A DNA stretch of 64,000 nt from contig WRLE01000015.1 of NCBI GenBank assembly GCA_009777775.1, positions 1 through 64,000 of the forward strand. Direction: 5' to 3'. Each line of letters starts with the position of its first letter. Positions within the stretch are counted from its first letter, which is position 1. A program made the translations under genes and the position numbers. This document shows positions 1 through 64,000 of the stretch, one piece after another. The notes under the pieces are model-generated. The model was given only the letters and a program-made list of their open reading frames with translations, did no database searches and had not been told where the DNA came from. This stretch comes from Oscillospiraceae bacterium (GTDB lineage: Bacteria; Bacillota; Clostridia; Oscillospirales; Oscillospiraceae).

Positions 1-1
1 T

Positions 2-880
2 AGGCACATCATAACATCAGCGATAGAACACCCCGCAGTGCTGAACACTTTAAAGTATCTCGAAACGGAAGGTTATGAGCTTACACATCTCAGTGTAGAT
101 GAGCATGGGCAGATATCATTGGACGAACTGCGAAGCTCAATCCGCAACGATACAATACTTATCACAGTCATGGCTGCTAACAACGAGATTGGGACAATTC
201 TTCCGATATCGGAAATAGGTAAAATTGCAACAGAAAGCGGAGTGCTGTTTCACACCGATGCAGTGCAAGCTGTCGGGCAAATCCCAATCAATGTAAGGGA
301 AATGAACATTGATTTGTTATCCTTTTCCGGACACAAACTGGGAGCTGCCAAAGGTGTTGGCGTATTATTCGCAAAAAAAGATTTGCATATGCCACCACTA
401 TTGCATGGAGGAGGCCAAGAGCGAGGAAGTAGAAGCGGTACAGAGAACGTCGCTGGTATCGTTTCCGTTGCCGCAGCACTTGATGACAAGCTCCTGCGGC
501 TACCTTTGCACTCAGTTGAACAAATGAGGGATAGGCTGATTAAGGAGTTGCTCAAAATTCCTCGTACAAAACTAACAGGAGATCCGGTGAATAGGCTACC
601 TGGAATTGCATCTTTTGTTTTTGAAGGCATAGAAGGAGAATCCATACTGCTATTACTTGACCAATGCGGTATCTGCGCTTCGTCAGGTTCGGCTTGTTCC
701 TCCGGATCGCTAGAACCTTCCCATGTTTTGATGGCAATAGGTTTACCCCATGAAATTGCTCATGGCTCACTAAGGCTGTCTCTCGGAGAGGACAACACGG
801 ATGATGAAATAGACTATGTACTTGAAAAGTTGTCGGAAATTATCGAAAAGCTACGGGATATGTCTCCGCTGTGGCAATAA
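2..880 (+). CDS. nifS: Cysteine desulfurase, NifS/IscS type (5' end outside window)
   Basis: A PLP enzyme that takes sulfur from L-cysteine for Fe-S cluster assembly. The reading frame is open from base 2 (RHIITSAIEHPAVL, a typical internal stretch of the family), so the gene begins upstream; about 292 of the usual 380-390 residues are visible. Visible family marks are FHTDAVQAVG (cofactor/substrate region), the PLP lysine in SFSGHKLGAAKG, and the active-site cysteine loop CASSGSACSSGS, which is the NifS-like form with a long mobile loop. A GTG at 38 could be mistaken for a start but lies inside the conserved fold. It is followed 27 bases later by a nifU remnant and then cysK, so it belongs to a cysteine/Fe-S operon. 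Confidence 0.93.
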   Translation, partial: RHIITSAIEHPAVLNTLKYLETEGYELTHLSVDEHGQISLDELRSSIRNDTILITVMAANNEIGTILPISEIGKIATESGVLFHTDAVQAVGQIPINVREMNIDLLSFSGHKLGAAKGVGVLFAKKDLHMPPLLHGGGQERGSRSGTENVAGIVSVAAALDDKLLRLPLHSVEQMRDRLIKELLKIPRTKLTGDPVNRLPGIASFVFEGIEGESILLLLDQCGICASSGSACSSGSLEPSHVLMAIGLPHEIAHGSLRLSLGEDNTDDEIDYVLEKLSEIIEKLRDMSPLWQ

Positions 881-907
881 ATTTGAGATTTTCAAAGGAG
901 TATGTTT

Positions 908-1198
908 ATGTATTCAGAAAAAGTCATGGAGCATTTTACCAACCCTCGCAACGTTGGCGAGCTTAACGATGCCAACGGCATTGGTGAAGTCGGAAATTCT
1001 AAATGTGGCGACATCATGAAAATATTTATAAAAATCGAAGATGATTTCATAAGCGATATTCGGTTCAAAACCTTTATGAAAAGAGGAAACTATTATGAGT
1101 CAACATCAAAACCTTGTCAGCCTGATTGGGAACACCCCTTTGCTGGAGCTGGCAAATACCGTCAATGCGTATCATTTATCTTCAAAAATTATTGCTAA
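908..1198 (+). pseudogene. nifU: NifU/IscU-type Fe-S scaffold, truncated remnant
   Basis: The first ~57 residues match the N-terminus of NifU/IscU scaffolds (MYSEKVMEHFTNPRNVGEL, then NSKCGDIMK carrying the first cluster-ligand cysteine). Homology stops abruptly after RFKTF, where the family continues with GCGAA. From there the frame runs out of frame into the start of cysK and ends at 1198. The second and third ligand cysteines are missing, so it cannot be a normal scaffold. The ATG at 908 is preferred over the ATG at 902 because AAAGGAG at 894-900 sits at proper distance from 908. A deletion joining nifU to the cysK leader is the simplest explanation; a sequencing or assembly error is possible but less likely because the junction is followed by a good cysK ribosome site. 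Confidence 0.8.
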
Positions 1199-2024
1199 GC
1201 TGGAATACTTCAATCCTGCAGGAAGCGTTAAAGATAGGATAGCAAAAGCTATGATTGAGGATGCTGAGGAGAAAGGTTTATTAAATCAAGACACAGTCAT
1301 AATCGAACCGACCAGCGGGAATACGGGAATTGGGCTTGCAGCGATAGCCGCTTCAAAAAAATACCACCTTATCCTGACCATGCCCGAAACCATGAGCGTC
1401 GAGAGGCGCAGCCTGCTTAAGGCGTACGGGGCGGAGCTTGTATTGACTGATGGAGCCCTTGGCATGAAGGGTGCTATCGCCAAAGCGGAAGAAATCGCAA
1501 ACTCAACACCGAACAGTTTTGTACCGGGGCAATTTGTGAATCCAGCTAACCCCGCTGTTCACAAAGCGACTACCGGCCCTGAAATATGGGAGCAAACCGG
1601 AGGGCAAATTGATATTTTTATATCCGGCATTGGAACAGGGGGGACAATCACAGGCGCTGGTGAATTTCTAAAATCCAAAAACCCTGAATTGATAATAATT
1701 GCGGTGGAGCCGGCGGATTCTCCCGTCCTCTCGGAAGGAAAAAGCGGACCCCACAAGATACAAGGAATTGGAGCCGGATTTGTGCCTGATGTACTGAACA
1801 CTTCAATTTACGACGAAATTATTGCTGTCAAAAACGAGGATGCTTTCCAAACATGCAGAGACATCGCGCGCATGGAAGGGGTGTTGGTAGGCATATCTTC
1901 AGGTGCGGCAGCTTGGGCAGCTATAGAAGCAGCAAAACGAGCTGAAAACGAAGGAAAGACCATCGTGGCGATTTTCCCCGACACGGGCGAACGGTATTTG
2001 TCAACACCGGTGTTTCAAGACTAA
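1095..2024 (+). CDS. cysK: Cysteine synthase A (O-acetylserine sulfhydrylase)
   Basis: It forms L-cysteine from O-acetylserine and sulfide. The 309-residue length is normal for CysK. The PLP lysine is about K46 in GSVKDR, the substrate loop is TSGNTG at about 73-78, and the glycine-rich phosphate cup is [10 protein letters not shown]. The C-terminus [14 protein letters not shown] is typical and complete. The start has GAGG 8 bases upstream. It overlaps the out-of-frame tail of the nifU remnant and is followed by serine O-acetyltransferase, its partner in the cysteine synthase complex. Confidence 0.96.
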
Positions 2025-2031
2025 GGACTCG

Positions 2032-2063
2032 TCCGTGAATAACTTGCACAATATATTCACGGA
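2032..2063 (+). other. Intercistronic hairpin between cysK and serine acetyltransferase
   Basis: A perfect 10-bp inverted repeat, TCCGTGAATA at 2032-2041 and TATTCACGGA at 2054-2063, with a 12-base loop. No T-tract follows, so it is not a standard terminator. It may set mRNA stability or partial readthrough between the two cysteine genes. Confidence 0.5.
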
Positions 2064-2092
2064 AGAATCCTAAAATGAACTGAGGTCATATT

Positions 2093-3013
2093 ATGGACTA
2101 CAAACAAATAATATCGGAAACGGCGTCAAAACTGCTATCTGAGCAATTCGAATTAACTAAAAACGAAAGCACGACGCCGTTTCCAAAAGCCGAGAACATA
2201 GTCAGTATTGTAGGTAAATTGAGAACAGCAATGTTTCCGAGCTATTTTGGAAATATGCCTACGTCAGCCACAGCTTCTTTCTGGCTCCAATCACTGCTTG
2301 ACGAGATTCACCGTGAATTGGCACAAGAAATTGAAACCGCTTTATTGATAATAGCCGCTGACAATTGTGCATACTTAGCAGGCGAAATATCATCGAAACT
2401 GCTTGCAAAACTGGCTGATTTGCAAAGGCTTCTGTATAAAGACGCTCAAGCAGGTTTTGATGGCGATCCAGCAGCGCAGAGCGTTGACGAGGTGATTCTG
2501 ACGTACCCCGGTTTCTTTGCGGTCTTTGTGTATAGGGTCGCCCACTTTCTATATACGGAGAAAGTGCCGCTCATACCAAGGATGATGAGCGAATACGCAC
2601 ACAGTATTACCGGGATTGACATTCATCCAGGAGCTGAAATTGGTGAAGATTTCTTTATAGATCATGGCACAGGTGTCGTAATCGGGGAAACCGCCATAAT
2701 AGGCAATCGGGTGAAAATATACCAAGGAGTCACCCTTGGTGCAATGTCCACGCAAAAGGGGCAGGGATTAAAAAACGTGAAACGCCATCCGAATATTCAA
2801 GACAATGTGACAATATACTCCGGCGCATCCATACTGGGGGGAGATACTGTTATCGGCGAGGGCGTTGTGGTAGGTGGCAATGCGTTCATCTTGAAGTCTG
2901 TTCCCGCAAGAACGGTAGTAAGAGCTTTGAATCCAGAGCTGCAATTCAATGACGGTGGCGAAATAAAGAATCTGGAATTCCAGCAGCCGGACGTATGGTT
3001 TTACGAAATTTGA
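2093..3013 (+). CDS. cysE: Serine O-acetyltransferase
   Basis: It acetylates L-serine with acetyl-CoA to give O-acetylserine, the substrate of the CysK encoded just upstream. The 306-residue protein has a helical N-terminal half and a left-handed beta-helix of hexapeptide repeats from about residue 175 (IDIHPGAEIGEDFFIDHGTG, then VVIGETAIIGNRVKIYQG). The active-site histidine region DHGTGVVIGET is intact. This longer form with an N-terminal extension resembles the EpsC type of anaerobic bacteria rather than the short Bacillus form. The start follows GAGG at 2082-2085. Confidence 0.93.
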   Translation: MDYKQIISETASKLLSEQFELTKNESTTPFPKAENIVSIVGKLRTAMFPSYFGNMPTSATASFWLQSLLDEIHRELAQEIETALLIIAADNCAYLAGEISSKLLAKLADLQRLLYKDAQAGFDGDPAAQSVDEVILTYPGFFAVFVYRVAHFLYTEKVPLIPRMMSEYAHSITGIDIHPGAEIGEDFFIDHGTGVVIGETAIIGNRVKIYQGVTLGAMSTQKGQGLKNVKRHPNIQDNVTIYSGASILGGDTVIGEGVVVGGNAFILKSVPARTVVRALNPELQFNDGGEIKNLEFQQPDVWFYEI

Positions 3014-3109
3014 CCATACATGAGAAACGTGGACGAGTACTCTCTGATTGCAGCGTGGCATTTCACGCAAACGCCCGCAAAACTATTTAATGCACCCTGA
3101 AATTTTTTC

Positions 3110-3138
3110 TTGACAAACGTCTTTTTTTCCTGTATAAA
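3110..3138 (+). promoter_or_regulatory. Sigma-A type promoter for the symporter leader
   Basis: TTGACA at 3110-3115 and TATAAA at 3133-3138 with 17 bases between. It lies just upstream of the 39-codon leader ORF and the terminator that precede the symporter. Confidence 0.75.
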
Positions 3139-3168
3139 GTCTATTATCGCAGTTTTGGAGGTTTCCCG

Positions 3169-3288
3169 ATGAACGACCGCAACCGTAAAATGAACAGCCT
3201 GTTTAGCAACGAAGCACTTTCGGCTTCGCTTTTTGGCTTTTTCTTTTTTACGAAGCCGGTTGTCAAGGGAAATGCGCCCAGGTTGTAG
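3169..3288 (+). CDS. Leader peptide, 39 codons, Phe-rich
   Basis: A short ORF with GGAGG at 3157-3161, 7 bases before its ATG, and a strong promoter upstream; it is too well equipped for translation to be chance. The product contains SLFGFFFFTKP, with four consecutive Phe codons at 3238-3249. The ORF ends 17 bases before a strong terminator hairpin. Bases 3256-3265 (CCGGTTGTCA), just past the Phe run, can pair with 3312-3321 of the terminator 5' arm (one G-U pair), giving an alternative fold. This is the layout of translation-dependent attenuation. I do not recognise the peptide from a named leader family. Confidence 0.65.
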   Translation: MNDRNRKMNSLFSNEALSASLFGFFFFTKPVVKGNAPRL

Positions 3289-3304
3289 TCTAACTGCAAA
3301 ATGC

Positions 3305-3345
3305 GCGCCCGTGACAATCGGTTGATTGTTGCGGGCGCTTTTTAT
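3305..3345 (+). terminator. Intrinsic terminator / attenuator upstream of symporter
   Basis: GCGCCCG at 3305-3311 and GACAATC at 3313-3319 pair with GATTGTT and GCGGGCGC at 3324-3338 to give a ~15-bp stem with a GGTT loop, followed by TTTTTAT. It sits between the promoter at 3110 and the symporter, so most transcripts should stop here unless the stem is disrupted. Confidence 0.8.
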
Positions 3346-3369
3346 TTGCCTGAGAGGGAGTGTGATAGT

Positions 3370-3447
3370 ATGGGAAAGCGAGGCGCTTACCGAGGTTTTG
3401 TGGTATCGCAATCCACCGCCAAGACTAGGTATAAAACCACAAAATAA
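3370..3447 (+). CDS. Small ORF of 25 codons between attenuator and symporter
   Basis: An ATG at 3370, preceded by GAGGGAG at suitable spacing, opens a 25-residue basic peptide (begins MGKRGAYRGFVVSQ). Its stop lies 15 bases before the symporter ATG, next to the symporter ribosome site. It may be a second leader cistron or a translational-coupling ORF. No family recognised. Confidence 0.45.
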   Translation: MGKRGAYRGFVVSQSTAKTRYKTTK

Positions 3448-3462
3448 ATCGGAGGAACAGTT

Positions 3463-5028
3463 ATGTTAATCAAACTTTTGATATTGGTCGTTTTCTTCAC
3501 GATCATAGTATCTATCGGGCTTTACTGCCGAAAAAAAGCTGTCGATGTGAACAGTTTTGTGCTGGGAGGACGTAGTATCGGCCCTTGGATGACAGCGTTC
3601 GCTTACGGTACGACGTATTTCTCTGCCGTAATGCTTGTGGGCTATTCTGGACAATTCGGATGGCGTTTCGGCGTTTCCTCGACTTGGATCGGTATTGGTT
3701 GCGCCGTAATCGGCTCACTATTGTCTTGGGTAGTCCTTGCTCGGCGTACCCGAATCATGACGCAGCATTTAGGCAGTGCTACCATGCCAGATTTTTTCGG
3801 TACCCGGTACAATTCCAAACCATTGAAGTTGGTGGCTTCGGCAATCGTATTTGTTTTTATGATTCCCTATACAGCATCACTATATAACGGTTTGTCGCGT
3901 GTGTTTGCCATGGCGTTTAACATTGATTTTGCTATTGTTATCGTTATCATGGCTGTACTAACAGGGGTTTATGTTATAGCTGGCGGGTATTGGGCTACCG
4001 CTATCAATGATTTTCTTCAAGGGAGTGTGATGCTAATCGGTGTAATCGCATTCATAGGCGCTGTCCTTAATACCAACGGCGGGTTGATGTCATCAATAGA
4101 CGCGCTAGCTCGTGTATCCGACTCTGCGGTTTCCGATTCGCCTGGCGTGTTTGCTTCGTTCTTGGGTCCCGATCCGATTAATCTCTTTGGTGTGCTCATC
4201 CTTGTATCATTGGGCACTTGGGGATTGCCGCAGATGATACAGAAGTTTTACGCCATTCAATCCGAGAAGCAAATCGCAAAAGGTACTATCATTTCCACAT
4301 TATTTGCGATTGTCATTGCAGGCGGCGGCTTCTTCATTGGCGGCTTCGGCCGCCTGTTTGCGGACAGCACAGCCTTTCGGTCGGACGGCAGCGTGATTTA
4401 TGACTCCATCATACCGGGCATGCTGTCGGGATACTCAGACTTGCTTATGGGTATCATGATTCTTTTGATACTGGCAGCCTCTATGTCTACGTTGGCATCG
4501 TTGGTTATGACCTCGGCTTCCACCCTTACCCTTGACTTCATACAGGGGACCATCGTTAAAACGATGAGCGAGAAAAAGAAGGTACTGACCATCAGACTTC
4601 TAATTGTCGTATTCGTCATTACCTCTGCTGCAATCGCTATTTTTCAGTATAACAACAGCGTCGTATTCATCGCACAGTTGATGGGTGTATCATGGGGGGC
4701 GCTGGCGGGTTCGTTTCTTGCCCCATATCTTTATGGATTATACTGGAAACGCACTACTAAGATCGCCGCATGGTGCAGCATGGCTTTCGGTACGCTTTTC
4801 AACATAATAGTTTTTTTGACAAGCATTAATGCGTTGCCTAAAAGTCTGTTGCCGGAGCTCTTGCGTTCGCCCATCAATGCTGGTGCGTTTACCATGCTGT
4901 TCGGCTTGATCCTAGTTCCGCTTGTCAGCCTGCTGACGCCAAAGCCGAATAAAGAGTACGTGGACAAATGCTTTTCATGCTATGACGAAAATACCGTAAT
5001 CGCTAAAGATACCCTCGTTATTAAGTAA
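3463..5028 (+). CDS. Sodium:solute symporter (SSS family)
   Basis: A 521-residue integral membrane protein with about 13 hydrophobic helices and SSS/PutP-family signatures: N-terminal VNSFVLGGRSIGPWMTAF, YGTTYFSAVM in helix 2, and a GGYWATAINDFLQGSVML segment. It probably imports a small organic solute (amino acid, carboxylate or similar) with Na+. The substrate cannot be told from sequence. GGAGG at 3451-3455 sets the ATG at 3463. Expression is probably governed by the leader/terminator upstream. Its position between cysteine and methionine genes hints at, but does not prove, a sulfur-compound or amino-acid substrate. Confidence 0.88.
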   Translation: MLIKLLILVVFFTIIVSIGLYCRKKAVDVNSFVLGGRSIGPWMTAFAYGTTYFSAVMLVGYSGQFGWRFGVSSTWIGIGCAVIGSLLSWVVLARRTRIMTQHLGSATMPDFFGTRYNSKPLKLVASAIVFVFMIPYTASLYNGLSRVFAMAFNIDFAIVIVIMAVLTGVYVIAGGYWATAINDFLQGSVMLIGVIAFIGAVLNTNGGLMSSIDALARVSDSAVSDSPGVFASFLGPDPINLFGVLILVSLGTWGLPQMIQKFYAIQSEKQIAKGTIISTLFAIVIAGGGFFIGGFGRLFADSTAFRSDGSVIYDSIIPGMLSGYSDLLMGIMILLILAASMSTLASLVMTSASTLTLDFIQGTIVKTMSEKKKVLTIRLLIVVFVITSAAIAIFQYNNSVVFIAQLMGVSWGALAGSFLAPYLYGLYWKRTTKIAAWCSMAFGTLFNIIVFLTSINALPKSLLPELLRSPINAGAFTMLFGLILVPLVSLLTPKPNKEYVDKCFSCYDENTVIAKDTLVIK

Positions 5029-5055
5029 AACCTTGCACAGTTGCAATGCTAATGC

Positions 5056-5084
5056 TTGACAAACATAGAAGCAAATGATACCAT
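5056..5084 (+). promoter_or_regulatory. Probable promoter of metY
   Basis: TTGACA at 5056-5061, a 17-base spacer, then TACCAT at 5079-5084, about 90 bases before the metY start. A short direct repeat (ATGTATGCCTG twice at ~5110-5131) lies in the leader. Confidence 0.55.
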
Positions 5085-5171
5085 TACATACTAATCAGAT
5101 ATGAAATATATGTATGCCTGATGTATGCCTGAAAAAAACGAGCAAAATACCATATGAAAAGAGGGAATAAT

Positions 5172-6458
5172 ATGTCAAATAAAAACTACAAATTTGAAAC
5201 GCTCCAGCTTCATGCGGGGCAAGAAAACCCAGACTCGGCAACAGACGCGAGGGCTGTGCCAATATATGCAACGACATCTTATGTATTTAAGGATAGCGAT
5301 CAGGCAGCAGGAAGATTTGCCCTGACCGAAAGCGGCAACATATACACAAGGCTGATGAACCCAACATCTGATGTTTTTGAGCAGCGAATAGCCGCACTTG
5401 AAGGCGGCGTAGCGGCTCTGGCGACTTCTTCAGGAGCGGCAGCAGTGACATATGCCATACAAAACATTGCCTCTGCTGGAGACAATATCGTCTCAGACAG
5501 GCGTATATACGGAGGTTCATATAACCTTTTTGCCCATACTCTCCCCGCTTTCAGCATCGAGACGAGCTTTGTTGACGGCGACAAACCGGAAAATTTCGAT
5601 AGAGCAATCAATGAAAACACAAAAGGGATTTTCGTTGAAACACTAGGCAACCCGAACTCAACGATTGTTGACATAGATGCAGTGGCAGCAATAGCACACA
5701 AACACGGCATCCCCCTTATAGTTGACAACACTTTCGCAACTCCCTACCTGTTTCGCCCCATCGAACACGGTGCAGATATCGTTGTCCATTCTGCAACAAA
5801 ATTTATTGGCGGGCATGGTACTGTTATCGGTGGCGTTGTAGTGGATTCTGGAAATTTTGACTGGGCAGCAAACGATAAATTCCCCGGTTTATCTACCCCA
5901 AACCCAAGCTATCATGGTGTTGTTCTCACGGAAGCTGTCGGAAATCTCGCTTATATTGTTAAAATGCGGGTGACTCTCATGAGAGATACAGGTGCTACCA
6001 TAAGCCCCTTCCACTCTTTCCTGTTCTTGCAGGGGTTGGAAACACTATCCCTACGTGTTGACCGCCATATCAGCAATGCGTTGAAAACTGTCGAATTCCT
6101 GTCGAAGCACCCGCAAGTTGAAACGGTCAATCATCCCGCCCTGGAGACGCATCCTGACAATGCGCTGTATCGGGAGTATTTCCCAAATGGAGCAGGGTCA
6201 ATTTTCACCTTTGAGATAAAAGGCAGTGCCCAGGATGCAAAAAATTATATTGACCGATTGGAACTCTTCTCATTGCTAGCCAATGTCGCAGACAGCAAAT
6301 CCCTTGTAATACACCCTGCCAGTACTACCCATTCTCAGTTATCTGAAATTGAGCTTTTAGAACAAGACATCAAACCAAACACCATTCGTCTATCCATCGG
6401 CACAGAGCATATAGACGACATCATCGGCGATCTGGAACAGGCTTTTATCGCTGTGTAA
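5172..6458 (+). CDS. metY: O-acetylhomoserine / O-acetylserine sulfhydrylase
   Basis: A PLP enzyme of the Cys/Met metabolism family that makes homocysteine (or cysteine) from the O-acetylated amino acid and sulfide. About 428 residues, the long form typical of MetY rather than the ~380-residue MetB/MetC enzymes. Visible marks are [10 protein letters not shown] at the N-terminus, YTRLMNPT, and the PLP lysine in [12 protein letters not shown] prefer the ATG at 5172 over the in-frame ATG at 5154 because AAAAGAGGG lies between them at normal spacing. The sequence ATGAAAAGAGG before it closely resembles the leader of cysK, suggesting a shared leader origin. A terminator hairpin follows. Confidence 0.94.
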
Positions 6459-6472
6459 AATGACAAACTAAT

Positions 6473-6516
6473 AATGACCGGTGAAAGCCTATGAAGGCTT
6501 AACCGGTCATTGTTAC
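6473..6516 (+). terminator. Terminator after metY
   Basis: AATGACCGGT (6473-6482) and AAGCCT (6485-6490) pair with AGGCTT (6495-6500) and ACCGGTCATT (6502-6511), a long nearly perfect stem with a short loop, followed by TGTTA. Confidence 0.75.
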
Positions 6517-6614
6517 ATTTCACTTAAATTTATATCAATATGTCTACTAGATTTAGGTTTATTGTATAGTAATAGTATAAATAAGGCACTATTTAAGCGG
6601 TTAATTACAGTGTG

Positions 6615-6693
6615 TGCAACTTATTGCAGTTTAATTAAGCGGCAATTGCAACTTATTGCAGCTTGATTTAGCGAAAAATGCAACTTATTGCAG
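6615..6693. repeat. Three tandem 32-bp units with a TGCAA-N4-TTGCA dyad
   Basis: TGCAACTTATTGCAG occurs at 6615, 6647 and 6679, exactly 32 bases apart. The intervening bases are partly conserved (TTAATTAAGCGGCAA versus TTGATTTAGCGAAAA). Each unit carries a 5-bp inverted repeat with a 4-base spacer. The array lies between two convergent genes, so it is not an ordinary promoter operator. Confidence 0.7.
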
Positions 6694-6757
6694 TAGGGAT
6701 ACAAATAATTACAACAAATAGCAAGCAGAATCATGAATATCTATAGTACAACAACCG

Positions 6758-7525
6758 TTATTTTAGCAAGTTTTTGATTCTACCTGCGGCGTATTGGGGG
6801 TTTAATGGCTTTATTATGAAATCTGAAGCTCCAGCTTCGACGCATTTGGAAACATATTCTTTGGTAGCATTTCCTGTGATGAAAACAATGGGAGTTTTAT
6901 GCCCCAAATCTCTGATTTTATGTGCCAGCTCTATGCCGTCCATATTGGGCATTTCTATATCAAGGGCGAAAAGATCAGGAGTTTGAATTTGTAGTACATC
7001 AAGGGCACTTTGCCCAGTGGTAACACCGATTATTTTGCATTCCAGTTCCTTCATTGCCGCCTTAAATGTGTCTAGGAAAAATGTATCATCATCAACTGCT
7101 AATATGGATTTGTTGCTCAGGTCAACTTGACTGAAACCTCCATTATCATCTTCGTCTTCTATTAAGAAAGCCATTTGAATATCAATGGATAATGCAGCCA
7201 GCATAGATATGAAAAATATCACAAACGCTTCGATTCGCTCAGGTTTATCGCTGTCGAAGCTATTTAGCCGAGACCAGCATTCATCGGCTAAATCATCTGC
7301 GTATATTGCTATTAGTACTTCCCTAATAGCGGTGAGCTGTTTTATGACCGCTTCAATGTCTCTACGCTCCATTGCTTCTTTCAGCTGGACTTCGTAATCC
7401 GGGAATGAATCTACAAAATCATTCAATGTATCAGCAAATAGCTCCACTTGGCTATCCGACATAAGCTGCACATGCTTTGCCAGAGCTAAATCATGGATTC
7501 TATATAATCGTTGTCTAGTGTTCAT
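6758..7525 (-). CDS. Response-regulator receiver protein with HPt-like N-terminal domain
   Basis: About 255 residues. The C-terminal ~120 residues are a complete receiver domain: acidic pair in LAVDDDTFFLD, phospho-acceptor Asp in FALDIEMPNMDG, Thr in VFITGNA and Lys in IIKPLNP. The N-terminal ~110 residues are helical and resemble a histidine-phosphotransfer bundle, but the usual His-x-x-Lys-Gly motif is not present, so it would be a degenerate or protein-binding domain. No DNA-binding output domain is present. The start at 7525 is chosen over the upstream frame opening (7567) because AAGGAGGG lies 5-6 bases before it. No cognate kinase is adjacent. Confidence 0.82.
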   Translation of the reverse strand: MNTRQRLYRIHDLALAKHVQLMSDSQVELFADTLNDFVDSFPDYEVQLKEAMERRDIEAVIKQLTAIREVLIAIYADDLADECWSRLNSFDSDKPERIEAFVIFFISMLAALSIDIQMAFLIEDEDDNGGFSQVDLSNKSILAVDDDTFFLDTFKAAMKELECKIIGVTTGQSALDVLQIQTPDLFALDIEMPNMDGIELAHKIRDLGHKTPIVFITGNATKEYVSKCVEAGASDFIIKPLNPQYAAGRIKNLLK

Positions 7526-7643
7526 TAGACCCTCCTTGGGTTTCAACTTGATGAAATTTCCAATCATCTACTAGTATTAACGATATAATTATACTATTAC
7601 TTGAGAATTAACCGCATTCGTTTTCGCGAGAAACGCAGTGACG

Positions 7644-7711
7644 AAACAATCCAGACATCAGCGATAATTATTTGCATAAAAGCAATTATCGCATAGTCTG
7701 GATTGTTTTGT
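7644..7711. repeat. Palindromic intergenic repeat (AACAATCCAGAC type)
   Basis: GAAACAATCCAGAC followed by a GCGATAATT arm is mirrored by AATTATCGC and GTCTGGATTGTTTTG, giving an imperfect ~28-bp stem. It shares the AGCAATCCAGAC-like core with elements at 31315-31431 and 44782-44822. The rest of the 7526-7798 gap is AT-rich with the promoter region of the receiver gene; nothing else was seen. Confidence 0.65.
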
Positions 7712-7798
7712 TCATTTAATACTCTGGATGATAATAGTATGATATATATTATCACCTTGATGAGTAAAAATAAGTTTTATTCTATTGATATTAATGCG

Positions 7799-8902
7799 TT
7801 AGTCTCTACCTTGCTCTTTGTCGTAGAACTCGCGGCTGTAGCAGAACAGCTCGAAGGTGCCTGCCCAGGCGTGTTCGTCTGTGTAGCCAGAAGCGGAGGA
7901 ATACATACCGCCACCACCTGCGTAGAGGTCAACGGTTTCGCGGACTCTTTCGCAATATTCTTCAATGCTCAAATTTGGATAATCGGCACCAGTGCGCTCG
8001 ATGAATGAATTGAAGCCTATTTTGTCACCGTATTTTTCCTTTAACAGAGGAACATCGTTGGCGCGACGTTGAATTTGGATGAAATCTATATCCAAATCAA
8101 TCATGTATGGAACGAATCTTTCGATATTGCCGCAACTATGAAGCTCAAAAGCAGCACCCTTGGATTTGCAAGCAGCGACAATGCGTTTGGTGGGCTCGAA
8201 AATCAATTCTTCCATCATTTTATCGGAATAGAAGGTTTCTTTTTCCGTACCCCAGTCATCATGATATGTGATGAAGTCATATGGGACCAATTCCAGCATA
8301 CGCTCCACATATCCGACCATGTAATCGGAAAGCTTATTGAAGAAGGCAAGTGTTGCTTCTGGTTCGACAACTATTGCTTCGCAATAAAGGGTGTAGCCGC
8401 CCATCAGAGCAACGAGGCGTTCTGTGAGTCCCTGCCCGATATTAACGCGAAGAGGTCTGTCTGGGTTGTACCTGGTTTCCATGAAATGCTTGGCTGCTTC
8501 TTCCCAATTTTCACCATACTCAGGGAATTTCACCTTTGTTTCCCAAGTTGTGATGTCATCCATGAAAACAGAGCCGGGTTTGTGCATGGGTCCACCTGCT
8601 TCGGGGACGAAAACGGTTTCGACACCCCAGGCATCGGTGAATTCGCGGCGTTCTGTGCCACCCCACATACCACCCATTGCAGGAGGCGGGGTGAGTCCAG
8701 TGCCCATGGTGTATGAATCAAAGTCTGTTGCCGAGTTCGGTACCCACAAAGGATTATCCCTTTTTGCGCTGCGGTAGAAGTTTTCCTTTGGTGTTATGGG
8801 ATATTCCAAAATCGGTATTGTCATCGTATCCGATGAAAACGGACGGGTTCTAGTTTCCACCTCAATACCAGGCTGCTTATATGCCGGTCTTTCGTATTTC
8901 AT
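7799..8902 (-). CDS. UROD-superfamily protein, probable corrinoid-linked methyltransferase
   Basis: A 367-residue member of the uroporphyrinogen decarboxylase fold. The HSCGN motif (ELHSCGNIERFVPY) gives the His-x-Cys pair used to bind zinc in MtaA/MtbA-like methylcobamide methyltransferases, which argues against a true heme-pathway HemE. A conserved YHDDWGTEKETF segment is also present. Likely role: methyl transfer to or from a corrinoid protein, but no corrinoid protein gene lies in the window. It is more divergent than the three tandem paralogues at 37.4-40.4 kb. AAGGAGGAG sits 4 bases before the ATG. Confidence 0.8.
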   Translation of the reverse strand: MKYERPAYKQPGIEVETRTRPFSSDTMTIPILEYPITPKENFYRSAKRDNPLWVPNSATDFDSYTMGTGLTPPPAMGGMWGGTERREFTDAWGVETVFVPEAGGPMHKPGSVFMDDITTWETKVKFPEYGENWEEAAKHFMETRYNPDRPLRVNIGQGLTERLVALMGGYTLYCEAIVVEPEATLAFFNKLSDYMVGYVERMLELVPYDFITYHDDWGTEKETFYSDKMMEELIFEPTKRIVAACKSKGAAFELHSCGNIERFVPYMIDLDIDFIQIQRRANDVPLLKEKYGDKIGFNSFIERTGADYPNLSIEEYCERVRETVDLYAGGGGMYSSASGYTDEHAWAGTFELFCYSREFYDKEQGRD

Positions 8903-9067
8903 AACTCTCCTCCTTAAAATTGTCGTTTTTTACAAAACGCAAGTTGATTTTACAAATAAAAAGCACTATTGTCAACAATTTATGTTGTTATTATTATTTG
9001 TTATTGGTCTCGGAGATGCTAGAATCTTTTACATAGCTATTCATTGTATATATAGTACGCACTAACC

Positions 9068-9158
9068 GTGTCATCTAAGAGCGATAGCGAAGGATCTTGC
9101 TACACCGTAATTGCTATTTATTAAGATTGCCACGTCGTAACGCTGCTCGCAATGACAC
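9068..9158. repeat. 91-bp dispersed repeat with GTGTCAT termini (copy 1)
   Basis: It begins GTGTCATCTAAGAGCGATAG and ends GCAATGACAC, giving terminal inverted repeats. It matches the element at 14493-14583 in length (91 bp) and in sequence at both ends. Similarity also extends a little into the flanks (GTACGCACTAA before; GATTGTTACCC after). It has no coding capacity. The rest of the 8903-9291 gap is AT-rich promoter-type DNA. Confidence 0.7.
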
Positions 9159-9291
9159 TTGATTGTTACCCATGACCAGTAACTATTATTTCAATATATA
9201 TATTTTTGTAAAATCTGAATTGAGTTGCAAAGATATATATGCTAAGATATGTAACATAGCTAACAATAATTATCTAATAGGAGATTCGTGA

Positions 9292-10734
9292 ATGATTAAC
9301 GAATTAGAATATATCCTCAACGAAGGGGAAAGCTATACTGTTGAGTTTAAGGAAAGTCCTGATAAATCTCTCCCTGAGGAAGTGTGTGCATTCGCTAATG
9401 CTTCTGGGGGTAGAGTATATATCGGTGTCCATAATGATGGTTACGTTGTCGGTACAGATACAAGCAATAATGCAAGGTCACGCATACAGGATACCATCAA
9501 TAAAATCGAGCCTCGCTTGGACGTTATCATGGAAGTTATAGATAATATCATTGTTCTAACTGTTCCGGAAGGTATGCATAAACCGTACTCCTGTCCTGCT
9601 GGGTTCTATATGCGCTCGGGACCAAACTCACAAAAACTAGATCGTGACAGTATTATCGAGTTTTTTCAAAGTGAGGGACGAGTCCGTTATGATGAAATTG
9701 TTCGTGATGATTTACCTGTTGCTGGCTATTTTAATGAGGAAGCTTACAAAAAGTTTATACGACTTGCTAAAATCTCTGAAGTCCATGATAAAGAAACAAT
9801 CCTTAAGAACTTAAAATGCGCTGCTGAGGTAAGAGGAGAGCTGTGTTTTACAAATGCAGGCGCACTTTTCTTTCGAAAAAATGATGATGATATTGAGTTT
9901 CGTCACGCTGGTGTTGTATGTGCTTTATATAAGGGAACAGAAAAAGTCTACATCCTAGATGCGAAAGAACTTGGTGGAGATCTTATAAACAAAGTTGATG
10001 ATGCTGTTATTTTTTTGAAAAAGCATCTGAGGTTGAGTTACAAAATTGAATCTGTTCGAAGGGAAAACATCCTGGAATTGCCGGAAGATGCACTTCGCGA
10101 AGCCATTGTCAACGCTGTATCACACCGAGATTATTTTGAAAAAGGCGCACGAATCATGGTTGAAGTCTTCGATGACCGTGTGGAGGTTGTCAGCCCTGGC
10201 GGGGTCTGCAAAGGTATTACACCAGAAAACTTCGGTTCGATAAGTCTGACACGCAACAATGTTATCGTCAACTTATTGCATCGTTGCGGATATATTGAAC
10301 AAATGGGTACAGGTATAAACCGAATGCGAAACGCAGCAAGAGAAGCAGGAGTTACTGAACCCAAGTTTGAGCTTTCGGGTTTCTTCAAAGTTATTTTCAA
10401 GAGAAGTCCTCCTGATGTTTCCATCACCCATGAACTGGCAGTCAATCAGCCTAATAGTAGATTAATTGACATAGAAGATGGCATAGAAAGTGGCATTAAT
10501 GGCATAAAAGATGGCACTAATGGCATTAATTTCATCGATAATGGCACTGAGAATAAGCGCGAAAAAATAATTACTTCATTACTTGATGATCCATATATCA
10601 CTCAGAGTGTGCTGGCAGTAGAAATTGGAGTGTCTGTACGTACTGTCGCTCGTGAATTGAAGCTTCTCCGAGAAGATGGAACAATCAAGCGTGTTGGATC
10701 AAATAGAGTAGGTTACTGGGAGGTTTTACTCTAA
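9292..10734 (+). CDS. AlbA_2/Schlafen-domain ATP-binding regulator (RecG-like family)
   Basis: 480 residues. Residues ~10-110 form an AlbA_2/Schlafen-type domain (YTVEFKESPDKSLPEEVCAF, ANASGGRVYIGV). A middle segment (PEDALREAIVNAVSHRDYF, then VEVVSPGG) is the HATPase_c_4-like region found in 'ATP-dependent DNA helicase RecG-related' proteins. The C-terminal ~60 residues look like a winged helix (TQSVLAVEIGVSVRTVAREL). Between them is a low-complexity linker rich in NGI/DGI coded by near-repeats of ATGGCAT at about 10478-10548. Such proteins are usually transcription regulators; target unknown. The ATG at 9292 has AGGAG 8-9 bases upstream. It stands alone on its strand. Confidence 0.8.
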   Translation: MINELEYILNEGESYTVEFKESPDKSLPEEVCAFANASGGRVYIGVHNDGYVVGTDTSNNARSRIQDTINKIEPRLDVIMEVIDNIIVLTVPEGMHKPYSCPAGFYMRSGPNSQKLDRDSIIEFFQSEGRVRYDEIVRDDLPVAGYFNEEAYKKFIRLAKISEVHDKETILKNLKCAAEVRGELCFTNAGALFFRKNDDDIEFRHAGVVCALYKGTEKVYILDAKELGGDLINKVDDAVIFLKKHLRLSYKIESVRRENILELPEDALREAIVNAVSHRDYFEKGARIMVEVFDDRVEVVSPGGVCKGITPENFGSISLTRNNVIVNLLHRCGYIEQMGTGINRMRNAAREAGVTEPKFELSGFFKVIFKRSPPDVSITHELAVNQPNSRLIDIEDGIESGINGIKDGTNGINFIDNGTENKREKIITSLLDDPYITQSVLAVEIGVSVRTVARELKLLREDGTIKRVGSNRVGYWEVLL

Positions 10735-10885
10735 TACTCGAAACTGTTCAGCCCCCCTCGACTATAGCTATCACAACCTTAGCCATCTAAACTAAGCTTG
10801 TCCTGAACTTGTTTTTCAAAATATTTTCAAGTTTTTTTAACAGTTTGGCTATTGACATAAAAACGTCTTTGTGCTAGCGTCATAC

Positions 10886-10915
10886 TTGACAATCAAGCGA
10901 GCGGAAATATTTATA
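10886..10915 (+). promoter_or_regulatory. Candidate promoter for the 5'-nucleotidase gene
   Basis: TTGACA at 10886-10891 with an 18-base spacer to TTTATA at 10910-10915. A second TTGACA at 10852-10857 has only a poor -10. The transcript would carry a ~150-base leader before the ATG at 11077. Confidence 0.45.
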
Positions 10916-10921
10916 GATTTT

Positions 10922-11005
10922 ATGCATAGGACATCTTTCACCATAAATGGTGGAGGACGCAACCTTACTGTCGCAGGGTTAAAAATGGGCGAAGCAAGGG
11001 GATAT
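10922..11005 (+). promoter_or_regulatory. Structured 5' leader, possible c-di-GMP-like riboswitch (weak)
   Basis: The leader holds a CACCA-TAAA-TGGTG hairpin followed by GGAGGACGCAACC and a second possible stem AACCTT/AGGGTT. The hairpin-plus-GGACGCAA arrangement recalls the first half of GEMM-I c-di-GMP riboswitches, and the gene downstream encodes a surface protein, a usual target. The GGCAAA 5' arm and the GGGTTGCC-like 3' part of the motif are not recognisable, so this is a weak call. Confidence 0.25.
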
Positions 11006-11076
11006 AAACAAGCAATAAATTGTAAATGTTTACGTTCGTTAATATTTTGTCGTTAAAAATATAAGGAGATGATTAA

Positions 11077-13563
11077 ATGAGTAAAACGAAGAGAAGTCTG
11101 GCTACGGTTCTCGTATTAGTTATCATTATGGGAATGCTCTCAGGAGCTGCATCAGGGCTAGTTATCGACCCTGCTTTGTCTAGCATCGTTGGAAATGCTA
11201 CAGGGAGTGGTGCTGCACTAGAGATAACTACGCTTTCTACAAACCCAGCAGAGGCTGTTAGTCGAGGGATATTTGTCCAAAATATCAATCAGGCATTCCG
11301 CTTTACTGTTAGGGGAGAGCTTAACTTCAATGATATTGAAGAAGAAGCCTGGTATGTGGATGACATCGCATATGCGGTGGGAGCAGGATACCTCTTGGGT
11401 TATGGCGGCGGAGCCAATGCAGAGGAAACAATAACTCGTCAGCAAGCAGCGGTGATTGCATACCGTGTACTTGATAGGCTGGAACTCCTAGGAGGAAACG
11501 TTAATGATGTGGCTGTACCAGACATCGACGATGCTTCACCTTGGGCAAAAAAAGAAATCGAAATCCTGGCGGGCTTGGGTGTGCTAAAGCTTGGTAATGA
11601 CGGCTTTAGACCCCTCGGTGCATTGACCAGGAGCGATGCAGCAGACTTAATTGCAAATATGCTTGCTCTGGCTGCGAGCCAGCAAAAGGAACTCACCATT
11701 ATGTTCACCAGTGATGTCCATGGCGCCTTTGGTGGCTTGAACTACGCAACAAATGTGGAACATCAAGGACTCTCTCGAGTGGCAACGGAAATACTTTCGA
11801 GAAAAGCGAATCTTGATGCTCAAGGGAAAGAGTACTTAATTATCGATATAGGAGACACAATCCAAGGTGCTGGTACCACAGGCTTTATCAACAACAGCGA
11901 TTATGTATATCCGCTCATTAAAGCTTTCAATTACCTTGGCTATGATGCTGTCATCCCTGGTAATCATGAATTCAACTTTGGAATACCCGCCGGTCTCGCT
12001 GCATACAATGGTACCCAAGGTGGCGTAGGCGGTTTCGATGGTGTGAAACTTTGTGGCAATATGTTCCTGGGAAGCTTCACGAATGATGCTTCGGTAACAG
12101 GAAACGACCCGCTTTTACCAGGCTTTAAGGCATATGAAATATTTGAGATGGACGGTATAAAAGTTGCGCTCATTGGTATGACCAATCCTGGCAGCGATAA
12201 CTGGGATGCTGTCAAGCTTCAAGAAGCTGGTTATTATACCGAAAGTGTAATCGGTGCGGCAAAGCGAGCGATTGAAGAAATAAAAGCAGGCGAACTCGCT
12301 GATATAATTATACTTGCAGCACATATGAGTACATTTGACTCCTTTGATCGAATCGGCTCGGGAGCTATCAGTGTATTAGCAGATAGTTATATCGCCGAGA
12401 ATGTTGATGTATTCTTAGGTGCTCATGGTCATACTCGTACATCAAGGGTGATTAACGGCGTAAGATATGGTGAAAACTCAGCCAACGGTAGTTCTGTTGG
12501 TATTGTATCCATCAATGTCACTAATGTGGATGGCAAATGGACTGTTGTGGACAAAGGCAATTCAGGTGTTTTCATGACAATCCAACAAATCTCCTTTGAG
12601 GGAGAGCGTAATGCTGTCGAAGCAAATGTAAGAGCAGAAAATGCTGCTTATCTGGCTCATATGAAACCCGAAATCGACTTTGCTATTGCTTATTCAGAAA
12701 TCGAAATTGGAAAACTCATTAATGGTGATATGATTGGTGCATCACCCCTAGGTGAAGGGATGAACATCGCCTATACTGAGCCGACTAAGCTGGTGGAGTT
12801 TATCCATGATGTTCAACTGTATTATGGCGAAGCTGACCTTTCCATCGCCTGCCCATTTAGCATGTTTGTACAGCATAGAGAAGGTCCAATGTCCAGAGGC
12901 TCACTCATTGGCATTTACAACTACGACAGCAATACGATTTATCGTGTTGAAATGAAAGGCTGGCAAGTCAAAAAGTTCCTCGAATATGTAGCGCGGACAC
13001 AATTCACCGCTCCCGATGTGGACAATGATTTGTCAATAACCCACCTGCCAAGCTATAGGACAGACTCCGTAGCAGGTTTACGCTATACAATTGACCTTAC
13101 AAAACCTGAAGACGATAGGGTTACTATCACCGAAGCAAGGCGAAATGGAGTGTGGGAAGCCTTTGACCCCGATGCCACGTATATTGTTGCAGCAAATGAC
13201 TTTAGAACAAGCAGCGGCATCATGTCAAGAGGTTCTGGTATATTGTCTCCAGAAGACCTTGATAGGGATGATGCTCCAAAGATTCTCCAACTGGATTGTA
13301 ACCGCGGCAGACCAATTGCCCCTGACATTCTAAGCTTGCTTGTGGATTATATCCAAAATGTCAACAATGGTGTCATCGATGCCGAGGATTTTGAATCCAA
13401 TTGGGAAATAGTACCTTGGTGGGATGCTGACCTTAGGGCAGAGGGCGAGAGGCTCATTGCTGAAGGCAAAATCGCCGATGATGACCTGCCCACTCCTGCA
13501 AAACCATTAACTGTGGAAGTGGTGGAAGCAGCGTTGGCAGCCGAGCTAGCAGCTGCTGCATAA
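11077..13563 (+). CDS. S-layer-anchored 5'-nucleotidase / 2',3'-cyclic phosphodiesterase family protein
   Basis: 828 residues, secreted. A signal peptide at ~1-27 is followed by two SLH repeats at ~83-200 (WYVDDIAYAVGAGYLLGY and SPWAKKEIEILAGLGVLKLG), which would bind secondary cell-wall polymers. Next is a metallophosphoesterase domain with its metal motifs in order: FTSDVHGAF, IDIGDTIQGAG, VIPGNHEFNFG and LGAHGHTR. A C-terminal 5'-nucleotidase substrate domain follows (~535-760). It probably hydrolyses extracellular nucleotides to release phosphate and nucleosides. AAGGAGATG lies upstream of the ATG. It ends in an Ala-rich tail and a clear terminator. Confidence 0.9.
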   Translation: MSKTKRSLATVLVLVIIMGMLSGAASGLVIDPALSSIVGNATGSGAALEITTLSTNPAEAVSRGIFVQNINQAFRFTVRGELNFNDIEEEAWYVDDIAYAVGAGYLLGYGGGANAEETITRQQAAVIAYRVLDRLELLGGNVNDVAVPDIDDASPWAKKEIEILAGLGVLKLGNDGFRPLGALTRSDAADLIANMLALAASQQKELTIMFTSDVHGAFGGLNYATNVEHQGLSRVATEILSRKANLDAQGKEYLIIDIGDTIQGAGTTGFINNSDYVYPLIKAFNYLGYDAVIPGNHEFNFGIPAGLAAYNGTQGGVGGFDGVKLCGNMFLGSFTNDASVTGNDPLLPGFKAYEIFEMDGIKVALIGMTNPGSDNWDAVKLQEAGYYTESVIGAAKRAIEEIKAGELADIIILAAHMSTFDSFDRIGSGAISVLADSYIAENVDVFLGAHGHTRTSRVINGVRYGENSANGSSVGIVSINVTNVDGKWTVVDKGNSGVFMTIQQISFEGERNAVEANVRAENAAYLAHMKPEIDFAIAYSEIEIGKLINGDMIGASPLGEGMNIAYTEPTKLVEFIHDVQLYYGEADLSIACPFSMFVQHREGPMSRGSLIGIYNYDSNTIYRVEMKGWQVKKFLEYVARTQFTAPDVDNDLSITHLPSYRTDSVAGLRYTIDLTKPEDDRVTITEARRNGVWEAFDPDATYIVAANDFRTSSGIMSRGSGILSPEDLDRDDAPKILQLDCNRGRPIAPDILSLLVDYIQNVNNGVIDAEDFESNWEIVPWWDADLRAEGERLIAEGKIADDDLPTPAKPLTVEVVEAALAAELAAAA

Positions 13564-13598
13564 AAAACAAGCTAACTTATTCAATCTAGATATATATC

Positions 13599-13640
13599 GG
13601 TTCGCTATCCCTATTAAAAAGGGGGTAGCGAACCTTTTTA
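13599..13640 (+). terminator. Terminator after the 5'-nucleotidase gene
   Basis: GGTTCGCTATCCC at 13599-13611 pairs with GGGGGTAGCGAACC at 13621-13634, followed by TTTTTA. Confidence 0.85.
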
Positions 13641-13749
13641 TCTTTGACCAGGGTGTATTTTGTGTTTGTCTTTTTACGCAGTAGGGTATTTTTATTTCGC
13701 TGGAAAAGGAGTATGTTTTTTGTAGCGTTTAAAAAGGAGACAAACCAAT

Positions 13750-14334
13750 ATGAAAAAAATTATGACAAGCTTGCTTGCTTTGATTTTGTTAGCAACAGTG
13801 TTTTTGACATCGTGCAACAGTCAAAGCTCGACTACACCGTCCGCTTCTCCATCAGAGCAATCTAGCAATGAGCAAAGCAATAAACCAATCGAGGTCGATG
13901 GAATTACATCTGCATCTGTGAAAGAATCTAGCGATTCTGCTAAAATTATAGCCGGTCTTTCTGAATCCGGTTATTGGATATTCGCAGTTCTCAGCGATGT
14001 TACCTTGAACGAGGAACTGGTAGTCAGCGGAGAGTTCCACAACAAAGACGATGCAAACGACAGGCTGTATCGCAAATTTTCCCTTTATGCTCAAAATGAA
14101 CAGCATCAAGTGACCGCTGAATATACTTTAACAGTTCCGCTTATTACTGTACTTTCGCCGAATTTCCGTATTCAGAACGGTACAATCAAAGGCGATATAT
14201 TTGTAGATGCCGATGGCTTTGAACTATATGGCTGCACCCTGGACGGCAACCTCACTTTCAAAACTCAAGAACAAATGGATTCCGCAGACATAATGACAGG
14301 AACCGTAACCGGCACTATAACAGTAGCTGGATAG
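13750..14334 (+). CDS. Predicted lipoprotein of unknown function
   Basis: 194 residues. The N-terminus MKKIMTSLLALILLATVFLT ends in the lipobox LTSC, so the mature protein should be lipid-anchored at Cys. A Ser/Gln/Asn-rich linker follows (~25-47). The remaining ~145 residues look beta-rich, with short turns such as NFRIQNGTIKGDIFVDADG that suggest a beta-solenoid, but no family was recognised. AAAAGGAG at 13732-13739 supports the ATG. It stands alone between two terminators. Confidence 0.75.
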   Translation: MKKIMTSLLALILLATVFLTSCNSQSSTTPSASPSEQSSNEQSNKPIEVDGITSASVKESSDSAKIIAGLSESGYWIFAVLSDVTLNEELVVSGEFHNKDDANDRLYRKFSLYAQNEQHQVTAEYTLTVPLITVLSPNFRIQNGTIKGDIFVDADGFELYGCTLDGNLTFKTQEQMDSADIMTGTVTGTITVAG

Positions 14335-14373
14335 GTAGATTCATAGATAAAACGAAAATTATAATAAAAAATG

Positions 14374-14411
14374 TGCTGTTATGCTATGTTTTAGTATAAC
14401 AGCATATTTTG
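14374..14411 (+). terminator. Terminator after the lipoprotein gene
   Basis: TGCTGTTAT at 14374-14382 pairs with ATAACAGCA at 14396-14404, then TATTTTG. Confidence 0.65.
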
Positions 14412-14492
14412 TTATATATGCAAAAGGTTACTGGTCATGGAGTGCTTGAATCAAGTATATGCTAGTCATTGCATACATTGAGTGCACAAACA

Positions 14493-14583
14493 GTGTCATT
14501 TAAGAGCGATAGCGAAGAATCTTACTGCACCGAAAATGCTGACTATTCAGATTGCAACAAAGCTTCACTCTTTGCAATGACAC
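14493..14583. repeat. 91-bp dispersed repeat with GTGTCAT termini (copy 2)
   Basis: GTGTCATTTAAGAGCGATAG to GCAATGACAC; same length and same ends as the element at 9068-9158, with a diverged centre. It lies in the 368-base gap before the antitoxin gene. The rest of the gap holds a terminator and AT-rich promoter-type sequence (TATAAT near 14670). Confidence 0.7.
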
Positions 14584-14703
14584 TGGATTGTTACCCTTTA
14601 ATCAGAAAATGTGCATATATTATTACTTAAAATTATTCTTAATATATGTTGCATATTTTTGGAATTAATAGTATAATTTCTTTATAAAAAACAAGGAGAT
14701 AAT

Positions 14704-14961
14704 ATGATGCCAATAATTAAGCCAGTTTCAGATTTACGAAATTATAACGAGGTTTTGCGAAGTGTTGATATAGGACAGCCCGTTTTTCTCACAAAGAATG
14801 GGCGCGGACGTTATGCAGTATTGGATTTACGCGATTATGAGACTATACAAGCGACTATAAAACTGTTGACTGAACTTTCAAAAGGCGAACAGAGTGCAAA
14901 AGAAAAAGGATGGATAGCGGCTGATGACGTAGAAAGCAGGTTGAGCATTAATTTTGAGTAA
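14704..14961 (+). CDS. Phd/YefM-family antitoxin, orphaned
   Basis: 85 residues with the Phd/YefM N-terminal DNA-binding layout (PIIKPVSDLRNYNEVL, then GQPVFLTKNGRGRYAVLDL). The C-terminal toxin-binding tail (~50-85) is present. AAGGAG lies before two adjacent ATGs (14704 and 14707). In complete systems a RelE/ParE toxin follows at once; here only a fragment of it remains. It may persist as a regulator or as protection against related toxins elsewhere in the genome. Confidence 0.85.
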   Translation: MMPIIKPVSDLRNYNEVLRSVDIGQPVFLTKNGRGRYAVLDLRDYETIQATIKLLTELSKGEQSAKEKGWIAADDVESRLSINFE

Positions 14962-15049
14962 TATTGTGTACATAATTCGTGTTCTTTATGGGCGGCGTGA
15001 CTATTTAACAACATTGTTAGATGAACTACCCTCTGACGATGATGTCTAG
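14960..15049 (+). pseudogene. C-terminal remnant of a RelE/ParE-family toxin
   Basis: Directly after the antitoxin stop, an open frame reads NIVYIIRVLYGRRDYLTTLL and ends at TAG 15047-15049. The IRVLYGRRDYL stretch is the typical C-terminal strand and helix of RelE/ParE toxins, while the first ~60-70 residues are absent. A deletion has therefore removed most of the toxin and left its tail joined to the antitoxin. A GTG at 14966 could start a 27-residue peptide, but no ribosome site supports it. Confidence 0.72.
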
Positions 15050-15113
15050 ACCTAATGTTTGAAGTTTCTGTTATTAGTGTTAGAATACTCGGCTTGTAAA
15101 GAATAATAAAATT

Positions 15114-15144
15114 AAGACAAGGATCGATTCCTTGTCTTGTTTTA
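15114..15144 (+). terminator. Terminator downstream of the antitoxin locus
   Basis: AAGACAAGGA at 15114-15123, loop TCGA, TCCTTGTCTT at 15129-15138, then GTTTTATTT. Confidence 0.75.
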
Positions 15145-15313
15145 TTTAAATATAAATGCTTTTAGGTGTAATTTGCGAATTTGATATATTTTATTTAGGT
15201 GTTATTCTTTATCATACTCAATGCTAAACTAGCATTGAGCATCTACTAATATGAAATATTATGATAGCAGATACTAATAAAACTACAAAACACAAAGTTT
15301 AGGAGACCAATAT

Positions 15314-17134
15314 ATGAAAGGTATAAAAAAAATACGTTACTTGCTATTTTTATTAAAGCCTCGGTGGAAGTACGGGAAGACTTATTTTATTATAACAATT
15401 CTAGTGGCTGCATTATTGCAGCCTGCTTCGGCTGTGCTTGCTACATTGATGCCTAAAATTGCAATAGATGCGTTAATGACTGGTGCTGGTATGATAGATA
15501 TTATTAAAATAATTACTATATTTACACTTTTTATAATGGGAATTTCCATTGCACACAATGTAATTACACAAGTCTACGGAGGGGTAATGGAATCAAGAAT
15601 CAATTATAAAATTATGCAAGAGGTTGCAGATAGAGCATTACATACTGATTTTAAGTATTATGATAATCCAGATTTTTTTAATACTTTTTCTTATGCTCAG
15701 GAAAACTATTCACCACAAGCAAAAATTACTGCGCAACTTGTGCCGGTTTTTTTGGAGCTTGTTGTAACTACACTAGCAATGGCAGTTATAATTTCGCAAG
15801 CTGGAGCGATTTTGCTGCTTATTACAATAGCATTTGTCGCTATGCAAGCACTACTTAATCTACCTATAGCTAAACTTGGTGCAGACTTTTCTGTGAAAGT
15901 AAATAGTCTTTCGAGACCGATTGTATATATCTATAGGTCGTTACTACAAAAAGAAAATGCAGCTGATATGCGGACATCATCAGCAGGCGGAAAGCTATTA
16001 CAAAATTACGCTAGCGTTACAAAACATTTTGTAGATTCCTTTCGTGAGTTTGTAGTGAAAAACATAAAATATTCAGTTCCACAGGGGATTTTAGCAGCAA
16101 TGCAAAATGCAGTTGTACTCATTTACATTGTTGCGATTATAATAGGTAATGATTTGTCTAAAATAGGACTTTATGCTAGTTTATCTGTGGCGGCTGGTGT
16201 ATTATCAACCAATGTAAAAAATTTCTTAAATCATATAAGCAGACTATATGAATTAACAATGTATGGTGAACGAATTGCGCAGTTTTTCGAGACTGAAAGC
16301 ACAATTGAAACACCTGCATCAATAGATGCACTATCTCCTCCAGAGGGACAATATTCTATTGAGTTTCAGAATGTATCATTTCGATATGAAAACGCACAGT
16401 TTGCTATTGAGGATTTTAACTTATCTATTCCTGCTGGAAGTCGTGTTGCCATTGTTGGTGAAAATGGTGCGGGTAAATCCACTCTTACTAAGCTGCTACT
16501 TCGGTTGTATGATGTCGAAAAAGGTGAAATACTCATTAATGGTCGTGATATTCGTGAATATAATATACATGCTCTTCGGAAAAAAATCGGTATTGCATAT
16601 CAGGATGTGCGAATTCTTGCAATGAGTTTGCGCGACAATCTGACAGTTTACAATGATGTAACTGATGAAGAGCTAATAAATGTCATGAATAAACTAGGTC
16701 TTAACGAAGTGCTTGAAAAAGCAGGTGGAGACTTAGATATTATGGTTTCTCGCGAATTTACGCAAGATGGTATTGTATTATCTGGTGGAGAAGCACAGCG
16801 GATTGCTGTTGCTCGCTTGTTCACAGGGTCTTTTGGTTTACTCATGCTTGATGAGCCAAGTTCCTCCCTCGATCCACTTGCTGAATATAATCTGATGAAA
16901 CAAATTAACGATTCATCTAATACTGCAACAACCATCATGATAGCGCATAGACTTAGCACAGTTCGTGACTTCGATATTATTTACCATGTTAGTCAAGGTA
17001 ACATCATTGAATCGGGTACCCATGAGCAGTTGATGGAAGCCGAAGGCAAATACTACGAAATGTTTATGCGACAAGCAGAAAACTACCAGGATATACGTTC
17101 GGAAGATTGTCAGGAAACGTATGTGCATGCTTAA
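15314..17134 (+). CDS. ABC transporter, fused permease and ATPase (exporter type)
   Basis: 606 residues. A six-helix transmembrane domain (~20-330) is followed by an ATPase domain with Walker A GENGAGKST (~395), Q-loop IAYQDVR, signature LSGGEAQRIAVARL, Walker B LLMLDEPSSSLD and switch His in IAHRLSTVRD. Half-transporter architecture as in MsbA/bacterial multidrug exporters, acting as a homodimer or with a partner not seen here. TTTAGGAG lies before the ATG. Lower GC than its neighbours and flanked by terminators, so it is a single-gene unit. Substrate unknown. Confidence 0.9.
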   Translation: MKGIKKIRYLLFLLKPRWKYGKTYFIITILVAALLQPASAVLATLMPKIAIDALMTGAGMIDIIKIITIFTLFIMGISIAHNVITQVYGGVMESRINYKIMQEVADRALHTDFKYYDNPDFFNTFSYAQENYSPQAKITAQLVPVFLELVVTTLAMAVIISQAGAILLLITIAFVAMQALLNLPIAKLGADFSVKVNSLSRPIVYIYRSLLQKENAADMRTSSAGGKLLQNYASVTKHFVDSFREFVVKNIKYSVPQGILAAMQNAVVLIYIVAIIIGNDLSKIGLYASLSVAAGVLSTNVKNFLNHISRLYELTMYGERIAQFFETESTIETPASIDALSPPEGQYSIEFQNVSFRYENAQFAIEDFNLSIPAGSRVAIVGENGAGKSTLTKLLLRLYDVEKGEILINGRDIREYNIHALRKKIGIAYQDVRILAMSLRDNLTVYNDVTDEELINVMNKLGLNEVLEKAGGDLDIMVSREFTQDGIVLSGGEAQRIAVARLFTGSFGLLMLDEPSSSLDPLAEYNLMKQINDSSNTATTIMIAHRLSTVRDFDIIYHVSQGNIIESGTHEQLMEAEGKYYEMFMRQAENYQDIRSEDCQETYVHA

Positions 17135-17166
17135 AAAGAGCATTGCTACTGAAATAAATGCAAAAA

Positions 17167-17216
17167 AAAGAGCTATCGCTCACGGTTAATGAATCGTTTG
17201 CGATAGCTCTTTATGT
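17167..17216 (+). terminator. Terminator after the ABC exporter
   Basis: AAAGAGCTATCGC at 17167-17179 pairs with GCGATAGCTCTTT at 17200-17212. Confidence 0.75.
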
Positions 17217-17226
17217 AACGTCTTTT

Positions 17227-17303
17227 GTAGGGCGCGGCATCCTTGATGCGCCACCTGGGTTACCGTAGATACTTTGCGGCGCGTCAGGGATGCCGCGCCC
17301 TAC
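17227..17303. repeat. GC-rich palindromic repeat (GTAGGGCGCGGCATCC family), inverted pair
   Basis: GTAGGGCGCGGCATCC at the left end is mirrored by GGATGCCGCGCCCTAC at the right end, with GATGCGCC/GGCGCGTC completing ~26-bp arms. Related units occur at 35663-35808 and 60758-60870. Here it sits between the ends of convergent genes and could also act as a terminator for the large LRR gene. Confidence 0.75.
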
Positions 17304-17310
17304 ATTCGTT

Positions 17311-20300
17311 TTAGCCTATTATGCTTAAAAACCTCATTAGCATGGTTGCGGTTTCGGCTCTGGTGGCTTGTCCTTTGGGGTCTACTAGGTTTCCTGGTTT
17401 TCCTGTGATTATGCCTGCTCTTGCTAGCTGGCGTACTGACTCTCTGGCGTAGTCGGATATGTTATTATCGTCTATGAAACTAGGATAATCATAGGTTTCG
17501 GGAAGTGTTATTCCAGCAAAAGCTGCGTAGTTACTAATGATTACAGCTAGCTGTTCTCTGGTGATATAATTATTTGCTCCGAATAAACCGTTTCCGTAGC
17601 CTTGGACTATGCTGTTGGAAGAGGCCCATTTTAGAGCATCGGTATACCATGCACCATCGCTTGTATCGCTATAGGGATTATCAAGGGCAGATACATCAGG
17701 GCTTCCAGCTAGTCTAAATAGCATGGTTACAATCATACCCCTAGTGAGGTTTGAATTTGGGCTAAAGAGCGGTGGATTTTCGCTGGTTCCCACCATGAGT
17801 CCTCGGGAATATATTTCCATAATATCTTTGTGGTACCAAGCGTTTGATGCAACATCGTTAAATATGCCAGGTGTTTCTCCTTGGGGTGTTTGACCATCTG
17901 GAATTGTCGTTCCGCCTGGAGGGTTTGTTCCAGGTCTTGTGGTATTTGTTGTATCGTCGTCTTCGTAGTAGTTGTAATAATCGTAATAGTCATAATCGTT
18001 GCTGGAACCAGAACCAGTGCCGCCAGTTCCTCCACCCAAACCTGTGCCAGTACCAGTGTCAGATTCATTTCCCGGCCCAGGCTCAGTTCCAGGCTCGGTC
18101 CCAGGTTCTGTTCCAGGTTCAGTCCCTGGCTCAGTCCCAGGTTCGGTCCCAGGTTCGGTCCCGGGTTCAGTCTCTGGCTCAGTCCCTGGCTCAGTACCTG
18201 GTTCGGTTCCGCTGTTCGGGTCTGGGTTGACGATGAAACTCAGTTCCAATGTAGCTTCGATAGCGTTGCTTCCGCTAACTTTTATCGTTGCAGCATAAGT
18301 GCCAGCTTCCAAACCTTCCACAGGAGCAAAGGTAAATGATGTATTTGTTTCTGGTTCTAGGCTGCCAAGGGTACTTTTATTAACACTAAAGGCTTCATTA
18401 TCTCCAGTGATGATGATTGTCAAAATACCCGTGGGTTGATTGCCTGTATTTGTTATGGAGACTGTACCCGCAGGGAGCGGGTTGTATCCTTCAATGGCAG
18501 CGGGGAAGGTATAGCGGCTTATATCAGTAGCTATGCTATAAACCGGTGTGGGTCCAACAGGAATACCTGGGACAACAGTAACGAAAAAGCTATCCGTTTG
18601 GGTAATTCCATTTTCTGTGTATGTCACAGTGATTTCCACTTTACCAGCAATTTTAAATACATAGCCATCTGTGGGAGCGACTGTGTAGCCTGTGATAGAT
18701 ACTTCGCTATCGTCGTCATAATATGCTTTCACCACCATGCCAGATAGGCATAATTCCTCGTCAACGGTGTATTCGGTAATCGTAGGCAATGTAATAACTT
18801 CGATGCGTAAAAGCTCTGGGATTGGCAGGGTTACTACAACCGTAGCAACTGCGCTGAACTCTGTCTCTGGACCGCACCATGCTTCGCAATAGAAATAATA
18901 GGGGCTATCTTCCGCTTTCAGGTCGGCGGGAATGACAAATACGGCTTTATTGGCGCCTTCTATTCTTGTACCACCGCTGTTCGATTCGGTATTATTTGTG
19001 TACCATTGATATCCCACATCCTCAGGCTCGGCTCCAATGGGCTCCGCCTCGATGAATATGCTGCCAGTGATGGAGCCTTCAACCACAGTGGTGAGCGAGT
19101 TCGGTTGGGTAATAATTTGCACACCAGGGTCGATGGACATATCAAAAATCATTACATTAGCTACACGGCTGACTACACTACCCTCTCCATCAGGACTTTT
19201 GGCATTAACTACACAGTAATAATTATAGATACCTGGTATGAGTTTGATTATATATTCGTCACCAGTACCGACTTGCGTATCTGTTGCCGGGTTTGGCTGG
19301 ATACCTTTTTGCTCATACCAAATATATTCGAGAGTGGCATTACTAGCAACTTCAACCTGTATTTTTAACCTATCTTCACCGCTTTTGATTTCGTCGCCAA
19401 AAATAGATACTAGATTGTCTTGCGGTTCACTGATTATGGAAATATCTAAACTTGCCTTAGGATTAACGACAAGGGTGACAATATCGCTGTATTCCGTAAT
19501 GATGCCACCCATCACTATACAGTAATAATAATAGGGACTACCATCAGCAGTTAAGTCGGTGGGGATTGTATAGCTAGCTTCTGTTGCTCCTTCAATTGCT
19601 ATTCCAACATAACCGTTGGGTGATAGAGATCTATACCATTGATAAATAATTGAAGTATTGCCAATGGGAACTGCTTCAACAAAAAGGCTTACATTGATGG
19701 AGCCTTCAGTTACAGTGGTGAGTGCTGCAGGTTGAGTTACAATTTCACAGCCAGGGTCGCTTATTACAATTATCAAATCAACGGTTGCAACTTCACTGAT
19801 TACACTATCTGCACCCTCTGCGCTGACAACGCAGTAATAATAATAGGATCTGGGAACAAAGTAACTCATTGATTTAGTGGGCAAGGTCAAGCTAAGACCG
19901 GTACCCTCGACTGTATCAATAACAGGATCGGGCTGGGTTCCTTGCTGTAAATACCAAACATATGTTAATGCCACCACAGGCTCCGATGTGGCGGATATTG
20001 TTAATTCGACTTCTTTGTGTACAACACCATCATAAATCGCTACCTCACAGTCCTCGGGCTGGTCTATAATGCTTATCAACAAGTTCGGTTGCAATGTGCG
20101 TTGATTATAGAATATGAAGTTGCCACTGCTGGGATAGTCAGGGTTAGGTCTGCTTAAACCAATTTCCTCCCAGCCGACTACATCGTCAATTGTTTCCATG
20201 AGGTTGCGGGAACAATTGAGCATACTTAATGATTTATTTTGTGACACATCAAGGGAAGTTATCAGATTGTCGTGACACAAGAGTTCGTTCAAAGCTAGGC

Positions 20301-22848
20301 TGTCTTTTGTTTCAAGCTCAGTTAGCAAATTGGTAAAACAATGTAGAATTTGTAGCTTTGTGTTATTTGTCACATTTAGCATCGTAAGTTGGTTTATTTG
20401 ACATTGCAAGACCAAAAGAGCGGGATTATTTGATACATCAAGGGTGGATAAGCTGTTGTTAAAGCAGAGCAGAGACTCCAACATGGGGTTTTTAGATAAA
20501 TCTAAAGTTTCCAGCTGATTTTCAGCGCACCAGAGCTCCAATAGATTCGGTAACATAGAGACATTAAGCTCCGTCAGCTGGTTGACTGGGCAATGGAGGT
20601 AGATAAGGTTAGTATTTTGCGAAACATCTAACTCTGTAATTGCATTTGAGCCGCATGACAAAGCCGTGAGTGTATCGGTGGCGGGTAGTTTCAATGTGGT
20701 AATTTCGTTGTATAAGCATCTGATTTTTTCGAGATTCACATTTGATGCCAGATTCAACTCTTGTAAATTGTTGCTGGAACAGTATAGTTCTTTGAGCATT
20801 ATGTTATTTGACAGATCCAACGATGTGAGGCTGTTATTATCGCAGGTGAGCTCTACCAAATTGGTATTCATAGTCAGATCCATCGAAGCTATTTCGTTGT
20901 CTTGGCATGATAGAGATTCCAGTAGGGTGTTTTGTGTCGTATTTAATGTGTTAAGTTGGTTTTTATTGCATGTTATTTCTACTAATTCTGGATTGTTTGT
21001 TATATCCAGCGATGTCAATTGGTTTTGGTGACAGTATAGGTATTCAAGCTGGGGACATGGCGACAAATCCAGTTCTTTTATCAGATTCTCCGGACACCAT
21101 AATAATGATAGCTTTGAGTTATTTGACAAATCCAGGGATTCCAATTGATTCTCAGCACACCATAGGTTCACGAGACCAGTGCTTTTTAATAAATCGAGGG
21201 AATTGAGTAAGTTAGCTCCGCAGGAAACACTATACAAGGTATCGCTACTGGGCAGGAGCAGACTAGTAAGTTTATTTTTATCGCTATTAAGTGATTCCAA
21301 AACTGTGCAGTTGCTCAAATCCAAAACGGATAAATTGTTATCGTCCACCCGAAGGTTTCGTAGTGCTGTGTTGTTTGATAAATTGATTGCACTCAGTTGA
21401 TTGTATGCCAGATATAGGTTTTGTAGTTCGATATTTTGGGAGACATTCAATTCTGTAAGATTGTTGTATTGGACACTTAAATCGGTGAGTTCGGTATTCG
21501 TTGATAAGTCTAATGCGCCAATTAAGTTATTATTTAGTGATAGTTTTGCAAGTGAGGAGTTTGCTGATGTATTGAGCGCGCTGAGACGATTAGAATTGGC
21601 GTTTATATTGTTTATGTCTGTCAATAATGATATGTCCAATGATGTGATTTGATTGTCGGAACAGGTCAAGCCTTGGAGTTTTGTATTGTTATTGAGATTA
21701 AGCTCTGACAATGAATTTTGTGCACAATCGAGGTGTAGAAGATCAAGGCACTTGGAGACATCCAAGGTGCTCAAACCGTTGTTTGCCACATATAAATGGG
21801 TAAGCTTGGTATTATTGCTTAAATCAAGGGATGATATATTGTTGTTGCTACAATTGAGACCTGCCAGGTTCACATTGGCTGATAGGTCTAAGGAGCTTAG
21901 ATTGTTGTTGTAGCATTCTAGTGTTTCTAGCACAGGGTTGTTACTTAAATCGAGAGAAGAGAGCTTGTTATCATAGCATTCTAGATTCAAAAGAGCAGGG
22001 TTGCCACTAAGATCAAGAGATGTTAGATTGTTTGAAAAGCACTTTAAACTAAATAGTAAAGGGTTGTTCCTTAAATCTAGTTCTGACAGCATTGTTCCTG
22101 ATGTTTCGAGTTCTAAAAGCCCTGGGTTCTTTGTAACATCTAAGGTGGTGAGCGGGTTATCCGAGCACCTAAGTCTAACAAAGCTTTGAGTTTCAGGGAG
22201 AATTATTGATTCTAGTTTATTGTTATCAGCTATGAGACGTATGAAATTTGCGCTGTAAGATAAATCTAGTGAAGTTATGTTGTTATATTCGCAGTTCAGG
22301 TATTGAAGGTTTACTAGTTTTGACAAGTCAAGGGATTCGATATTGTTATTGTTTAAATAAAGTACTCGTAAGTTAGGGTTAGAGGATAAATCAACTTCGG
22401 TTAGATTGTTGTACATACAAAAGAATTGTGTCATATTGGTGTAATACTTTAACCCTGTCAGGTCGGAAATGTTTTCGTTACTTACGTTAACACCTGCCCA
22501 TTTTCCAATTTCATTCATATCAGCTTGAGTAATGATATCATCGGGGTCTTTAATTTGGGGGAATAGATAGCCCGCTGCTCTCATAGAAAATAGTCGAAAG
22601 TTTTCGTCGGGAAATGCTTCCCGAAAAGTCACTTGGGGAGTAGGAGTAGCCGCTTGCGCAGATGTTGGTGCGATAGCGGTGCTCATTGCGAAAATAAAGG
22701 CTATAAGCAAGACAAAAACAGCGAGTCTAGCTAAAACCTGGGATTTGCTACCACTGCCTTGCCGCTGATTAGATGCTGTTGCGCTCGACGAGGGCTTTAG
22801 TTTTGTACTCCTTGGGTATGTGCTTGATTGCTGACATAGTTTTTCCAT
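17311..22848 (-). CDS. Giant leucine-rich-repeat S-layer protein, 1845 residues
   Basis: A surface protein. A basic N-terminal stretch precedes a membrane/signal segment at ~40-63. Residues ~149-883 are 35 consecutive leucine-rich repeats, every one exactly 21 residues, consensus LxxLDLSxNxxLxxLxCxxN. Then come three or so Ig-like modules with recurring SPYYYYCIV motifs (~915-1310), a Big-type module with TYTVDEELCLSGMVVKAYY, a further beta domain, a Pro-Gly-Thr-Glu linker of tandem EPGT units (~1545-1590) and an Asp/Tyr-rich patch. Three C-terminal SLH repeats follow (AWYHKDIMEIYSRGLMVG, AWYTDALKWASSNSIVQGYG, SDYARESVRQLARAGIITG), which would anchor it to the wall. Likely adhesion or protein binding. 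AGGAGG lies before the ATG. Confidence 0.9.
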   Translation of the reverse strand: MEKLCQQSSTYPRSTKLKPSSSATASNQRQGSGSKSQVLARLAVFVLLIAFIFAMSTAIAPTSAQAATPTPQVTFREAFPDENFRLFSMRAAGYLFPQIKDPDDIITQADMNEIGKWAGVNVSNENISDLTGLKYYTNMTQFFCMYNNLTEVDLSSNPNLRVLYLNNNNIESLDLSKLVNLQYLNCEYNNITSLDLSYSANFIRLIADNNKLESIILPETQSFVRLRCSDNPLTTLDVTKNPGLLELETSGTMLSELDLRNNPLLFSLKCFSNNLTSLDLSGNPALLNLECYDNKLSSLDLSNNPVLETLECYNNNLSSLDLSANVNLAGLNCSNNNISSLDLSNNTKLTHLYVANNGLSTLDVSKCLDLLHLDCAQNSLSELNLNNNTKLQGLTCSDNQITSLDISLLTDINNINANSNRLSALNTSANSSLAKLSLNNNLIGALDLSTNTELTDLSVQYNNLTELNVSQNIELQNLYLAYNQLSAINLSNNTALRNLRVDDNNLSVLDLSNCTVLESLNSDKNKLTSLLLPSSDTLYSVSCGANLLNSLDLLKSTGLVNLWCAENQLESLDLSNNSKLSLLWCPENLIKELDLSPCPQLEYLYCHQNQLTSLDITNNPELVEITCNKNQLNTLNTTQNTLLESLSCQDNEIASMDLTMNTNLVELTCDNNSLTSLDLSNNIMLKELYCSSNNLQELNLASNVNLEKIRCLYNEITTLKLPATDTLTALSCGSNAITELDVSQNTNLIYLHCPVNQLTELNVSMLPNLLELWCAENQLETLDLSKNPMLESLLCFNNSLSTLDVSNNPALLVLQCQINQLTMLNVTNNTKLQILHCFTNLLTELETKDSLALNELLCHDNLITSLDVSQNKSLSMLNCSRNLMETIDDVVGWEEIGLSRPNPDYPSSGNFIFYNQRTLQPNLLISIIDQPEDCEVAIYDGVVHKEVELTISATSEPVVALTYVWYLQQGTQPDPVIDTVEGTGLSLTLPTKSMSYFVPRSYYYYCVVSAEGADSVISEVATVDLIIVISDPGCEIVTQPAALTTVTEGSINVSLFVEAVPIGNTSIIYQWYRSLSPNGYVGIAIEGATEASYTIPTDLTADGSPYYYYCIVMGGIITEYSDIVTLVVNPKASLDISIISEPQDNLVSIFGDEIKSGEDRLKIQVEVASNATLEYIWYEQKGIQPNPATDTQVGTGDEYIIKLIPGIYNYYCVVNAKSPDGEGSVVSRVANVMIFDMSIDPGVQIITQPNSLTTVVEGSITGSIFIEAEPIGAEPEDVGYQWYTNNTESNSGGTRIEGANKAVFVIPADLKAEDSPYYFYCEAWCGPETEFSAVATVVVTLPIPELLRIEVITLPTITEYTVDEELCLSGMVVKAYYDDDSEVSITGYTVAPTDGYVFKIAGKVEITVTYTENGITQTDSFFVTVVPGIPVGPTPVYSIATDISRYTFPAAIEGYNPLPAGTVSITNTGNQPTGILTIIITGDNEAFSVNKSTLGSLEPETNTSFTFAPVEGLEAGTYAATIKVSGSNAIEATLELSFIVNPDPNSGTEPGTEPGTEPETEPGTEPGTEPGTEPGTEPGTEPGTEPGTEPGPGNESDTGTGTGLGGGTGGTGSGSSNDYDYYDYYNYYEDDDTTNTTRPGTNPPGGTTIPDGQTPQGETPGIFNDVASNAWYHKDIMEIYSRGLMVGTSENPPLFSPNSNLTRGMIVTMLFRLAGSPDVSALDNPYSDTSDGAWYTDALKWASSNSIVQGYGNGLFGANNYITREQLAVIISNYAAFAGITLPETYDYPSFIDDNNISDYARESVRQLARAGIITGKPGNLVDPKGQATRAETATMLMRFLSIIG
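18079..18210 (-). repeat. 12-bp tandem repeat coding the EPGT linker
   Basis: About eleven near-identical 12-bp units encode Glu-Pro-Gly-Thr inside the LRR protein gene, with one unit changed to ETEP. It forms an extended acidic, proline-rich spacer between the binding domains and the SLH anchor. Such repeats change length easily by slippage. Confidence 0.85.
20200..22404 (-). repeat. Array of 35 coding 63-bp leucine-rich repeats
   Basis: Units of 21 codons run without a single insertion or deletion. Most have Cys at position 17 (LxCxxN), and four have variant P-type caps (LESIILPETQ, LTSLLLPSSD, ITTLKLPATD and similar). The strict 63-bp period points to expansion by unequal recombination followed by point divergence. 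Confidence 0.85.
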
Positions 22849-22999
22849 GTTATTTCCTCCTCAATTAATTCCTACATTTCTGGTAATAATATTGCATTTT
22901 ATCATAGATTAGTTTAGTCCATATTTAGCCTGTGGTTATGTTTTTTTGTTATATAGCTTGTACAGTACATAGCTTGTTGTTTTATTTTATATCAATCGT

Positions 23000-23036
23000 G
23001 GTGCAGTAAGATTCTTCACTTCGTTCAGAATGACAC
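23000..23036. repeat. Partial copy of the GTGTCAT dispersed repeat, inverted
   Basis: GTGCAGTAAGATTCTTCACT and the following bases up to TGACAC are the reverse complement of the left half of the 91-bp repeat at 14493-14583. It borders the 21-bp tandem array directly. Confidence 0.6.
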
Positions 23037-23037
23037 T

Positions 23038-23141
23038 GTTGGTGCATCTGGTGGCACCGTTGGTGCAGCTGATGACATTGTTGGTGCAGCTGGTGGCACT
23101 GTTGGTGCATCTGGTGGCACCGTTGGTGCAGCTGATGACAG
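23038..23141. repeat. 21-bp tandem repeat, five units
   Basis: Units starting GTTGGTGCA at 23038, 23059, 23080, 23101 and 23122 are exactly 21 bp apart. Units 1 and 4 are identical and units 2 and 5 nearly so, giving a 63-bp higher-order period. It lies in the 22849-23200 gap between the LRR gene start and the ArsR gene end. No ORF of note and no CRISPR features (no unique spacers). The rest of the gap is AT-rich. Confidence 0.85.
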
Positions 23142-23200
23142 TTTAATGCTGATGATACTTGAAGTTTGTTGTCACTTTGTTGATGCTTTTTACCATTATT

Positions 23201-23578
23201 TTATTCACCGATATGGGCTAGGCCGTTGTCGAAGATTAGTTTTACGTGGTCGTCTGCTAGGGAATAGTATACTATTTTACCCTCTTTGCGGAATTTCACC
23301 AAGTTAGTTGTACGCAGGGACTTCAACTGATGGGATATTGCTGATTTTGTCATATTGAGCAAAACAGCCAAATCGCATACGCACATTTCGCTCATTTGCA
23401 AAGCCCATAAAATCTTAACCCTGGTGGGGTCAGAAAACATTTTGTATAAATCAGCTAAAGCTGTAAAATCATTGCTAGGAAGCATGAGTTCACGCACTTT
23501 TTTCACAGTTTCGCCATGGATAACCTCGCAATCGCATTGCACTGGTAGGGATGATTTCGGAATCTTTACTGTTGCCAT
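23201..23578 (-). CDS. ArsR/SmtB-family metal-responsive repressor (CadC-like)
   Basis: About 125 residues with a winged-helix domain (MFSDPTRVKILWALQ; recognition region MTKSAISHQLKSLR). It has metal-ligand candidates at both CadC sites: an N-terminal CDCE motif and CVCDL in helix 3, so it likely senses a soft metal such as Cd, Pb or Zn. No metal pump or metallochaperone is adjacent. The start at 23578 is chosen over 23584 because GGAGG would be only 2 bases from the latter. It starts 17 bases after the lytic transglycosylase stop on the same strand and probably shares its transcript. Confidence 0.85.
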   Translation of the reverse strand: MATVKIPKSSLPVQCDCEVIHGETVKKVRELMLPSNDFTALADLYKMFSDPTRVKILWALQMSEMCVCDLAVLLNMTKSAISHQLKSLRTTNLVKFRKEGKIVYYSLADDHVKLIFDNGLAHIGE

Positions 23579-23595
23579 TAGCATCGCCTCCTTAT

Positions 23596-24174
23596 CTAAT
23601 GACCGCTAAAATACTTTAATAAAACTTCATATATTCTTTCGTTTCTAGCTATTTTTGCCACATAATTTCTCGTTTCCTCAAAAGGGATATAGTCCAGCGT
23701 TTTCCCATCGCTGCTATACAAGGGGTCATTAAGCCACATGGAAACATTCCCGCTTCCAGCGTTGTAAGCAGCCAATGCAACATCCATTTCACCATATTGG
23801 TCTTCGAGCATTCTCAGGTAAAAACAACCAAGTGAAATATTTGTTTCAGGGTCAAAAATGCTTTCATAATCGAACGTTGTCAAATCGGATTTTGGCGCAA
23901 TCCAGTATGCAGTGCTTTCCATAATTTGCATCAAACCGCTTGCTCCAACACTTGATACTGCATTGGGGTCGAACCTGCTTTCGGCATGTATGACTGCACA
24001 AACCAGTTCCGGTCTTAAATTGTGTTTTTCGGCATATGTATATATGAGGGGAAGATATTTAAGGGGAAAATAATGTCGAATAGTCAATATGGAGCCGACA
24101 AAGAGCATGAGTAGCAGTATTGATATGACAATTAATGAAAGCCGTATTTTTCCTTTGTTTTTTTTTCTGCGCAC
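23596..24174 (-). CDS. Membrane-anchored lytic murein transglycosylase (SLT domain)
   Basis: 192 residues. An N-terminal membrane segment at ~11-33 is followed by a soluble-lytic-transglycosylase domain with catalytic Glu in HAESRFDPNAVSSVGASG, then LMQIM and AAYNAGSGNV, all family marks. It cleaves the glycan strands of peptidoglycan outside the membrane. The start is GTG at 24174 with only a weak purine-rich site upstream. It is divergent from the solute-binding lipoprotein gene and upstream of the ArsR gene. Confidence 0.9.
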   Translation of the reverse strand: MRRKKNKGKIRLSLIVISILLLMLFVGSILTIRHYFPLKYLPLIYTYAEKHNLRPELVCAVIHAESRFDPNAVSSVGASGLMQIMESTAYWIAPKSDLTTFDYESIFDPETNISLGCFYLRMLEDQYGEMDVALAAYNAGSGNVSMWLNDPLYSSDGKTLDYIPFEETRNYVAKIARNERIYEVLLKYFSGH

Positions 24175-24397
24175 TTTTCACATCCAAGATTGTAAATCGT
24201 TTCAGTATTCTATCGTTTTCGTATATTATTATACAGATTATCAGAAAGCATTTTTTTTGTCAAACATTATGCATTTAATGCATAGTTGCAAGCAGATTTT
24301 CTTCATATAAATAAGCTGTATTTGTCGCTACTTAATCATTAAAACAGATAAATTAACGATAATATTATTATATACTAAATTTTTCTGGAGAGATGAC

Positions 24398-25582
24398 ATG
24401 AAAAAAAGAATTATATCAGCATTGCTTTTATTTGCGATGCTAGGCACTCTAGTTTCAGGGTGTAATAATAATGATAACATCGTGCTGACCTTATGGTGTG
24501 CTGAAATGGATTATGCCGTGGTCAGCATCATGGTCGAAGAATTTGTAAATACCCACTCCTCGGTAAAAGAGGTGCAGATAGAAATCTGTGAAGATGATAT
24601 GGCTCGGGAAACCTTTGAAAGTGACCCGGATGCAGCACCGGACGTGATATGCATACCCCATGACCAACTGGGGGCGTTGGCTGCTAAAGGATATCTCAGT
24701 GAAATAACCCAAGCAAACCATATTAATGCAATTAATGAAAACTCAGTTCCATCGATCAGAGCAGGGCAAATAGATGGAAAACAATATGGCTTCCCTTCGA
24801 GTTTCGAGACCCATATGCTCTTTTACGACCGCTCTATTATATCTGATGAAGCGGCGAAGACATTGGAAGGAATCGTTTCTAGTGTAGTACCTGAAGAAGG
24901 AATCGCCTTTGGAATGGATTTTTCCAATGCTTACTTTACGGCAAATTGGTTTTTCACATATGGCTGCCTGTTATTTGGCGAAAACGGTGAAGATGCTGAT
25001 TTTTGCGATTTCGACAGTGAAGATGGCGTAGCAGCAATGACATATTTAATCAACAACAGAGACAGTTTTGGTGATGTAACTGGTGAAGCAGCAATAGAAT
25101 TGTTTAGAGAACGAAAACTGGGAGCTTTTATTGGGGGACCATGGAATGCTGCTGCTATTACTGATGCTCTGAAAGGAAATTATGGTTGTGCAAAGTTACC
25201 AGCTGTTGATGGAAAGGCGATGCAATCCTTTGCTGGATTCAAACTATATTGTGTAAATGCCAAATCAAAGAATACGCAAGCTGCAATGGATTTAGCAGCT
25301 TGGCTCACCAATCCGAACAATCAAAAGGCAAGGTTTCAAGATCGAAATCTAATACCAGTTTCATTGTCTCTGGTGGATGATGCAGATGTGAATGTATCTA
25401 CCACTGCTAAAGCTGTCATGGCTCAAGGGTCAAACGCCATTGCGATGCCATCCATAAAAGAAATGAGTAATTTTTGGGATCCAACAGGCGAGTTTACCCT
25501 CGCTTGCTATATGGGAGAAATCGAAATCTCGGAATTGTCGGAGAGACTAAAGGAGCTGACCGACATCATAAAAGGAAACTAG
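24398..25582 (+). CDS. Extracellular solute-binding lipoprotein, family 1
   Basis: 394 residues. The signal peptide ends in the lipobox LVSGC. The rest has the maltose-binding-protein-like fold pattern: VLTLWCAEMDYAVVSIMVEE, PDVICIPHDQLGALAAKGYL, FIGGPWNAAAITDAL, and C-terminal repeat ANPNNQKAR-like segments. It would bind a sugar or oligosaccharide at the cell surface. No ABC permease or ATPase genes adjoin it; instead a hybrid sensor kinase follows on the same strand, suggesting a binding protein for sensing. CTGGAGAG lies before the ATG. Confidence 0.88.
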   Translation: MKKRIISALLLFAMLGTLVSGCNNNDNIVLTLWCAEMDYAVVSIMVEEFVNTHSSVKEVQIEICEDDMARETFESDPDAAPDVICIPHDQLGALAAKGYLSEITQANHINAINENSVPSIRAGQIDGKQYGFPSSFETHMLFYDRSIISDEAAKTLEGIVSSVVPEEGIAFGMDFSNAYFTANWFFTYGCLLFGENGEDADFCDFDSEDGVAAMTYLINNRDSFGDVTGEAAIELFRERKLGAFIGGPWNAAAITDALKGNYGCAKLPAVDGKAMQSFAGFKLYCVNAKSKNTQAAMDLAAWLTNPNNQKARFQDRNLIPVSLSLVDDADVNVSTTAKAVMAQGSNAIAMPSIKEMSNFWDPTGEFTLACYMGEIEISELSERLKELTDIIKGN

Positions 25583-25645
25583 CAATTTCAATAACGAAGA
25601 GTATTCAAAAATCAAAGTTTTCATTTAAGTAACTATAAAACCCAC

Positions 25646-25719
25646 ATCGTCATAGCGAGCTAAACCGCAATCCCATGCGGGTCAAGGGCATGAATGCAGA
25701 TAAATATTGCAATGACGAT
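25646..25719. repeat. Short palindromic repeat (TCGTCATNGCGAG family)
   Basis: ATCGTCATAGCGAG at the left and ATTGCAATGACGAT at the right form terminal inverted repeats of a 74-bp element between the binding-protein and kinase genes. Same family as 31315-31431. Confidence 0.6.
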
Positions 25720-25781
25720 TATTGAAGGGGTAAATTATAGCTTACCAACGATAAAAAATGCAACAAAGGCAAAGGGTCACA

Positions 25782-28151
25782 ATGGACGAGCGCATTGACA
25801 CAAGAGGCTTTCTAAGAAACAATCTCTTTCATTTTATATTTTTGTTTTCAGCCTGTGCGATACTCATTGTATCTTCAATGACGATATACAATATGTCCGA
25901 CACAGTTAGAAACATCAACACTGCAAGAGATACTCTAAATTCTGCGGAAGAATCTTTATTAAATAACTATATGTATAGGCTTCATGCCAGCGCAGCTGCT
26001 GCTCAGAATCTATTGACTGTCGAAGAGCTGGAGAGTCTACGAATCAGTCCGGATTCTCCTGATAGTCCCGCAGAGTGGTTATCGGATAATGGTTTTATAC
26101 AATATAGGGAAAAGCTAATTAAGTTCGCAACCGATAATGGGTTGGAATTTGTCTATTTCTATTTTCGAATCGACAATTATGTCCAACCGATTATCGATAA
26201 TGATGCCGATTTATTTCGAGCATATACTCCATCTAATCAGCTTCTGACAATAGATCCCGAAGCCAGGTGGGCTTGGAATAACAAACAAATAACCATTGCA
26301 GACCACGATACCCTTTTCGATTCAAGCGGATTGATAACTGCATATGCACCCATTTTTGATGAAAATGATGATGTTTTCGCCTTGGTGGGTGTCGATATTA
26401 GAGATAACCAGATACATAGACTCAGAGGACAAATAGTATTTCTCAGCGAACGGATTGTTTCTTTAAGCAGCCGAATCACTATTTTGGTTGCTGCCATGAT
26501 TACAGCTATTTTGCTCTTGGTGACCGGTGGAGCGATTACCTTTTACCACCAGCAGAAAAATGCAAAAATGCTCAAATCAGCTCTGGGTGAAGCAGAATAC
26601 GCAAGCCGTGCAAAGAGTGATTTTCTAGCCAACATGAGTCACGAAATGAGAACACCTTTAAATGCTATTATTGGTATGACAACAATAGGGAAAAACTCTG
26701 ATGATTTAGATCGAAAACAATATAGCCTTACAAAAATCCAAGAAGCATCTTTGCAGCTCCTTGGAGTAATTAACGATGTCCTGGACTACTCGAAAATCGA
26801 AGCAGGGAAGCTGGAACTCAGCAATGCAGAGTTTTCCTTTGAAAATATGATGAAAAAGGTGAGCGATGTCTTTGCCTTTAAAATCGCAGAAAAGAAGCTT
26901 GTTTACAATGTTTATACCGATATGGATATACCTCCTGTGCTCATTGGCGATGAACAACATATTTCTCAGGTAATTACCAACTTGTTATCGAATGCGGTTA
27001 AATTCACACCTGAGTACGGTTGTATCACCCTCCATGCAAAATTAGTTGATGATAATGATAAATATCCAAATGATGAAGGCTATCACCATATAAAAGTTGA
27101 TGTAATAGATACTGGGATTGGAGTTTCCGATGAGCAAAAATCCCGCATCTTCAGGTCATTTGAACAAGCAGACAATACCATAACAAAACGCTTCGGTGGT
27201 ACAGGGCTGGGTCTGGCAATTTCTAAAAATATAATCGAAAGTATGGGTGGTTCTATAAGCTTTGAATCCCAGCTGGGTAAGGGTTCGATGTTTAGCATTG
27301 TCGCTCCCTTTTTATCAGTAGAAGGTGAAAATGAACAATTGCTTGAAGCCTGTGGTGATTTTTCTGATTTGAAAGTGTTAGTGGTAGAAGACAATCCAGC
27401 TGCCATAATGTGCTTGACTGATGTGATGGAGCGATATGGAATCTATTGTGTTTTCGTTGATAATGGGGAAAAAGCTATTGATACAGTAGATAATAATGAG
27501 GTTTATAACATTTGTTTCGCCAATGCCAAAACTATTGGAATGGAAGCTATCAATATGTTAAAAAACAATGGTACTTCCCATATAGTAGCCATGCTAGAGA
27601 TAAATGATATGAATGATGCTGAATATGAGATTTTATTAGATAATGTGAATTATACGATTACATTTCCTCTATTTCCCATGGAAGTATTGAAAGTTTTAAA
27701 TGATATTTGTATTGTCGGTACGAAGGAAACGATAATGCAAAAAGATGAAGAAGCTACTATAGATTTCACCGGTTTTCATGTGCTTCTCGTTGATGATGTG
27801 GAAATAAATAGGGAAATCGTTTTAGCTTTGCTGGAACCAACCAATATCAATATTGATTGCGCTGAAAATGGTGCGATTGCAGTGAGGATGTTTGCGGAAA
27901 ACCCAGATAAATACGATATAATTTTCATGGATGTTCAAATGCCGGAAATGGATGGTTATCAGGCTACAAGGGTAATAAGGTCAATGGATGTTCCCGAGGG
28001 GAAAACCGTTCCGATTATCGCCATGACTGCCAATGTGTTTAAAGAAGATGTGGACAAATGCATCGAAGCCGGCATGGACGACCACCTGGGAAAACCCCTA
28101 GACATCGACGATGTGTTCTTAAAACTCGGTGAGTATATATATAAGCACTAA
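25782..28151 (+). CDS. Membrane hybrid histidine kinase with two receiver domains
   Basis: About 789 residues. Two membrane helices (~13-35 and ~233-254) bracket a ~200-residue extracellular sensor that looks like a Cache domain. The dimerisation/phospho-acceptor helix has His ~287 in MSHEMRTPLNAIIG. The ATPase domain shows DTGIGVSDEQ and FGGTGLGLAIS. Receiver 1 starts LKVLVVEDNPAAIM but has CFANAKTIG where the acceptor Asp should be, so it is a pseudo-receiver. Receiver 2 is canonical (LLVDDVEINRE, IIFMDVQMPEMDG, AMTANV, GKPLDID). The start at 25782 has AAAGGG 6 bases upstream; an in-frame ATG at 25758 is less well supported. It is likely paired with the solute-binding lipoprotein upstream. 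Confidence 0.9.
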   Translation: MDERIDTRGFLRNNLFHFIFLFSACAILIVSSMTIYNMSDTVRNINTARDTLNSAEESLLNNYMYRLHASAAAAQNLLTVEELESLRISPDSPDSPAEWLSDNGFIQYREKLIKFATDNGLEFVYFYFRIDNYVQPIIDNDADLFRAYTPSNQLLTIDPEARWAWNNKQITIADHDTLFDSSGLITAYAPIFDENDDVFALVGVDIRDNQIHRLRGQIVFLSERIVSLSSRITILVAAMITAILLLVTGGAITFYHQQKNAKMLKSALGEAEYASRAKSDFLANMSHEMRTPLNAIIGMTTIGKNSDDLDRKQYSLTKIQEASLQLLGVINDVLDYSKIEAGKLELSNAEFSFENMMKKVSDVFAFKIAEKKLVYNVYTDMDIPPVLIGDEQHISQVITNLLSNAVKFTPEYGCITLHAKLVDDNDKYPNDEGYHHIKVDVIDTGIGVSDEQKSRIFRSFEQADNTITKRFGGTGLGLAISKNIIESMGGSISFESQLGKGSMFSIVAPFLSVEGENEQLLEACGDFSDLKVLVVEDNPAAIMCLTDVMERYGIYCVFVDNGEKAIDTVDNNEVYNICFANAKTIGMEAINMLKNNGTSHIVAMLEINDMNDAEYEILLDNVNYTITFPLFPMEVLKVLNDICIVGTKETIMQKDEEATIDFTGFHVLLVDDVEINREIVLALLEPTNINIDCAENGAIAVRMFAENPDKYDIIFMDVQMPEMDGYQATRVIRSMDVPEGKTVPIIAMTANVFKEDVDKCIEAGMDDHLGKPLDIDDVFLKLGEYIYKH

Positions 28152-28172
28152 AACTGAACGTGTGTGAACGGA

Positions 28173-28330
28173 GTGAACGGAGGGACGGTTCTTTTGAACG
28201 GAGGGACGGTTCTTTTGTTCAGAGTAAGGGGGCGTCCCCTCACTCTGAACAAAAGAACCGTCCCTCCGTTCAAAAGAACCGTCCCTCCGTTCACTCTCCG
28301 TCCCTCCGTTCAAACCGTCCCTCCGTTCAC
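28173..28330. repeat. Large inverted repeat of GAACGGAGGGACGGTTCTTT units
   Basis: Two head-to-tail copies of GAACGGAGGGACGGTTCTTT on the left (28173-~28220) are mirrored by two on the right (to 28294) around a GGGGGCGTCCCC centre, giving a near-perfect ~58-bp stem. Two further partial right-hand copies extend to 28330. It lies right after the kinase stop and will form a strong cruciform/RNA hairpin. Long ORFs on both strands here are an artefact of the repeat. Confidence 0.85.
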
Positions 28331-28432
28331 TTTGTATATTTGAAATATTTTGTTGCCATAAAGGGGCTATTGGTGTATTATTGATGCAATCTAAAAAACC
28401 TGCAATAAGGAAAAGCAGAAAGGAATCAAATC

Positions 28433-29770
28433 ATGGGACTCATTAAAGCGATATCAGGTGCAACCGGAGGGGTTTTAGGCGACCAATGGAGAGAATACTT
28501 CTATTGTGATGCGCTTCCTACGGATGTGCTTGTAACAAAAGGGCTAAAACGAACATCAGGACGCAGCTCAAACACTAGGGGTAGCGATAATATTATTTCC
28601 AGCGGCTCTGTCATTGCTGTGGCGGATGGCCAATGTATGCTCATAGTTGAGCAAGGGAAAGTAGTTGAAATATGTGCAGAACCTGGTGAGTTTACCTTCG
28701 ATGCATCTTCGGAGCCATCGATTTTCAGTGGAAGTCTGAGCCAAGGTATTCCAGCAGTCTTCGCCAACATAGGTAAACGCTTCACCTTTGGTGGAGAAGC
28801 TCCGATGGATCAGCGAGTGTACTATTTTAACACCAAAGAACTCATTGGAAATAAATATGGCACTCCATCCCCTGTACCCTTCAGGGTTGTTGACCAAAAC
28901 ATTGGTTTGGATATTGATATTTCAATACGCTGTTCGGGAGAGTATAGTTTCCGTATCACAAATCCCATATTATTTTACACAAATGTATGTGGAAATGTTG
29001 AGGCGGATTATACCAGAGAACAAATCGAAAGCCAGCTGAAAAGCGAGCTTTTGACAGCTCTTCAACCAGCCTTTGCAAAAATTTCCACCATGGGTATACG
29101 TTATTCCATGCTCCCTGCACATACAACGGAATTGTCTGATGCTCTCAATGAAGTACTCAGCAGCAAATGGAGCGACTTGAGAGGTTTGGAAATCGTCTCC
29201 TTTGGTGTTTCAACGGTGAAAGCTTCTGATGAAGATGAAGCAATGATAAAAGAGCTGCAGCGGAATGCGACATTCAGAGATCCCACCATGGCGGCAGCGC
29301 AAATCGTGGGAGCACAGTCAACGGCGATGCAGGATGCAGCTAGAAATGAGGGTGCAGGAGCACCGATGGCTTTCGTGGGTATGAACATGGCTAGCAACGC
29401 TGGTGGAGCAAGTGCGCAAAATCTTTTTGCAATGGGACAACAGCAGCAGCAACAGCAACAGGAGCAACAACAGCAAGCAACGCAAGCCGACACAGGAAAA
29501 GGATGGGTATGCAGCTGCGGACATACAGGGAACACTGGTAAATTCTGTGCCGAGTGTGGTACTGCCCAGCCTCAAACACACGAATGGACTTGTAAATGCG
29601 GTCATGTGAATCAGGGCAAGTTTTGTTCAGAATGTGGAGAGGCGAAACCTGCGGGGGCTTTGAAATACAAATGTGACAAATGCGGTTGGGAGCCTGAGGA
29701 TGCTTCGAACCCACCAAAGTTTTGCCCAGAATGTGGTGATAAATTCGATGAAAGCGATACAGTACAGTAA
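28433..29770 (+). CDS. SPFH-domain protein with C-terminal zinc ribbons (YdjI-like, 'virion core' family)
   Basis: 445 residues. Residues ~1-290 match the SPFH-type family of B. subtilis YdjI (MGLIKAISGATGGVLGDQWR, then EYFYCDALPTDVLVTKG). A poly-Gln stretch (~335-350) follows. Three zinc-binding modules close the protein: CSCGHTGNTGKFCAECG, CKCGHVNQGKFCSECG and CDKCGWEPEDASNPPKFCPECG. There is no membrane helix. SPFH proteins form oligomeric scaffolds at membranes; the role of this subgroup is not settled. It heads a same-strand run of envelope-type genes up to 35649. AGAAAGGAA lies before the ATG. Confidence 0.85.
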   Translation: MGLIKAISGATGGVLGDQWREYFYCDALPTDVLVTKGLKRTSGRSSNTRGSDNIISSGSVIAVADGQCMLIVEQGKVVEICAEPGEFTFDASSEPSIFSGSLSQGIPAVFANIGKRFTFGGEAPMDQRVYYFNTKELIGNKYGTPSPVPFRVVDQNIGLDIDISIRCSGEYSFRITNPILFYTNVCGNVEADYTREQIESQLKSELLTALQPAFAKISTMGIRYSMLPAHTTELSDALNEVLSSKWSDLRGLEIVSFGVSTVKASDEDEAMIKELQRNATFRDPTMAAAQIVGAQSTAMQDAARNEGAGAPMAFVGMNMASNAGGASAQNLFAMGQQQQQQQQEQQQQATQADTGKGWVCSCGHTGNTGKFCAECGTAQPQTHEWTCKCGHVNQGKFCSECGEAKPAGALKYKCDKCGWEPEDASNPPKFCPECGDKFDESDTVQ

Positions 29771-29868
29771 AATAAAGTTAAGTGTTGTATGGATAAAATG
29801 ACTTGGCAAACTTTGCAAAGTTATTTAAATACGCATGATAAACGAAAATATTAATTGGAGGATATAAA

Positions 29869-31260
29869 ATGAAAAGGGCGACTAGCATATTATTGGCGAT
29901 TATTCTCATGTTTAGCCTTGCAGCCTGCAATGGCAACGGCAGCAATGGCGGCAACGACGTGGTAAACGACCCCAATGTGGGAAAGTGGATTGCATACTCT
30001 GTGGACATCATGGGCGTGGAGTATAGCCCCGAGGAAGTCTTCGACGCAGAAGCAACAGTTGAGCTAAAAGCCGACGGAACCTTTGTAATTGTTCTAGCCG
30101 ATGAAGTCTTTGATGGAAATTGGTCTATGTCGGGAAATCAAATCACAGTAGATGATGGAGTTGATGTCTCTTATGGAACCATCGATGGAAATCTCATGGA
30201 GCTGATTATTGAAGAAGGCTTTATGTCGATTTTTTATCGGAAGGAAGGAACCAATCCCCCCAGAACGGGTTCTCTAATATCTCCAGGGAATATTATTCGA
30301 GACAACAACGATGATGACGATGATGATATAGATGAAATTGACGATGATCCCAGCAGCTCAGGTATTATTTTGCCATCGATTCCACCAGTGGAGGACGTTG
30401 TAATTGATGCTCGTAATGTGGGTATGTGGATAGGTTATATGGTACAAACCGCTGGACGGGAAATCGACATGGTTGACGTTTATAGAAACGGTGCTTGGAT
30501 CGAGTTGAGAGCAAACGGCGAATGTACTTTGAGTTTCGACGGAACCGCAGACACATATAAATGGAAACAAACCGGTAGAAACGTGACATTTACTGCGGGT
30601 AATCTGGAGTATTATGCGATTATCATGGGCGATGTTTTGGAATTCGAGCTGGCAGACGACATTATAATCGTATTTGGCAGAGAAGGAACAATTAACACAA
30701 CGGATTCTAACAATGATGTAACACCAGATATCAATATCATTAGACCAGACAGCCTAGGCGTCTGGGAAGGCTATTACTATGGTACCTTCTTTGTATACGA
30801 AGGTAATGACCCATATTCAGAGGTTGTTGGAACTTTTGAGGATGTTTATTGCGTCATTGCTACTTGGGAAGACAACTCAGGAATAGTTTTGCTGTGGACG
30901 ATGAGTTATGAGCTGGGAACAGTTGAAATCCTCATCAATCCCGCCGGTGGAGGAGCGATGGGCTCTGCCGTATCAATCAGCGGAGAACTCTTCGGTGAAG
31001 CTATCAGCAGAAACGATTGGACAATTCGTCCATCGGATTGCAAATACGATAACATGATTGAAATAAGGGAAATCTTTGTGGACAGCGATGGAGATTGGTT
31101 CGATTATGAGTTCTATCTACGTCCATGGGGAATGGATTGGAACGATGTGGAAGAATATGACTTACCACAATACTACGATTGGTATTTGGCTGTTTGCGAT
31201 TTTGATATGCTTGAAGTTATTCTTTCTGAAGGCGAATATATGCACTCTGCATTGACTTAA
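29869..31260 (+). CDS. Lipoprotein with three repeated beta domains
   Basis: 463 residues. Lipobox LAAC after a short signal peptide. Three related ~110-residue domains begin VGKWIAYSVDI, VGMWIGYMVQT and LGVWEGYYYGT; the first two end in a similar IxxFxREGT strand, a lipocalin-like layout. Domains 1 and 2 are joined by a very acidic linker (mostly Asp, ~144-160). Overall composition is strongly acidic. No named family recognised; function unknown. TTGGAGG lies 9 bases before the ATG. Confidence 0.78.
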   Translation: MKRATSILLAIILMFSLAACNGNGSNGGNDVVNDPNVGKWIAYSVDIMGVEYSPEEVFDAEATVELKADGTFVIVLADEVFDGNWSMSGNQITVDDGVDVSYGTIDGNLMELIIEEGFMSIFYRKEGTNPPRTGSLISPGNIIRDNNDDDDDDIDEIDDDPSSSGIILPSIPPVEDVVIDARNVGMWIGYMVQTAGREIDMVDVYRNGAWIELRANGECTLSFDGTADTYKWKQTGRNVTFTAGNLEYYAIIMGDVLEFELADDIIIVFGREGTINTTDSNNDVTPDINIIRPDSLGVWEGYYYGTFFVYEGNDPYSEVVGTFEDVYCVIATWEDNSGIVLLWTMSYELGTVEILINPAGGGAMGSAVSISGELFGEAISRNDWTIRPSDCKYDNMIEIREIFVDSDGDWFDYEFYLRPWGMDWNDVEEYDLPQYYDWYLAVCDFDMLEVILSEGEYMHSALT

Positions 31261-31314
31261 TAATCCATAAATCATATTAAAGATATCAAACAAACTTTAT
31301 AAATTAACAGACGT

Positions 31315-31431
31315 TTCGTCATTGCGAGACTTAGCAAAGCAATCCAGACACATACAGTCGCATTGAATAAAAAGCAATGTGCTGATTATACCACCTGGAT
31401 AGTTCAAAACAACATTGCTCGCAATGACGAA
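31315..31431. repeat. 117-bp MITE-like element with 14-bp perfect terminal inverted repeats
   Basis: TTCGTCATTGCGAG at 31315-31328 and CTCGCAATGACGAA at 31418-31431. It contains AGCAAAGCAATCCAGAC, the core also seen at 7644-7711 and 44782-44822. It is non-coding and occupies most of the gap between the lipoprotein and zinc-ribbon genes. Confidence 0.75.
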
Positions 31432-31473
31432 GTCTGATGTTTTTCACACCAAGGAGACTAAGGAGAAAAAACA

Positions 31474-32562
31474 ATGTCTTCACAAATGACAAATTACCAA
31501 TGCCCAAATTGTTTAGCGGGCTTGCGTTTCGATGGTGGAAAAGGCAAGCTCCTTTGCGACCATTGCGACAATGAATTCGAGGTGGAATTAGTTGAGCAAC
31601 TCTTTGCAGACAAAGAGGAAGCTGCAGTTTCTGCTGGCGTCGAGCCCCAATGGGATATTACCGAAACAAACAATTTCACAGATGAAGAAGCCGCCCATTT
31701 ACGAGGCTATATTTGTTCCTCCTGCGCGGCTGAAATTATTTGCGATGATACAACGGTGGCGACATCTTGCCCATATTGTGGAAATCCCACCGTCATCCCT
31801 GGTCAGTTGTCTTCCCAAGGAAGACCTGACCTCGTCATACCCTTCAAATTAGACAAAAAAGCTGCAATCGCAGCACTTAAGAATTATTATAAAGGCAAAA
31901 AGTTTCTGCCAAAGAGTTTTTCCGATGAAAACCATTTGGAAGAAATCAAGGGAGTCTATGTTCCATTTTGGCTATTTGATGGTCAAGCGGATGCTGATAT
32001 GCGTTTTAGGGGAACAACTTCACGTACATATACCAGCGGAAATTATAGGGTGACAGAAACCAGCCATTACCGTATTACCCGCTCAGCGAATGTATCCTTT
32101 GAAAAAGTTCCAGCTGATGCCTCATCGAAAATGCCTGACACCCATATGGACTCCGTGGAACCCTTTGACTACAACGAGCTGAAGCCATTTTCCACAGCAT
32201 ACTTACCTGGATTTCTTGCAGATAAATATGATGTTAAAGCAGAAGATTGTGTCGAGCGAGCTAACACGCGAATAACAAATAGCACCGAAGAAGCCATTGC
32301 GAACACAGTGAGCGGTTATGCCACCTTGACTCGTGAATATTCGAGAATCAATTTGCGAAGCGGCGATGTGAAATATGTGCTGCTTCCAGTTTGGATGCTT
32401 TCAACAAAATGGAATAATAAAAACTATCTCTTTACCATGAACGGTCAAACAGGGAAGCTCATAGGCGACCTACCAGTGGACAAAGGAAGATATTTTACAT
32501 GGTTTATTGGAATCGCAGGGGGGCTTTCTGTAATACTCTCTGTGATTTCTCTGTTTATTTAA
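31474..32562 (+). CDS. Zinc-ribbon protein with C-terminal membrane helix
   Basis: 362 residues. Two zinc ribbons at the N-terminus (CPNCLAGLRFDGGKGKLLC with CDHC, and CSSC...CPYCG). A ~200-residue domain follows with conserved VIPFKLDKKAAIAALKNYYK and GVYVPFWLFDG, as in the 'TFIIB-type zinc ribbon-containing protein' family of Firmicutes. One C-terminal hydrophobic helix (~342-361) anchors it with the bulk probably in the cytoplasm. Function unknown. The 13-base gap to the TPM gene and their common co-occurrence point to joint action. Confidence 0.82.
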   Translation: MSSQMTNYQCPNCLAGLRFDGGKGKLLCDHCDNEFEVELVEQLFADKEEAAVSAGVEPQWDITETNNFTDEEAAHLRGYICSSCAAEIICDDTTVATSCPYCGNPTVIPGQLSSQGRPDLVIPFKLDKKAAIAALKNYYKGKKFLPKSFSDENHLEEIKGVYVPFWLFDGQADADMRFRGTTSRTYTSGNYRVTETSHYRITRSANVSFEKVPADASSKMPDTHMDSVEPFDYNELKPFSTAYLPGFLADKYDVKAEDCVERANTRITNSTEEAIANTVSGYATLTREYSRINLRSGDVKYVLLPVWMLSTKWNNKNYLFTMNGQTGKLIGDLPVDKGRYFTWFIGIAGGLSVILSVISLFI

Positions 32563-32575
32563 GGAGGAATTTGCT

Positions 32576-33382
32576 ATGAAAAAAACTGTTATATTCCTCC
32601 TTATCTTAGTCGTTGGGCTGTCACTGCTGCCCTTGGGAGTTGTCGCAACTAACTCAGAGCTACCCTATGTCTATGATGGTGTTGGCTTGTTGTCCGAGTT
32701 GCAACTTATTAGATTGGAAAATAGAGCAAAATCCCTATCGGAAACATACCAATGTGATTTGCGAATTATTATTGTCAGCGACATGAGAGAATATGGGTAC
32801 AGAGACATACTTGATTTAGCCAACGATTTATACACTAGTTATAATCTCGGGTATGGTTTGGAAAAAAATTGTGTATTGCTTACATTGAGCATGAATAATA
32901 GGGACTACGATTTTGCAGTCTGGGGTACTCGTGCGGAAAACGCCTTTACCCTATACGGCATAGATAATATACTAGACAAGCATATCTTGCCCAAATTGGC
33001 AGATGATGATTATTATTCAGCATTTGGTGCTTTTTTCAACAGAGCAGAAGAATACTTCGATATGGCACTAAATGGCAGACCCTTTGATACTCGGACAGAC
33101 AGGTCGAATGTGGGAAGAAAAATCCTCGTAAGCATTGTTATTTCTATAATTGTGTCCTTTTTGTTATGTTCTGTGTGGAGAAGCAAAATGAAAACCGCAA
33201 GTATCGCTAAAACAGCCCACAATTACATACCCGCCGGTGGCTTTATGCTAACTGGACAAATGGACCAATTTCTTTATCGAACTACCACGAGAACGAGAAT
33301 ACAATCCAACACATCGTCCGGTAGCGGAAGGGCGACTAGCGGCAGAAGCGGCGGCTCATCAGGCCGCAGCGGAAGGTTCTAG
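32576..33382 (+). CDS. TPM-domain (YgcG/DUF477) membrane protein
   Basis: 268 residues. Signal peptide (~1-24), then a TPM domain with VYDGVGLLSELQLIRLENRA and WGTRAENAFTLYG, a membrane helix at ~181-198, and a Ser/Gly/Arg-rich tail ending GRSGGSSGRSGRF. TPM-domain proteins are extracytoplasmic and linked to membrane protein quality control or photosystem repair in other lineages; the bacterial YgcG group is uncharacterised. AAGGAGG lies before the ATG at 32576, and the gene follows the zinc-ribbon gene by 13 bases. Confidence 0.85.
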   Translation: MKKTVIFLLILVVGLSLLPLGVVATNSELPYVYDGVGLLSELQLIRLENRAKSLSETYQCDLRIIIVSDMREYGYRDILDLANDLYTSYNLGYGLEKNCVLLTLSMNNRDYDFAVWGTRAENAFTLYGIDNILDKHILPKLADDDYYSAFGAFFNRAEEYFDMALNGRPFDTRTDRSNVGRKILVSIVISIIVSFLLCSVWRSKMKTASIAKTAHNYIPAGGFMLTGQMDQFLYRTTTRTRIQSNTSSGSGRATSGRSGGSSGRSGRF

Positions 33383-33409
33383 TCGTAGTTTACATAGTAC
33401 GCACTAATA

Positions 33410-33465
33410 GTGTCATCCTGAGCGATAGCGAAGGATCTTACTATACAGAAAACACCGAATATACC
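33410..33465. repeat. Partial copy of the GTGTCAT dispersed repeat
   Basis: GTGTCATCCTGAGCGATAGC then GAAGGATCTTACTATAC matches the left half of the elements at 9068 and 14493; the preceding TAGTACGCACTAA also matches the copy-1 flank. The right half is missing. Confidence 0.6.
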
Positions 33466-33490
33466 ATAATCTACCGAAAGGGTGAAAACA

Positions 33491-34363
33491 GTGAAAGCTC
33501 GAAAAATCATGGTTTTGTGCGCAATTATACTGTGTTTTGCGCTGCTAGTGCCTGTGGCTTCGCACTTTAGTAAGCAGCAATTGACGACTCCCGCCGTTGC
33601 GGTTAGCGAGCGAATCGTCACTAGAATGACGGTACAAAACGCACAAGCTGCCTTTGAAGCAACAGAGGTCATTTATAGCAATTTGATTGAAATTGTTGGG
33701 GAGGAAATCGAGTCATTTGATTCTCCAGATGATTCAGACGAATTTTTCGTGGAAGAAGCAACGGAAGCTTTAATGGAACTCAATGAATATGTGCAAACCT
33801 TAGAGGACTTGCTAGCCAGCATAAAGGATTTAAACGCTAATGCTGACACCCCTGATGGATTGACGGTGCTTGCTGTCAGGGAATACATGACACTGCTCAT
33901 CAATATATCAAAGGATTTAAGCGAGTTGGTGGAGTATAGCATCGAACTTTACAAAGCTTTAATAGCTTTTGATGAACTTGGTGAAGATTTTTCCAGTTAT
34001 GAAGAAATTGCTGAAGCCATATACTATGCGTCAAGCAATAGCCTATCGATGCTGGAAAATATCACAGCTCCCGCTTACCTTAGCATAACCCATAATGACC
34101 TGATATTGAGATTTGAAGAACTCGAAGACTTCTGCGTTGATTTCTACATTGCAGCGGAATTGGATGACCCCCTACGCTTATACTCATGTTTTTCGCGAAT
34201 GAATCGCATTGAAATGCAAATAAATCGTTGTGCAGACAATTTGGACGATGATTTACAACTGCAATTCAATCAAGCGGAAAGAAGACTCATGGGTCAAGTG
34301 ACAACTCTCAGAAACGAGCTAAAAAGCAACATAGCAACGCTCCTTTCTGCTTTGGGGGGTTAA
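33491..34363 (+). CDS. Membrane-anchored helical protein of unknown function
   Basis: About 290 residues. An N-terminal hydrophobic segment (~5-25) is a signal or anchor. The rest is acidic and almost wholly alpha-helical, with possible coiled coils at ~70-105 and ~230-280. No motif recognised. The start is GTG at 33491 with AAAGGG 8 bases upstream; a GTG at 33482 in frame lies inside that site. Its stop overlaps the ATG of the next gene (TAATG), so the two are translationally coupled. Confidence 0.7.
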   Translation: MKARKIMVLCAIILCFALLVPVASHFSKQQLTTPAVAVSERIVTRMTVQNAQAAFEATEVIYSNLIEIVGEEIESFDSPDDSDEFFVEEATEALMELNEYVQTLEDLLASIKDLNANADTPDGLTVLAVREYMTLLINISKDLSELVEYSIELYKALIAFDELGEDFSSYEEIAEAIYYASSNSLSMLENITAPAYLSITHNDLILRFEELEDFCVDFYIAAELDDPLRLYSCFSRMNRIEMQINRCADNLDDDLQLQFNQAERRLMGQVTTLRNELKSNIATLLSALGG

Positions 34364-35649
34364 TGATGAAAAAGTGCATTAAATGTGGAGCTGAAATAGA
34401 AGAAAACGCAAGATTCTGTAAAGCCTGCGGACATGATCAAAATGCTCCGGTTAAAAAGAAAAAGGGTAAAGGGATAGCAATTACAATTATTATTTTACTC
34501 TTATTATCGGGAATTGGCTTTGGGGTTTACTATTTTTACTTAAAAGATAGATTAAATCCAAATCCACCTGTTATAGAAAACTCTCCAAATGTAACTCCAA
34601 GCAGTGATGTATCAGCCAGTAATCGTCCAAGCACCAGCCTGCCGGATGTGAGTTATACCATTTTTAGCAAGAGTCCTGAGGCGGTGATTGATATAACTTC
34701 CGTCGATAGCGTCTATCCATCAAATTATCGCTCATTGGAAGCCTTGCTCACATTTACGGGCTATTGCGATTATGGCGAAATGGATGTCATAATCGAAGTG
34801 GAAGTGCCGGGCTTCACCCAGGTATATAGACAAAAAATCACCTTGGGGAGACAAGTGAGCAAATTACGGATTATCCCACCGCTGATTACTGGTGATATTG
34901 ATCTTAATTCGGAAAAAACTGCACAAATCGTTTATTCTGTCACCGATGCGCAAAATAACAAAATACTTGTCCAAGAAAGTAAAAACATCAGGATTCACAG
35001 CAGATACGATATGGTATGGAGCGATGGAATATCTGCCGATGCCTACACAGATAACATATTGGCTTGGCTCACACCTGATGCTCAAGAAATAGTAAATCTA
35101 AAGCGTGATGCCATCGATTATCTCGGATATATATCAGATGGTGCCTTGGAAATGCTGGTGGGTTATCAAGATATGGGTCTGGGTGATTTGTATTTTAATA
35201 CATGGGTACAAGCTGTTGCACTTCAAGGTGCCATCAGCGACATCGCCCAAGTCCGATATAATAACTCAATGTTTTCCATGGACTCCCAGCAACGTGTCCT
35301 TTTACCTGCCGATGTGCTTCGCACCAGAAGCGGAGTCTGCATAGAAACTGTTATGCTCATGGCATCTGCTCTACAATCTGCCGGCATGAATTGTATGCTA
35401 ATATTCCCACCAGGTCATGCACAGCTTGCCTTGGAAGTTTGGCCCTATTCTGGGGAATATTTCTTGATAGAAACGACAATACTACCCATGGAAATGAGTT
35501 ATGATGGTTGGGATAGCGTGGTCATGTATCTTGACAAAGATCAATGGTTGGGTTACCTATCTGGCGAAGGTCGTTACACCCTGGGTCCCTGCTATGTTGT
35601 AGATTGTGACCTAGGCTCCAAACTAGGCATCCGCGCCATGAGCAATTAA
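34363..35649 (+). CDS. Zinc-ribbon, membrane, transglutaminase-like protein
   Basis: 428 residues. Zinc ribbon at the N-terminus (CIKCGAEIEENARFCKACG), Lys-rich hinge, one membrane helix (~37-58), then an extracytoplasmic part. The last ~170 residues contain a transglutaminase/papain-like core: RSGVCIETVMLM with the nucleophile Cys, and PPGHAQLALEV with the His, followed by EYFLIETT where an acidic third residue would be expected (Glu rather than Asp). It may be a protease, cross-linker or inactive binder. Either ATG at 34363 or 34366 may be used. Confidence 0.8.
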   Translation: MMKKCIKCGAEIEENARFCKACGHDQNAPVKKKKGKGIAITIIILLLLSGIGFGVYYFYLKDRLNPNPPVIENSPNVTPSSDVSASNRPSTSLPDVSYTIFSKSPEAVIDITSVDSVYPSNYRSLEALLTFTGYCDYGEMDVIIEVEVPGFTQVYRQKITLGRQVSKLRIIPPLITGDIDLNSEKTAQIVYSVTDAQNNKILVQESKNIRIHSRYDMVWSDGISADAYTDNILAWLTPDAQEIVNLKRDAIDYLGYISDGALEMLVGYQDMGLGDLYFNTWVQAVALQGAISDIAQVRYNNSMFSMDSQQRVLLPADVLRTRSGVCIETVMLMASALQSAGMNCMLIFPPGHAQLALEVWPYSGEYFLIETTILPMEMSYDGWDSVVMYLDKDQWLGYLSGEGRYTLGPCYVVDCDLGSKLGIRAMSN

Positions 35650-35662
35650 CGCACCCACCCGC

Positions 35663-35808
35663 ACCAGACGCACCCCCCGTAGGGCGCGGCATCCCTGACG
35701 CGCCGCCCGTACCAGACGCACCCCCCCGTAGGACACCGCATCCCTGACGCGCCGCCCGCACCAGACGCACCCCCCGTAGGACACCGCATCCATGACGCAT
35801 CGCCCCGC
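35663..35808. repeat. Three tandem ~48-bp GC-rich units (GTAGGGCGCGGCATCC family)
   Basis: Units beginning ACCAGACGCACC at 35663, 35711 and 35760, each containing CCGTAGGRCRCNGCATCC and TGACGCGCCG. Unit 1 matches the elements at 17227 and 60758; units 2 and 3 have changed to GGACACCGC. Unlike the AT-rich flanks. It fills the gap before the MATE gene. Confidence 0.8.
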
Positions 35809-35881
35809 AAAACGCAGCAGCAAAGAAAGGCTCGTGAAACAAATGTAAAACACTCAACCAAAGGAAAGAAGGTAGCTGCAC

Positions 35882-37309
35882 TTGGCTCGATTAAAAATCA
35901 CCCGGGAGAATCGGCGCGACTATATGCTCACCGTCCCCATGCGCAGGCTCATTCCTGCTATGGCTCTACCCACTGTTATGAGCTCGGTTATCAATCAAAT
36001 ATATAACCTGGCAGACACATACTTCGTGAGCGGACTTGGTACATTGGCAACCAGTGCTGTTGGAATCAACTCGTCATTGGAACAAATGATCAGCATTGCG
36101 GGAGCCTTTTTTGCAATGGGAGCTGGAAGTTTCATATCGAGGCTCTTGGGTGCTAAGGATGATGAAAAAGCGGAACAAGTGTTTATTGCAACCCTCGTGA
36201 CTGGCTTTTTATTTGGTATAATTGTACTCATTGTGGGAAAAATGTATATGATTCCCATTGTTCGTTTTATGGGAGCTATCCCAGAAATTGAACAATATGC
36301 CATTGATTATGCAGATTATGTACTATACGCTGCCCCTTTTATGGTCTCCCAATTAATACTAAACCATTCCCTAAGGGCCGAAGGGTCAGCAACATTCGCC
36401 CTCATAGGGATAACCTTTGGAGGAGTACTCAATTGCGGTCTTGACCCACTTTTTATATATAGGCTTGATATGGGGATTCGAGGAGCATCGATTGCCACCG
36501 CATTATCGAAACTCGTCAGTTTTATTATTTTGATGTTTCCTTATATTAGAGGAAAGACCGCTGTGAGACTTAATTTTAAACAGTTTCGATATACAAAGGA
36601 TGTTGTTGCAGAAGTTGGAAAAATGGGAAGCCCAGGACTTTTCCGTTCAGGCTTACAAGTGGCAACTGGAATCATCATGAACCGTATTGCCGGAGCTCAA
36701 TTTTCTGCAGCTACCCTAGCAGCAATTTCTGTGACCAATAGGCTTATGATGACACTTCGTTCCGCTTGCTTGGGATATAGCCAGGGATTTCAACCTGTGG
36801 CTGGTTTTTGCTGGGGAGCGAAACGATATGAACGAGTAAACGAATCGTATAAATTTACTGTGTATTCTTTGGTGATCCTTATCACAATACCTAGTGCAAT
36901 TATGTTCATTTTTGCACCCCAGGTTATAAGTCTGTTTTCTACAACTGATGCGCAAATGCTTGCCATTGGCACACTTGCCCTGAGGACTCAATGCATAGCC
37001 CTACCCTTTGACGCTTGGACAACTGTGGTAAATGGACTCTACTCAGCAACAGGCAGAGCTTTCGGTGCCATGGTGATAAGCATCACTCGACAAGGTTTAT
37101 GCTTCTTCCCTTTGGTTTATACTCTACCCAGATTCTTCGGACTCAACGGACTCATCGCTGTAAACCCAGGCGCCCAGGTGTTGACAATGATGGTTGTTGC
37201 ACCTCTAGCCATAAATATGCTAAAGCTACTGCGCCAACGAGTATCAGAAGAACCCGGAGAAAGTTCAGAAGAACTCGTAGCAGACCTTGCCGATGAGATT
37301 CCAGATTGA
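35882..37309 (+). CDS. MATE-family efflux transporter
   Basis: 475 residues with 12 predicted membrane helices and MATE features: LPTVMSSVINQIYNLADTYF in helix 1 and the pseudo-symmetric second half beginning near KMGSPGLFRSGLQ. It exports cationic drugs or metabolites with Na+ or H+. The start is TTG at 35882 with AAGAAGG upstream; an in-frame ATG at 35924 would give a shorter form still containing helix 1. It ends at a bidirectional terminator. Confidence 0.9.
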   Translation: MARLKITRENRRDYMLTVPMRRLIPAMALPTVMSSVINQIYNLADTYFVSGLGTLATSAVGINSSLEQMISIAGAFFAMGAGSFISRLLGAKDDEKAEQVFIATLVTGFLFGIIVLIVGKMYMIPIVRFMGAIPEIEQYAIDYADYVLYAAPFMVSQLILNHSLRAEGSATFALIGITFGGVLNCGLDPLFIYRLDMGIRGASIATALSKLVSFIILMFPYIRGKTAVRLNFKQFRYTKDVVAEVGKMGSPGLFRSGLQVATGIIMNRIAGAQFSAATLAAISVTNRLMMTLRSACLGYSQGFQPVAGFCWGAKRYERVNESYKFTVYSLVILITIPSAIMFIFAPQVISLFSTTDAQMLAIGTLALRTQCIALPFDAWTTVVNGLYSATGRAFGAMVISITRQGLCFFPLVYTLPRFFGLNGLIAVNPGAQVLTMMVVAPLAINMLKLLRQRVSEEPGESSEELVADLADEIPD

Positions 37310-37329
37310 GACCAAAGCAACCAATATAA

Positions 37330-37370
37330 AAACAAACCTCCCAACGCTTAAAACGAAGGGAGGTTTTGTT
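37330..37370. terminator. Bidirectional terminator between MATE and UROD genes
   Basis: AAACCTCCC at 37334-37342 pairs with GGGAGGTTT at 37358-37366, with T-rich sequence on the 3' side on both strands. Confidence 0.75.
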
Positions 37371-37387
37371 GCCTTCATATGCGCAGA

Positions 37388-38389
37388 TTAAGCATAATAT
37401 TTGAACTTATTCTTCTCGTACTCGTCGTTAATCCACTCGTTGCGTTCGGCTATGTTGGTGTTTTCCCTATTACCCATTACACCGCCACCGAAGGCGAAGC
37501 CACCGCCAGGTGCGAGGGTATCCATAACTTCCCTCACATATCCGCGAATGTCATCTTCCGTGGACTGCTCCCAGGAAACCATTCCATTGCTCTCGAATCC
37601 GCCGCAAATCGCCAGCTTATTGCCGTATTCAGCCTTGACCCTGGGTAAATCGTTAAATGTGGGTTGTGCTGGATTCCAAGCATTGAAGCCCATATTGACA
37701 ATATGCTTCACGAAGGGATAAAAAGCACCACAGTTGTGATGTTCCGCTGGCAGACCGGCTTCTTTGTAGATGGCTGTGTTTTGCCGCCACATTGGTTCAA
37801 AGATGTCCAGGAACACTTCTTCGGAGACAAATGGAGCTCTCTCATGGGCAATGTCGTCTCCCATGTGGTACATATCGGGTTTGTACCAATGCAAAAAGTT
37901 TTTGCCCAGCTCAAGATTTAGCTCAAGGATAAAGTTCAACAATGCCTTAACTTCGTCTGGCTCTTCCATGATTGCGATGAGTGCCTCGTTGAAACCCATG
38001 AAGTAGGTGAGCATCATAAAATATCCGTTGCCCACGCTGCCACCGCCGCTTTTCAAAAGCTCGGGGTCCCTGTCCTCTAAATCCTTTTTTGACATTGCTT
38101 CCCAATCTACTTCATCAAAGACCGCTGGTCTTTTTACGACATCACGCCACTTACGAATGTCTTTGAGCAGGAAATCGTTGGGTTTTGGAATAGGTCCACT
38201 GTTGGGTTCCATTACCATGGGAATGCCAAAGAAGAAATCGGTAAATTCCATAGCGTTGGGATCGGGTGGGCGAGAGAAGCCAGAAGCCCGAACGCCGCAT
38301 CTCATACCCAGAGTTCTGGGAACATACTCGGGTACGCCGCCATTAATCATGCGTAAAAAGTTTTCTTTTTCCGATAGATGCGTAGCCAT
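37388..38389 (-). CDS. UROD-family methyltransferase, tandem copy C
   Basis: 333 residues, last of three tandem paralogues on this strand. It has the His-x-Cys zinc motif AEHHNCGAFYPFVKHIVNMG and a conserved GDDIAHERAPFVSEEVFLDI segment, as in MtaA-like corrinoid methyltransferases rather than HemE. The three copies share most of their sequence, with differences concentrated in the N-terminal ~60 and C-terminal ~30 residues. AAAGGAGAG lies before the ATG and the gap to copy B is 21 bases, so it is one operon. Substrate unknown. Confidence 0.85.
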   Translation of the reverse strand: MATHLSEKENFLRMINGGVPEYVPRTLGMRCGVRASGFSRPPDPNAMEFTDFFFGIPMVMEPNSGPIPKPNDFLLKDIRKWRDVVKRPAVFDEVDWEAMSKKDLEDRDPELLKSGGGSVGNGYFMMLTYFMGFNEALIAIMEEPDEVKALLNFILELNLELGKNFLHWYKPDMYHMGDDIAHERAPFVSEEVFLDIFEPMWRQNTAIYKEAGLPAEHHNCGAFYPFVKHIVNMGFNAWNPAQPTFNDLPRVKAEYGNKLAICGGFESNGMVSWEQSTEDDIRGYVREVMDTLAPGGGFAFGGGVMGNRENTNIAERNEWINDEYEKNKFKYYA

Positions 38390-38410
38390 AAGCGTACTCT
38401 CCTTTAACTA

Positions 38411-39409
38411 TTAATAGTATTTATACTTATTTTTCTCATACTCGTCGTTAATCCAAGTGTTGCGCTCTGCAATTGATGGATTATCGCGAGGACCGAGGAC
38501 AAGACCGCCAAAGGCGAAACCGCCGCCTGGTGCCAATGTGTCCATGACTTCTCTAACATATCCGCGGATGTCTTCTTCCGTAGATTGATCCCAAGAAACC
38601 ATACCATTGCTTTCGAAACCGCCGCAGATTGCTAGTTTGTTGCCAAATTCTGCTTTGATGGCTGGAAGGTCATTATATGTTGGTTGTGCAGGATTCCAAG
38701 CGTTGAAGCCCATATTTACGATATGCTTTACGAAGGGATAAAAAGCACCGCAATTGTGGTGTTCTGCTGGAAGACCAGCTTCTTTGTAGAGAGCAACATT
38801 TTGTCTCCACATGGGTTCGAAAATGTCCATGAAGACTTCTTCTGAAACAAAGGGAGCTCTCTCGTGGGCAATATCGTCACCCATGGAATAGATGTCAGGT
38901 TTATACCACTTTAGATAATTTTTTCCCAGTTCTAGATTTAGATCCAATAAGAAATTGAGCAAAGCTTTGACTTCATCGGGCTCCTCTAGGATAGCACATA
39001 GAGCCTCATTGAAACCCATGAAATAAGTGAGCATCATGAAATAACCATTACCAATGCTACCGCCACCCACTCTGAGCATATCGGGGTCACGGTCTTCCAA
39101 GTCTTTCTTAGAAGTCATTTCCCAATCGACTTCATCGATTATTGCGGGTCTTTTAATGACATCGCGCCACTTGCGGATGTCAGTGAGCAAAAACTCATTG
39201 GGTTTAGGAATTGGACCGCTGTTAGGTTCCATCACCATGGGAATGCCGAAGAAAGCATCGGTGAATTCCAATGATTCCATATCTCTGGGGCGTGACAAGC
39301 CAGAAGCACGAACGCCGCATCTCATGGACATCATTGTGGGAACATACTCAGGTACTTGACCGTTTAACAAGCGAAGATAGTTTTCTTTTTCAGTAAGATG
39401 AGTTGCCAT
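38411..39409 (-). CDS. UROD-family methyltransferase, tandem copy B
   Basis: 332 residues, middle copy. Same zinc motif AEHHNCGAFYPF and GDDIAHERAPFVSEEVFMDI. It differs from copies A and C at scattered sites (for example FGGLVLGPRDNPSIAER near the C-terminus where C has FGGGVMGNRENTNIAER). Such divergence outside the zinc site suggests different substrates or corrinoid partners. AAGGAG lies before the ATG. Confidence 0.85.
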   Translation of the reverse strand: MATHLTEKENYLRLLNGQVPEYVPTMMSMRCGVRASGLSRPRDMESLEFTDAFFGIPMVMEPNSGPIPKPNEFLLTDIRKWRDVIKRPAIIDEVDWEMTSKKDLEDRDPDMLRVGGGSIGNGYFMMLTYFMGFNEALCAILEEPDEVKALLNFLLDLNLELGKNYLKWYKPDIYSMGDDIAHERAPFVSEEVFMDIFEPMWRQNVALYKEAGLPAEHHNCGAFYPFVKHIVNMGFNAWNPAQPTYNDLPAIKAEFGNKLAICGGFESNGMVSWDQSTEEDIRGYVREVMDTLAPGGGFAFGGLVLGPRDNPSIAERNTWINDEYEKNKYKYY

Positions 39410-39427
39410 AATGTATTCTCCTTGTTT

Positions 39428-40423
39428 TTAATAATACTTGTACATATTCTTTTCGTACTCGTCGTTTATCCATGCATTGCGCTCTGCAATATTGGTATTC
39501 TCACGGTTACCCATAACATTTCCGCTGAATGCATAACCGCCGCCAGGAGCTAGGGTGTCCATGACTTCTCTGGTATATGCGCGGATTTCTTCTTCTGTCG
39601 TATGCTCCCAAGAAACCATGCCATTGCTCTCGAAGCCTCCGCAAATTGACAGCTTATTACCATATTCCTTCTTAATGGCGGGTAAATCGTTGAATGTGGG
39701 TTGTGCAGGATTCCAAGCATTGAAGCCCATATTCACAATATGCTTTACGAAGGGATAAAAAGCACCGCAATTGTGATGTTCCGCAGGTAGACCCGCTTCT
39801 TTGTAAATCGCAGTATTTTGCCGCCACATTGGCTCGAAGATGTCCATGAATACTTCCTCGGAAACGAAGGGAGCTCTCTCGTGGGCAATGTCGTCACCCA
39901 TGGAATAGATGTCAGGCTTGTACCACTGCAAAAAATTCCTGCCAAGCTCAAGATTGAGTTCAAGCAGGAAATTGAGTAAAGCTTTTACTTCGTCGGGCTC
40001 TTCCATAATTGCGATAAGAGCCTCGTTAAAGCCCATGAAATAGGTAAGCATCATGAAATAACCATTTCCGATGCTACCTCCGCCGAATTTCAAAAGGTCA
40101 GGATCACGTTCGTCCAAATCCTTTTTCGACATCATTTCCCAGTTGACTTCATCAAAGATTGCAGGTCTTTTCACCACATCACGCCATTGACGGATGTCTT
40201 TGAGTAAAAAGTCTCCAGGCTTTGGAATGGCTCCGCTGTTCGGCTCAACCACCATGGGAATTCCAAAAAATGCATCTGTGAATTCCATGGAACTGAGGTC
40301 TCTGGGTTGACCAAAGCCCGTTGCTCGAACACTGCAACGCATCCACAAAGACCTGGGGACATACTCAGGTACTTCGCCATTTATCATGCGCAGATAATTT
40401 GCTTTTTCTGATAATGTTGCCAT
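39428..40423 (-). CDS. UROD-family methyltransferase, tandem copy A (first in operon)
   Basis: 331 residues, promoter-proximal copy. Same zinc motif AEHHNCGAFYPF. The N-terminus (GEVPEYVPRSLWMRCSVRAT) is the most diverged of the three. AAAGGAGGG lies 6 bases before the ATG. The operon A-B-C runs to the bidirectional terminator at 37330-37370. No corrinoid protein or activator (RamA-like) gene is in the window, so the partner must be encoded elsewhere. Confidence 0.85.
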   Translation of the reverse strand: MATLSEKANYLRMINGEVPEYVPRSLWMRCSVRATGFGQPRDLSSMEFTDAFFGIPMVVEPNSGAIPKPGDFLLKDIRQWRDVVKRPAIFDEVNWEMMSKKDLDERDPDLLKFGGGSIGNGYFMMLTYFMGFNEALIAIMEEPDEVKALLNFLLELNLELGRNFLQWYKPDIYSMGDDIAHERAPFVSEEVFMDIFEPMWRQNTAIYKEAGLPAEHHNCGAFYPFVKHIVNMGFNAWNPAQPTFNDLPAIKKEYGNKLSICGGFESNGMVSWEHTTEEEIRAYTREVMDTLAPGGGYAFSGNVMGNRENTNIAERNAWINDEYEKNMYKYY

Positions 40424-40463
40424 ATAATACCCTCCTTTGATATTAATGCAAAAATTTTACTAC

Positions 40464-40493
40464 AATTTAGCATTTTCGTGTACACTTTATCAA
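40464..40493 (-). promoter_or_regulatory. Candidate promoter of the UROD operon
   Basis: On the minus strand TTGATA (40493-40488), 18-base spacer, TAAATT (40469-40464), about 40 bases before the first UROD start. Confidence 0.4.
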
Positions 40494-40577
40494 AAATAAG
40501 GTTAATATGCAAGATATTTTATACATAAGCTATAATAGATATTTCGATTAAATGCAAAGATATTACAATAGCTAAAC

Positions 40578-40609
40578 AAACACCTGCAAACCGAAGCTCG
40601 CAGGTGTTT
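40578..40609 (-). terminator. Terminator of the nucleotidyltransferase module
   Basis: AAACACCTGC at 40578-40587 pairs with GCAGGTGTTT at 40600-40609. It resembles, but is not identical to, the terminator of the SLH gene at 41881-41914, in the same place relative to the 122-bp repeat. Confidence 0.75.
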
Positions 40610-40611
40610 GT

Positions 40612-40733
40612 TTGTCATGGAATCGAGAACTTGCAATGCTTTAAAATGTGCTAGTCGAGCATTGACAGCCATTTGTAGAAAATGGAAGCTACTTCGGCTC
40701 TAGTGGCTGGGCTGCGTGGGTTGAAAGTGCTGC
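40612..40733. repeat. 122-bp perfect direct repeat, distal copy
   Basis: Identical base for base to 41916-42037. It contains the last 83 coding bases (28 codons incl. stop, less one base) of the SLH gene plus 39 bases of its 3' flank. Here it is detached from any SLH gene and joined at 40733/40734 to the end of the small helical gene. Confidence 0.95.
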
Positions 40734-41264
40734 AGGGTAAGATTCAAGATATGCCAATGTCTTACGCACATTTTCTAAACTTATCTTTTGACAATCAGCA
40801 TGTTTTAAAAAAGCGGTGAGATTACCATGATTTAGCTTCATGTCTTTATATAAACGGTAGGTTGTAACATTTTTATCCTGCTGTAATTTGATAATACGAT
40901 TATGCATAAGTAGCTTAGTGTGATTTTCACTTTTTGTTTTATCTCTAATAGCCAGATAGCTTTGATAAATACGGTTATATCGTTCGGGTAACAAGGAAGT
41001 TCCTGAAATTAATTCCTGCATCAGTACCTCACTCTTGTTGTTTGTCAGATGATTCGTATATTCCTGCCGCAATTTATCATTTTTAGTAGCCTTTAGTAAA
41101 ACGTCTTCCTTATTCCAAAATAGAGCATAAAGAAATAATGGTTCGCATAATCTCGGATTGTTCGTAGACGCTTCTTTTGCAAGCTGATACAATCCGCAAG
41201 TATCCGTGTAGGAGAGATTGCGAATATATTTTCGTAAAAACCCTTTAAAAGTCAATTTGCTCAT
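40689..41264 (-). CDS. Putative antitoxin/partner of nucleotidyltransferase, with replaced C-terminus
   Basis: 191 residues, mostly helical. The segment TTYRLYKDMKLNHGNLTAFL followed by KISLENVRKTLAYLE looks like a C-terminal helix-turn-helix of the kind seen in partners of DUF6036-type nucleotidyltransferases (from memory of such pairs). The last ~15 residues (AALSTHAAQPLEPK) are encoded by the 122-bp SLH-gene repeat read in another frame, so the natural stop region was lost at the junction near 40734. It overlaps the upstream gene by 4 bases (ATGA), typical of a toxin-antitoxin operon. Role inferred only. Confidence 0.7.
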   Translation of the reverse strand: MSKLTFKGFLRKYIRNLSYTDTCGLYQLAKEASTNNPRLCEPLFLYALFWNKEDVLLKATKNDKLRQEYTNHLTNNKSEVLMQELISGTSLLPERYNRIYQSYLAIRDKTKSENHTKLLMHNRIIKLQQDKNVTTYRLYKDMKLNHGNLTAFLKHADCQKISLENVRKTLAYLESYPAALSTHAAQPLEPK

Positions 41265-41788
41265 AACTTAAATTCCCTCACATAGTCTTTGTAGGCATCC
41301 AAAAATATGTTATACGAGTTATCGTTTAATCTACTTGACCAAGCTTCACTTTCGTCTGTGGCTAAAAATTCTAGCTTGTCCCAATCAAGATTCATCAATA
41401 CATTACTATCAGTAATATCGACTATATCAACCGGTCGCGAAGCGTAAAGTTTTGCTATAACAGCATCTTCGAGGGAAACTACATATACGTCAATTTTACG
41501 TCCTTGAAAGACTAGTTTAAGTCGATCTTCATAATTATATGGAAAGCAATTAATATATGCTTGTGCTCTGGTATTTATATCGTGTTTTTCTAATAATGGG
41601 TACAATTCCTTTGATACGCCAATGGAATCAATGTCATGTGTTGCAATAGTTCTCAATTTATGTAAAATCAACGCACTCCCACCAACGATAATTAAATAAT
41701 ATCGTTTGTCGGTATCGAAAGATAGATACACGTCCTCGTCCAGTCGATTTAAACGTAATAAGACATCATCAAAAGACATAGCTGTCAT
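41261..41788 (-). CDS. DUF6036-like nucleotidyltransferase-fold protein (TA-type module)
   Basis: About 175 residues. YYLIIVGGSALILHKLRTIA then THDIDSI gives the GGS and Asp-x-Asp-type pattern of minimal nucleotidyltransferases of the DUF6036/AbiEii-like group. DVYVVSLEDAVIAKLYA is another family-like stretch. Members are thought to modify tRNA or nucleotides as toxins, with a partner encoded beside them. The start at 41788 has GAGG 6 bases upstream; the frame opens earlier at a TTG (41800). It is the first gene of a two-gene unit with a perfect consensus promoter. Confidence 0.75.
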   Translation of the reverse strand: MTAMSFDDVLLRLNRLDEDVYLSFDTDKRYYLIIVGGSALILHKLRTIATHDIDSIGVSKELYPLLEKHDINTRAQAYINCFPYNYEDRLKLVFQGRKIDVYVVSLEDAVIAKLYASRPVDIVDITDSNVLMNLDWDKLEFLATDESEAWSSRLNDNSYNIFLDAYKDYVREFKL

Positions 41789-41816
41789 AAAGAACCTCAA
41801 TAATAATGGTTTATTA

Positions 41817-41864
41817 ATACTATTAGTATACAGTTATTATAGCAATAATACTGTTTTGTGTCAA
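41817..41864 (-). promoter_or_regulatory. Consensus promoter and operator-like palindrome of the nucleotidyltransferase module
   Basis: On the minus strand TTGACA (41864-41859), exactly 17 bases, TATAAT (41841-41836): both hexamers perfect. A palindrome ATACTA-T-TAGTAT (41817-41829) lies at the expected transcription start, a good site for autorepression by the module. Confidence 0.75.
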
Positions 41865-41880
41865 TCTTAAAATACATAAC

Positions 41881-41914
41881 AAAGGCACCTGCAAGCTTTG
41901 TTGCAGGTGCCTTT
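41881..41914 (-). terminator. Terminator of the SLH gene
   Basis: AAAGGCACCTGC at 41881-41892 pairs with GCAGGTGCCTTT at 41903-41914; T-rich on the minus-strand 3' side. Confidence 0.8.
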
Positions 41915-41915
41915 G

Positions 41916-42037
41916 TTGTCATGGAATCGAGAACTTGCAATGCTTTAAAATGTGCTAGTCGAGCATTGACAGCCATTTGTAGAAAATGGAAGCTACTTCG
42001 GCTCTAGTGGCTGGGCTGCGTGGGTTGAAAGTGCTGC
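41916..42037. repeat. 122-bp perfect direct repeat, proximal copy (native SLH gene end)
   Basis: Contains the 3' end of the SLH gene in its proper frame plus 39 bases downstream. Identical to 40612-40733; offset 1304 bases. Confidence 0.95.
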
Positions 42038-44723
42038 TTGGGAGGTCGTTGAATAAACCTTGTTCATTCAACGAATTAACAGCACTGAGTGCCCAGTCGC
42101 TAACATTGTCGATGTCGTCAAACACGATTCCGCTACTATTTGGTAGAGCTGAGTTTTCTGCTTGTTGCGTCCTATAAATAAGGGCTGCAAGCTGCTCCTT
42201 CGTTACAGGGTCATTGGGACCGAATCTACCGTTGCCATATCCAAGAACGATGCCGTTGTCAGCACCCCATTTGATAGCGTCTGTATACCAGAGGTCTTCA
42301 GCCACATCGTTGAAAGGATTGGTCAGCCCTTCTACGCTGGGTTCACCAGCAAGACGGTAAAGTATGGTCACAATCATACCCCTTGTCAATGTGCCATTGG
42401 GGTCGAATCTGTTTGCAGGAACACCTATCATCAAGTCTTTGCTGTACATGAACATAACTGCATCATAGAACCAATCATCTTCACTTACATCGGTAAATGT
42501 GAAGGGTGTCTCTTCTCCTGGTGTTTGAGTATCGTCTATAGGAGTTGTGGTACCACCGGAGCCACCACCAACATAGCCGCCACCTCCAGAAGCTCTGCGT
42601 ACAGTCAAAGTAAATGTCACTGTGTCTATACCTTCGCTATTGCTTGCTGTGAGTACAACTGCGTATGTGCCAATGGGAAGCCCTGTTGATATATCGAGCT
42701 GCTGGGTTACATTGTTCCATACTAGATTGCCACCGTGGTCTGTGTCTTGGGAAACAGTTGGAATTGGGTTACCTGAAGGTGTGAATGTTGCTGATGAAGT
42801 TGCTGCATAGCCTACAGTAAGCGTCAGGTCGTTTGGTCCTGTAATACTAGGCATTGTGGCTATAGGCGGTAGGGGAGCAGGAGGATTAATGATGAGAGTG
42901 AAAGTAAATACTGCGTTTGGTAATTCACCATTTGTAGCTGTGAGCGTGACAGGGTAGTCACCAACTAATAAGCCTTCAGCTATTTCAAAACGCATCGTGG
43001 AATCGTTCCAAGTTATCATTCCTCCGTAATCAGTATCAACTGATATAGTAGGAGCTGGTTCGCCTGTAACGTGAAACTCCATACTGGTTTCTGTGGCATA
43101 TCCTACTATGAGTGTTAATTCATTAGGTCCTGTGATAGTAGGAGCTTCTAGTATAGCATCAGTTTTTACATTCAATGCAGGGCTTACTGCAGATGCTTCG
43201 GTGTCATCAGTCTCTTTTATCCTCTGATAGAAAGTATATTCTGTATTTGGTGTTAATCCGCTAAATACATTATTATCTTCCCACTTGATGCCACCATTAA
43301 TGCTATATTGATAACCAGCAGTATCAACCAGTGTGACAGTTTCGGTTGTTTTTGAATTAAGGATGGGAGCAGCTGGAGCTGCTGGAGCAGCTTTTTTTAG
43401 TACAGGATCTGTGGCTGCGCTAATGGTACCATATTTATCGCTAGATTCAACTTCAAGTATAATGGATTTACCTAAATCACTCAGCTGTACCACATAATTG
43501 GGACCTTTACCAAGTTCTGTTGATCCAGATTTCCATGTAAAGGGGAGTACAGCAGAGCTGTTTGTATCGGTAAAATTACCGACTAATGTATCTCCTATCC
43601 TTGGTGATGTGTTGCTAATCGTTGCAGTTCCTGTTAAATCCTCTGTTTCATTTGGCACTTGGAAAGTAACAGGACTCCAGTCGCTTGTGCGGTTGTCTCC
43701 ATCTTTAAGTATGTATTGGAAAGAATCCTCACCTTTGAAGTCTGTTCGCGGTAGATATTCAAAATTGCCATCTTGGTTAATCCAGACTCTACCGCCATTT
43801 ACAGTGGTTACAGCATGTGCTCCATCTGGGTCGTATGGGATGTCACTCAATTTAAATTCATCTGAACCATCTTGAGTTCTTACTTTCCAAACAATATTTT
43901 GTATAGGAACTGGATTTCCCAGAGGTTCTATCCAATTTATTGATTGTTGATCATTATCTAATACATTTCCATGGAATCGGTAAGCAGCATTGTTATAAAG
44001 TAATGTATAATGATCATCAACAGCTATGGGCGTATCATAAAAATCACTAACAATATCAACTTCAACTTCGTTTTTTGGATAATTTACATCGTCAACGGCT
44101 CCCCATAAGTATGTTTCATCATTGTCAGCATCGAAAATGGTAATGCCTGCATCTTCAGGAACTGCAGATGGATAGAATATGTTAATAAATCCACTTGAGT
44201 CGCTACCATCAACAAAACTGAAAGTATTGTTTCCGAGATCATCGATTGTTTTACCATCTTGAATCCTGAAATAAAATGCAAACATATCGACATAGCTACC
44301 ATTGGATACCATATGACCACCAAAGCTCGCTATTGTGCATTCAAAACCCATGCGGGTAGTTAGGTATTTCCATCGTGTCATCATAACTACGAATCCAGTA
44401 TCTGGTACACAAAGCTCCTCCATGGGATCCTTTAAAACATCATCGTTGACAACGGAAATGTCGGCATAAGGAGCTGTGCTAGCAATGGGTTTGATAATTA
44501 CGTCATCATATGTGAATGCCACCATCAGACTGCTGATATTATTTGGAGACATTGCGCGAAATATTAGTCTATACACATTTGTTGCTACAGCTTCACATTC
44601 GACTTTGATTCCAGCGTCACCAGCTGCGGCAATGGCTAGAGTTTCGTACATGGGTATCATAGCTAGAATCATAACTAATACCATCAATAACGATAGTACT
44701 CTATTAGCCTTTGATTTATTCAA
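41955..44723 (-). CDS. SLH-anchored surface protein with cohesin-like N-terminal domain
   Basis: 922 residues. Signal peptide (~1-33). Residues ~35-200 (IKVECEAVATNVYRLIFRA, SLMVAFTYDD, VDMFAFYFRIQDG) resemble a cohesin domain in strand pattern and the FxxxxxFRI-type strand. Then a cadherin-like VDDHYTLLYNNAAYRFHGNV (Big_17-type) domain, several Ig-like domains (~360-700), a Gly-rich linker and three SLH repeats (DWFYDAVMFMYSKDLMIG, LWYTDAIKWGADNGIVLGYG, SDWALSAVNSLNEQGLF). It would anchor a dockerin-bearing partner to the wall if the cohesin call is right; the dockerin gene lies just upstream. The start is TTG at 44723 with AGAGG upstream. Confidence 0.85.
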   Translation of the reverse strand: MNKSKANRVLSLLMVLVMILAMIPMYETLAIAAAGDAGIKVECEAVATNVYRLIFRAMSPNNISSLMVAFTYDDVIIKPIASTAPYADISVVNDDVLKDPMEELCVPDTGFVVMMTRWKYLTTRMGFECTIASFGGHMVSNGSYVDMFAFYFRIQDGKTIDDLGNNTFSFVDGSDSSGFINIFYPSAVPEDAGITIFDADNDETYLWGAVDDVNYPKNEVEVDIVSDFYDTPIAVDDHYTLLYNNAAYRFHGNVLDNDQQSINWIEPLGNPVPIQNIVWKVRTQDGSDEFKLSDIPYDPDGAHAVTTVNGGRVWINQDGNFEYLPRTDFKGEDSFQYILKDGDNRTSDWSPVTFQVPNETEDLTGTATISNTSPRIGDTLVGNFTDTNSSAVLPFTWKSGSTELGKGPNYVVQLSDLGKSIILEVESSDKYGTISAATDPVLKKAAPAAPAAPILNSKTTETVTLVDTAGYQYSINGGIKWEDNNVFSGLTPNTEYTFYQRIKETDDTEASAVSPALNVKTDAILEAPTITGPNELTLIVGYATETSMEFHVTGEPAPTISVDTDYGGMITWNDSTMRFEIAEGLLVGDYPVTLTATNGELPNAVFTFTLIINPPAPLPPIATMPSITGPNDLTLTVGYAATSSATFTPSGNPIPTVSQDTDHGGNLVWNNVTQQLDISTGLPIGTYAVVLTASNSEGIDTVTFTLTVRRASGGGGYVGGGSGGTTTPIDDTQTPGEETPFTFTDVSEDDWFYDAVMFMYSKDLMIGVPANRFDPNGTLTRGMIVTILYRLAGEPSVEGLTNPFNDVAEDLWYTDAIKWGADNGIVLGYGNGRFGPNDPVTKEQLAALIYRTQQAENSALPNSSGIVFDDIDNVSDWALSAVNSLNEQGLFNDLPSSTFNPRSPATRAEVASIFYKWLSMLD

Positions 44724-44781
44724 GTATAACGCCTCTTTCTATTATATTATGTAGTAGATATTTGTTCATATCTGAACTAAT

Positions 44782-44822
44782 GTGTCTGGATTGCTTCGTC
44801 ACTGTGTTCTTCGCAAAGACAC
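44782..44822. repeat. Short palindromic repeat (TCTGGATTGCTTCGTCA family)
   Basis: GTGTCTGGATTGCTTCGTCA and the following bases to AAGACAC, with inverted termini GTGTCT/AGACAC; a short relative of the element at 31315-31431. Confidence 0.55.
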
Positions 44823-44857
44823 TTTATTATATTCAGTGCTTTTGCAAAAACCTAGTT

Positions 44858-45478
44858 TTAAGTCATATTGGGAGGATGGATATAGATAGTAGATTTGCCA
44901 TAATTTGTTACCAGCAGATCAATATCGATATCATTAACCTCTCCGTTACCGTCGAGATCAGCAGCGAGATTATCTCCAGTTTTACCATAACTCGTAGATA
45001 ATAACATGAGATCCTTCCCATCGATTTGACCATCGTTGTTGATGTCACCCACATAAAGATTTATTGTGTTTTCGATTGTAAAAGAGACGCTGCCAACTAC
45101 GAGCCAATAATTGATATAGCTTAAATGCTGTGGTTTTCTAGCTTCCAGGGTGTAGATTCCTGGTTCAACGTTAGGAAATGTGTACTCGAACAAACCAGGC
45201 TTAGCATCATCTGGTATTGTGATTACTGCAGTATCAACCTCGACAATCACATTGTTTTGTAGTTGAAATAGTTTCACAGATACAGTGTCAAAGGCATTCT
45301 CTGTAGAAACTAAACCTGATATAGTGACACCTCCGAGTTGGCTTGCTGAACTTGCGAAATTTCCAAGGTTTTCACTGGAGCTTGCGCTTACTCTTTGTGA
45401 TATGCTCGGTACGAGTAACAGCATCACCACAATCAGAGTAAACATGGTTGACAATACTTTTCTAAGTCTCGTTTTAAT
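44858..45478 (-). CDS. Secreted dockerin protein, apparent ATT start
   Basis: About 206 residues. A signal peptide (KTRLRKVLSTMFTLIVVMLL to VSA) leads to a ~90-residue beta domain of carboxypeptidase-regulatory/SdrB type (GVTISGLVSTENAFDTVSV). The C-terminus is a type I dockerin with its duplicated calcium loops: VGDINNDGQIDGKDLMLLS and AADLDGNGEVNDIDIDLLV. The only ATG/GTG/TTG codons cut off the basic n-region. In frame, ATT at 45478 stands 6 bases after AAGGAGAGG and restores it, so a rare ATT start is likely. TTG at 45454 is the fallback. It probably docks to a cohesin such as that proposed in the next gene. Confidence 0.82.
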   Translation of the reverse strand: MKTRLRKVLSTMFTLIVVMLLLVPSISQRVSASSSENLGNFASSASQLGGVTISGLVSTENAFDTVSVKLFQLQNNVIVEVDTAVITIPDDAKPGLFEYTFPNVEPGIYTLEARKPQHLSYINYWLVVGSVSFTIENTINLYVGDINNDGQIDGKDLMLLSTSYGKTGDNLAADLDGNGEVNDIDIDLLVTNYGKSTIYIHPPNMT

Positions 45479-45584
45479 AATAATCCTCTCCTTATAATAA
45501 AATTAATTGTTGATTATGAAAAACATATGTTTCTTTAGTGTATTTGCTATGCAGTAATTGCTATACTTTAATTATTTATGAAGT

Positions 45585-48500
45585 TTATGTGTATGATTCT
45601 GTGTATAGCAAGTATCTGTGGAGCATTGTAGCTACTTGTGCTCTGGTTGCTGTTCCTTTTGGATTGATTATGACTCTACCGTCGCTAGTTTCTCCTGTGC
45701 CTGTGATGATACCGAGTTTGCAAAGGATCTGAATGGCATCTTTTGCATAACCTGAGATTGCCGTTTCGTCTGCGAAATCTAAATACACATCTGGCACCAG
45801 TGGTACGATGCCTTTGTAGCTCATATAGCGGATCAGTATAATTGCAAGGTCTTGCCTTGTGACGCTGTCCATGGGTCCGAACTTTCCGCTACCGTAACCT
45901 TCCACTATACTCTTGTCTTGAGCCCATTTCACAGCGCAAGTGTAGTATTGACCTTCTTGGACATCATTAAAGGGGTTCATTGAATCTTGATAATCAGGCT
46001 CCTCTTCCATGCGCCAGAGTATGGTCACCAGCATTGCACGGCTCAGGCTAGCCGATGGGCTGAACATATTGGAGCTTGTTCCATTCATCAGTCCTTTTTG
46101 ATATATACTTTCCACATATTCATAGAACCAATCGCTCAGGTTTATGTCGTCGAATACTGGCCAGGGTTTTTCTGCAAGGGGTCCTTCTGTATCGTCGATT
46201 GGTGTGGTGATGTCTTCATCATCGACAACAACGGTCACAGGCGGTCTTACATATCCACCTCCGTAGTTACCACCGCCACTGCTACCACCATTATCATTGC
46301 CGTTGTCGCCACCATTGTCGTCGCCGTCATCGCCACCATCACCATCACCACCACCATCGTCATCGTCAACTGTCACAGTCACGATGCAATATGCTTTGAA
46401 GCCGCCTTCCACAGTGGTTACGGTAACAACGCATGAGCCTTCGCCCACTGCCGTGACCAAACCTGTGGCATCCACCGTGGCAATGCTGCCGCCGCAGCCT
46501 GTGCTCCAGGTCACTTCCTTGTTTGTGGCTGCTCCCGGCAATACTGTTGCCGTAAGTTGCAAGCTCTCTCCCAGTTCCAGTTCTATTTCCGCTTCACTCA
46601 ATAGCACTCCTGTCACAGGGATATCACCTATCACTGTAGGAGTCTCGGAGACATATACATTGACATATGCCTCGAAGCCTCCCTGGGAGCTGGTTGCCGT
46701 CACATAGCATATACCGGAATCGACGGCAGTGATAAGCCCGCTTACACCAACTGTGGCAACAGCGGTATCTGACGAAGTCCAGCTGAGGGTTTGATTGGCT
46801 GCATTGGCAGGCACAATCTGAGCTGATGCCTGTACCGTATCGCCCGGGTCGAGGTAGTAGCGCTCGGTATCTATTTCTATTCCTTTCACAGCAACCGGCG
46901 GGGGTGTTGTCACCGAAAGGGCAAACCGCTCGCCTTGGTCGTCAAAACCAAGGGGAATGTCTGCATAGCTGCTGATGGACGGACTGAAGCTTACGTAATA
47001 TGTTGTTCCAGCCATAAACTCTTCTCCAGCCTCCAGCGTGAAGATAAATGCCTTTGCAACTTGCTGACCTTTGTACACCACTGGCTGTGTAGCCGCGAAG
47101 CTGCCTGACAGGAACTCATTGCCGCCAAGGGCAGTTCCGTCTTCTGCCAACGCAGGAGAATATACATTAATGTTATTTCCATTGATGTCAGAGGCTTTAA
47201 CATATCTTTCAAAGACTATTTCTATGCTATCTCCATTGTCTGTGAAGTATGCCCCAATTGGTATCGCCGGTCCTTGATATTCCAAGGCTTGGTGAACATC
47301 AAGGCGAATGGGTGGCACGTACATTTCGTTGCTGTACTCGGTTTTATAACCTTCTTTTTCGTACATCACCATCCAATTGCCCATGGGAACATCCCACTCG
47401 TACCAACCGTCGCTTCCTGTTATATAGGGGTTGATTTGCCTGTACCATTCCATGTCGAAGAAGCTCCAGTCGCCAGAACCTGCTGAGCTTGCACCTTGGT
47501 CTGAATCGGCTTCGAATAGCAAGGTGGCTGTGACTCCATCGATGGGGTTGTCCAGGCTTACTTCATAGACGATGCCGCTGGGGTCGTGGATCCATCTTGA
47601 TCTGTAGGGTCCGGGCCAGGTTTTGTATCCGGAACAATACCTGCTAAACCAGCGAGTGTCAGGAAAGTCTCTATCTCTATTCAACTTGGTTCCACATTCG
47701 TCTAGACTTATTGCAACTATCTCGTCTATTATATCGTTTATGCCGTCAATGACGTTTTCGTTGCCCATCCAATCGGTGACTATTCCCGCTCCTGTAATAA
47801 CCGGGTCCATGGGTGAATCCGTTTGTCCGCCCATGGTGACAATGGAAGCGGATTGCTGCATGGATGAATTAGTAGTATACACTTTCCGAATATCACGAAA
47901 TATGGAGTCTACTCGCGATTCTGGAGTATTCTCACACAGATCCTCCGTTGCCTCAACTAGGTTTTCAGTGATGTCCTTACCCCATCCGTTCGTCCATTCG
48001 TATGATTCAGGTTCTTCGAAAACCAGACCTGTGACTTCGGTATCCACTTCATATCCATGGGGATCCACCCCGCTTTCAGCTGGTGGGATGAGGTATATGA
48101 CCGAGCTGGACCTATATGTGTATGTATCGTCTTCTATGGTTAGGCTATCTTGGTAGTTATAGACCTGGATCTCATCATGAACTCGGTTGAACTCGCTGAG
48201 GGTAGCAGGCAGCGTTATCGAAGCCAGCTCTGTAATGGTTATATTCACCGAAGATTCGCCTACAATATCAGCCACATCGTAGCTGAATAAAACCGTGCTG
48301 CCAGGAACCAGCGTATATTCAGCCTTTTCATCATCAGGAGAATATGTATTCGGATCAGAGTCGAAGTCATAGGCAAGGTAGCCATCCGCTACGCTGGCGC
48401 CTTCATCCTTCCAGCTGATGCTGAATTCGCTCAGTTCGCCGGGAAGCTGGTTGCGAAGCTGTGCATTCGTAGTTTCGTTGAAGAGGTCGTAATGGGCATA

Positions 48501-51500
48501 ACTTGGGGTGAATATCACATTGATGATTGCTTCGGAGAAGTCGCTAGCTCCTATGATCTTGAAGGGGTCTAAAATCACAGCGTCCCAAGCATCAGTTATA
48601 GCATTATAATTTGCCTGGGCATATGCAATGGCACCGTTGGGGCTTGTTATTTGGATATACACATCCTGCACATGGCTGTTGTCGGTAAACACCGCTGAAA
48701 TTTTCAGTTGGGTTTCTTTGCCGGTTAGCGTATAGGGGAAGGAAACGGGACCTTGACCTGCATCAAGCACTGTATGTACCGTTCCGTACATTCCATATAC
48801 TATCAGTTTGCTCAATCCTGGGCGGTTGGGATCATAAATCATAATCTGTCTTTCGCTGATCAGGGTACTACCGCCGTGCTCGGTTGCTGCCACCAATTCA
48901 TGGCGGTACCTGACCCCGTCTTCCCCTGGCAATATGACATTCAAGTTCCAATATCCCGCAGGGCTTGCCATTACCTCTCCAATTGGCACTCCCCTGTCGT
49001 ATATTTTCACCAAAGAACCTGCGGGAGCAAGTCCATTGATATGGATATCGCGCCTATATGTGTATGCATCGGCTTCCAGACTAATGGTTTCTATATAGAT
49101 TTCAGCTGTTCCCAGAGAATTTGAAAGGGCACCCGACCTGTAGACAGCTGTGGAAAAGACATGGTTTACTGTTATATCGGAATTCACCTTCACCCGAAAT
49201 GCTACGAAACCGCTGTTTGCATCTGCTGCTGTGACGGGAACTTGGAAGCGTCCAGAAGCATCGATGATGGGATTCGCCAAGCCGACGCTGTTTTTCGTCA
49301 AGCTCCCTTGGATGAATGTAGTTCCCGAGGGAATCTGTAAAGTAATACTGTCTGCATCCGATGGCGCATTCATCCGCTCGTAACTTGCCATCAGCGTGAC
49401 TATTCCACCTGGTGCGGCGTTTACTGGTGCTACAACATATGAACCAGAAGCAACATCGGAACCAACCGGATTCATTATTACATCACCATAATCGATTATG
49501 TCACCATCAGATGCCGTGATTGTACGGCTTGCAGTAAATTTATTGCCGTTTGGGTTCTGATATGTAATTGTATCAGTGGAAAACAGAAGCTCGTATGTCT
49601 CCGCTTCTTCAAAATAGACCCGATATACGCCCCCTGCCAGGTGATAACTCTGGTATTTCACTATGTGGTTGGTGTTGGTATCTCGAGCCATAATAGAAAC
49701 ATAAGCTCGATTGTTGGAATTATAATACATCACAGCATTGCCGTCGGGACCCACAGGCTTTATGTCCACTGCGGCTGTTTGCATAACATAGAAATCATCA
49801 GAAATTGTATAATTGTTGTCCACAGTAAGAACACGCTGATAATCCGGCATATATAACGAAGCTACTACTGTATTCCATGTGCCTCGGACGAGTATTTCAT
49901 CTCCAGGTACCACCACTAGATCCACGGTTGATTGTGAAAAAATTGTGGCAGTTTGGTTCGTGCTCAGATTTGTCAAACGAATTACAGGACGCAGAGCCAA
50001 TAATGATGCACCTTGTCCATATACTGGAACAGTGGAATAGTCTGCATCGCCGAAAGATTTAGCATAAAGTCGCAAGTCGGTTTCCAGCCGCTGCCCCAAT
50101 CCAACAGCAATGTCCTTTTGGTTGATTCCTGCTGTTGTAACGAATGGTGTTGTCTCGGGAAGGTAAGCCGTTGAACGCTCTAGAATCTTAGTGACGCTGG
50201 CTGTTGTTTCGCAAGCTGATAAAATCGGCAAGCTGTAGTATCCGTTTTCATCAGTAATTGTATTCCAATACTCCTTTGAGCTGATTCCACGGCTCTGTAG
50301 AGATTGCGTCACTGTGACCGTGGCACCGGAAATAGGCTGCCCGTTTTCCAAGGTGACGATTCCCTCCAAAGTTCCATCGAAATGCAAGATGTAATCAGGC
50401 AAATGGATAGTCAGGCTGTTTTCGCCAGGATCTGGGGTAATATCCTTTGTAATAAAGCTGGGGTAAAAGAAATAGTTCAGCTCGCCTCCGGAGTCATATG
50501 CTGTTCTGATCCCCGCCCTAAGGGACACTCTATACTGTTGGAATGCTGTCAGCCCTGATAAAGCAGGATTATTGTTTCTTATATTGCCAGTTATACTTCC
50601 ATTGGCTGTATTTTGAACTTGAATTATATAAGACTCAAATAGGCTCTCTTCAATGCTGCTGCCGAAACTGAGGGCGACTTCCAAGTGAGCTTTCACTTCT
50701 GGGGTGATGCTTACCGGTGTCAACTGCCCGGCTGTAACTGATATTCCATTTACATGGGCGGTCACGTTATTGTATTGATCTCGAAAAGTGAGAGTTATTC
50801 CTGTTCCTTCAATAGTACCTTCAGCTGATCCACCAGCTGCTCCAACAGGTATGCCTACGATGATGTACTCGTCCTGGGCAGCGTTGAAATCGACTGCGAT
50901 GCTGTTGCCAATGCCATTGTATGCTGCGGTGAGGGTACCTATGATGCTCAAAGCTGGAAAGTCTGTGAAATAATCGTTGATGATTGTCACTCTCAGCCCA
51001 CCGCGGATTTCAGGAAGCCTGTATGCGCTCAAAGGAACTTCCGCAGCCGTTTTACCCGCTATACCTTCTAGGGTAAAAAGAACTCCGCTGATTTTAGATA
51101 TGCCTTCTGCCATGGTGAACGTGCCTGAGTAGAGACCTGGCGTGGCGGTACTTTCTGTTAAATTCACGATTGCGGTCTGTGCTGTCAAATTTTGTATAGC
51201 GTCATCGTAGGTCACTGTCGCCTTCGCTGTTCCGCCTGCTTCTCCATATAGTGTAATGTTCATCATGTCGTTTGGGCTATAATAAGGCTTCCCATCGTCC
51301 GTGGCGTTTGACAGCTGCATATTGTATATTTCGGCAACATCGCTCGCAGCTTCTGCTTTTACCCATAATTCGCTGTTTTTGCTGGGGTCACCAGCATCGA
51401 AGACATGCTCATAAATAAAGTAGCCTGTGCCTGAGTTTCTATCGTACTCTCCTTCGTTTCTCCCATCGACCCAGGGCCACAAATAATCATTTTCGCCAAA

Positions 51501-52703
51501 TATCACATAGGGCGCATCCGGAGAGCATGTAATAGTTCCGTCTATAGTCACTTTAGTAGCGAAACCAAGAATAATCCCGTTTTCCCCTGAAGAGCTGGCA
51601 TTGCCATGAATATCAATGGTGGCTCCGGGATGTGCTCTTATAGCACTGGCTTCAAATGAAGTGACATCACCCATTATTATAAATTCTCCATTACCGACCA
51701 CAGCATCATTTATAGACCAAACATCGCCGTGAACAGTCACTTTTGCAAATTCGTTTCCGTAACTAATGGCATTTACACCATAACCATCCTCATTGACGTT
51801 GGTAACATCGCCAAATATCTCTACAACAGCGTCTGATTCAATGTTTAAGCCTTCATTGTAGCGGCCATTTTGATTTAGATCATTTTTGACCGTGAATTCT
51901 CCGCCATTAATATTGAACGTGCCATTTGCATCGCCTTCGATGTATAACTCGGATCTGTATGTATTGCAGGTTCCGTTGAAATCCCCACCGATGGATACTT
52001 TGCTGTTACTAATGGTAATTCTGTATGGCTCTCCAAATTGCTCAAAATCGAGTTCCTTCACCGGCGCGCTTACACTTCCGATTATTTCGAAAACAGAATC
52101 ATCGGATTGTATGACCATGCCGCCGTTATAATTCGCTTCCTCGCTGACGGAAGCAACTATTATATTGTCAAGGGTAAAAGACGATTCCTCCGCCATAAGA
52201 ACATTAATGTAAGTATAATAGTAATAGGTTTCGTCATCATATGGGTCGTAATAAGAGTCTATTGGTTCAGGGGTGATGACAATGTTCAGCTTCCCTGTGA
52301 TGCCTCTGTCAACGGTTAGATTGACATTGACTAAAGACATGGCGTAGGCGCCGATATCATCCATTTCCAATTGGTCGCCGAGAATGTTCAGCACATAGCC
52401 GTTCAAATCAAGCACGATTTCCATTGGGTTTGAACCTGTGCCTTCCAAATTGAAGTTGCCCTCATAGTCAAGGTCGTCTAGCAGCAAAAGAGTGTCACCA
52501 TCAATCAAGTCTACCAGTGCGTCTGATAGGTCACCATATGAACCTGACATGGTGCCGCCTCGCCAAATCTCCCAGATGTCGCCAGGGGCTGCATATGCTC
52601 TCAGAGTTGATATTGGCAAAAATCCGAAAATCATTGTCAATGCCAAAAAGAGCGCAAGGGTTTGCTTTGTTTTTACGGTTGTTTTAGTGTTAATTTTCAT
52701 CAT
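45585..52703 (-). CDS. Giant SLH-anchored surface protein, ~2372 residues
   Basis: Signal peptide (TLALFLALTMIFGFLPIST to AYA). The N-terminal ~430 residues are rich in short Gly/Asn/Ile strands (VFEIIGSVSAP, VTVHGDVWSINDAVVG), as in a right-handed beta-helix. The middle holds several Ig-like and carboxypeptidase-regulatory domains (LEGIVTLENGQPISGATVTV). Two Big_2 domains (VKGIEIDTERYYLDPGDTV; VLLSEAEIELELGESLQL) precede an Asp/Gly-rich linker and three SLH repeats (DWFYEYVESIYQKGLMNG, YYTCAVKWAQDKSIVEGYG, SGYAKDAIQILCKLGIITG). Probably adhesive. The start is ATG at 52703 with GGAGG 5 bases upstream; the frame opens at a TTG (52715) inside that site. No catalytic motif seen. Confidence 0.88.
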   Translation of the reverse strand: MMKINTKTTVKTKQTLALFLALTMIFGFLPISTLRAYAAPGDIWEIWRGGTMSGSYGDLSDALVDLIDGDTLLLLDDLDYEGNFNLEGTGSNPMEIVLDLNGYVLNILGDQLEMDDIGAYAMSLVNVNLTVDRGITGKLNIVITPEPIDSYYDPYDDETYYYYTYINVLMAEESSFTLDNIIVASVSEEANYNGGMVIQSDDSVFEIIGSVSAPVKELDFEQFGEPYRITISNSKVSIGGDFNGTCNTYRSELYIEGDANGTFNINGGEFTVKNDLNQNGRYNEGLNIESDAVVEIFGDVTNVNEDGYGVNAISYGNEFAKVTVHGDVWSINDAVVGNGEFIIMGDVTSFEASAIRAHPGATIDIHGNASSSGENGIILGFATKVTIDGTITCSPDAPYVIFGENDYLWPWVDGRNEGEYDRNSGTGYFIYEHVFDAGDPSKNSELWVKAEAASDVAEIYNMQLSNATDDGKPYYSPNDMMNITLYGEAGGTAKATVTYDDAIQNLTAQTAIVNLTESTATPGLYSGTFTMAEGISKISGVLFTLEGIAGKTAAEVPLSAYRLPEIRGGLRVTIINDYFTDFPALSIIGTLTAAYNGIGNSIAVDFNAAQDEYIIVGIPVGAAGGSAEGTIEGTGITLTFRDQYNNVTAHVNGISVTAGQLTPVSITPEVKAHLEVALSFGSSIEESLFESYIIQVQNTANGSITGNIRNNNPALSGLTAFQQYRVSLRAGIRTAYDSGGELNYFFYPSFITKDITPDPGENSLTIHLPDYILHFDGTLEGIVTLENGQPISGATVTVTQSLQSRGISSKEYWNTITDENGYYSLPILSACETTASVTKILERSTAYLPETTPFVTTAGINQKDIAVGLGQRLETDLRLYAKSFGDADYSTVPVYGQGASLLALRPVIRLTNLSTNQTATIFSQSTVDLVVVPGDEILVRGTWNTVVASLYMPDYQRVLTVDNNYTISDDFYVMQTAAVDIKPVGPDGNAVMYYNSNNRAYVSIMARDTNTNHIVKYQSYHLAGGVYRVYFEEAETYELLFSTDTITYQNPNGNKFTASRTITASDGDIIDYGDVIMNPVGSDVASGSYVVAPVNAAPGGIVTLMASYERMNAPSDADSITLQIPSGTTFIQGSLTKNSVGLANPIIDASGRFQVPVTAADANSGFVAFRVKVNSDITVNHVFSTAVYRSGALSNSLGTAEIYIETISLEADAYTYRRDIHINGLAPAGSLVKIYDRGVPIGEVMASPAGYWNLNVILPGEDGVRYRHELVAATEHGGSTLISERQIMIYDPNRPGLSKLIVYGMYGTVHTVLDAGQGPVSFPYTLTGKETQLKISAVFTDNSHVQDVYIQITSPNGAIAYAQANYNAITDAWDAVILDPFKIIGASDFSEAIINVIFTPSYAHYDLFNETTNAQLRNQLPGELSEFSISWKDEGASVADGYLAYDFDSDPNTYSPDDEKAEYTLVPGSTVLFSYDVADIVGESSVNITITELASITLPATLSEFNRVHDEIQVYNYQDSLTIEDDTYTYRSSSVIYLIPPAESGVDPHGYEVDTEVTGLVFEEPESYEWTNGWGKDITENLVEATEDLCENTPESRVDSIFRDIRKVYTTNSSMQQSASIVTMGGQTDSPMDPVITGAGIVTDWMGNENVIDGINDIIDEIVAISLDECGTKLNRDRDFPDTRWFSRYCSGYKTWPGPYRSRWIHDPSGIVYEVSLDNPIDGVTATLLFEADSDQGASSAGSGDWSFFDMEWYRQINPYITGSDGWYEWDVPMGNWMVMYEKEGYKTEYSNEMYVPPIRLDVHQALEYQGPAIPIGAYFTDNGDSIEIVFERYVKASDINGNNINVYSPALAEDGTALGGNEFLSGSFAATQPVVYKGQQVAKAFIFTLEAGEEFMAGTTYYVSFSPSISSYADIPLGFDDQGERFALSVTTPPPVAVKGIEIDTERYYLDPGDTVQASAQIVPANAANQTLSWTSSDTAVATVGVSGLITAVDSGICYVTATSSQGGFEAYVNVYVSETPTVIGDIPVTGVLLSEAEIELELGESLQLTATVLPGAATNKEVTWSTGCGGSIATVDATGLVTAVGEGSCVVTVTTVEGGFKAYCIVTVTVDDDDGGGDGDGGDDGDDNGGDNGNDNGGSSGGGNYGGGYVRPPVTVVVDDEDITTPIDDTEGPLAEKPWPVFDDINLSDWFYEYVESIYQKGLMNGTSSNMFSPSASLSRAMLVTILWRMEEEPDYQDSMNPFNDVQEGQYYTCAVKWAQDKSIVEGYGSGKFGPMDSVTRQDLAIILIRYMSYKGIVPLVPDVYLDFADETAISGYAKDAIQILCKLGIITGTGETSDGRVIINPKGTATRAQVATMLHRYLLYTESYT

Positions 52704-52819
52704 AGGTGCCTCCAATAAAAATGTTGTCTATTACAATTTTACTAATGTGTTATATGTTTTGGTATATGAGTTTTATTTATATATTATATGTACTCCAATA
52801 AACCACCATTTCTGGCAGC

Positions 52820-52866
52820 ATTATACGGTATAATTTCAAATTTGTAACCTATCCCAAGGATAGGTT
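52820..52866 (-). promoter_or_regulatory. Promoter and adjacent palindrome upstream of the giant SLH gene
   Basis: Minus strand TTACAA (52847-52842), 16 bases, TATAAT (52825-52820). Directly upstream and touching the -35 is AACCTATCC-caa-GGATAGGTT (52846-52866), a perfect 9-bp dyad that could bind a regulator. The rest of the 52716-53204 gap is AT-rich; it also holds a loose inverted repeat CATTCATTA/TAATGAATG (~52915-52978). Confidence 0.5.
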
Positions 52867-53009
52867 TTGTAAAAATTTAGTAATTTTTTTATTTAGAGAA
52901 TACTCAAAAAACACCATTCATTAGAAAATTAATGCCTGTAAAGCATTGGTATTAGGTCATTTAATGCATTAATGAATGATGGAATTATATATAATAATTA
53001 ACTTATGAA

Positions 53010-53044
53010 AAAAATCATAAAATTAAAAATATTTTATGATTTTT
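53010..53044 (-). terminator. AT-rich hairpin, possible rsmE terminator
   Basis: AAAAATCATAAAAT and ATTTTATGATTTTT form a stem followed on the minus strand by a T-run. Low GC makes it a weak terminator. Confidence 0.4.
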
Positions 53045-53204
53045 GAGTTATTATCTGAGTATTGTGTATATTTTTGAGGGTAGGGGAGAGTATTCATTAT
53101 CGATAAACAGCATAGCGGTCAAAGCAACTCTAAATGAGTTCAAATAACACGCATAAAAAGTACATACGACCCTGTAATGTGGTCACAGTATAAATAATAC
53201 TAAA

Positions 53205-53927
53205 TCACAGATTTTCACTCTGATACATCACAGCAGATAGGGCAACGATGGGAGCAGTTTCGCAGCGGAGGATTCTGGGACCCAGAGAGACGGAGAGTAG
53301 ACCCAGTAAATTTGCATATTCGACTTCTGCAGGCTCAAAGCCTCCTTCGGGACCAGAAACAATTGAATAAACAGATGCCTCTGAGTGAAGCTCTAATGCT
53401 TCTTTGAGGTGAATCTTTTTTTCGTTTTCGTAGAGAAACAGCGATATTTCTGACTTCGATGCTCGATCCATTGCCGATTGGAAAGACTCCATAGGAAACA
53501 CAATGGGAACAATACCCCTACCGCTCTGTTTTGCAGCTTCAAGTGCAATCCGTTCTAGCCTAGTCGTCCTTTTTGTAATATCCTTGGGAACAGCTACGCT
53601 GCGAGCAGAGGGAAAGAGGATGATTTCCACAGCACCCAACTCCACGGATTTTTGCACCACAAATTCCATTTTATCGCTTTTTGCCAATGCAATATAAATC
53701 GAGCAAGCGATGCTAGGTTCGCCCACAGAAGGACGAATTTCCACAACATCTGCAATATCGCTACCCTGAGCTGTGAGCTTGCAAATATAATCATTACCTG
53801 CACTATCACAGACAATAAAGAGTTCAGAGCTGCGTATACGCAATACGCGAATATGCTCCATATCATCGTTGCTAAGTTGCACAAAACCATCAGAAATATT
53901 CGTGGAATCAACGAAAAACCGTGTCAT
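53205..53927 (-). CDS. rsmE: 16S rRNA (uracil1498-N3)-methyltransferase
   Basis: 240 residues, normal for RsmE. It methylates U1498 of 16S rRNA with S-adenosylmethionine. The SPOUT knot motifs are visible: VSGPEGGFEPAEV and LGPRILRCETAPIVAL, with KSDKMEFVVQKSVELG in the linker. An N-terminal PUA-like domain starts MTRFFVD. AAAGGAG lies before the ATG. It is separated from the acyl-CoA synthetase upstream by a terminator. Confidence 0.95.
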   Translation of the reverse strand: MTRFFVDSTNISDGFVQLSNDDMEHIRVLRIRSSELFIVCDSAGNDYICKLTAQGSDIADVVEIRPSVGEPSIACSIYIALAKSDKMEFVVQKSVELGAVEIILFPSARSVAVPKDITKRTTRLERIALEAAKQSGRGIVPIVFPMESFQSAMDRASKSEISLFLYENEKKIHLKEALELHSEASVYSIVSGPEGGFEPAEVEYANLLGLLSVSLGPRILRCETAPIVALSAVMYQSENL

Positions 53928-54000
53928 CTATATGAACTCCTTTGAAGGTATGTTACTGGTAATGGGTGACAATCAACTGTCATTTATGAGAGAGCTTGCG

Positions 54001-54030
54001 AAAAAAGATGAAACCTTGTTAGGCTTCATC
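54001..54030 (-). terminator. Terminator after the acyl-CoA synthetase gene
   Basis: On the minus strand GATGAAGCC-taacaa-GGTTTCATC is followed by TTTTTT. Confidence 0.8.
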
Positions 54031-54042
54031 TTACTCTCGTTT

Positions 54043-55695
54043 TTATTCTTGGTTTCTCAGCTCTGCTCGTTTTATTTTGCCTCCGATGGTTTTTGGTAGC
54101 TCATCAATGAATTCTACAATTCGAGGGTATTTATAAGGAGCAGTTGTGCGCTTGACAAAATCCTGTAGCTCTTTTACCAGGGCATCGGAAGGCTCATAAC
54201 CTTTATTTAAAACAATCGTTGCCTTGACCACCTGACCGCGTTGGGGGTCGGGGGCTCCGGTGATGGCACATTCCAATACAGCATCATGTTCAGATAAGAC
54301 ACTTTCAACTTCAAAGGGACCGATGCGGTAGCCTGAGCATTTTATCATATCGTCGTTACGACCAATGAACCAATAATACCCTTCGGGGTCTCGCCAAGCC
54401 ATATCTCCAGTATCATATACTCCGCCTTCAAACGCATTGGCAGTTAGTTCATCATCCAAATAATAACCTCTAAACAAACCGACAGCATCAATATTGCGGA
54501 TGATTATCCTGCCTTCTTCGCCGTCCTCGCAAGGATTTCCTTCCTCATCTACCAAATCAATATCATAAATGGGAGCAGGTTTACCCATGGAACCAGGTTT
54601 TGGCGAAAACCAAGGGAAATTGGCGATGAGTACGGTGGATTCGGATTGCCCGAAACCCTCATGCATATCCAAGTTCCATTCGCTTTTTATTTTATTGAAA
54701 ACTTCGGGACTTAGAGGCTCGCCAGCATTTCCGCAATGCTCAATGGCAGAAAAATCATAGCCTTCCATGCTGTCTGCCAACATGAAACGATACATAGTAG
54801 GTGGAGCGCAAAATGTTGCTACCTTGTGTTTTTCGAGATGCTCCATCAGTTTAGCTGGTACAAAATCATCCATGTCATATGCATAAACAACGGCACCGCA
54901 AATGAGCTGACCATAGATTTTACCCCAACCGAATTTTGCCCAACCAGAATCTGACACAGACATATGGAGTTTGCCCTCTCGCACCTGCTGCCAATATTTC
55001 GCTGTGACAATATGCCCCAGGGGATGAGCGAAATTGTGAAGGACCATTTTCGGCATTCCAGTAGTACCAGAGGTGAAATAAATAAGCATGGGGTCATTAG
55101 CAGTTACTGCATCATTGCCACTGGGACGCTCAAATGTCTCTGAAAAGCTTTCAAGGGGTTTGTTAAATTCCAGCCAGCCTTCACGCAATCCTGGGGTGAG
55201 GATTTTCACCTGGACTGTTGGGCATTGGGGGAGTGCTTGTTCCATTTGGGTAACGATGTAGTCGTCATTGAAGCAGATGACAGCCTTTGCGTTGGCAGCG
55301 TTTAATCGATATATGGTATCTTTTGATGTGAGTTGTAACGTTGCTGGTATAAGGACAGCACCCAATTTACAAAGGGCAATTGCGGCAATCCAATATTCAT
55401 AGCGTCGGCGTAAAATGCACATTACCACATCGCCTTTGCCAATTCCAAGGCTCCTAAAATAGTTTGCTCCTTGGTTTGAGAGCCTACGTAAATCATCGAA
55501 TGTATACAGTCGCTCGTCTTCGTGGTCATCGCACCAAAACAAAGCGGGTTTATCGGGCTCTAGCTGCGCCCAAGCATCAATAATATCAAAGCCAAAGTTG
55601 AAATTTTCTGGTATATTCACCTTATAGTTTTGAATAAAATCCTCATAGGAGTCAAACTCGACCCGAGGAAGAAATTTTTCAAGCATAAATGCCAC
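54043..55695 (-). CDS. Acyl-CoA synthetase, AMP-forming (acetyl/medium-chain type)
   Basis: 550 residues. ANL-superfamily enzyme that activates a carboxylic acid with ATP and CoA. Motifs: P-loop-like YFTSGTTGMPKMVLH, YDTGDMAWRDPEGYYWFIGR, hinge GYRIGPFEVES and catalytic Lys in KTIGGKIKRAELR. The pattern is closest to the MACS/acetyl-CoA synthetase-like group, so the substrate could be a short, branched or aromatic acid. It lies 33 bases downstream of an XRE-cupin regulator that probably responds to the same compound class. Confidence 0.9.
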   Translation of the reverse strand: MAFMLEKFLPRVEFDSYEDFIQNYKVNIPENFNFGFDIIDAWAQLEPDKPALFWCDDHEDERLYTFDDLRRLSNQGANYFRSLGIGKGDVVMCILRRRYEYWIAAIALCKLGAVLIPATLQLTSKDTIYRLNAANAKAVICFNDDYIVTQMEQALPQCPTVQVKILTPGLREGWLEFNKPLESFSETFERPSGNDAVTANDPMLIYFTSGTTGMPKMVLHNFAHPLGHIVTAKYWQQVREGKLHMSVSDSGWAKFGWGKIYGQLICGAVVYAYDMDDFVPAKLMEHLEKHKVATFCAPPTMYRFMLADSMEGYDFSAIEHCGNAGEPLSPEVFNKIKSEWNLDMHEGFGQSESTVLIANFPWFSPKPGSMGKPAPIYDIDLVDEEGNPCEDGEEGRIIIRNIDAVGLFRGYYLDDELTANAFEGGVYDTGDMAWRDPEGYYWFIGRNDDMIKCSGYRIGPFEVESVLSEHDAVLECAITGAPDPQRGQVVKATIVLNKGYEPSDALVKELQDFVKRTTAPYKYPRIVEFIDELPKTIGGKIKRAELRNQE

Positions 55696-55728
55696 ACCTT
55701 TACATTAAAATAGGAATCGGTCACGGAG

Positions 55729-56292
55729 TCATTGTTCATTGCTTTCCGTGATTACCGTTAGAAACCTTGCTTTTTCTGTGCCTATGACCTTTTGCCCATG
55801 GGGATGGGTGGGGTCGAAGTATACTGCATCTCCAGGGTATAGTACATATTCTTTATCGTCATAGGCAATGACGATAGTGCCCTCCAATACAAGGTTAAAT
55901 TCCTGCCCGTTATGGGTAACAAGAGCGGCTTCGGGCTCTCCGGGCAATAATGTGACAAGGAGCGGCTCCATGATTTTTCCTGTAAACCTAGGAGCGAGGC
56001 TCTCGAACATATAACCGGGGTAGCGATCAATAACTGTGCCTTTCCCTCGGCGACAGATTTGAATGGTGGAAAGCCTAGCGGGTTCGCCGGTGAGGATTTC
56101 AGACAAGTCCACATTGAATTTATTAGATATATGGTACAATACACTTATGGGTATGTCTTTTCCGCTGGATTCATATTGTGTGTATAGCTCCACAGCAACA
56201 CCAGCTTCATTCGCCATTTCTTCTATGGTATAATCAAATATTTCCCGCAATTCGCGAATGCGTTCGGCGATTTTTTTCATATCTTCTTCCAT
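55729..56292 (-). CDS. XRE-family regulator with C-terminal cupin domain
   Basis: 187 residues. Residues ~5-65 are an XRE helix-turn-helix (IRELREIFDYTIEEMANEAG). Residues ~110-180 are a cupin barrel (GQEFNLVLEGTIVIAYDDKE, DAVYFDPTHPHG). Such fusions sense a small ligand and often control adjacent metabolic genes. Here it heads a two-gene unit with the acyl-CoA synthetase. AAAGGAG lies 6 bases before the ATG. Confidence 0.9.
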   Translation of the reverse strand: MEEDMKKIAERIRELREIFDYTIEEMANEAGVAVELYTQYESSGKDIPISVLYHISNKFNVDLSEILTGEPARLSTIQICRRGKGTVIDRYPGYMFESLAPRFTGKIMEPLLVTLLPGEPEAALVTHNGQEFNLVLEGTIVIAYDDKEYVLYPGDAVYFDPTHPHGQKVIGTEKARFLTVITESNEQ

Positions 56293-56463
56293 ATGGCTCT
56301 CCTTTCAGATATGCTCATTTGAATTTTTGAAGTATATAGCAAACACTTGGTATTGTCAAGACATTAGCATTCATGCTATACTAAAATTACATAAAAAAGT
56401 AGCTGCGTTGCGGGTATCGAGACGACATAAAAAGCCCCCAAAGATATAATAGGAGGCACGGTT

Positions 56464-58875
56464 TTGGCGAAAAAAAAGGAAACAGTGCGACTACACAGGG
56501 TCATTCCCAGAATTGAAGCGTCTTCCCAACAGGGTCTTAGTAGCCAAGAAGCGGCTGAAAGGTTGCAAAATGGATATGGGAATACGAAACCCGACTCTGC
56601 TGAAAAGTCTGTTGCCCAAATTTTTAAAGATAATATTTTCACATATTTTAATATGGTATTCCTCTTGCTTGCATTATGTGTAATTGCTGTTGGTTCTTTT
56701 CGCAACCTTACATTCATGCCTTTGATTTTTATAAACACTTTCATTGGAATAGCCCAAGAGATTAGATCAAAACGCGCCCTTGCCAAGCTGACATTTATAA
56801 ACGCTCCACAAGCTACGGTAATAAGGAACGGTGAAAAAATAAATGTTTCAGCGGACCAAACGGTGCTTGACGATATAGCGATATTTTCAGCTGGGAACAG
56901 CATTTATGCCGATGCCATCGTGCTAAATGGTGAATGTACTGTCAATGAAGCACTGGTTACAGGAGAATCCGATGAAATCGAAAAAACAATGGGCGATATA
57001 TTATTGTCAGGAAGCTTTGTTGTATCAGGACAATGTACCACTCGCCTTGATAAAGTAGGGCGAGATTCATTTGTCGCTCAGCTTACTTTGGAAGCAAAAA
57101 AATCCCAAGGAAAAAAGCCACCTGGAATGGTAACATCCCTCCAGAGGCTCGTGCAAATAATTGGCATAATCATTTTTCCAGTGGGAATCATAATGTTTTA
57201 TAGACAAACCCAGCATTTTGGTTTAGCCACTGTGGATGCAGCGGTGAGAACAGTGGGAGCATTGGTGGGTATGATACCTGAGGGCTTGTATTTATTGGTT
57301 TCAGTGACACTCACCGTGAGCGTCATGAGGCTTGCGCAAAAAAGAACGCTGGTTCATGAACTGAGTTGCGTGGAGACTCTTGCAAAAGTCGATGTGTTCT
57401 GTGTTGATAAAACAGGTACGATTACAGAAAACAGCATGGAACTAAAAGGCATAGAGCTTTTATGCAGCGATAGATTCAACGAAAATGATATAGATTCAAT
57501 TTTGACAGATTATGCCAGCAATATTCCTGTGGATAATGAAACGATGGTTGCCATTGCCTCTCGTTATGCATCGACTCAAGCGCGACTTGCTCAAAAAATC
57601 GCGCCTTTTTCATCTGCGGTCAAGTATAGCGGCGTTTCTTTTTATGACGATGAATCCTATTTTTTAGGAGCTCCTGAGCGGATTTTGCTGTCGAAATATC
57701 CACAATATAAAAGCCAGATTGAAACATATTCCTCCCAAGGATTTCGTGTTTTACTCTTAGCTTTATACGATGGCGATGTGAACATGGAAATCGATGACAA
57801 TAGGGTTATGCCCTTAGCTCTTATTATGTTGAGTAATAAAGTGAGAGAAGAGGCACCAGCCACTTTCAGATATTTTGAGCAGCAAGGTGTAAAAATAATC
57901 GTTATATCAGGAGATAATCCCGTTACAGTTTCCCAGATTGCTAAGGAAGCGGGAATCGCGGGAGCTGATAAATATATCGATGCGGGAGAATTGACCACAG
58001 ACAGGCAGATAAGAAGAGCGGTGAGCGAATATGTGGTTTTCGGGAGAGTAAGCCCTGAGCAAAAACGCAAGCTTGTCAGAGCATTGAAGTCCATGGGTCA
58101 TACAGTTGCAATGACCGGAGATGGGGTCAATGATGTGCTGGCGTTAAAAGATGCTCATTGCTCAATAGCTTTAGCTTCAGGCAGCGAAGTGGCTAGCCAA
58201 GTGGCTAATATTGTTCTTTTAGACTCGGATTTTTCTACAATGCCAGAGGTGGTACTTGAAGGTCGGCGAGTCATTAATAATATTGAGCGTTCTGCTGCAT
58301 TATATCTCATGAAAAATATTTTTGCTTTCTTGCTTGCCATGGTTATGACTGTAATATTGGCGCATCCATTCCCCTTGGAACCATCACAGTTGACATTGTT
58401 TAATATGATGATTATCGGCATACCTTCCTTTGTCCTTGCTTTGGAGCCCAACAAAAGTCTGGTAAAGGGTAAATTTATGATGAATGTGTTTAAAAGCGCA
58501 TTGCCAATGGGTCTGACTTCCTTTGTTGCTTTGGCGGCATTGACATTTCTATGTGACAGACGAGAAATTATTGGCACTGAAATGTCCACCATGTCTTGCG
58601 TTATCATCACTTTTATTGGCTTGCTTATGCTATACAGGCTGTCTCGACCCCTCAATAAAATTCGTCTTGCATTGCTAATATGTATGACAACTGGCTTCTT
58701 CGTTGGTTGGGCATTTCTAGGAGAAATCATCTTTGGGCTTACACCGCTGATGGGAGATAGGATCTGGATAACCATCGTGTTTTGCATTATATCTGCACCG
58801 ATAATGCTACTGCTTTCAATTGCCCTTGGTGATAAAAAAGAAAAGGCGATAACTCCCCTAGAGGCGAGTGCTTGA
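56464..58875 (+). CDS. P-type cation-transporting ATPase (CtpE-like, probable Ca2+)
   Basis: 803 residues. Marks: TGES (~166-169, dephosphorylation), MIPEGLYLL in helix 4 (ion site), phospho-acceptor D315 in DKTGTIT, GDGVND in the hinge, and 8-10 membrane helices. The VGMIPEGL form and the short C-terminal half are like mycobacterial CtpE, a calcium importer, rather than metal-exporting CPx ATPases; no Cys-Pro motif or metal-binding N-domain is present. The start is TTG at 56464 with GGAGG 7 bases upstream. It is divergent from the XRE-cupin gene. Confidence 0.88.
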   Translation: MAKKKETVRLHRVIPRIEASSQQGLSSQEAAERLQNGYGNTKPDSAEKSVAQIFKDNIFTYFNMVFLLLALCVIAVGSFRNLTFMPLIFINTFIGIAQEIRSKRALAKLTFINAPQATVIRNGEKINVSADQTVLDDIAIFSAGNSIYADAIVLNGECTVNEALVTGESDEIEKTMGDILLSGSFVVSGQCTTRLDKVGRDSFVAQLTLEAKKSQGKKPPGMVTSLQRLVQIIGIIIFPVGIIMFYRQTQHFGLATVDAAVRTVGALVGMIPEGLYLLVSVTLTVSVMRLAQKRTLVHELSCVETLAKVDVFCVDKTGTITENSMELKGIELLCSDRFNENDIDSILTDYASNIPVDNETMVAIASRYASTQARLAQKIAPFSSAVKYSGVSFYDDESYFLGAPERILLSKYPQYKSQIETYSSQGFRVLLLALYDGDVNMEIDDNRVMPLALIMLSNKVREEAPATFRYFEQQGVKIIVISGDNPVTVSQIAKEAGIAGADKYIDAGELTTDRQIRRAVSEYVVFGRVSPEQKRKLVRALKSMGHTVAMTGDGVNDVLALKDAHCSIALASGSEVASQVANIVLLDSDFSTMPEVVLEGRRVINNIERSAALYLMKNIFAFLLAMVMTVILAHPFPLEPSQLTLFNMMIIGIPSFVLALEPNKSLVKGKFMMNVFKSALPMGLTSFVALAALTFLCDRREIIGTEMSTMSCVIITFIGLLMLYRLSRPLNKIRLALLICMTTGFFVGWAFLGEIIFGLTPLMGDRIWITIVFCIISAPIMLLLSIALGDKKEKAITPLEASA

Positions 58876-58946
58876 CTATTAGTATATAATACTTTGTAGA
58901 TTTGTGGATTCTAGGGGGATTTCGGCTCAGAATCAGCAATAAATAA

Positions 58947-59627
58947 TTAAATAAACTCTCCAAGGGAAGCGGATATGCCCCAGTTTTTTCGTAGGGCTAT
59001 CAGCTCTTTTATTTTATCTCCATCTAATGTGCGCTCAAAGCCAAGAATCGTTGAATACATTGTGATTTTAGCAGTATATTCAACATTTTCCATTCTGTAT
59101 AAGGCTTCCATGACGCTAGTACCCCAAGTCAAGGCTCCATGCTGTTCCAACAAAACGCCATGGTAATCCTGGCAATAGTCACTCGCGGACCTGGCAAGTT
59201 CCTGGGAACCAGGTGCTGCATACTTTGCAATGGGAATAACACCCAGGAGCATGACGGTTTCCTGAATGTATGCCTTATCAAGGGGAACACCAGCAGCAGC
59301 AAATGTGGTTGCAATGGGAGGGTGGGCATGGCAAACTGATAAAATATTGGGTGATTTCTCATATATAGCAAGGTGCATTTTCGTCTCAGAAGAAGCTGTT
59401 CCAGAACCGCTGAGTACCTTACCACTCATATCTAGCCTCACAAGCATATCTTCGTTCATGAACCCCTTTGAAACACCACTGGGAGTAATAATAATCTCAT
59501 CTTCAGAAATGCGAGCACTCAAATTCCCCTCACTCCCACAGATAAGCCCCCGTAAATACAAGCGTCGCCCAGCCTCGATGATATCAATTCTAGCTTGCGA
59601 CTCCGATGGATATGGAATATTAGACAC
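58947..59627 (-). CDS. Class II aldolase/adducin family protein, likely in methylthioribose salvage
   Basis: 226 residues. It has the family's metal-binding His pairs (CHAHPPIA; later EQHGALTWG) and Glu in SSETKMHL. It starts at GTG 59627 with GGAGG upstream, 25 bases after mtnA on the same strand. Class II aldolases beside mtnA include MtnB (dehydratase of the aerobic route) and Ald2 (methylthioribulose-1-phosphate aldolase of the DHAP shunt). An anaerobe lacking the oxygen-dependent Mtn steps nearby favours the second. The general family call is firm; the substrate is inferred. Confidence 0.85.
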   Translation of the reverse strand: MSNIPYPSESQARIDIIEAGRRLYLRGLICGSEGNLSARISEDEIIITPSGVSKGFMNEDMLVRLDMSGKVLSGSGTASSETKMHLAIYEKSPNILSVCHAHPPIATTFAAAGVPLDKAYIQETVMLLGVIPIAKYAAPGSQELARSASDYCQDYHGVLLEQHGALTWGTSVMEALYRMENVEYTAKITMYSTILGFERTLDGDKIKELIALRKNWGISASLGEFI

Positions 59628-59652
59628 TTTGAAAAACCTCCGGTTTTTGTAA

Positions 59653-60678
59653 TTAATTCAACCAATTTATCCCGGTTTCGGTGATAATTGCGGTTATCAA
59701 ACTGTGGTCAGTCACATCAAAGGATGGATTATAGCAAGGTACTTCATCCGGTGCTATTGGGTCTTTGAAATAGAGTTCTTTTATTTCGTTGGGATCTCTT
59801 AGTTCGATTGTGATGTCGGCTCCTGTTTCACAATTTGGGTCTATGGTTGATGATGGACAGCAAACATAAAAGGGGATGCCATAATACTTAGCTAGGATAG
59901 CAACGCCGCTGGTGCCGATTTTATTGGCAGTGTCGCCGTTTAGCGCAACTCGGTCGCAACCCACGAAGACGGCATCGATTTTACCTTCTTTCATCACAAT
60001 ACTTGTCATATTATCACATATCAATGTGCAAGCCACACCAGCACGAGACAATTCATAAGAAGTCAAGCGTGCTCCTTGCAACAATGGACGAGTTTCGCAG
60101 ACATAAGCATGCAGGTTTATACCTCGCTCATTTGCCAGCAGTATCGGACCTAAGCCTGTTCCATACATCGAAGTCGCCAAAGGACCGGCATTACAGTGGG
60201 TCAGCACACCATTTCCATTTTCGATAAGGCTCAAACCATACTCTGATATGGACAAGCACATATCTATGTCCTCCTGTTGGATTTTACTAGCCTCAGCTCC
60301 CATTGCATCACGAATATGAGACAAGGGTAATTGTGATGAATCTTCCACCAGCTTCATCATGCGTTGTAGCTGTTTGGAAAGATTCACAGCTGTTGGTCTG
60401 GCAGAATCTAAATAATCACTCTGCTTTCGAAGCTCCGTTAGAAAAGTGTTGTAATCATTTGCATCTAAATTCAGAGCGATTACATATAAAGCATATGCGG
60501 CGAAAATTCCAATGGCAGGTGCGCCACGTACTCTCAGCATCTTTATAGCTTCATGGAGCTCCGCTGGGTTGGAAAGCTCTAGAAACTTCGTTTCCTTGGG
60601 TAGCAAGGTTTGGTCTATAATGACAACAGCGGTACCATCATCGCTTAATCTAATATTTTCCGGTTTATTATTGGCCAA
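59653..60678 (-). CDS. mtnA: S-methyl-5-thioribose-1-phosphate isomerase
   Basis: 341 residues. It converts methylthioribose-1-phosphate to methylthioribulose-1-phosphate in recycling of methylthioadenosine. Family marks: [28 protein letters not shown] with the catalytic Cys, and [18 protein letters not shown] with the catalytic Asp. The start is TTG at 60678 downstream of AAGGAGA; the nearby ATG at 60685 is out of frame. First gene of an mtnA-aldolase pair. Confidence 0.93.
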
Positions 60679-60757
60679 AATCCATGTTCTCCTTTATAGT
60701 ATAGGATAATATATGTTTCGTATTATAAAAACGCTCATATTAAAGACAACATAAATG

Positions 60758-60870
60758 TCTTCCGTAGGGCGCGGCATCCCTGACGCGCCGCGAAGCATCC
60801 ACCGCACCATGGGAACACATCTTCCGTAGGGCGCGGCATCCCTGACGCGCCGCAAGGCATCCACCGCAAC
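60758..60870. repeat. Two tandem 62-bp GC-rich units (GTAGGGCGCGGCATCC family)
   Basis: TCTTCCGTAGGGCGCGGCAT and the following CCCTGACGCGCCGC occur at 60758 and again at 60820, with GCATCCACCGCA in both. Same family as 17227-17303 and 35663-35808. The remaining 60871-60976 is unremarkable, with a CCAGAAGTG/CACTTCTAG dyad near 60898-60925 that could end the SLH gene transcript. Confidence 0.8.
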
Positions 60871-60976
60871 CTAAGCGGCGCGACAAGGACTTCAGCCCCA
60901 GAAGTGAATGAAGTCCACTTCTAGGGCTGTTATACTGGCAAGTGAAAATCCTGTCCATCTAAAAGCCAGTTGATTT

Positions 60977-62314
60977 TTATTGATATTGATTCAAGTCGGC
61001 AGGGAAAGTGATGCTCACGCTGCTGCCAATGGCATTGATGTCGATATCTAGTTCAACTCCAGAATCCATTGGTAAGCCATCTATCTTCATTATCGTGTCA
61101 AAAACAAATGTCATTCTTACAATTTCACCAGCTGCGTTTACATATATGTATCCATTAAGCTCTCCTTTAAGTTCTCCGCTAAATTCGTCAGGAGCCAGTT
61201 CAGGAGTCGCAGACATCATTCCAACTATTATATCAATGAGAGATTGGATATTGTCTGTGGATAAAGCATATGTATAAACTGTTAAACCACTCTGGGTACC
61301 CTTTGTTATGCTGCATATTGAATAAATTGGGTTTGTGCTGTATGCAAGCGCCCTTACTACATCGTTCACGGCGAGCAATTCATCACTGATACCGGAAGTG
61401 GCTGAAGCAGAGGTTTTAGTTTTCATTCCCCTGGCATTAACATAAGCGAATCCATCGGTAAAATAGATTTCCCCAGTGAGTGATCTGTCAGCCATGGGAA
61501 CAGGAGCATCGTATTTTATCGCTCTTTTTACATCAGAACCTGCGATAATAATTGCTGTTTCCATGGTACTGCTCAATGTCATTTCTGTACCGAGTAAAAC
61601 GACATCCATGTCAAGCTTCAAAGAAAGGTCGATGCTCCTTTCATTGGCAAAGGATGCACCCACTTGATTAAACTCGTTGATGAGATTCAAATACGACACA
61701 GCTGTTGCAGCAGCCGATGAAGAAACAGCACCATCGCTTACAAGTTTTGCCAGTAATGTATCAAAAGCACCGTCCGAAGTGGGTACATATAGCGCTAAAT
61801 ATGAAACGGCAACCATATGTCCTCTCAGGAAAGGTGTGGCATTTAAGGTGTCATCAAGTATACCGATGTTCCTTCCGAAAATCAATGCCTCTGCCCATAG
61901 GGTGCTTTGCACATCATTGTCTGTATAACCCAAGGCGCGAGCAACAAAGGTCACATACATTTGCGCTGTGCAAGCTCCACCTGGAGTAAAAGTAGTAGTG
62001 CTTGTGCCTGTGGTAAGCCCCATTTCGTAAGCTAGTGAAACATAGGGAACCTGCCATTCTACTAAATCTGTGAAGGGATGGCTAAAGCTACCGTTTTCAG
62101 CAGTTTCTTCCAAGCCAAGCAAGCGCACTAGCATTGTGACGGCTTCAGCTCTTGTGGGTGCTCGCTCCAAGGAAAAGCCTGTATCTGTTCCTCTGAATAG
62201 ACCCAGTCGGTTAAGCTGCTCAGCTGGTCCACGATATCCAGCCGCCGAAGCACTAACCATCAAGGCTAATGAGAGCACGATTATTGTTATCAGTATTGCA
62301 ATGGTTTTTTTCAC
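60977..62314 (-). CDS. Secreted SLH-domain protein
   Basis: About 445 residues. Signal peptide (KKTIAILITIIVLSLALMV to SASA). Two SLH-type repeats at the N-terminus (~20-140: AEQLNRLGLFRGTDTGFSLE with PTRAEAVTMLVRLLG; PYVSLAYEMGLTTGTSTTTF). The C-terminal ~230 residues are beta-rich with no recognised family (LSLKLDMDVVLLGTEMTLSS). The start is GTG at 62314 with GGAGG 8 bases upstream; the TTG at 62329 falls inside that site. Confidence 0.85.
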   Translation of the reverse strand: MKKTIAILITIIVLSLALMVSASAAGYRGPAEQLNRLGLFRGTDTGFSLERAPTRAEAVTMLVRLLGLEETAENGSFSHPFTDLVEWQVPYVSLAYEMGLTTGTSTTTFTPGGACTAQMYVTFVARALGYTDNDVQSTLWAEALIFGRNIGILDDTLNATPFLRGHMVAVSYLALYVPTSDGAFDTLLAKLVSDGAVSSSAAATAVSYLNLINEFNQVGASFANERSIDLSLKLDMDVVLLGTEMTLSSTMETAIIIAGSDVKRAIKYDAPVPMADRSLTGEIYFTDGFAYVNARGMKTKTSASATSGISDELLAVNDVVRALAYSTNPIYSICSITKGTQSGLTVYTYALSTDNIQSLIDIIVGMMSATPELAPDEFSGELKGELNGYIYVNAAGEIVRMTFVFDTIMKIDGLPMDSGVELDIDINAIGSSVSITFPADLNQYQ

Positions 62315-62463
62315 GATAGTAACCTCCAAAATTTTTTCGCTGTGTTTTGTCGCTTAATAAAATTGATGTTGCGTTTAATAATATGTCATATTCTACGTAA
62401 TATGTCAACAAAAACGGTGGGTTTTTAAATTTTGCTTAAAAATGAAAATAAATTATGAAATAC

Positions 62464-62492
62464 TTGACAAGCATCAAATAGGGTGCTAAATT
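62464..62492 (+). promoter_or_regulatory. Promoter of the hrcA operon
   Basis: TTGACA at 62464-62469, 17 bases, TAAATT at 62487-62492; the CIRCE operator begins 5 bases downstream. Confidence 0.8.
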
Positions 62493-62496
62493 ATAA

Positions 62497-62523
62497 TTAG
62501 CACTCGTAGGCGGAGAGTGCTAA
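62497..62523 (+). promoter_or_regulatory. CIRCE operator (HrcA binding site)
   Basis: TTAGCACTC at 62497-62505, nine-base spacer, GAGTGCTAA at 62515-62523: a full match to the CIRCE inverted repeat. The operon is thus repressed by its own first gene product and induced on heat shock. Confidence 0.97.
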
Positions 62524-62591
62524 TATGATGAAACATTATGAAAAATACCAGAGAACAAAGGATGGTATTTCAAAAGGGTTTTGTAAAAGAT

Positions 62592-63671
62592 ATGGATTTG
62601 AGCAATCGCAAAAGGGAAATATTAAAAATAGTCGTTGAACAATTCGTTCTAACAACAGAACCTGTCGGATCTAAAGCAGTTTCCGAGGAATTGGGTTCTG
62701 CCATATCATCGGCAACAATCCGCAACGAAATGGCGGAGCTGGAGAGTATGGGCTTATTGGAACAACCTCATACTTCAGCAGGTAGAGTGCCTTCGGCTCA
62801 GGGTTACCGTATGTATGTGGACGAATTGATGCACCACTACAAATTATCCAGCGATGACACCAATGAAATCGACAAAGCACTTATTTCAAGAGCCAATGCG
62901 CAAACACAGCTCATCGATGAAGCTGGATACGTAGCTTCAAGGCTCACCAGATACCCAGCCTATGCCATGACCTCCACTACGGGTATAGTGAGTATTGCGA
63001 GACTTGATTTTATATATGTAGATACATACACATTTATTATCGTAGCGCTCCTCAGTAACGACACTGTGAAAAATAAACTAGTTCACTTGACCACCACTAT
63101 TAACCAAGCAATTCTCATAAAGTTAGGAACAGTTTTCAACGCAAGTTTCACAGGAATCCCAGAAGAGCAAATAACCACAGCACTCATTACCTCAACAGAA
63201 AGAGCTCTGGGAGACACCACAGGCATTGTGGCAGTCATCGCTGGCTTCATCATAGAGCTTCTATGCGAAGCAAAGGCTGGTCAAGCGCGGGTGGCAGGAG
63301 CGATGAATCTTTTAAACCATCCTGAATATCGGGACTTCGACAAAGCTTCGCGGCTGATACAATATCTATCAGATGCCGATGATAAAGAATTATTTAAGCT
63401 ACCATCGCCAAGTACCTCTGGTGAAATCAAAATCACCATTGGTCCGGAAAATTTAGCCCAGGAGCTTCAAGACTCCAGTGTGCTAGCGATAAGGTACAAT
63501 GTGGGGGACGATATGGAAGGACTCATTGGCATCATAGGACCAACGCGAATGGAATATTCGAAAGTTGCCGCAAGGCTTACATATATAGCTCAGGGTCTAA
63601 GTTTACTGCTTTCGGGCAGTGAAATACCGAAAATAGCAAAGCTGGGAGTTGATGATATTGGACACGAATGA
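62592..63671 (+). CDS. hrcA: Heat-inducible transcription repressor HrcA
   Basis: About 359 residues from the ATG at 62592, where the family N-terminus begins (DLSNRKREILKIVVEQF). In-frame ATGs upstream (62538, 62562) lack good ribosome sites. The winged helix contains EPVGSKAVSEELG and SSATIRNEMAELE, and LEQPHTSAGRVPSAQGYR is diagnostic. It represses chaperone genes at CIRCE, with GroEL modulating its activity. It overlaps the grpE start by 20 bases. Confidence 0.95.
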   Translation: MDLSNRKREILKIVVEQFVLTTEPVGSKAVSEELGSAISSATIRNEMAELESMGLLEQPHTSAGRVPSAQGYRMYVDELMHHYKLSSDDTNEIDKALISRANAQTQLIDEAGYVASRLTRYPAYAMTSTTGIVSIARLDFIYVDTYTFIIVALLSNDTVKNKLVHLTTTINQAILIKLGTVFNASFTGIPEEQITTALITSTERALGDTTGIVAVIAGFIIELLCEAKAGQARVAGAMNLLNHPEYRDFDKASRLIQYLSDADDKELFKLPSPSTSGEIKITIGPENLAQELQDSSVLAIRYNVGDDMEGLIGIIGPTRMEYSKVAARLTYIAQGLSLLLSGSEIPKIAKLGVDDIGHE

Positions 63672-64000
63672 CAACACTGAACGTAAAGAGCCTATGGAGG
63701 ACGGCACCACCGAGGAAGAGCAAAATGCAAATCAATCCGATGGAGAGCAATTTGAAAATATGCAAAACGATGAAAATGAACAAAATGCAAATTCAACTGA
63801 GTCCGTGCAAAATGATAGCGACGATGAAAATAACAATGAAGACTATGATATAGAAAACTATGAAAACGGTGAAACAGAACAGGAAGTGGAGCAAGACCCA
63901 ATCGCCATGATGGAAAAAGAAATCGCTGCGGAGCGGGACAGATATTTGCGCCTTGCAGCAGATTTTGACAATTTTCGTAAACGAAACGCCAAAGAGCGAG
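63652..64000 (+). CDS. grpE: GrpE nucleotide exchange factor (3' end outside window)
   Basis: Open frame from ATG 63652 (or TTG 63658) to the window edge without a stop. The visible end AERDRYLRLAADFDNFRKRN is the GrpE long-helix signature. The first ~80 residues form an unusually long acidic Asn/Glu/Asp-rich extension with near-repeats (EEQNANQSDGEQ; ENEQNANSTES). It overlaps hrcA, so translation is probably coupled. The dnaK and dnaJ genes should follow outside the window. Confidence 0.92.
   Translation, partial: MILDTNDNTERKEPMEDGTTEEEQNANQSDGEQFENMQNDENEQNANSTESVQNDSDDENNNEDYDIENYENGETEQEVEQDPIAMMEKEIAAERDRYLRLAADFDNFRKRNAKER

Follow-up and report, generated by a model that had tools for sequence, protein, structure and literature searches.

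A toxin-antitoxin-like gene pair between two identical copies of an S-layer gene end in an Oscillospiraceae genome

In the genome of an Oscillospiraceae bacterium, a two-gene unit resembling a toxin-antitoxin (TA) system is flanked by two identical copies of the 3' end of a gene for an SLH-domain surface protein, which is the kind of scar left by foreign genes that were added without a dedicated mobile element. The reading that we prefer, with a probability of roughly 55%, is that a single event placed this module downstream of the SLH gene, with homology at one end only. The window, meaning the whole stretch of 64,000 nucleotides that was analysed (contig WRLE01000015.1, positions 1 to 64,000, assembly GCA_009777775.1), contains on its minus strand, in this order, the SLH gene, the native copy of the repeat, a proximal hairpin (T_P), a promoter-like site, gene 1, gene 2, the detached copy of the repeat, a distal hairpin (T_D) and three UroD-like genes. 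The features are:

41955..44723, minus strand: SLH-domain surface protein gene, 922 amino acids, source of the duplicated 3' end (open reading frame; PF00395, E 3.8e-34, three stretches)
41916..42037, minus strand: native 122-bp copy, 83 bp of SLH coding end and 39 bp of flank (exact repeat comparison)
41875..41923, minus strand: proximal terminator-like hairpin T_P, preceding the promoter of the module and following the SLH end, with outer bases that overlap the repeat (fold z -6.8; terminator scan, 41878-41917)
41836..41864, minus strand: promoter-like site TTGACA-17-TATAAT, 12/12, with TG before the -10 element, directly after T_P (promoter scan)
41807..41832, minus strand: operator-like region upstream of gene 1, containing AATAGTAT at 41817-41824 (motif shared among module loci)
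40734..41877, minus strand: presumed inserted unit, 1144 bp, spanning the sequence between T_P and the joint at the gene 2 end (G+C and repeat comparison)
41261..41800, minus strand: gene 1, DUF6036 nucleotidyltransferase, toxin-like, probable start ATG 41788 (PF19502, E 2.1e-42; conserved GG.A..L and T.DID motifs)
40689..41264, minus strand: gene 2, 191-amino-acid partner with C-terminal XRE-like helices, overlapping gene 1 by 4 bp, last 14 residues derived from the repeat (open reading frame, HTH_26 below cut-off, structure model, Foldseek)
40612..40733, minus strand: detached 122-bp copy (exact repeat comparison and assembly search)
40574..40613, minus strand: distal hairpin T_D, probably the SLH gene's own terminator (fold z -5.9; likeness to T_P; unflagged by the consensus scan)

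Positions 40612-40733 and 41916-42037 are identical at 122 of 122 bp in a pairwise comparison, as the original prediction had claimed, and they are the only two copies (E<=0.001) in the assembly to which the window belongs (35 contigs, 2.80 Mb); no copy of the 122-bp end beside another module was found in the whole of that assembly. The assignment of the copies was also correct, in that the SLH gene is read on the minus strand from 44723 to 41955, so that the copy at 41916-42037 is the native one and the copy at 40612-40733 is detached. The detached copy is unchanged even though it no longer encodes SLH protein. The 122-bp sequence is absent from 18 other genomes of the genus, which gave only matches of about 15-29 bases (best E 0.0024). 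A reading of the repeat as an integron attC site was rejected, since the repeat is found only twice in the assembly and the bracket that it forms showed no integrase beside it.

The identity of the copies raises the question of an assembly artefact, in which reads from an empty SLH locus would have been mis-joined with a separate molecule carrying the module via the shared 122 bp. The assembly is a draft of 35 contigs, and exact repeats are where assemblies err. However, the two copies are assembled with four distinct flanks, 122 bp fits within a typical short read, and other brackets in the genome have non-identical copies, which such an artefact would not produce; we regard it as the least probable of the explanations considered.

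Another possibility is that the detached copy is the remnant of a tandem SLH paralogue, the module having replaced all but the last 83 coding bases of a downstream SLH gene that had its own terminator. A second SLH gene is present in the neighbourhood (45585-52715, identified with Pfam), and paralogues share up to 74% of their DNA in the SLH region. The paralogues in the genome match the SLH gene only upstream of the 122 bp, though, and the 122 bp are shared by nothing else in the genome. Furthermore, on the gene-2 side the similarity to the SLH gene stops with the repeat, as judged by alignment of the edges against shuffled sequences, and comparable brackets adjoin genes that are unlike SLH genes. 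The replacement of a neighbouring SLH gene, one of the origins originally proposed, was not borne out at this edge and is an improbable rival. On the other side of the locus, three tandem UroD-like genes, named by eye, are located at 37388-40423 of the window, two of which are 77-78% identical in DNA to the third at 39428-40423.

The two hairpins fold far better than shuffled sequences, with z scores of -6.8 for T_P and -5.9 for T_D. The consensus terminator scan flagged T_P but not T_D (one found vs 1.1 expected in shuffles), and T_D is called a terminator because of its folding and its likeness to T_P. The stem CACCTGC...GCAGGTG is present nowhere else in the genome than in T_P and T_D (0.00 expected in shuffles of the window). 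The alignment of the two hairpins scored 16 vs a shuffle mean of 4.7 (sd 1.9), with none of 2000 shuffles as good over 45 nt and one of 2000 over 75 nt, and the pair scored 17 vs a maximum of 12.5 for 59 other terminator-like hairpins in an 871-kb sample of the same genome. In contrast to this terminator edge, where 0 of 2000 shuffles were as good, the gene-2 edge is abrupt and shows no homology (1918 of 2000). By these comparisons T_P and T_D are homologous but diverged. Strong hairpins that are similar and non-identical thus follow both copies of the repeat, as predicted, while the consensus scan supports the proximal terminator only.

The divergence of the hairpins is not matched by the repeat. 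T_P and T_D differ by 7 mismatches and 5 internal gaps, or about 12 events, in 49 columns, including paired losses of GG and CC that preserve the stem, whereas the 122 bp contain no changes. If both had aged alike from one event and mutated at equal rates, the probability of 0/122 vs 12/49 would be about 6e-9, and under the same assumption at most about 1.2 changes (95% bound) would be expected in the hairpin. This unequal divergence contradicts a single event that duplicated the gene end together with its terminator, although hairpins may have a higher mutation rate than other DNA, in which case the argument for two ages would be weaker. The duplicated target has one age if it is the 122 bp alone, and two ages if the hairpin is counted in. 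Recent insertion with a long target duplication, as first suggested for this locus, remains the best fit to the anatomy and the literature, but the single-event contradiction means that it needs either a form with one-sided homology or later gene conversion.

The latter is the main rival to our reading. An older duplication of the gene end and terminator at the time of insertion would have been followed by gene conversion that made the copies identical again over 122 bp but stopped short of the hairpins. This is consistent with hairpins that are homologous, diverged and altered by paired changes, and older events exist, since the other brackets of the genome show 89-97% identity. However, the identity is undecayed right up to the gene-2 joint, where conversion tracts should fade, and two events are required. 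We consider it a possible but rather unlikely history.

In the preferred one-event reading, a self-contained operon with its own promoter and operator-like site would have arrived with a foreign terminator, T_P, homologous to the native terminator of the SLH gene, T_D, but diverged from it. Strand exchange within the short terminator region would have linked the SLH end with T_P and the module behind it, and an illegitimate joint would have connected the far end of the module, at the natural end of gene 2, with the SLH gene 83 bp short of the latter's end. The 122-bp host stretch between the illegitimate joint and the exchange would then be present twice and be identical, and T_P and T_D would differ because one of them is foreign. 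A single crossover of a circle with illegitimately closed ends could have given the same product. The proposed capture by recombination comes close to this mechanism, but the exchange would have taken place between terminators and not between SLH paralogues, which do not share the 122 bp. Several observations given here and below go against the one-sided reading: the clear homology at the anchor covers only about 45 bp and is diverged, which is short for RecA-type exchange, not every other bracket has a one-sided edge or an insert of low G+C, few module loci are bracketed, and most repeat pairs of the genome sample have other readings. The genome contains a ComEC-like uptake gene, as does that of E. 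coli.

Insertion with long target duplication (Nobusato et al. 2000, Helicobacter pylori) is known for restriction-modification genes, as described in passages of PMC3874152 and PMC1643837. The locus resembles it in having a module without mobility genes, a direct repeat of host DNA on the order of 100 bp (here 122 bp, 100% identical) and cargo of an addiction type in appearance. It differs in that the repeat adjoins diverged homology on one side, in that the host is a distant Firmicute, and in its cargo, which by Pfam is a DUF6036 gene with an XRE-like partner and not a restriction-modification system; the association with the latter is frequent but not obligatory. The locus thus behaves like insertion with long target duplication and is mostly of a known kind, with a new clue to the mechanism. 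Homology at one edge and none at the other, as found here, is expected of homology-facilitated illegitimate recombination, and the combination of one homologous and one illegitimate end is shared with single-crossover products. In E. coli, a section of PMC3240628 gives the diagnostic duplication product in 56 of 60 clones, with duplications of 109-950 bp in the 14 that were sequenced, and attributes them to a circle in which part of the homologous end was missing and which underwent a single crossover. In contrast to the E. coli case, as far as that section describes it, the event here is deduced from the scar, and the homologous end would be a short, diverged terminator. A one-sided model has also been proposed for effector-immunity modules in Vibrio (part of PMC5361080). 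Behind the long target duplications around restriction-modification genes stands the long-standing question of how small addiction and defence modules can spread when they lack mobility genes. A locus whose repeat and terminators differ in age would show at which end homology was used, and the mechanism could be tested from the scars in many genomes, provided that strains with empty sites bear out the pattern.

The proposed illegitimate joint can be placed with the help of gene 2. This gene ends inside the detached copy, in a different frame from the SLH gene (phase 0 vs 2), as predicted, and exactly 14 codons lie in the repeat, not the approximately 15 residues first counted. The comparison covered 12 relatives with a full gene 2, three of which are near-identical Faecalibacterium copies. 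The gene ends 2-8 residues after the position of Leu173 in the window protein in 11 of them, while the window protein runs 18 residues beyond it; the small-gene relatives thus end before the SLH-derived tail in 11 of 12 cases, in line with a check suggested earlier. In the remaining relative (L120/L052), gene 2 runs 16 residues beyond the Leu173 position in unrelated sequence. The AlphaFold model of the window protein has a mean pLDDT of 87, a last helix at 163-174 and values of about 48 in its final blocks, and the 14-residue tail is predicted to be disordered. Native-looking residues reach about 'ESYP', where relatives end in 'KSYPSVR'. The ends of the relatives, the last helix and the 'ESYP' residues together indicate that the joint coincides, or nearly so, with the natural gene 2 terminus. 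Proteins can be edited by insertions of this kind: gene 2 has acquired a C-terminal tail that is derived from the host and read in another frame.

The presumed inserted unit has a G+C content of 33% vs 42% for the contig. Its promoter-like site at 41836-41864 is the sole 12/12 site in the region, where 9 sites of any quality were found vs 7.2 expected, and a strong promoter-like site is present upstream in nine of the ten module loci compared, this one included. The motif AATA(C/G)TAT is found in 10 of 12 upstream regions of the module, again with this locus among them (dinucleotide shuffles predict 0.23); three of these ten are near-identical Faecalibacterium loci. The C-terminal helices of gene 2 resemble XRE domains weakly (best Foldseek E 1.1; HTH_26 below the Pfam cut-off), and its N-terminal part is helical and without a good PDB match. 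The XRE-like helices and the conserved upstream site suggest that gene 2 may regulate its own operon via AATA(C/G)TAT. The structure model of gene 1 is poor (mean pLDDT 55.7), no solved structure of a gene 1 relative was found, and PADLOC gave no match for either protein.

The layout is of TA type: an overlapping two-gene operon encodes a toxin-type enzyme and a putative DNA-binding partner downstream of a conserved site. Judged from these features, the two genes are likely a TA pair, in which gene 1 is probably the toxin and gene 2 probably the antitoxin and autorepressor. AbiE- and MNT-type pairs, which consist of a nucleotidyltransferase and a DNA-binding-type partner in a tight operon, are the closest comparison. 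The module shares this organization, together with a conserved site after the promoter, but differs from these pairs in that the nucleotidyltransferase gene comes first and in that the partner is XRE-like C-terminally and helical N-terminally. DUF6036 was not named in the literature searched.

To place the locus among similar arrangements, direct repeats of 50-600 bp, at least 88% identical and 0.4-6 kb apart, were collected from the 871-kb sample (31%) of the genome. This gave 20 pairs, seven of which we classified as brackets. The other 13 were set aside, namely three tRNA pairs, four tandem paralogues and three pairs of a 50-bp family on contig C2, one upstream-region pair on C4 and two short pairs on C6. 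The seven brackets have repeats of 69-248 bp that are 89-100% identical, and three enclose TA-like genes (gene names from Pfam for eight proteins in the brackets and a tRNA island, the others by eye):

Window locus: 122 bp, 100%; DUF6036 and XRE-like pair inside
C2 111806/114648: 126 bp, 96.8%; 3' gene end; two genes inside; hairpin after the detached copy (by eye)
C4 115941/118346: 248 bp, 89.1%; 3' gene end; PIN, MazE-like and 457-amino-acid genes inside
C4 11459/13054: 90 bp, 96.7%; 5' gene end; GNAT gene and another inside
C12 63529/67212: 87 bp, 90.8%; hairpin at a gene end; AbiEii, DUF6088 and Fic genes inside
C15 67529/70847: 69 bp, 91.3%; non-coding stretch; ABC-transporter-like operon inside
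C2 32155/33026: 85 bp, 95.3%; stretch from inside an ATPase-like gene, present again after its stop

The edges of these brackets vary, some being abrupt on both sides and the VapBC-like one fading on both sides with diverged similarity. Of six bracketed inserts whose G+C was measured, two do not have a low value (0.430 and 0.431 vs 0.416 and 0.413). The sister genomes contained two repeat pairs in 397 kb from four genomes, both in the same genome (G009) and amounting to one or two brackets; one has the same anatomy, with the 3' end of a response-regulator-like gene duplicated around two ATPase-like genes. Several such scars thus appear to be carried by the bacterium. It is conceivable, and no more than a tentative generalization, that terminators and gene ends are landing pads in these gut bacteria, where small operons, often TA-like, would be added repeatedly without a recombinase, via short terminator homology and an illegitimate joint, leaving direct repeats of gene ends. 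If true, genes would be gained by a general, cassette-like route, and this route would underlie insertion with long target duplication.

The brackets also bear on site-specific insertion by an integrase, integron or transposon that used the gene end as its attachment site. Gene-end repeats resemble att sites, repeats of tRNA-Arg in this genome bracket nucleotidyltransferase and AbiE-type genes with the anatomy of a classical island, and a serine-recombinase-like gene, named by eye, adjoins the module in Faecalibacterium relatives. Against this, there is no recombinase among the open reading frames in or beside the bracket (Pfam on five proteins, the rest by eye) and no shared attachment site, and six of the seven bracket repeats are present in two copies in the 871-kb sample and the seventh in three. 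We give this explanation very little weight.

The tRNA-Arg island mentioned above, at 88947-94846 of contig C4 (L150), has two full repeats (ARAGORN) and one partial repeat, which enclose nucleotidyltransferase/HEPN-like and AbiEi-like/AbiEii pairs (HEPN and AbiEi by eye); it was rejected as a bracket as its repeat is the tRNA-Arg. At 0.7-13.6 kb of contig C2, four adjacent genes have a common C-terminal end, RVILPSERFSGRTYG, pieces of which are repeated between them.

The distribution of the module is patchy. It is present in one of 18 other genus members, in 16 of 394 genomes in the order at E<=0.001 (six strong, own included) and in 15 of 391 in the class (two strong, own included), and only in the own genome among 398 in the phylum at 1e-8. 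Viral contigs contained no relative of gene 1 and plasmids none of gene 2, while phages gave one partial match to gene 1. Neither an empty site nor a donor was found, and the best homologues of the UroD-like neighbour, in genomes G014 and G012, are located beside different genes, with no comparable locus. The direction of the event and its donor are for this reason only inferred, and the locus is not filed as a proven case of insertion with long target duplication.

Only two of the 14 module loci are bracketed, those in the window and in the Coriobacteriia contig L066, and a module-specific insertion signal was rejected on these grounds. The 14 include loci that are cut short or incomplete (L068, ending 73 bp after gene 2; L044, with 1.35 kb upstream; L065, with gene 1 undetected; and the fragment L070) and L118, whose CRISPR-like array was not counted as a bracket, while weak matches to the HTH alone (L053-L062, L103-L115) were left out. 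In L066, the repeat that brackets the homologous module is intergenic and 189 bp long (84%), and this bracket may be a coincidence, as the repeat belongs to a family with 49 matches in that genome. The copies of the family in this genome (G427) are intergenic, dispersed and about 190 bp long and contain several hairpins (by eye); the 49 matches fall in 1.5 Mb, with five places on one contig. Beside the same module, at 4122-5220 of L066, a RelBE-like pair is bracketed by a 203-bp duplication (94%) of an LCP-like gene end (both named by eye), and the detached LCP-like copy starts at the RelE-like stop codon. The serine-recombinase-like gene of the Faecalibacterium loci (L063, L064 and L069) starts at most about 20 bp after the module. 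In L118 (genome G215), the CRISPR-like array at 8554-8959 has repeats of about 37 bp and begins approximately 65 bp beyond the gene 2 that belongs to the related module.
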